Below are positions 1-13,604 of a DNA stretch of 13,604 bases, in pieces (the stretch's first letter is position 1; each line of letters opens with the position of its first letter). Location of the stretch: positions 1 to 13,604 of the forward strand of contig JAJZLX010000657.1 of the NCBI GenBank assembly GCA_021850555.1, read 5' to 3'. A model generated the notes under the pieces. That model ran no database searches and was not told the DNA's origin. It saw nothing but the letters and a program-made list of their open reading frames with translations. The DNA comes from Pseudomonadota bacterium. Its GTDB lineage: Bacteria; Pseudomonadota; Gammaproteobacteria; Steroidobacterales; Steroidobacteraceae. Both the position numbers and the translations under genes were made by a program.

Positions 1-156
1 GAACTGCTTGAGCTCCGGCAGATCCGCCCGCGGCAGAGCCATCGGCGTGCTCGAGGAGCACAGGTTGATGACGAACGGGCCCGCCTCGGCAGCGGGCTCT
101 TCCGGGGAACCTGCGCCGGCATCCGCCTTGTGCGCCAGATTTTCCGCTGGTGTCAT
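1..156 (-). CDS. Partial gene, N-terminal 52 residues of a possible SPOR-family-like protein
   Basis: An open frame starts at ATG 156-154 and runs off the left edge, so only 52 residues are visible. The first 25 or so residues are Ala/Glu/Gly/Pro-rich and look disordered. They lead into FVINLCSSSTPMAL and then ADLPELKQF. From memory, this kind of segment opens a family of proteobacterial proteins with SPOR-like or repeat domains. No signal peptide or membrane segment is seen in the visible part, and the function is not established. The start is preceded by a GAG-rich stretch (177-168) about 11 nt away, a weak ribosome-binding site. The gene's main interest is its leader: a cyclic-di-GMP-I riboswitch lies on the same strand 84 nt upstream, so expression should respond to cyclic-di-GMP. 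The family call is tentative; the reading frame and start are fairly secure. Confidence 0.6.
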   Translation of the reverse strand, partial: MTPAENLAHKADAGAGSPEEPAAEAGPFVINLCSSSTPMALPRADLPELKQF

Positions 157-167
157 GTTGGTACAGA

Positions 168-220
168 CTCTCGCTCGTTGACCCTGGGCGGGGCGCCGGC
201 ATGAGGTGGGAGCGAGCGAG
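168..220 (-). promoter_or_regulatory. Possible riboswitch expression platform (sequestration of the ribosome-binding region)
   Basis: On the minus strand, CTCGCTCG (220-213) is the exact reverse complement of CGAGCGAG (177-170). The latter sits in the only purine-rich stretch before the ATG at 156. Pairing would give an 8-bp stem that hides the ribosome-binding region, with the CTCGCTCG strand lying between the upstream aptamer and the start codon. The complementarity is seen directly. That it is the ligand-controlled switch is inference; no run of T typical of transcriptional control is present. Confidence 0.4.
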
Positions 221-234
221 CGCGCCTGGCGCGC
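220..234 (-). repeat. GC inverted repeat between aptamer and start codon
   Basis: GCGCGCC and GGCGCGC form a perfect 7-bp dyad around one base, which as RNA would be a 6-bp stem with a CAG loop. It lies directly after the riboswitch aptamer and directly before the CTCGCTCG anti-ribosome-site strand. It could take part in switching between structures. No T-run follows, so it is unlikely to be an intrinsic terminator. Confidence 0.4.
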
Positions 235-239
235 GATCG

Positions 240-320
240 TGGCGGCCCCGCCGTCATGGGAATCGTCCCGAAGACCGGTGGCTTTGCGTCCCCGCCTTTC
301 GACGGGTTTGCCTTTGTCAC
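240..320 (-). promoter_or_regulatory. Cyclic-di-GMP-I (GEMM-I) riboswitch aptamer
   Basis: The minus strand carries the hallmark series of the class I cyclic-di-GMP aptamer in the right order. GGCAAACC (312-305) comes first. A stem-loop CCCGTC-GAAA-GGCGGG (306-291) follows, with the GNRA tetraloop that docks onto P3. Next is the highly conserved GGGACGCAAAGCC (292-280). The second arm has CCG(G)TC (278-273) pairing with GACGG (255-251), and its tip has GGGA (269-266) pairing with TCCC (261-258), followed by the usual CATGA. It ends with the GGCGGGGCCGCC segment (252-241), which corresponds to the conserved 3' strand. Known members bind cyclic-di-GMP and control motility, pilus and surface genes. 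Here it lies in the leader of the minus-strand gene at 1-156. Exact ends are approximate. Confidence 0.92.
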
Positions 321-356
321 TGACGCAAAGTGTCAGCGGGCTGACTCAGAGTGTCA
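316..356. promoter_or_regulatory. Phased TGAC/GTCA half-sites overlapping the riboswitch promoter (candidate operator)
   Basis: Two related 15-bp dyads, TGACGCAAAGTGTCA (321-335) and TGACTCAGAGTGTCA (342-356), are exactly 21 bp apart, or two helical turns. The half-sites TGAC/GTCA begin at 321, 332, 342 and 353, and an extra GTCA lies at 316. Between the two dyads, GTCAGC-GG-GCTGAC (332-345) is itself a perfect dyad of the form GTCA-N6-TGAC. The array covers the -35, -10 and start of the putative promoter. The binding protein is unknown; the GTCA-N6-TGAC form resembles FleQ boxes. Confidence 0.5.
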
Positions 357-357
357 A
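329..357 (-). promoter_or_regulatory. Putative sigma-70-type promoter for the riboswitch transcript
   Basis: A perfect TTGACA -35 element (357-352) is followed after 17 bases by GACACT (334-329). GACACT matches TATAAT only at three positions, but these include the second A and the final T. Transcription would start near 322, just before the first conserved riboswitch nucleotides, which supports the placement. The poor -10 suggests help from an activator. Confidence 0.5.
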
Positions 358-458
358 GCGCCCGGATTGAGGCGCAACTCTCAAGGTGCGGGAACTGCGT
401 ACCCCCGGCGCCGCGGTGCGCAGCTTATGTTTCAAGGGTGGCGCGATATGTAATGCCC
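358..458. other. Rest of the 157-484 intergenic region, nothing further recognised
   Basis: This part of the 328-bp gap between hutU and the partial left gene shows no convincing coding frame or RNA gene. An 8-base direct repeat GCTTATGT occurs at 423-430 and again at 473-480, with no evident role. The remainder of the gap is described by the riboswitch, promoter, operator and hairpin entries. Confidence 0.5.
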
Positions 459-474
459 GCGGCAAAGATGCCGC
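459..474 (-). terminator. Hairpin just after hutU, weak terminator candidate
   Basis: GCGGCA-TCTT-TGCCGC (minus strand, 474-459) is a perfect 6-bp stem with a 4-nt loop, 10 nt after the hutU stop codon. No T-run follows, so it may protect the mRNA 3' end or be a Rho-assisted end rather than a strong intrinsic terminator. A near copy of its core, GGCAAGGATGCC (plus strand, 488-499), lies in the last codons of hutU. Confidence 0.35.
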
Positions 475-484
475 TTATGTCAGA

Positions 485-2173
485 TCAGGCAAGGATGCCG
501 GGCAGGTCGAGCCCGTGGCGGCGCGCGCAATCGAGCGCCTCCGGGTAGCCGGCATCGGCGTGGCGCATCACGCCGCTCGCCGGGTCGTTCCACAGCACGC
601 GCCCGATCCGTCGGGCCGCCTCCGGCGTGCCGTCGCACACGATGACCAGGCCGGCGTGTTGCGAGAAGCCCATGCCGACACCGCCGCCATGGTGGAACGA
701 GACCCAGGTCGCCCCCGAAGCGGTATTCAACAGTGCGTTGAGCAGCGGCCAGTCGGACACCGCGTCCGAGCCGTCGCGCATCGCCTCGGTCTCGCGGTTC
801 GGCGAGGCGACCGAGCCCGAGTCGAGATGATCGCGTCCGATCACCACGGGAGCCTTGAGCTCCCCGCGCGCGACCATCTCGTTGAACGCGAGCCCCAGGC
901 GGTGCCGGTCCCCGAGGCCGACCCAACAGATGCGCGCCGGCAGCCCCTGGAAGCGGATCCGCTCGCGTGCCATGTCGAGCCAGTGGTGCAGATGCGCGTC
1001 GTTCGGCAGCAGCTCCTTGACCTTGGCGTCGGTCTTGTAGATGTCTTGCGGGTCGCCCGACAGCGCCGCCCAGCGAAACGGGCCCACGCCGCGGCAGAAC
1101 AGCGGCCGGATGTAGGCGGGCACGAAGCCGGGGAAGTCGAAGGCGCCCTTCACACCCTCCTCCAGCGCCATCTGCCGGATGTTGTTGCCGTAGTCCACGG
1201 TGGGCACGCCGGCCCGGTGGAAGTCCAGCATCGAGCGCACATGCACGGCCATCGAGGCCCGGGCTGCCTTGCTGACGGCCGCCGGATCGCGCTCGCGCAT
1301 CTCGAGCCAGTGCTCGACCGTCCAGCCGGCCGGCAGATAGCCGTTCACCGGATCGTGGGCCGAGGTCTGGTCCGTGAGCAGGCTCGGGCGCACCCCGCGC
1401 CGGAAGATCTCGGGCAGCAGCTCGGCTGCGTTGCCGAGCAGGCCCACGGAGGCCGGCCTGCCCTGCGCGCCGGCCCGCTGCACGATCTCGAGCGCCTCGT
1501 CCAGGCTCTCGGTGGCGTGATCGAGGTAGCCCGAGCGCAGCCGCATGTCGATGCGCGAGCGCTGACACTCTATGGCGAGGCAGGAGAGACCCGCCATCAC
1601 CGCCGCGAGCGGCTGCGCGCCGCCCATGCCGCCCAAGCCCGCCGTCAGCAGCCAGCGCCCTCTCGTGTCGCCTCCGTAGTGGCGGCGGCCCATCTCCGCA
1701 AAGGTCTCGTAGGTGCCCTGCACGATGCCCTGGCTGCCGATGTAGATCCACGAGCCCGCCGTCATCTGGCCGAACATCATCAGCCCCTTGCGGTCGAGCT
1801 CGTTGAAGTGCTCCCAGGTCGCCCAGCGCGGCACCAGGTTGGAGTTGGCGATCAGCACACGCGGGGCATCCTCGTGGGTCCTGAAGACCCCCACGGGCTT
1901 GCCCGACTGGATGAGCAGCGTCTGATCGGCTTCGAGCCGCCGCAGTGTCGCGACGATGATGTCGTAGCTCTCCCAGTCGCGCGCCGCGCGGCCGATCCCC
2001 CCGTACACCACCAGCTCCGAGGGTCGCTCGCCGACCTCGGGGTCCAGGTTGTTCATCAGCATGCGAAGCGGCGCCTCGGTGAGCCAGCTCCTGGCGGTGC
2101 GCTGCGCTCCGGTGGGCGCGCGAATGACCCGGGTGGTATCGATGCGGGTTCGTTGGGCGGCGGGTGATGTCAT
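485..2173 (-). CDS. hutU: Urocanate hydratase (urocanase)
   Basis: This cytosolic NAD+-dependent enzyme (EC 4.2.1.49) hydrates urocanate to 4-imidazolone-5-propionate, step two of histidine degradation. The 562-residue product has the usual length. Landmarks are [15 protein letters not shown] near residue 57, [13 protein letters not shown] (137-149), the glycine-rich [11 protein letters not shown] near 179, and [18 protein letters not shown] near 267. The urocanase signature [10 protein letters not shown] (408-417) includes the active-site Cys416, and [15 protein letters not shown] lies near the C-terminus. The ATG at 2173 was chosen over an upstream in-frame start at 2209 because GAGGAA (2186-2181) sits 7 nt before it and the upstream start would lie inside hutG. 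The gene is last in hutI-hutH-hutG-hutU, 11 bp after hutG, whose stop overlaps this ribosome-binding site. The assignment is secure. Confidence 0.97.
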
Positions 2174-2184
2174 GGAAGCATTCC

Positions 2185-2997
2185 TCAGGAGCTTGCGAAA
2201 TCGACACACGCGCGCAGCACGCTCTCGAGCAGCGCACGCAGAGGTCCCGCCCGGTCCGGGTCGTAGGGCGGCGGCCAGTTGCCGCTATCGGGCACGGGCG
2301 GCTCGTCGAGGTATCCGCGGCAGGCGAGCTCCATCTGCACGGCGTGGACACCGTGCGACGGGTTGCCGTAGCGGCGCGTCGTCCAGCCTCCGACAAAGCG
2401 ACCGTCGGTAACGCGGGTGAAGCGCGGATCCTCGCACGCGGCCTCGATCCTTCGGGCGAGCAGCGGATCACAGCTCGCCCCCCGGTAAGTGCCGATGTTG
2501 AGGTTTGGCAGCTCGCCCTCGAACAGCCTCGGCACGCGCGAGCGGATGCTGTGCGCGTCGTAAAGCACGACACGCGGGTGCTTCTCCCTGATGCGCCGCA
2601 CTTGCGCCAGGAGTGCCGCATGATACGGCTCGTGCCAGCGCGCCCGCCGGTCGGCAATGGCGGCTGCGTCGGGCTCCCGGCCCGGGCGATAGAGCGGCTC
2701 GCCGTCGAATGTCGTCAGCGGGCACAGGTCAGTGGTGGCCTGCCCGGGATAGAGGGACGCTCCGGAGGGGTCGCGATTGACGTCGATGACCGTGCGCGAG
2801 AGGTTGGTGCGAACCGTCGTCGCTCCCAGCTCGCGGGCCATGTCGTAGAGCCGATGCACCCACCAGTCCGCATCCTTGCGCGCGAGCCACGGCGAGAGCA
2901 GGCATGGCTCGAGCTGCGCAGGGATGTCGGTGCCGGTATGCGGAAAGCTGACGATGAGCGGGGCGCCGCCGCGATGGATCTCGAGCCAGTCGCTCAT
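2185..2997 (-). CDS. hutG: N-formylglutamate deformylase (amidohydrolase)
   Basis: HutG of the FGase family (EC 3.5.1.68) hydrolyses N-formyl-L-glutamate to glutamate and formate, the last step of the five-step histidine pathway. The 270 residues fit the family. Visible conserved blocks are [12 protein letters not shown] (15-26, with His20), KDADWW (41-46), [15 protein letters not shown] (65-79), [17 protein letters not shown] (145-161), and [27 protein letters not shown] (199-225). The His, Asp and Glu residues in these blocks are the likely metal and substrate ligands. It is not the arginase-like formiminoglutamase also named HutG, because the metal motifs of that family are absent. The ATG overlaps the hutH stop in an ATGA (2997-2994), so translation is probably coupled. 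It works with HutF, which supplies the formylglutamate. Confidence 0.95.
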
Positions 2998-4535
2998 GAG
3001 GGCCCCAGGGCCGGCAGCGGCACGCCGCAGACCGCCTGGATCAGCGCGCGGCCGCGCACGAGCTCGCTCGCCGCCAGCAGATCCGTGTGCAGATAGCGAT
3101 CGTCGTCAAGCGGCGCGATTCGCGCGCGTACCGCTTTGCGCGCCGCTTCGAGCGGTGCGCTCGAGCGCAGGTCGCCGTAGAAATCGCAGCCTTGGGCGGC
3201 GGTGATGAGCTCGATGCCGACGATGCTCGCGGCGTTGGCCGCCATACGGTGCAGACGCCGCGCTCCGTGCGCGGCCATCGACACGTGATCCTCCTGGTTG
3301 GCTGAGGTCGGGATGGAATCGATGCTGGCCGGATGCGCGCACTGTTTGTTCTCGGACACCAGCGCCGCTGCGGTCACCTGCGGCAGCATCAATCCGGAGT
3401 TCAGACCGGGATGGGGGGTGAGGAAGGCCGGCAGCCCCGAGAGCGCCGGATCGACCAGCATGGCGATGCGCCGCTCGGACAGCGAGCAGATCTCGCACAG
3501 CGCGATCGCCATGGCGTCGGCGGCGAAAGCGACGGGTTCGGCGTGGAAGTTGCCCCCCGAGAGCGCCTCGTCGGTGTCGGGAAAGATCAGCGGATTGTCG
3601 GACACCCCGTTCGCCTCGCACTCCAGCGTGCGGGCTGCGTAGCGCAACAGGTCGAGCGCGGCGCCCATGACCTGGGGCTGGCAGCGCAGGCAATACGGAT
3701 CCTGCACCCGTGGATCGCCCGTGCGATGCGAGGCGCGGATCGCAGATCCCGCCATGAGCGCGCGCAGCGTCGCCGCGGTCTCGATCTGCCCGCGATGTCC
3801 GCGCAGGGCATGGATGCGTGGATCGAACGGTGTATCGGAGCCCTTGGCCGCCTCGGTCGACAGCGCCCCGGTCACCAGCGCCGACTGGAACACGGCCTCG
3901 ATGTCGAACAGCGCGGCGAGCGCGTTGGCGGTGGAGAACTGGGTGCCGTTGAGCAGCGCCAGCCCCTCCTTGGGCGCGAGCGTCAGCGGCGAGAGGCCGG
4001 CGGCCGCCAGCGCCTCGAGCGCCGGCAGGCGCCGCCCCGAGGCCAGCTCGATCTCCCCGACCCCGATCAGCGCCCCCGCCAGGTGCGCGAGCGGCGCGAG
4101 ATCTCCGCAGGCGCCGACCGAGCCCTGCGAGGGGACCACGGGTGTCAGGCCCCGCTCCAGCAGAGCGCACATCAGTCTCACCGTATCGGGCCTGACACCC
4201 GAGGCGCCCTGCGCCACGTTGGCGATCTTCAGCGTCAACATCAGGCGCGCCACGGCTGCGGGCATGGCCTCGCCGACACCCACGCAGTGCGAGAGCACGA
4301 TGTTGCGCTGCAGCCGCTCGAGATCGGCGGCCTCGATGCGCACGCTCGCGAGCCTGCCGAACCCGGTGTTGATACCGTACACCGGCTCCCCGCGCGCCAG
4401 GATGCGCGCCACCGCCTCTGCCGCGGCTGCGATGCGGGCAAAGCACGACTCCTCGAGGACCACGCCGGCGCCGCGATAGACGGCCGCCCATTCCGTCAAT
4501 GTGACTCGTCCGGGCCGGACAACGACTGCGTTCAA
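2994..4535 (-). CDS. hutH: Histidine ammonia-lyase, MIO-type, with Cys at the MIO serine
   Basis: Histidase (EC 4.3.1.3) deaminates L-histidine to urocanate and ammonia, the committing step of the pathway. The 513 residues match the family. The active-site pieces are YGINTGFG (Tyr53), LSHCVG (His83), LLNGTQ (Asn196), [12 protein letters not shown] (Tyr281, Arg284), Phe330 and SANQEDHVS (Glu415). The striking point is the cofactor tripeptide, which reads Ala142-Cys143-Gly144 (GCC TGC GGA, 4112-4104) in [15 protein letters not shown]. The norm is Ala-Ser-Gly. From memory, an S143C mutant of the Pseudomonas enzyme still forms the MIO cofactor, so activity is expected. A second Cys (282) stands where QDPYS is usual. 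The start is TTG at 4535, supported by GGAGG (4545-4541) 5 nt upstream and a TTGA overlap with the hutI stop. Confidence 0.96.
4139..4201. repeat. 14-bp perfect inverted repeat inside hutH
   Basis: CGGGTGTCAGGCCC (4139-4152) is the exact reverse complement of GGGCCTGACACCCG (4188-4201), with a 35-nt spacer. It falls within the codons for residues 112-132 of HutH, shortly before the MIO codons in the direction of transcription. It could form a long stem in the hut mRNA, or be a product of similar G-V-R-P and G-L-T-P coding. Confidence 0.7.
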
Positions 4536-5734
4536 TCACCCCTCCAGATACGCTTGTTCAAGGGATTGCGGCCGATCCAATAGACCAGCTCGGCCGGGCG
4601 CTCGACATCCCAGATCGCAAGGTCCGCCCGCTTGCCCGCCTCGAGCGTGCCGATCTCGCGCCCCCGACCGAGGGCATGAGCCGCTTCGCGGGTCACACCG
4701 GCCAGGCATTCCTCGATGGTGAGGCCGAACTGCACGGCGGCGAGGTTCAGGGCGGTCAGGACGGACAGCAGCGGCGAGGTGCCCGGATTGCAATCCGTGG
4801 CGATAGCCATGCGCACGCCGCAGCGGCGCAGCTCCGCGACAGGAGGCTGTTGACGCTCCCTCAGGCTGTAGAACGCCCCCGGCAGCAGCACGGCCACGGT
4901 CCCCGAGCGCGCCAGTGCGGCCACCCCCTCGGTGTTGGTCCACTCCAGGTGATCGGCCGACAGCGCCTGGAACTCGGCCGCCAGTGCCGCGGCGCCGCTG
5001 TCGGAGAGCTGGTCGGCGTGCAGCTTCACGGGCAGCCCGGCGCCGCGCGCGGCCGCGAGCACCCCGCGGATCTCGGCCGGCGTGAAGGCGATGCCCTCGC
5101 AGTAGCCGTCGACCGCATCGGCCAGACCTTCACGGGCGGCCTGCGGAATGAGTGTGCGGATCACCAGATCGAGGTAGGCCTCCCGGTCGCGGTCGGGCGG
5201 AACGGCGTGGGCGGCGAGCAGCGTCGTGGCTACTTCGACCGGATGATGGCGGCCGAGCGCGCGGGCGACGCGCAGCATCCGCAGCTCCGTGAGCAGATCA
5301 AGTCCATAGCCTGACTTGATCTCGACGGTCGTTACCCCCTCGGCCATCAAGACGCGCAGCCGTTCGCCCGCCGAGGCCGCCAGCTCCTCATCCGTCGCTG
5401 CCCGAGTCGCCCTCACCGTGGACAAAATGCCCCCACCGGCCCGCGCGATGCTCTGATAGTCCGCCCCAGCCAGGCGCATCTCGAACTCCCCGCTACGCTC
5501 GCCCCCGAACACGAGATGGGTGTGGCAGTCGATCAGGCCGGGGGTAACAAGGCGTCCCTCGAGGTCGAGGACCTCCCCCGCATCGGCTCCAACGGGCAGG
5601 TCCGCCTCTGCCCCGGCGAAGACAATGCGGCCTCGCGCGACGCCGATGGCACCGGGATGCACCAATCCGACGCCCGGACGTTGTGGCGCCAGAGTCGCCA
5701 GCCTTGCGTTGCGCCACAGACGATCGAATCGCAC
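4532..5734 (-). CDS. hutI: Imidazolonepropionase
   Basis: HutI (EC 3.5.2.7) is a metal-dependent amidohydrolase that opens 4-imidazolone-5-propionate to N-formimino-L-glutamate, step three of the pathway. With the chosen start it is 400 residues, the usual length. It shows [12 protein letters not shown] with metal ligands His71 and His73, EIKSGYGLD near 138, AAHAVP with His176, KLHADQLSD with His239, and [10 protein letters not shown] with Asp314. The late [15 protein letters not shown] is typical of amidohydrolases closing back onto their beta-sandwich. GTG at 5734 was chosen because AGAAGG (5749-5744) lies 9 nt upstream. A TTG at 5764 in frame would sit inside the putative operator and promoter and lacks a ribosome-binding site. 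It is the first gene of the leftward operon and overlaps hutH by TTGA. Confidence 0.95.
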
Positions 5735-5745
5735 GGAGCAGGGCC

Positions 5746-5774
5746 TTCTAATTTGCCTAGCCAAATCATAATAT
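5746..5774 (+). promoter_or_regulatory. Weak candidate promoter for hutF-hutC
   Basis: TTCTAA (5746-5751), 17 bases, then TAATAT (5769-5774) give a 3/6 and 4/6 match to -35 and -10 elements. The first CTAG dyad fills the spacer and the second overlaps the -10 and start region, so repressor binding would block it. Alternative -10 choices such as CATAAT (5767-5772) cannot be excluded. Confidence 0.35.
5751..5766. promoter_or_regulatory. HutC-type operator, site 1
   Basis: ATTTGCCTAGCCAAAT is a 16-bp dyad, symmetric except for one base pair in each half (ATTTG-N-CTAG-N-CAAAT). It resembles the TTGTCTAGACAA-like sites that I recall for proteobacterial HutC. It begins beside the hutI -10 element and covers the expected hutI transcription start. 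The regulator gene hutC lies in the divergent operon. Confidence 0.7.
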
Positions 5775-5793
5775 GCCTAGACATATCAGGGAA
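5765..5793 (-). promoter_or_regulatory. Candidate promoter of hutI-hutH-hutG-hutU
   Basis: On the minus strand TTCCCT (5793-5788) is followed after exactly 17 bases by TATGAT (5770-5765), a 5/6 match to the -10 consensus. The -35 match is weak (3/6). The spacer contains operator site 2 and the start-site region overlaps operator site 1. Both operators are placed to block RNA polymerase. Confidence 0.55.
5771..5786. promoter_or_regulatory. HutC-type operator, site 2
   Basis: ATATGCCTAGACATAT has the form ATATG-N-CTAG-N-CATAT, the same core as site 1. Its centre lies 20 bp from that of site 1, about two helical turns, so two dimers could bind on one face of the DNA. It fills the spacer of the hutI promoter. 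Confidence 0.65.
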
Positions 5794-5801
5794 CCCCTGA
5801 T
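5785..5801. repeat. 7-bp dyad in the hutF leader
   Basis: ATCAGGG-AAC-CCCTGAT is a perfect inverted repeat with a 3-nt spacer. It overlaps the hutI -35 element on one strand and would lie at the 5' end of the hutF mRNA on the other. It could be a small RNA hairpin or a site for a second regulator. Its sequence is unlike the CTAG operators. Confidence 0.5.
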
Positions 5802-5824
5802 GGCAAATCCGGAAAGCGCGCACC

Positions 5825-7195
5825 ATGAGCCGGACATTCTTTTTCGATTCCGCCTGGTTGCCGGACGGCTGGCGCCGCAACGTGCGCGTCTCGGTCCGCG
5901 CGGGGGTCATCGAGCGCGTGACCATGGATGCCGCACCGCACCCGGGCGATGAGCGCTCGAGCAGGGCCATAGCGGGTCTGCCCAACGTTCATAGCCACGC
6001 CTTTCAACGCGCCATGGCGGGCCTGGCCGAGCGCCGAGGCCCGCAGGGCGCGGACGACTTCTGGTCCTGGCGTGAGGTCATGTACCGCTTCCTGGCGAGG
6101 ATGGGGCCGGATGACCTGGAGGCGATCGCCGCCTACGCCTACGCGGACATGCTGGAGGCCGGATTCACCAGCGTCGGGGAATTCCACTATCTGCACCTCA
6201 GCCCCGACGGGGCGCCCTACGGGAATCCCGCGGAGCTCGCTCTGCGCCATGCCGCGGCGGCCGACCTCACCGGCATCGGCCTCACGCTGCTGCCGGTGTT
6301 CTACGAATCCAGCGGGTTCGGTGGCGCCGCCCCCACGCCCGGCCAGCGCCGATTCATCACGGACCTCGACACCTTTGCCGACATCGTCGCCCGGGTGCGC
6401 ACACACCTCGGCCAGGACGCCCACCGTAACACCGGGATCGCCCCTCACTCTCTGCGGGCGGTGAGCGCGGATCACCTGCACACCCTGCTGAGCCGCAATC
6501 CGCAGGGCCCCGTGCACATCCACGCGGCGGAGCAGATGAAGGAGGTCGAGGATTGCCTCGCCTTCTGCGGCCTGCGGCCGGTCGAGTGGCTGCTGCGCCG
6601 GGCCGAGATCACGGCACGCTGGTGCCTGGTCCACGCAACCCATCTCACGGGGCAAGAATCGGCGGAGCTGGCCCGCAGCGGCGCGGTTGCCGGACTGTGT
6701 CCGGTCACGGAAGCCAACCTGGGGGACGGGATCTTCCCGGCGGCGGCCTATCACGGCGCACGGGGCCGTTGGGCGATCGGCACCGACTCGCACATTCTTC
6801 TCGATGCCGCCGGCGAGCTGCGCCAGTTGGAATACAGTCAGCGCCTGACGCTGCGCTCACGTAACATCCTGGCAGGCCCCGGGCAGCACTCGACCGGAGA
6901 GACCCTGTACCAGGCCGCCCTGGCCGGCGGCGCGCAGGCGCTCGGATTGCCGGTGGGCGCAATTGCGCAGGGACGGCGGGCCGATTTTCTGATCCTGGAT
7001 GCCGCTCATCCGGACCTGGCGGGACGGGGCGAGGATGCCGCGATCGACACCTGGGTGTTTGCAGCCGGGCGATCGCTGATCCGCGATGTCATCGCCGCGG
7101 GACGCAAGGTGGTGAGCAATCGCCGCCACATCGAGCGGGAACGGATCGATGCGGCCTTTCGCCGCACCATGACCTCGCTGCTGCAGGCCGGATGA
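5825..7195 (+). CDS. hutF: Formimidoylglutamate deiminase
   Basis: HutF (EC 3.5.3.13) removes ammonia from N-formimino-L-glutamate to give N-formylglutamate, which HutG then hydrolyses. Its presence marks the five-step route. The 456-residue protein is a zinc-dependent amidohydrolase. LPNVHSHAFQRAMAG carries His56 and His58, VHIHAAEQ carries His233 and Glu236, LVHATHL carries His270, and AIGTDSHILLD carries Asp321. These positions agree within one residue with those I recall for the Pseudomonas enzyme. The C-terminal GAIAQGRRADFLILD is typical of the superfamily. The ATG at 5825 is preceded by GGAAAG (5811-5816) at 8 nt. It is the first gene of the rightward operon, divergent from hutI, and one base separates it from hutC. 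Confidence 0.95.
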   Translation: MSRTFFFDSAWLPDGWRRNVRVSVRAGVIERVTMDAAPHPGDERSSRAIAGLPNVHSHAFQRAMAGLAERRGPQGADDFWSWREVMYRFLARMGPDDLEAIAAYAYADMLEAGFTSVGEFHYLHLSPDGAPYGNPAELALRHAAAADLTGIGLTLLPVFYESSGFGGAAPTPGQRRFITDLDTFADIVARVRTHLGQDAHRNTGIAPHSLRAVSADHLHTLLSRNPQGPVHIHAAEQMKEVEDCLAFCGLRPVEWLLRRAEITARWCLVHATHLTGQESAELARSGAVAGLCPVTEANLGDGIFPAAAYHGARGRWAIGTDSHILLDAAGELRQLEYSQRLTLRSRNILAGPGQHSTGETLYQAALAGGAQALGLPVGAIAQGRRADFLILDAAHPDLAGRGEDAAIDTWVFAAGRSLIRDVIAAGRKVVSNRRHIERERIDAAFRRTMTSLLQAG

Positions 7196-7196
7196 C

Positions 7197-7943
7197 ATGA
7201 GCGAGGCCGAGCCGCTGAAGACATCCGACACGGGCGCACTGCCGCGGTACCGGGAAATATACGATGCGCTGCGGCAGCGGATCGTCTCCGGCGCCTGGGC
7301 GCCCGGTTACCGGCTGCCCTCCGAGCACGAGCTGGCGAAGTCCTTCGGCTGCGCCCGGATGACCATCAGCAAGGCGCTCGGCGCGCTCGCCGAGCAGCAT
7401 CTCATCACCCGCCGCCGCCGCGCGGGCACGACGGTGAATGCGCCACGGGCCCAGGAATCGATCCTGGAGATCCACGATATCGAGGCGGAGCTCGTGGCGG
7501 CGGGCTCCGTTTACGAATACCAATGCCTCGATCGGCAGATTCGACCGGCGAGCGAGGAAGATGCGGCCGCGCTCGGCGTGGCCGCGGGCACGCCGGTGCT
7601 CTGGCTCACCGGCGTGCATCGCGCCGACGGCCGCCCGCATGCGCTGGAAGAGCGGCTGATCAATCTGCAGTCGGTACCGGAGGCGAGAGGCGAGCGGTTT
7701 GCCGGCACCTCCCCGGGGAGGTGGCTGCTCAAACGGATTCCCTGGACGGACGCAGAGCACCAGATCTCGGCGCTGAATGCCGATGCCGCCATTGCCCACC
7801 GCCTCGACATCCCCCGCCGCAAGGCCTGCCTGTGCATCGAGCGCAACACCTGGCTGGAGGCGCAGCGGGTGACGCACGTGCGCCTCATCTACCCCTGCGA
7901 TCAGCATCGCCTCCTCGCCCGATTCCGGCACAAAAGGGCTTGA
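7197..7943 (+). CDS. hutC: Histidine utilisation repressor, GntR/HutC family
   Basis: This DNA-binding repressor of the hut genes is released by urocanate in characterised relatives. The 248 residues show a GntR winged helix-turn-helix at about 16-83, with WAPGYRLPSEHELAKSFGCA (34-53) followed by the recognition-helix residues RMTISKALGAL. A UTRA ligand domain follows at about 95-240, with PWTDAEHQISAL (182-193) typical of HutC. The ATG at 7197 follows the hutF TGA by one base, and no independent ribosome-binding site is needed if translation is coupled. Because it lies downstream of hutF and the CTAG operators sit in the shared promoter region, it probably represses its own synthesis along with both operons. 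It converges with the radical SAM gene, 4 bp away. Confidence 0.93.
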   Translation: MSEAEPLKTSDTGALPRYREIYDALRQRIVSGAWAPGYRLPSEHELAKSFGCARMTISKALGALAEQHLITRRRRAGTTVNAPRAQESILEIHDIEAELVAAGSVYEYQCLDRQIRPASEEDAAALGVAAGTPVLWLTGVHRADGRPHALEERLINLQSVPEARGERFAGTSPGRWLLKRIPWTDAEHQISALNADAAIAHRLDIPRRKACLCIERNTWLEAQRVTHVRLIYPCDQHRLLARFRHKRA

Positions 7944-7947
7944 GCCG

Positions 7948-9054
7948 CTACAGGTCCAGCGACAACTGCGGGCTTTGGGCAGGCGGCGGCCTGAATGACT
8001 GGACGTCGAGGCCGCCCGCTCGCCGGGTGTCGAGACCGAGCCGCCGGCAGGCGATGTGGAAACGGTTGCGCAGCAGTTGCGCGAACGGTCCGCAGCCGCG
8101 CATGCGGGAGCCGAAGCGCGGATCGTTCTCCCTCCCATCGCGCATCTGCCGCACCAGCGACATCACGTGCTCCGCGCGGTCGGGATAGTGGGCGGCCAGC
8201 CATTCCCGGAAAAGAGCCTTCACCTCGTAGGGCAGACGCAGCACGATGTAGGTGGCCCAGCGGGCCCCGGCATCCGCGGCGGCCTCGAGGATGCTTTCCA
8301 TCTCATGGTCGGTGAGCGCGGGGATCACAGGCGCCACGAGCACGCCGCTCGGAACACCGGCCTCGCTCAGGGCGCGCACAGCCTCGAGTCGGGCGCGGGG
8401 CGAGGCGGCCTGCGGCTCCATGCGCCGCTTCAACTCAGGATCCAGCGTGGTGATGCTGATGCCGACGCTCACCAGGTTCTCGCGCGCCAGCCGCGTTAGC
8501 AAATCGAGATCGCGCAGCACCAGAGCGCCCTTGGTGATGATGGTGAGCGGATGGCGGCAGCGGGCGAGCACCTCGAGGATGTCGCGCGTGACGCGCATGC
8601 GTCGCTCGATCGGCTGGTACGGATCGGTGTTTGATCCCATGTTGATCGGCTTGCACACATAGCCGGGGCGAGACAGCTCCCGCTCCAGCAATTTGGCCGC
8701 GTCCAGCTTGTAGAACAGCTTCGTCTCGAAATCCAGCCCTGAGGAAAGACCAACATAACCATGACTCGGCCTCGCGTAGCAGTAGCAGCACGCATGCGAG
8801 CATCCCCTGTAGGGATTGATCGACTGCTCGAAGGGAATGTCGGGCGAGTCATTGGTGCTGATGACGCTGCGGGCACGGTCGGGCTCGATGGAAACGGGCG
8901 GGGCGTCGGGCGGCTCCTGCTGGTACCAGCCGTCGTCGAGGGCTTCCCGCCTGCGCCGCTCGAATCGGCCCGCGGGGTTCGAGAGCGCCCCATGGCCCTT
9001 CAGAGGCTTCCGATTCGATTTGTCGCCCGCTGCCGCCATCGGATGACTGTACAT
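7948..9054 (-). CDS. PA0069/Rv2578c-family radical SAM protein
   Basis: This is a radical S-adenosylmethionine protein of unknown substrate. With the chosen start it has 368 residues. The iron-sulphur motif Cx3CxxC is seen in NPYRGCSHACCYCYARPSHGY (Cys85, Cys89, Cys92). It is followed by MGSNTDPYQPIERRMRVTRDIL (139-160), ITKGALVLRDLDLL and VSVGISITTLD, which are typical of the family (distantly like spore photoproduct lyase). The C-terminal part has DPRFGSRMRGCGPFAQLL, another family block. The start is uncertain: ATG 9054, ATG 9039 and TTG 9099 are all in frame and none has a good ribosome-binding site. Conservation appears to begin near KPLKGHGAL (17-25), so either ATG fits. No functional link to hut or cob is evident. 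Confidence 0.88.
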   Translation of the reverse strand: MYSHPMAAAGDKSNRKPLKGHGALSNPAGRFERRRREALDDGWYQQEPPDAPPVSIEPDRARSVISTNDSPDIPFEQSINPYRGCSHACCYCYARPSHGYVGLSSGLDFETKLFYKLDAAKLLERELSRPGYVCKPINMGSNTDPYQPIERRMRVTRDILEVLARCRHPLTIITKGALVLRDLDLLTRLARENLVSVGISITTLDPELKRRMEPQAASPRARLEAVRALSEAGVPSGVLVAPVIPALTDHEMESILEAAADAGARWATYIVLRLPYEVKALFREWLAAHYPDRAEHVMSLVRQMRDGRENDPRFGSRMRGCGPFAQLLRNRFHIACRRLGLDTRRAGGLDVQSFRPPPAQSPQLSLDL

Positions 9055-9247
9055 CTGTCCAGGCTTGTCGTAAAGCGGCCCGAACCTGACCCCGGTCAAC
9101 CGTGCGCCCGGCCGCGACTGGACGGCGGGGGGTTGGCGCTGCCACTCTTACGGCCCCTCGACGAGCAGCTGTTTCAACCGACCATGGCGACCTGCGCGCC
9201 TGCGGCGCGATCGGTCAATGGTCCCCAACCGTGAAAATCGAAGAGCG

Positions 9248-10366
9248 ATGAACAACGAAGCCCCTTCCCGGCCCATCCCGGAGCCGGACCTCGCAGCCGA
9301 GAGCGCCGCGCGCGCGCGCCAATCCCAGCTCACCAAGCCCCCGGGCTCCCTCGGCCGGCTGGAGGACCTCGCCTGCTGGCTCGCCGGACGCCTGCGCCAG
9401 CCAGTTCCCGACATGCCTCGCTGCGAGGTCGCCGTGTTCGCGGGGGACCACGGCGTGGCCGCTCAGGGCGTCTCGGCGTTCCCCCAGGCGGTGACCGGCC
9501 AGATGGTCGCCAACTTCGCCGCCGGCGGCGCGGCCATCAATGTGCTGACCAAGCTCCATGACTGCCGGATCGAGGTGGTGGATGTCGGGGTGGCCACCGA
9601 CGCCGCACCGCCCTCGGGCGTGCGCAACGAGCGGGTGCGGGCCGGAACTCGTGATCTGTCGAGGACGGCCGCCATGACGGCCGAGGACACCCGCAAGGCG
9701 CTCGATGTGGGCGAGCAATGCGCTCGCCGGGCGGTGGACCGGGGCGCGCGCCTGTTGATCGCCGGGGACATGGGCATCGCCAACACCACGGCCGCGGCGT
9801 GCCTGATCTGCGCGTTCACCGGCAGCGAGCCGGCACGCATCGTGGGACGCGGTACGGGGGTGGACGAGCCGGGCCTGAAGCACAAAGTCGCCGTGGTGCA
9901 GGCGGCGCTCAACCGTGTGGCTGCCGCCCGCCCCGGCCGCTCGCCGCTCGATGTGGTGCGGACAGCGGCCGACGGCGAGCCGCGCTCGCAGGCCGCGTTC
10001 GAGATCCTGAGCGAGCTTGGCGGCCTCGAGATCGCGGCCATCGCCGGCTACTACCTCGAGGCGGCGCGCCTCGGCGTGCCGGTGCTGGTGGATGGCTACA
10101 TCTCCACCGCGGCCGCACTCAGCGCCGTGCGCATGGCTCCCGCGAGCCTCACGTGGATGCAGGCGGGCCATCGCTCGGCGGAGGCAGGCCATCGCGTTGC
10201 GCTCGAGGCGCTCGGCCTCGTGCCGCTGTTGGACCTGGACATGCGCCTCGGAGAGGGCACCGGCGCGGCGCTCGCTCTGCCCATCGTGCGCGCGGCGCTC
10301 GCGCTGCATCGCAACATGGCCACCTTCGCCGAAGCGGGGGTCTCGGAAAAATCCGCCCCGGCATGA
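9248..10366 (+). CDS. cobT: Nicotinate-nucleotide--dimethylbenzimidazole phosphoribosyltransferase
   Basis: CobT (EC 2.4.2.21) makes alpha-ribazole phosphate from nicotinate mononucleotide and dimethylbenzimidazole, the lower-ligand branch of cobalamin synthesis. Conserved blocks are LTKPPGSLGRLEDLA (28-42), FAGDHGVAAQGVSAFPQAVTGQM (64-86), GGAAINVL (93-100), GDMGIANTT (173-181), GRGTGVDEPGLKHK (200-213) and LDLDMRLGEGTGAALA (328-343). Glu336 is the expected catalytic base, equivalent to Glu317 in Salmonella. At 372 residues it is slightly long; an extra stretch, RTAADGEPRSQAAF (238-251), precedes the ELGGLEIAAIAG block. ATG 9248 was preferred to ATG 9218 because GAAGAG lies just before it and the family starts close to here; neither site is strong. 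No cobalamin riboswitch is seen upstream. It overlaps cobS by ATGA. Confidence 0.95.
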   Translation: MNNEAPSRPIPEPDLAAESAARARQSQLTKPPGSLGRLEDLACWLAGRLRQPVPDMPRCEVAVFAGDHGVAAQGVSAFPQAVTGQMVANFAAGGAAINVLTKLHDCRIEVVDVGVATDAAPPSGVRNERVRAGTRDLSRTAAMTAEDTRKALDVGEQCARRAVDRGARLLIAGDMGIANTTAAACLICAFTGSEPARIVGRGTGVDEPGLKHKVAVVQAALNRVAAARPGRSPLDVVRTAADGEPRSQAAFEILSELGGLEIAAIAGYYLEAARLGVPVLVDGYISTAAALSAVRMAPASLTWMQAGHRSAEAGHRVALEALGLVPLLDLDMRLGEGTGAALALPIVRAALALHRNMATFAEAGVSEKSAPA

Positions 10367-11169
10367 GGCCTGCGGCCGGCACGCGCCTGCGGGGCCTGAG
10401 ACTGGCCACCCAGTTCCTCACCCGCCTGCCGGTGCGGCGGGTCGAGGACTTCTCCCCGCTGGAGCTTTCGCGCGCGGCTCTGTGGTTTCCCGCCGTGGGG
10501 TTGGGCCTGGGGATCCTCACGGTGTTGCCGGCTGCCATTGCCGGGCACCGGCCGCTGTTGGCGGCCGCGCTCGGCGTACTGGCCTGGACCTGGATGAGCG
10601 GTGCGCTGCACCTCGACGGGCTGGCGGATCTCACCGATGCGCTGGCCGCTTCGCATCGCGATCCGGATCGCTTTCTCGCCGTACTGTCCGATCCGCACGC
10701 GGGCACATTCGGTGTGGTGAGCGTCGTGCTGGTGCTGCTGCTGAAGACCGCCGCGCTCGACTCCCTCGACCACCTGCCGCTGCTTCCGGTTCTGCTGGCG
10801 CCTCACAGCCTCATCGTCGATGTCGTTCCCCCCTCTGGCGCTACGCTGTGCGCCGTGGCATTGATCCCGGCCTGGGCGCGCCTGGGGCCGCTGCTCTGGA
10901 GAGGCTGGCTGCGACCCCTCAAGCCCGGCCAGGGTGAGCGCTTCGCGCAGCACCCGCTGCCCGTCGGCTGGATCGTCTCATGGACGCTCGCGCTGCTGGC
11001 CGCCAGCGCGCTGCTCGCACCGGTCTTGTGCCTGGCGCCGCTCGTGATCGCCGGCTGGGGGTACTGGCTGAAGCGGCGCGTCGGCGGCATGAGCGGGGAT
11101 TGCCTGGGGGCCGGCATCGAGGTCTGCGAGACGGTGCTGATCATCGCGCTGGCGCTGGTGAGCGCCTGA
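10363..11169 (+). CDS. cobS: Adenosylcobinamide-GDP ribazoletransferase (cobalamin synthase)
   Basis: CobS (EC 2.7.8.26) is an integral membrane enzyme that joins adenosylcobinamide-GDP to alpha-ribazole (phosphate), the step where products of CobT and CobU meet. The 268-residue protein starts with LRLATQFLTRLPVRR (12-26), a typical opening. It carries GALHLDGLADLTDALAASHRDPDRFLAVLSDPHAGTFG (80-117) with the acidic metal-binding cluster, and ends with GGMSGDCLGAGIEVCE (241-256). Several hydrophobic segments (40-75, 118-145, 203-232, 254-267) fit a multi-pass membrane protein. It is about 20 residues longer than usual. An unfamiliar stretch at about 147-166 (PHSLIVDVVPPSGATLCAVA) interrupts the expected run into LIPAWARLGPLLW. 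The ATG overlaps the cobT stop, so the two are translationally coupled. Confidence 0.94.
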   Translation: MRPAAGTRLRGLRLATQFLTRLPVRRVEDFSPLELSRAALWFPAVGLGLGILTVLPAAIAGHRPLLAAALGVLAWTWMSGALHLDGLADLTDALAASHRDPDRFLAVLSDPHAGTFGVVSVVLVLLLKTAALDSLDHLPLLPVLLAPHSLIVDVVPPSGATLCAVALIPAWARLGPLLWRGWLRPLKPGQGERFAQHPLPVGWIVSWTLALLAASALLAPVLCLAPLVIAGWGYWLKRRVGGMSGDCLGAGIEVCETVLIIALALVSA

Positions 11170-11178
11170 TTGCGCATC

Positions 11179-11727
11179 CTATTTCAAGCGCAACGCCAGC
11201 CCCGCCGTCACGAAGAACACCTCGTCGCAGGCCGCCGCCACGGCCTGATTGAGCCAACCCTGCTCGTCGCGGAACACCCGGGCGGCGGAACTTGCCGGCA
11301 CGATGCCGCCGCCGACCTCGTTGCTGACCAGGATCACGGGACACATGAGGCTCGAGAGCGCCTCGATGAATGCGTCCCGCTCGCGCCGCCAGCCGCCGAG
11401 GTCGGCTGTTATGTCGCTCCGCGTTCCGCCCGACAGGCTTTCCGGGGGCCACAGGCAGTTGGACACCCACAGAGTCAGGCAATCGACGAGCAGCACGCTC
11501 CCGGGGACCGCCTCCTCCTGCAATGCGTCCGCCAATGCGATCGGCGCCTCCCGCACACGCCAGTGGCCGGGACGCTCGCGCCGGTGCGCCTCGATGCGTG
11601 CGGCCATCTCCGCATCCGACTCGGTGGCCGTCACGATGCAGCGGACCTCGTGACAGCATCCGGCCGCCTTGCGCGCGGCGAGCGAGCTCTTGCCGCTGCG
11701 GGCAGCGCCGAGGAACAGGACTTTCAT
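11179..11727 (-). CDS. cobU: Bifunctional adenosylcobinamide kinase / guanylyltransferase
   Basis: CobU/CobP (EC 2.7.1.156 and 2.7.7.62) phosphorylates adenosylcobinamide and transfers GMP to it, giving the substrate of CobS. The 182-residue product has the P-loop GAARSGKS (7-14) and RIEAHRRERPGHW (44-56) with His48 as the likely guanylylated histidine. VLLVDCLTLWVSN (78-90) and SNEVGGGIVP (135-144) follow. ATG 11727 was chosen over ATG 11739 because the protein then opens MKVLFLGAARSGKS as usual, with AAGGA about 11 nt upstream; the upstream ATG lies inside the preceding gene. It follows that flavoprotein gene by one base, so the two should share an mRNA. It converges on cobS with a 9-bp gap. 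Confidence 0.94.
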   Translation of the reverse strand: MKVLFLGAARSGKSSLAARKAAGCCHEVRCIVTATESDAEMAARIEAHRRERPGHWRVREAPIALADALQEEAVPGSVLLVDCLTLWVSNCLWPPESLSGGTRSDITADLGGWRRERDAFIEALSSLMCPVILVSNEVGGGIVPASSAARVFRDEQGWLNQAVAAACDEVFFVTAGLALRLK

Positions 11728-11728
11728 G

Positions 11729-12949
11729 TCAACACGCATCCTTCAGCGCGATGCCCGGATCGGCCAGCCGCTGCGGATCGGGGCGCGCACGCGCCGCAAT
11801 GAGCTTGCGCGCCGCCATCTGGTCCTTCGGCGTATTGATGCTGTCGAGGGCGATCAGCTCACCGGCGCGCAGGTAGCAGGCGCTGAAGGCGCGCGAGGCC
11901 GGATCGCCTCGCAGCACCACCGAGTCATACCCCTGACCGATGCCGACGATGACGAGCTTCAGGTCGTATTGGTCCGACCAGAACCAGGGCACCTTGTCGT
12001 GCGGCGTACTCATCCCGAGCAGATTGAGCGCTGCGCTCGTGCCCTGCTCGAAGGCGTTGTCGACCGATTCCAGGCGCAGCCGCCGCCCGTAGTGCAGGCT
12101 CGGATGGTTGGCGCAGTCCCCCGCGGCATAGATTGCCTGATCCGACGTACGGCAGTACTCATCCACCACCACCCCGTTCTCGCAGGCCAGTCCAGCCGCG
12201 GCCGCCAGCTCCACGGCAGGCACTACGCCCACGCCGACCAGCACGATGTCCGCCGGATACTCCACGCCGTCTTCGGTCACCACCCCGCGGACCCGCCCAT
12301 CGCTTTGCGCTGACAGCGCGCGAACCCGGACATTGCGATGGATGGGCACGCCATGACGGGCGTGCTCCGCTTCGTAGAGCGCCGAGACCTGCGGACAGGT
12401 GACTCGACCCATGACCCGGTCCGCCATCTCCAGCACCGTGACCGCCAAGCCGAGCTCCCGGGCGGTGGCCGCGACCTCCAGGCCCACATAGCCCCCGCCC
12501 ACGATGACCAGGCGCGCACCGGCCGACAGGCCCGCACGGATCCTGTCGGCGTCGGCCAGGGTGCGCAACGCATGAACCCCCTCGAGATTGGCACCCGGCA
12601 CTTCGAGCGGCCTCGGGCGGCCGCCCGTGGCAAGCAGCAGCGCGTCGTAGGCCAGGCTCGAGCCGTCATCGAGGCGTACGCGCTGTTCGCGCCTGCAGAT
12701 CTCCTCCACACGCCGCCCCGAGCGCACCTCGATCGAGTGCTGCTCGTAGAATTGTTGCGGTCGCAACAGAAGCCGCTCGTGGCCCAGTGCGCCGGCCAGG
12801 TACTTCTTCGAGAGCGGTGGTCGCTGATACGGCAGCCACGGCTCATCCCCCACGAGGATGAGGTTGCCCGCGAAGCCTTTGCGGCGAAGCGTATCGATGG
12901 CCTGGACGGCGGCCTGGCCGGCGCCGACGATCATGATGTTCTCGAGCAT
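11729..12949 (-). CDS. FAD-dependent ferredoxin/rubredoxin--NAD(P)+ reductase (putidaredoxin-reductase type)
   Basis: This is a two-dinucleotide-binding-domain flavoprotein that passes electrons from NAD(P)H to a small iron-sulphur protein. In 406 residues it shows the FAD-binding VGAGQAA (8-14), the active-region YQRPPLSKKYL (41-51), LLLATGGRPRPL (104-115), and the NAD(P)-binding GGGYVGLEVA (151-160). YAAGDCANH (274-282) and a C-terminal reductase domain opening PWFWSDQYDLKLVIVG (321-336) complete the fold. This layout is that of CamA and the reductases of ring-hydroxylating dioxygenases and cytochrome P450 systems. No ferredoxin or oxygenase gene is in the window, so the partner is unknown. 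It lies one base upstream of cobU; a role in corrin reduction would be speculation. ATG 12949 has only a weak GAG element upstream. Confidence 0.88.
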   Translation of the reverse strand: MLENIMIVGAGQAAVQAIDTLRRKGFAGNLILVGDEPWLPYQRPPLSKKYLAGALGHERLLLRPQQFYEQHSIEVRSGRRVEEICRREQRVRLDDGSSLAYDALLLATGGRPRPLEVPGANLEGVHALRTLADADRIRAGLSAGARLVIVGGGYVGLEVAATARELGLAVTVLEMADRVMGRVTCPQVSALYEAEHARHGVPIHRNVRVRALSAQSDGRVRGVVTEDGVEYPADIVLVGVGVVPAVELAAAAGLACENGVVVDEYCRTSDQAIYAAGDCANHPSLHYGRRLRLESVDNAFEQGTSAALNLLGMSTPHDKVPWFWSDQYDLKLVIVGIGQGYDSVVLRGDPASRAFSACYLRAGELIALDSINTPKDQMAARKLIAARARPDPQRLADPGIALKDAC

Positions 12950-13012
12950 GCGCTCAGCTTACAGGACCGGCCCGCTTGGCCGCACCACCGGGGAGCGGGT
13001 CCCGGGAACAGG

Positions 13013-13029
13013 CGCGCCATAATGGTGCA
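13013..13029. promoter_or_regulatory. NtrC-binding site upstream of the P-II gene
   Basis: CGCGCCATAATGGTGCA matches the NtrC consensus dyad TGCACCA-N3-TGGTGCA at 12 of its 14 specified positions. The right half is perfect. Its centre lies about 96 bp upstream of the start expected from the sigma-54 promoter, a normal enhancer distance. It also lies 72 bp from the start codon of the divergent flavoprotein gene. Confidence 0.7.
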
Positions 13030-13090
13030 CGAGCGCTTCGGCCAAAGCGCCTCACAGGCCAAACTTAAGCATTTGTGCCCATTCCCGGCA

Positions 13091-13557
<467 letters not shown>

Positions 13558-13566
13558 AGCTCATTG

Positions 13567-13594
13567 GCGGCGACCGCCCCCCGGCGGTTGCCGC
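13567..13594 (+). terminator. Strong hairpin after glnK, terminator or intercistronic stem
   Basis: GCGGCGACCGCC and GGCGGTTGCCGC form a 12-bp stem with one G-U pair and a CCCC loop, 9 nt after the glnK stop. The following bases are AGCCGGCT (an 8-bp palindrome), not T-rich. It may therefore be an mRNA-stabilising or attenuating stem between glnK and a gene beyond the window rather than a full terminator. Confidence 0.45.
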
Positions 13595-13604
13595 AGCCGG
13601 CTAA

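Follow-up and report, generated by a model that had tools for sequence, protein, structure and literature searches.

The locus analysed here raises the question of which gene is preceded by a putative sensor of cyclic di-GMP (c-di-GMP), and how this gene might be controlled. The window, i.e. the whole stretch of 13,604 nucleotides, had been described in a first-pass annotation as carrying a GEMM-I aptamer at positions 240-320 of the minus strand, in the leader of a gene outside the known flagellar, pilus or cyclase genes. All the blocks of this aptamer type are present in the aligned sequence, and the covariance-model search recommended as a check yields a significant match (71.2 bits, E 1.6e-15) at 237-321 (minus strand), which leaves the placement as it was and moves the ends by 1-3 bases. 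The match is to the family RF03167 (c-di-GMP-I-GGC; gathering score 59), covers the full length of the model (1-80 of 80) and is placed identically when positions 100-480 are scanned alone. It represents the sole gathering-level RNA match of cmscan in the whole window, given that the scan shows the best-ranked clan member and drops a second match from this clan, which scored lower. Neither RF01051, the family of c-di-GMP-I itself, nor RF03167 had any match in 14 control genomes.

The proposed class, c-di-GMP-I, agrees with the pocket bases of the window, while the label ranked top by Rfam is that of a variant family. G, A and C stand at the places matching G20, A47 and C92, on a mapping onto the Vc2 numbering which we take to be correct and which has a C at both candidate columns for position 92. 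In an alignment of the window aptamer with 35 orthologous ones, every sequence has the G at position 20, and the pocket columns are invariant across all 36. G20, A47 and C92 are given as the ligand contacts of Vc2 in PMC4744006. As judged from their consensus lines, the two Rfam families differ at one base (GACGCGAAgC in RF03167, GACGCAAAgC in RF01051), and the window reads GACGCAAAGC. That this base defines RF03167 is our own assumption, based on these two lines and on the presumed meaning of the name GGC.

If the Rfam label is taken literally, the RNA would be a riboswitch of the c-di-GMP-I-GGC type whose ligand preference is altered. This is in line with RF03167 being the best clan member by E-value and scoring above gathering. 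However, the A typical of RF01051 replaces the consensus G in all 56 aptamers that were read, namely those of the window, of 39 loci, of L077 and L078 and 14 further ones of the genus (the 30 order-level aptamer loci L004-L033 lie outside this count). Moreover, the aptamer of the nearest genome (G001), which is identical to that of the window, scores 74.2 bits with RF01051 compared with 71.2 bits with RF03167, and exceeds the RF01051 gathering score of 35 bits, although the ranking for the window itself displays RF03167 alone. As noted in PMC9943018, these overlapping Rfam models recognize the same RNAs, and the choice between them was made there by bit score; the same procedure would lead to RF01051 here. 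Because of the A in 56 of 56 aptamers and the higher RF01051 score in G001, the RNA is regarded from its sequence as a canonical c-di-GMP-I (class I) aptamer, for which ligand binding is predicted, and the variant label, rejected on the pocket bases, is an improbable guide to its ligand. An aptamer of the GEMM-Ib type for cyclic AMP-GMP would share the same fold, and such variants exist within the class according to PMC7266159, and replacing G20 by A enables an aptamer of c-di-GMP-I to bind cGAMP (PMC7288161). The G, not A, at position 20 of the window and the 35 aligned orthologous aptamers makes this reading extremely unlikely, and it was rejected on the same pocket bases. The GGC label is also assigned by Rfam clan ranking to the aptamers of L099, L103 and L110, although they carry A where the consensus has G. 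Ranking overlapping Rfam models by E-value can give a variant-ligand label to aptamers with a canonical pocket.

The gene following the canonical aptamer opens with an ATG at 156-154 (minus strand) in the reading frame that had been proposed for it, and its 5' part (1..156, minus strand) comprises 52 codons up to the window edge, where it is cut. The expectation that it is not one of the known flagellar, pilus or cyclase genes is borne out, as its product is an uncharacterised protein that resembles SPOR proteins. The orthologue in G001 has 478 amino acids and gave no Pfam match at E up to 1, nor a SPOR match at E up to 10, whereas 18 of 21 family members matched SPOR (PF05036) at E up to 10, the best of them at 3.6e-4. 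A more distant relative that also carries the riboswitch, L080, scores 33.3 bits compared with the PF05036 cut-off of 21. Two SPOR-like folds are suggested by predicted structures of low confidence (pLDDT 57.7 and 54.8), and when the family profile was searched against PDB sequences, no match had an E below 2. For the G001 orthologue itself, the SPOR assignment is weak. Of 7994 candidates scored, 2336 proteins belong to the family at E <= 0.001.

The linkage of aptamer and gene was followed through 45 named loci encoding the protein. Of these, 40 were scanned first and contained the riboswitch in 39 cases, the sole miss being L063, where the aptamer is interrupted by Ns; it is also present in L077 and L078. 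Counted with the covariance model, the aptamer occurs in 41 of 42 leaders, excluding L050, L053 and L065, which start too near the gene to contain a leader. The genus of G001 was covered with 41 genomes, of which 39 match RF01051 and 38 the protein profile. Each of the 33 orthologues with a located N-terminus is preceded, on its own strand, by the aptamer, at a distance of 82-138 nt from where the profile match starts; among nine family hits in the genus that are more distantly related, five have it and four lack it. In genomes of the genus with a single listed aptamer, this is the one of the SPOR-like gene in 16 of 17 cases (the exception is G600), a count in which many genomes are incomplete and stricter search filters lose weak matches. 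The profile also matches 31 of 60 genomes of the taxonomic family, 25 of which have the aptamer 75-316 nt upstream; none was found near the gene in G201, G222, G210, G092 and G180, and in G217 the profile match begins close to the contig end. At class level, 17 of 369 genomes match the profile, those outside the family only weakly (E 1e-13 or worse), and no riboswitch was found in the roughly 3 kb covered at each of these 15 distant loci (L081-L095). In the order, RF01051 matches are frequent, occurring in 145 of 196 genomes.

A promoter-like pattern, TTGACN-(16/17)-NANACT, is present in 40 of 40 leaders, where it ends 5-10 nt before the aptamer; the pattern was picked post hoc, and 0.02 leaders would be expected to contain it from mononucleotide shuffles. 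It is located in the window at 357-329 (minus strand), with a -35-like TTGACA (352..357) and a -10-like GACACT (329..334) separated by 17 nt. Promoter pattern, aptamer and gene form a unit whose association is maintained in related uncultured bacteria. The position of the pattern indicates that the RNA would start at or just before the aptamer, which would be the very beginning of a transcript separate from the hut genes upstream. A generic consensus scan of positions 100-480 detected neither a sigma-70 promoter nor a terminator-like site. Directly behind the aptamer core, a G+C-rich hairpin is predicted at 217..239 (minus strand), with no T run behind it, and four consecutive T occur within 105 nt downstream in 3 of 40 leaders. 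Since no intrinsic terminator was found, control at translation initiation or by Rho appears most likely. The leader extends for 80 nt from the aptamer to the ATG and contains a weak Shine-Dalgarno-like candidate, GAGAG (168..172, minus strand), 11 nt before the start codon as read from the sequence.

Modelling of 36 leaders, which are related and hence not independent, showed a start-site accessibility that was lower by at least 0.1 in 14 of them when the aptamer fold was forced, higher in 3 and approximately flat in 19, the window being among the latter. These models lean slightly toward c-di-GMP lowering expression and are silent on the window itself. With 200 shuffles for each leader, a duplex between the aptamer 3' strand and the leader reached p <= 0.05 in 2 of the 36, and one between leader and Shine-Dalgarno region in 5. 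A helix search in two leader alignments gave no clear result. A three-way switch between the aptamer (GGCGGGGC, 245-252), the leader (GCCCCGCC, 187-194) and the start region looked attractive by eye, its first duplex giving p 0.03 in the window, but finds no support in the set as a whole.

The unchanged accessibility of the start site in the window and the weak Shine-Dalgarno-like site would also fit a genuine aptamer fold in front of a leader that, in this lineage, switches poorly or has decayed, leaving the gene effectively constitutive. A precedent is Vc1 of Vibrio cholerae, which keeps the three contact bases and yet binds weakly according to PMC4744006, a case that counts against the proposal of a functional switch, as do the preference of the Rfam ranking for the GGC family, the accessibility and duplex results, and the gene-bearing family genomes and distant genus hits that lack an aptamer near the gene. 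However, the aptamer is retained in 33 of 33 located genus orthologues and its pocket columns are invariant, which suggests selection and renders decay unlikely. A different explanation takes the element mainly as part of the upstream hut operon for histidine use, as hutU (urocanase by Pfam; 485..2209, minus strand), the upstream neighbour, lies on the same strand with its end 163 nt ahead of the aptamer. Yet hutU is matched in just 19 of 45 loci and lies outside the conserved unit, whereas the promoter pattern occurs in every leader scanned; control through the hut genes is very unlikely, and the operon was rejected as a regulatory unit for this lack of conservation.

In 7 of the 45 loci (L055, L059, L070, L072, L073, L076 and L078), tblastn detects a GGDEF-EAL gene on the same strand within 3 kb upstream, confirmed by Pfam in L055 and L072. 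The hut genes in the clade of the window occupy the place of the GGDEF-EAL gene of other loci and may represent a replacement of an older neighbour related to c-di-GMP. Farther away in the window, a radical SAM gene (7948-9099) is situated between hutC and cobT; the same interval in G001 holds a transposase-like ORF (L003, 17854-18441), named by its look only.

A view on the other c-di-GMP-I aptamers of the genus places the gene in a wider context. Of 110 aptamers listed, 38 are linked to the SPOR-like family and 72 are not, and 14 of the latter were chosen from five genomes (G620, G107, G103, G622 and G628). An aptamer of the class is present in all 14 loci, the one of L100 being degenerate. 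Five are followed by pilM (L098, L102, L104, L106 and L109), each with a Pfam match to PilM_2, and five by a gene for an M23 peptidase, assigned by Pfam in L101, L105 and L107 and by NCBIfam matches below the model cut-offs in L097 and L108. Ig-like or lipoprotein-like genes follow the remaining four, as indicated by the Pfam family He_PIG in L099 and L103, by weak matches in L110 and by reading only in L100. The pilM genes behind these aptamers lie in pilM operons. The M23-linked aptamer of L101 (G107:C18:38934-39017; AAGAGCAAACC) has an A at the G20 position, a change accompanying cAMP-GMP sensing, unlike the other four M23 leaders, which read G. A probable site of action of the SPOR-like protein is the cell envelope or the pilus machinery, which agrees with the presence of this aptamer class before pilM, M23 and Ig-like genes in sister genomes.

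The explanation preferred with high confidence is that a canonical class I c-di-GMP riboswitch, located in the leader of a short, separate transcription unit, controls the SPOR-like gene. The dedicated promoter (357-329, minus strand) would start the RNA at the aptamer, which would then form the first part of the leader of this separate unit and bind c-di-GMP through the G20/A47/C92 pocket. The nearest genome, G001, has 19 GGDEF matches. The 80 nt of leader behind the aptamer would set the efficiency with which ribosomes start on the gene, control being exerted at translation initiation or by Rho, with lowered expression in the presence of c-di-GMP slightly favoured. The product is predicted to carry two SPOR-like domains and has no evident membrane anchor.

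The sensor itself is well known and ordinary, as judged from its sequence, and the novelty lies in the conserved, unnamed SPOR-like gene that is predicted to be under c-di-GMP-I control in this lineage. No description of such a gene under a c-di-GMP-I riboswitch was found in the literature within reach, most subscription papers lying outside it. A search for Steroidobacter with a c-di-GMP riboswitch found nothing, and one for the SPOR domain with such a riboswitch returned only work that appears unrelated. Among the GEMM regulon genes in the set of PMC3766115, most (114) are reported to be of unknown function. It is plausible that the controlled function is new for this riboswitch class, as the first-pass annotation had proposed, and the gene also agrees with the envelope and surface functions for which the class is known, given the genes behind the sister-genome aptamers and the GGDEF-EAL genes upstream in some loci. 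In many genomes of the genus, its aptamer is the only c-di-GMP-I riboswitch listed. A more far-reaching and tentative idea is that c-di-GMP sets the level of an undescribed class of anchor-less tandem-SPOR proteins and thereby links this signal to the remodelling of the cell wall or to the assembly of type IV pili; the gene would then be the core of the riboswitch regulon in the genus, whose variable members would be the pilM, M23 and Ig-like genes. Through the fixed association, an uncharacterised protein family acquires a first role in c-di-GMP signalling that can be put to the test, and the direction indicated is cell-wall or pilus biology.

Compared with known systems, the unit shares with c-di-GMP-I riboswitches (GEMM-I, RF01051) the fold, the G20/A47/C92 pocket, the GAAA-capped P2 and the position in a 5' leader, but differs in regulating an unnamed SPOR-like gene and in that a terminator-type platform was not found. 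It resembles c-di-GMP-I-GGC (RF03167) in scoring above gathering over the full model, but has A for the consensus G at a pocket base. In Vibrio cholerae, Vc1 in front of gbpA is likewise a GEMM-I leader with three conserved ligand contacts, as described in PMC4744006, and the gene controlled is a different one. On the side of the gene product, SPOR proteins such as RlpA, DamX, DedD and CwlC (PF05036) show the best resemblance to the C-terminal domain of the predicted model, and one riboswitch-bearing relative passes the Pfam cut-off. In contrast to these proteins, the product is predicted to combine two SPOR-like domains with long Ala/Pro-rich linkers and no evident membrane segment.
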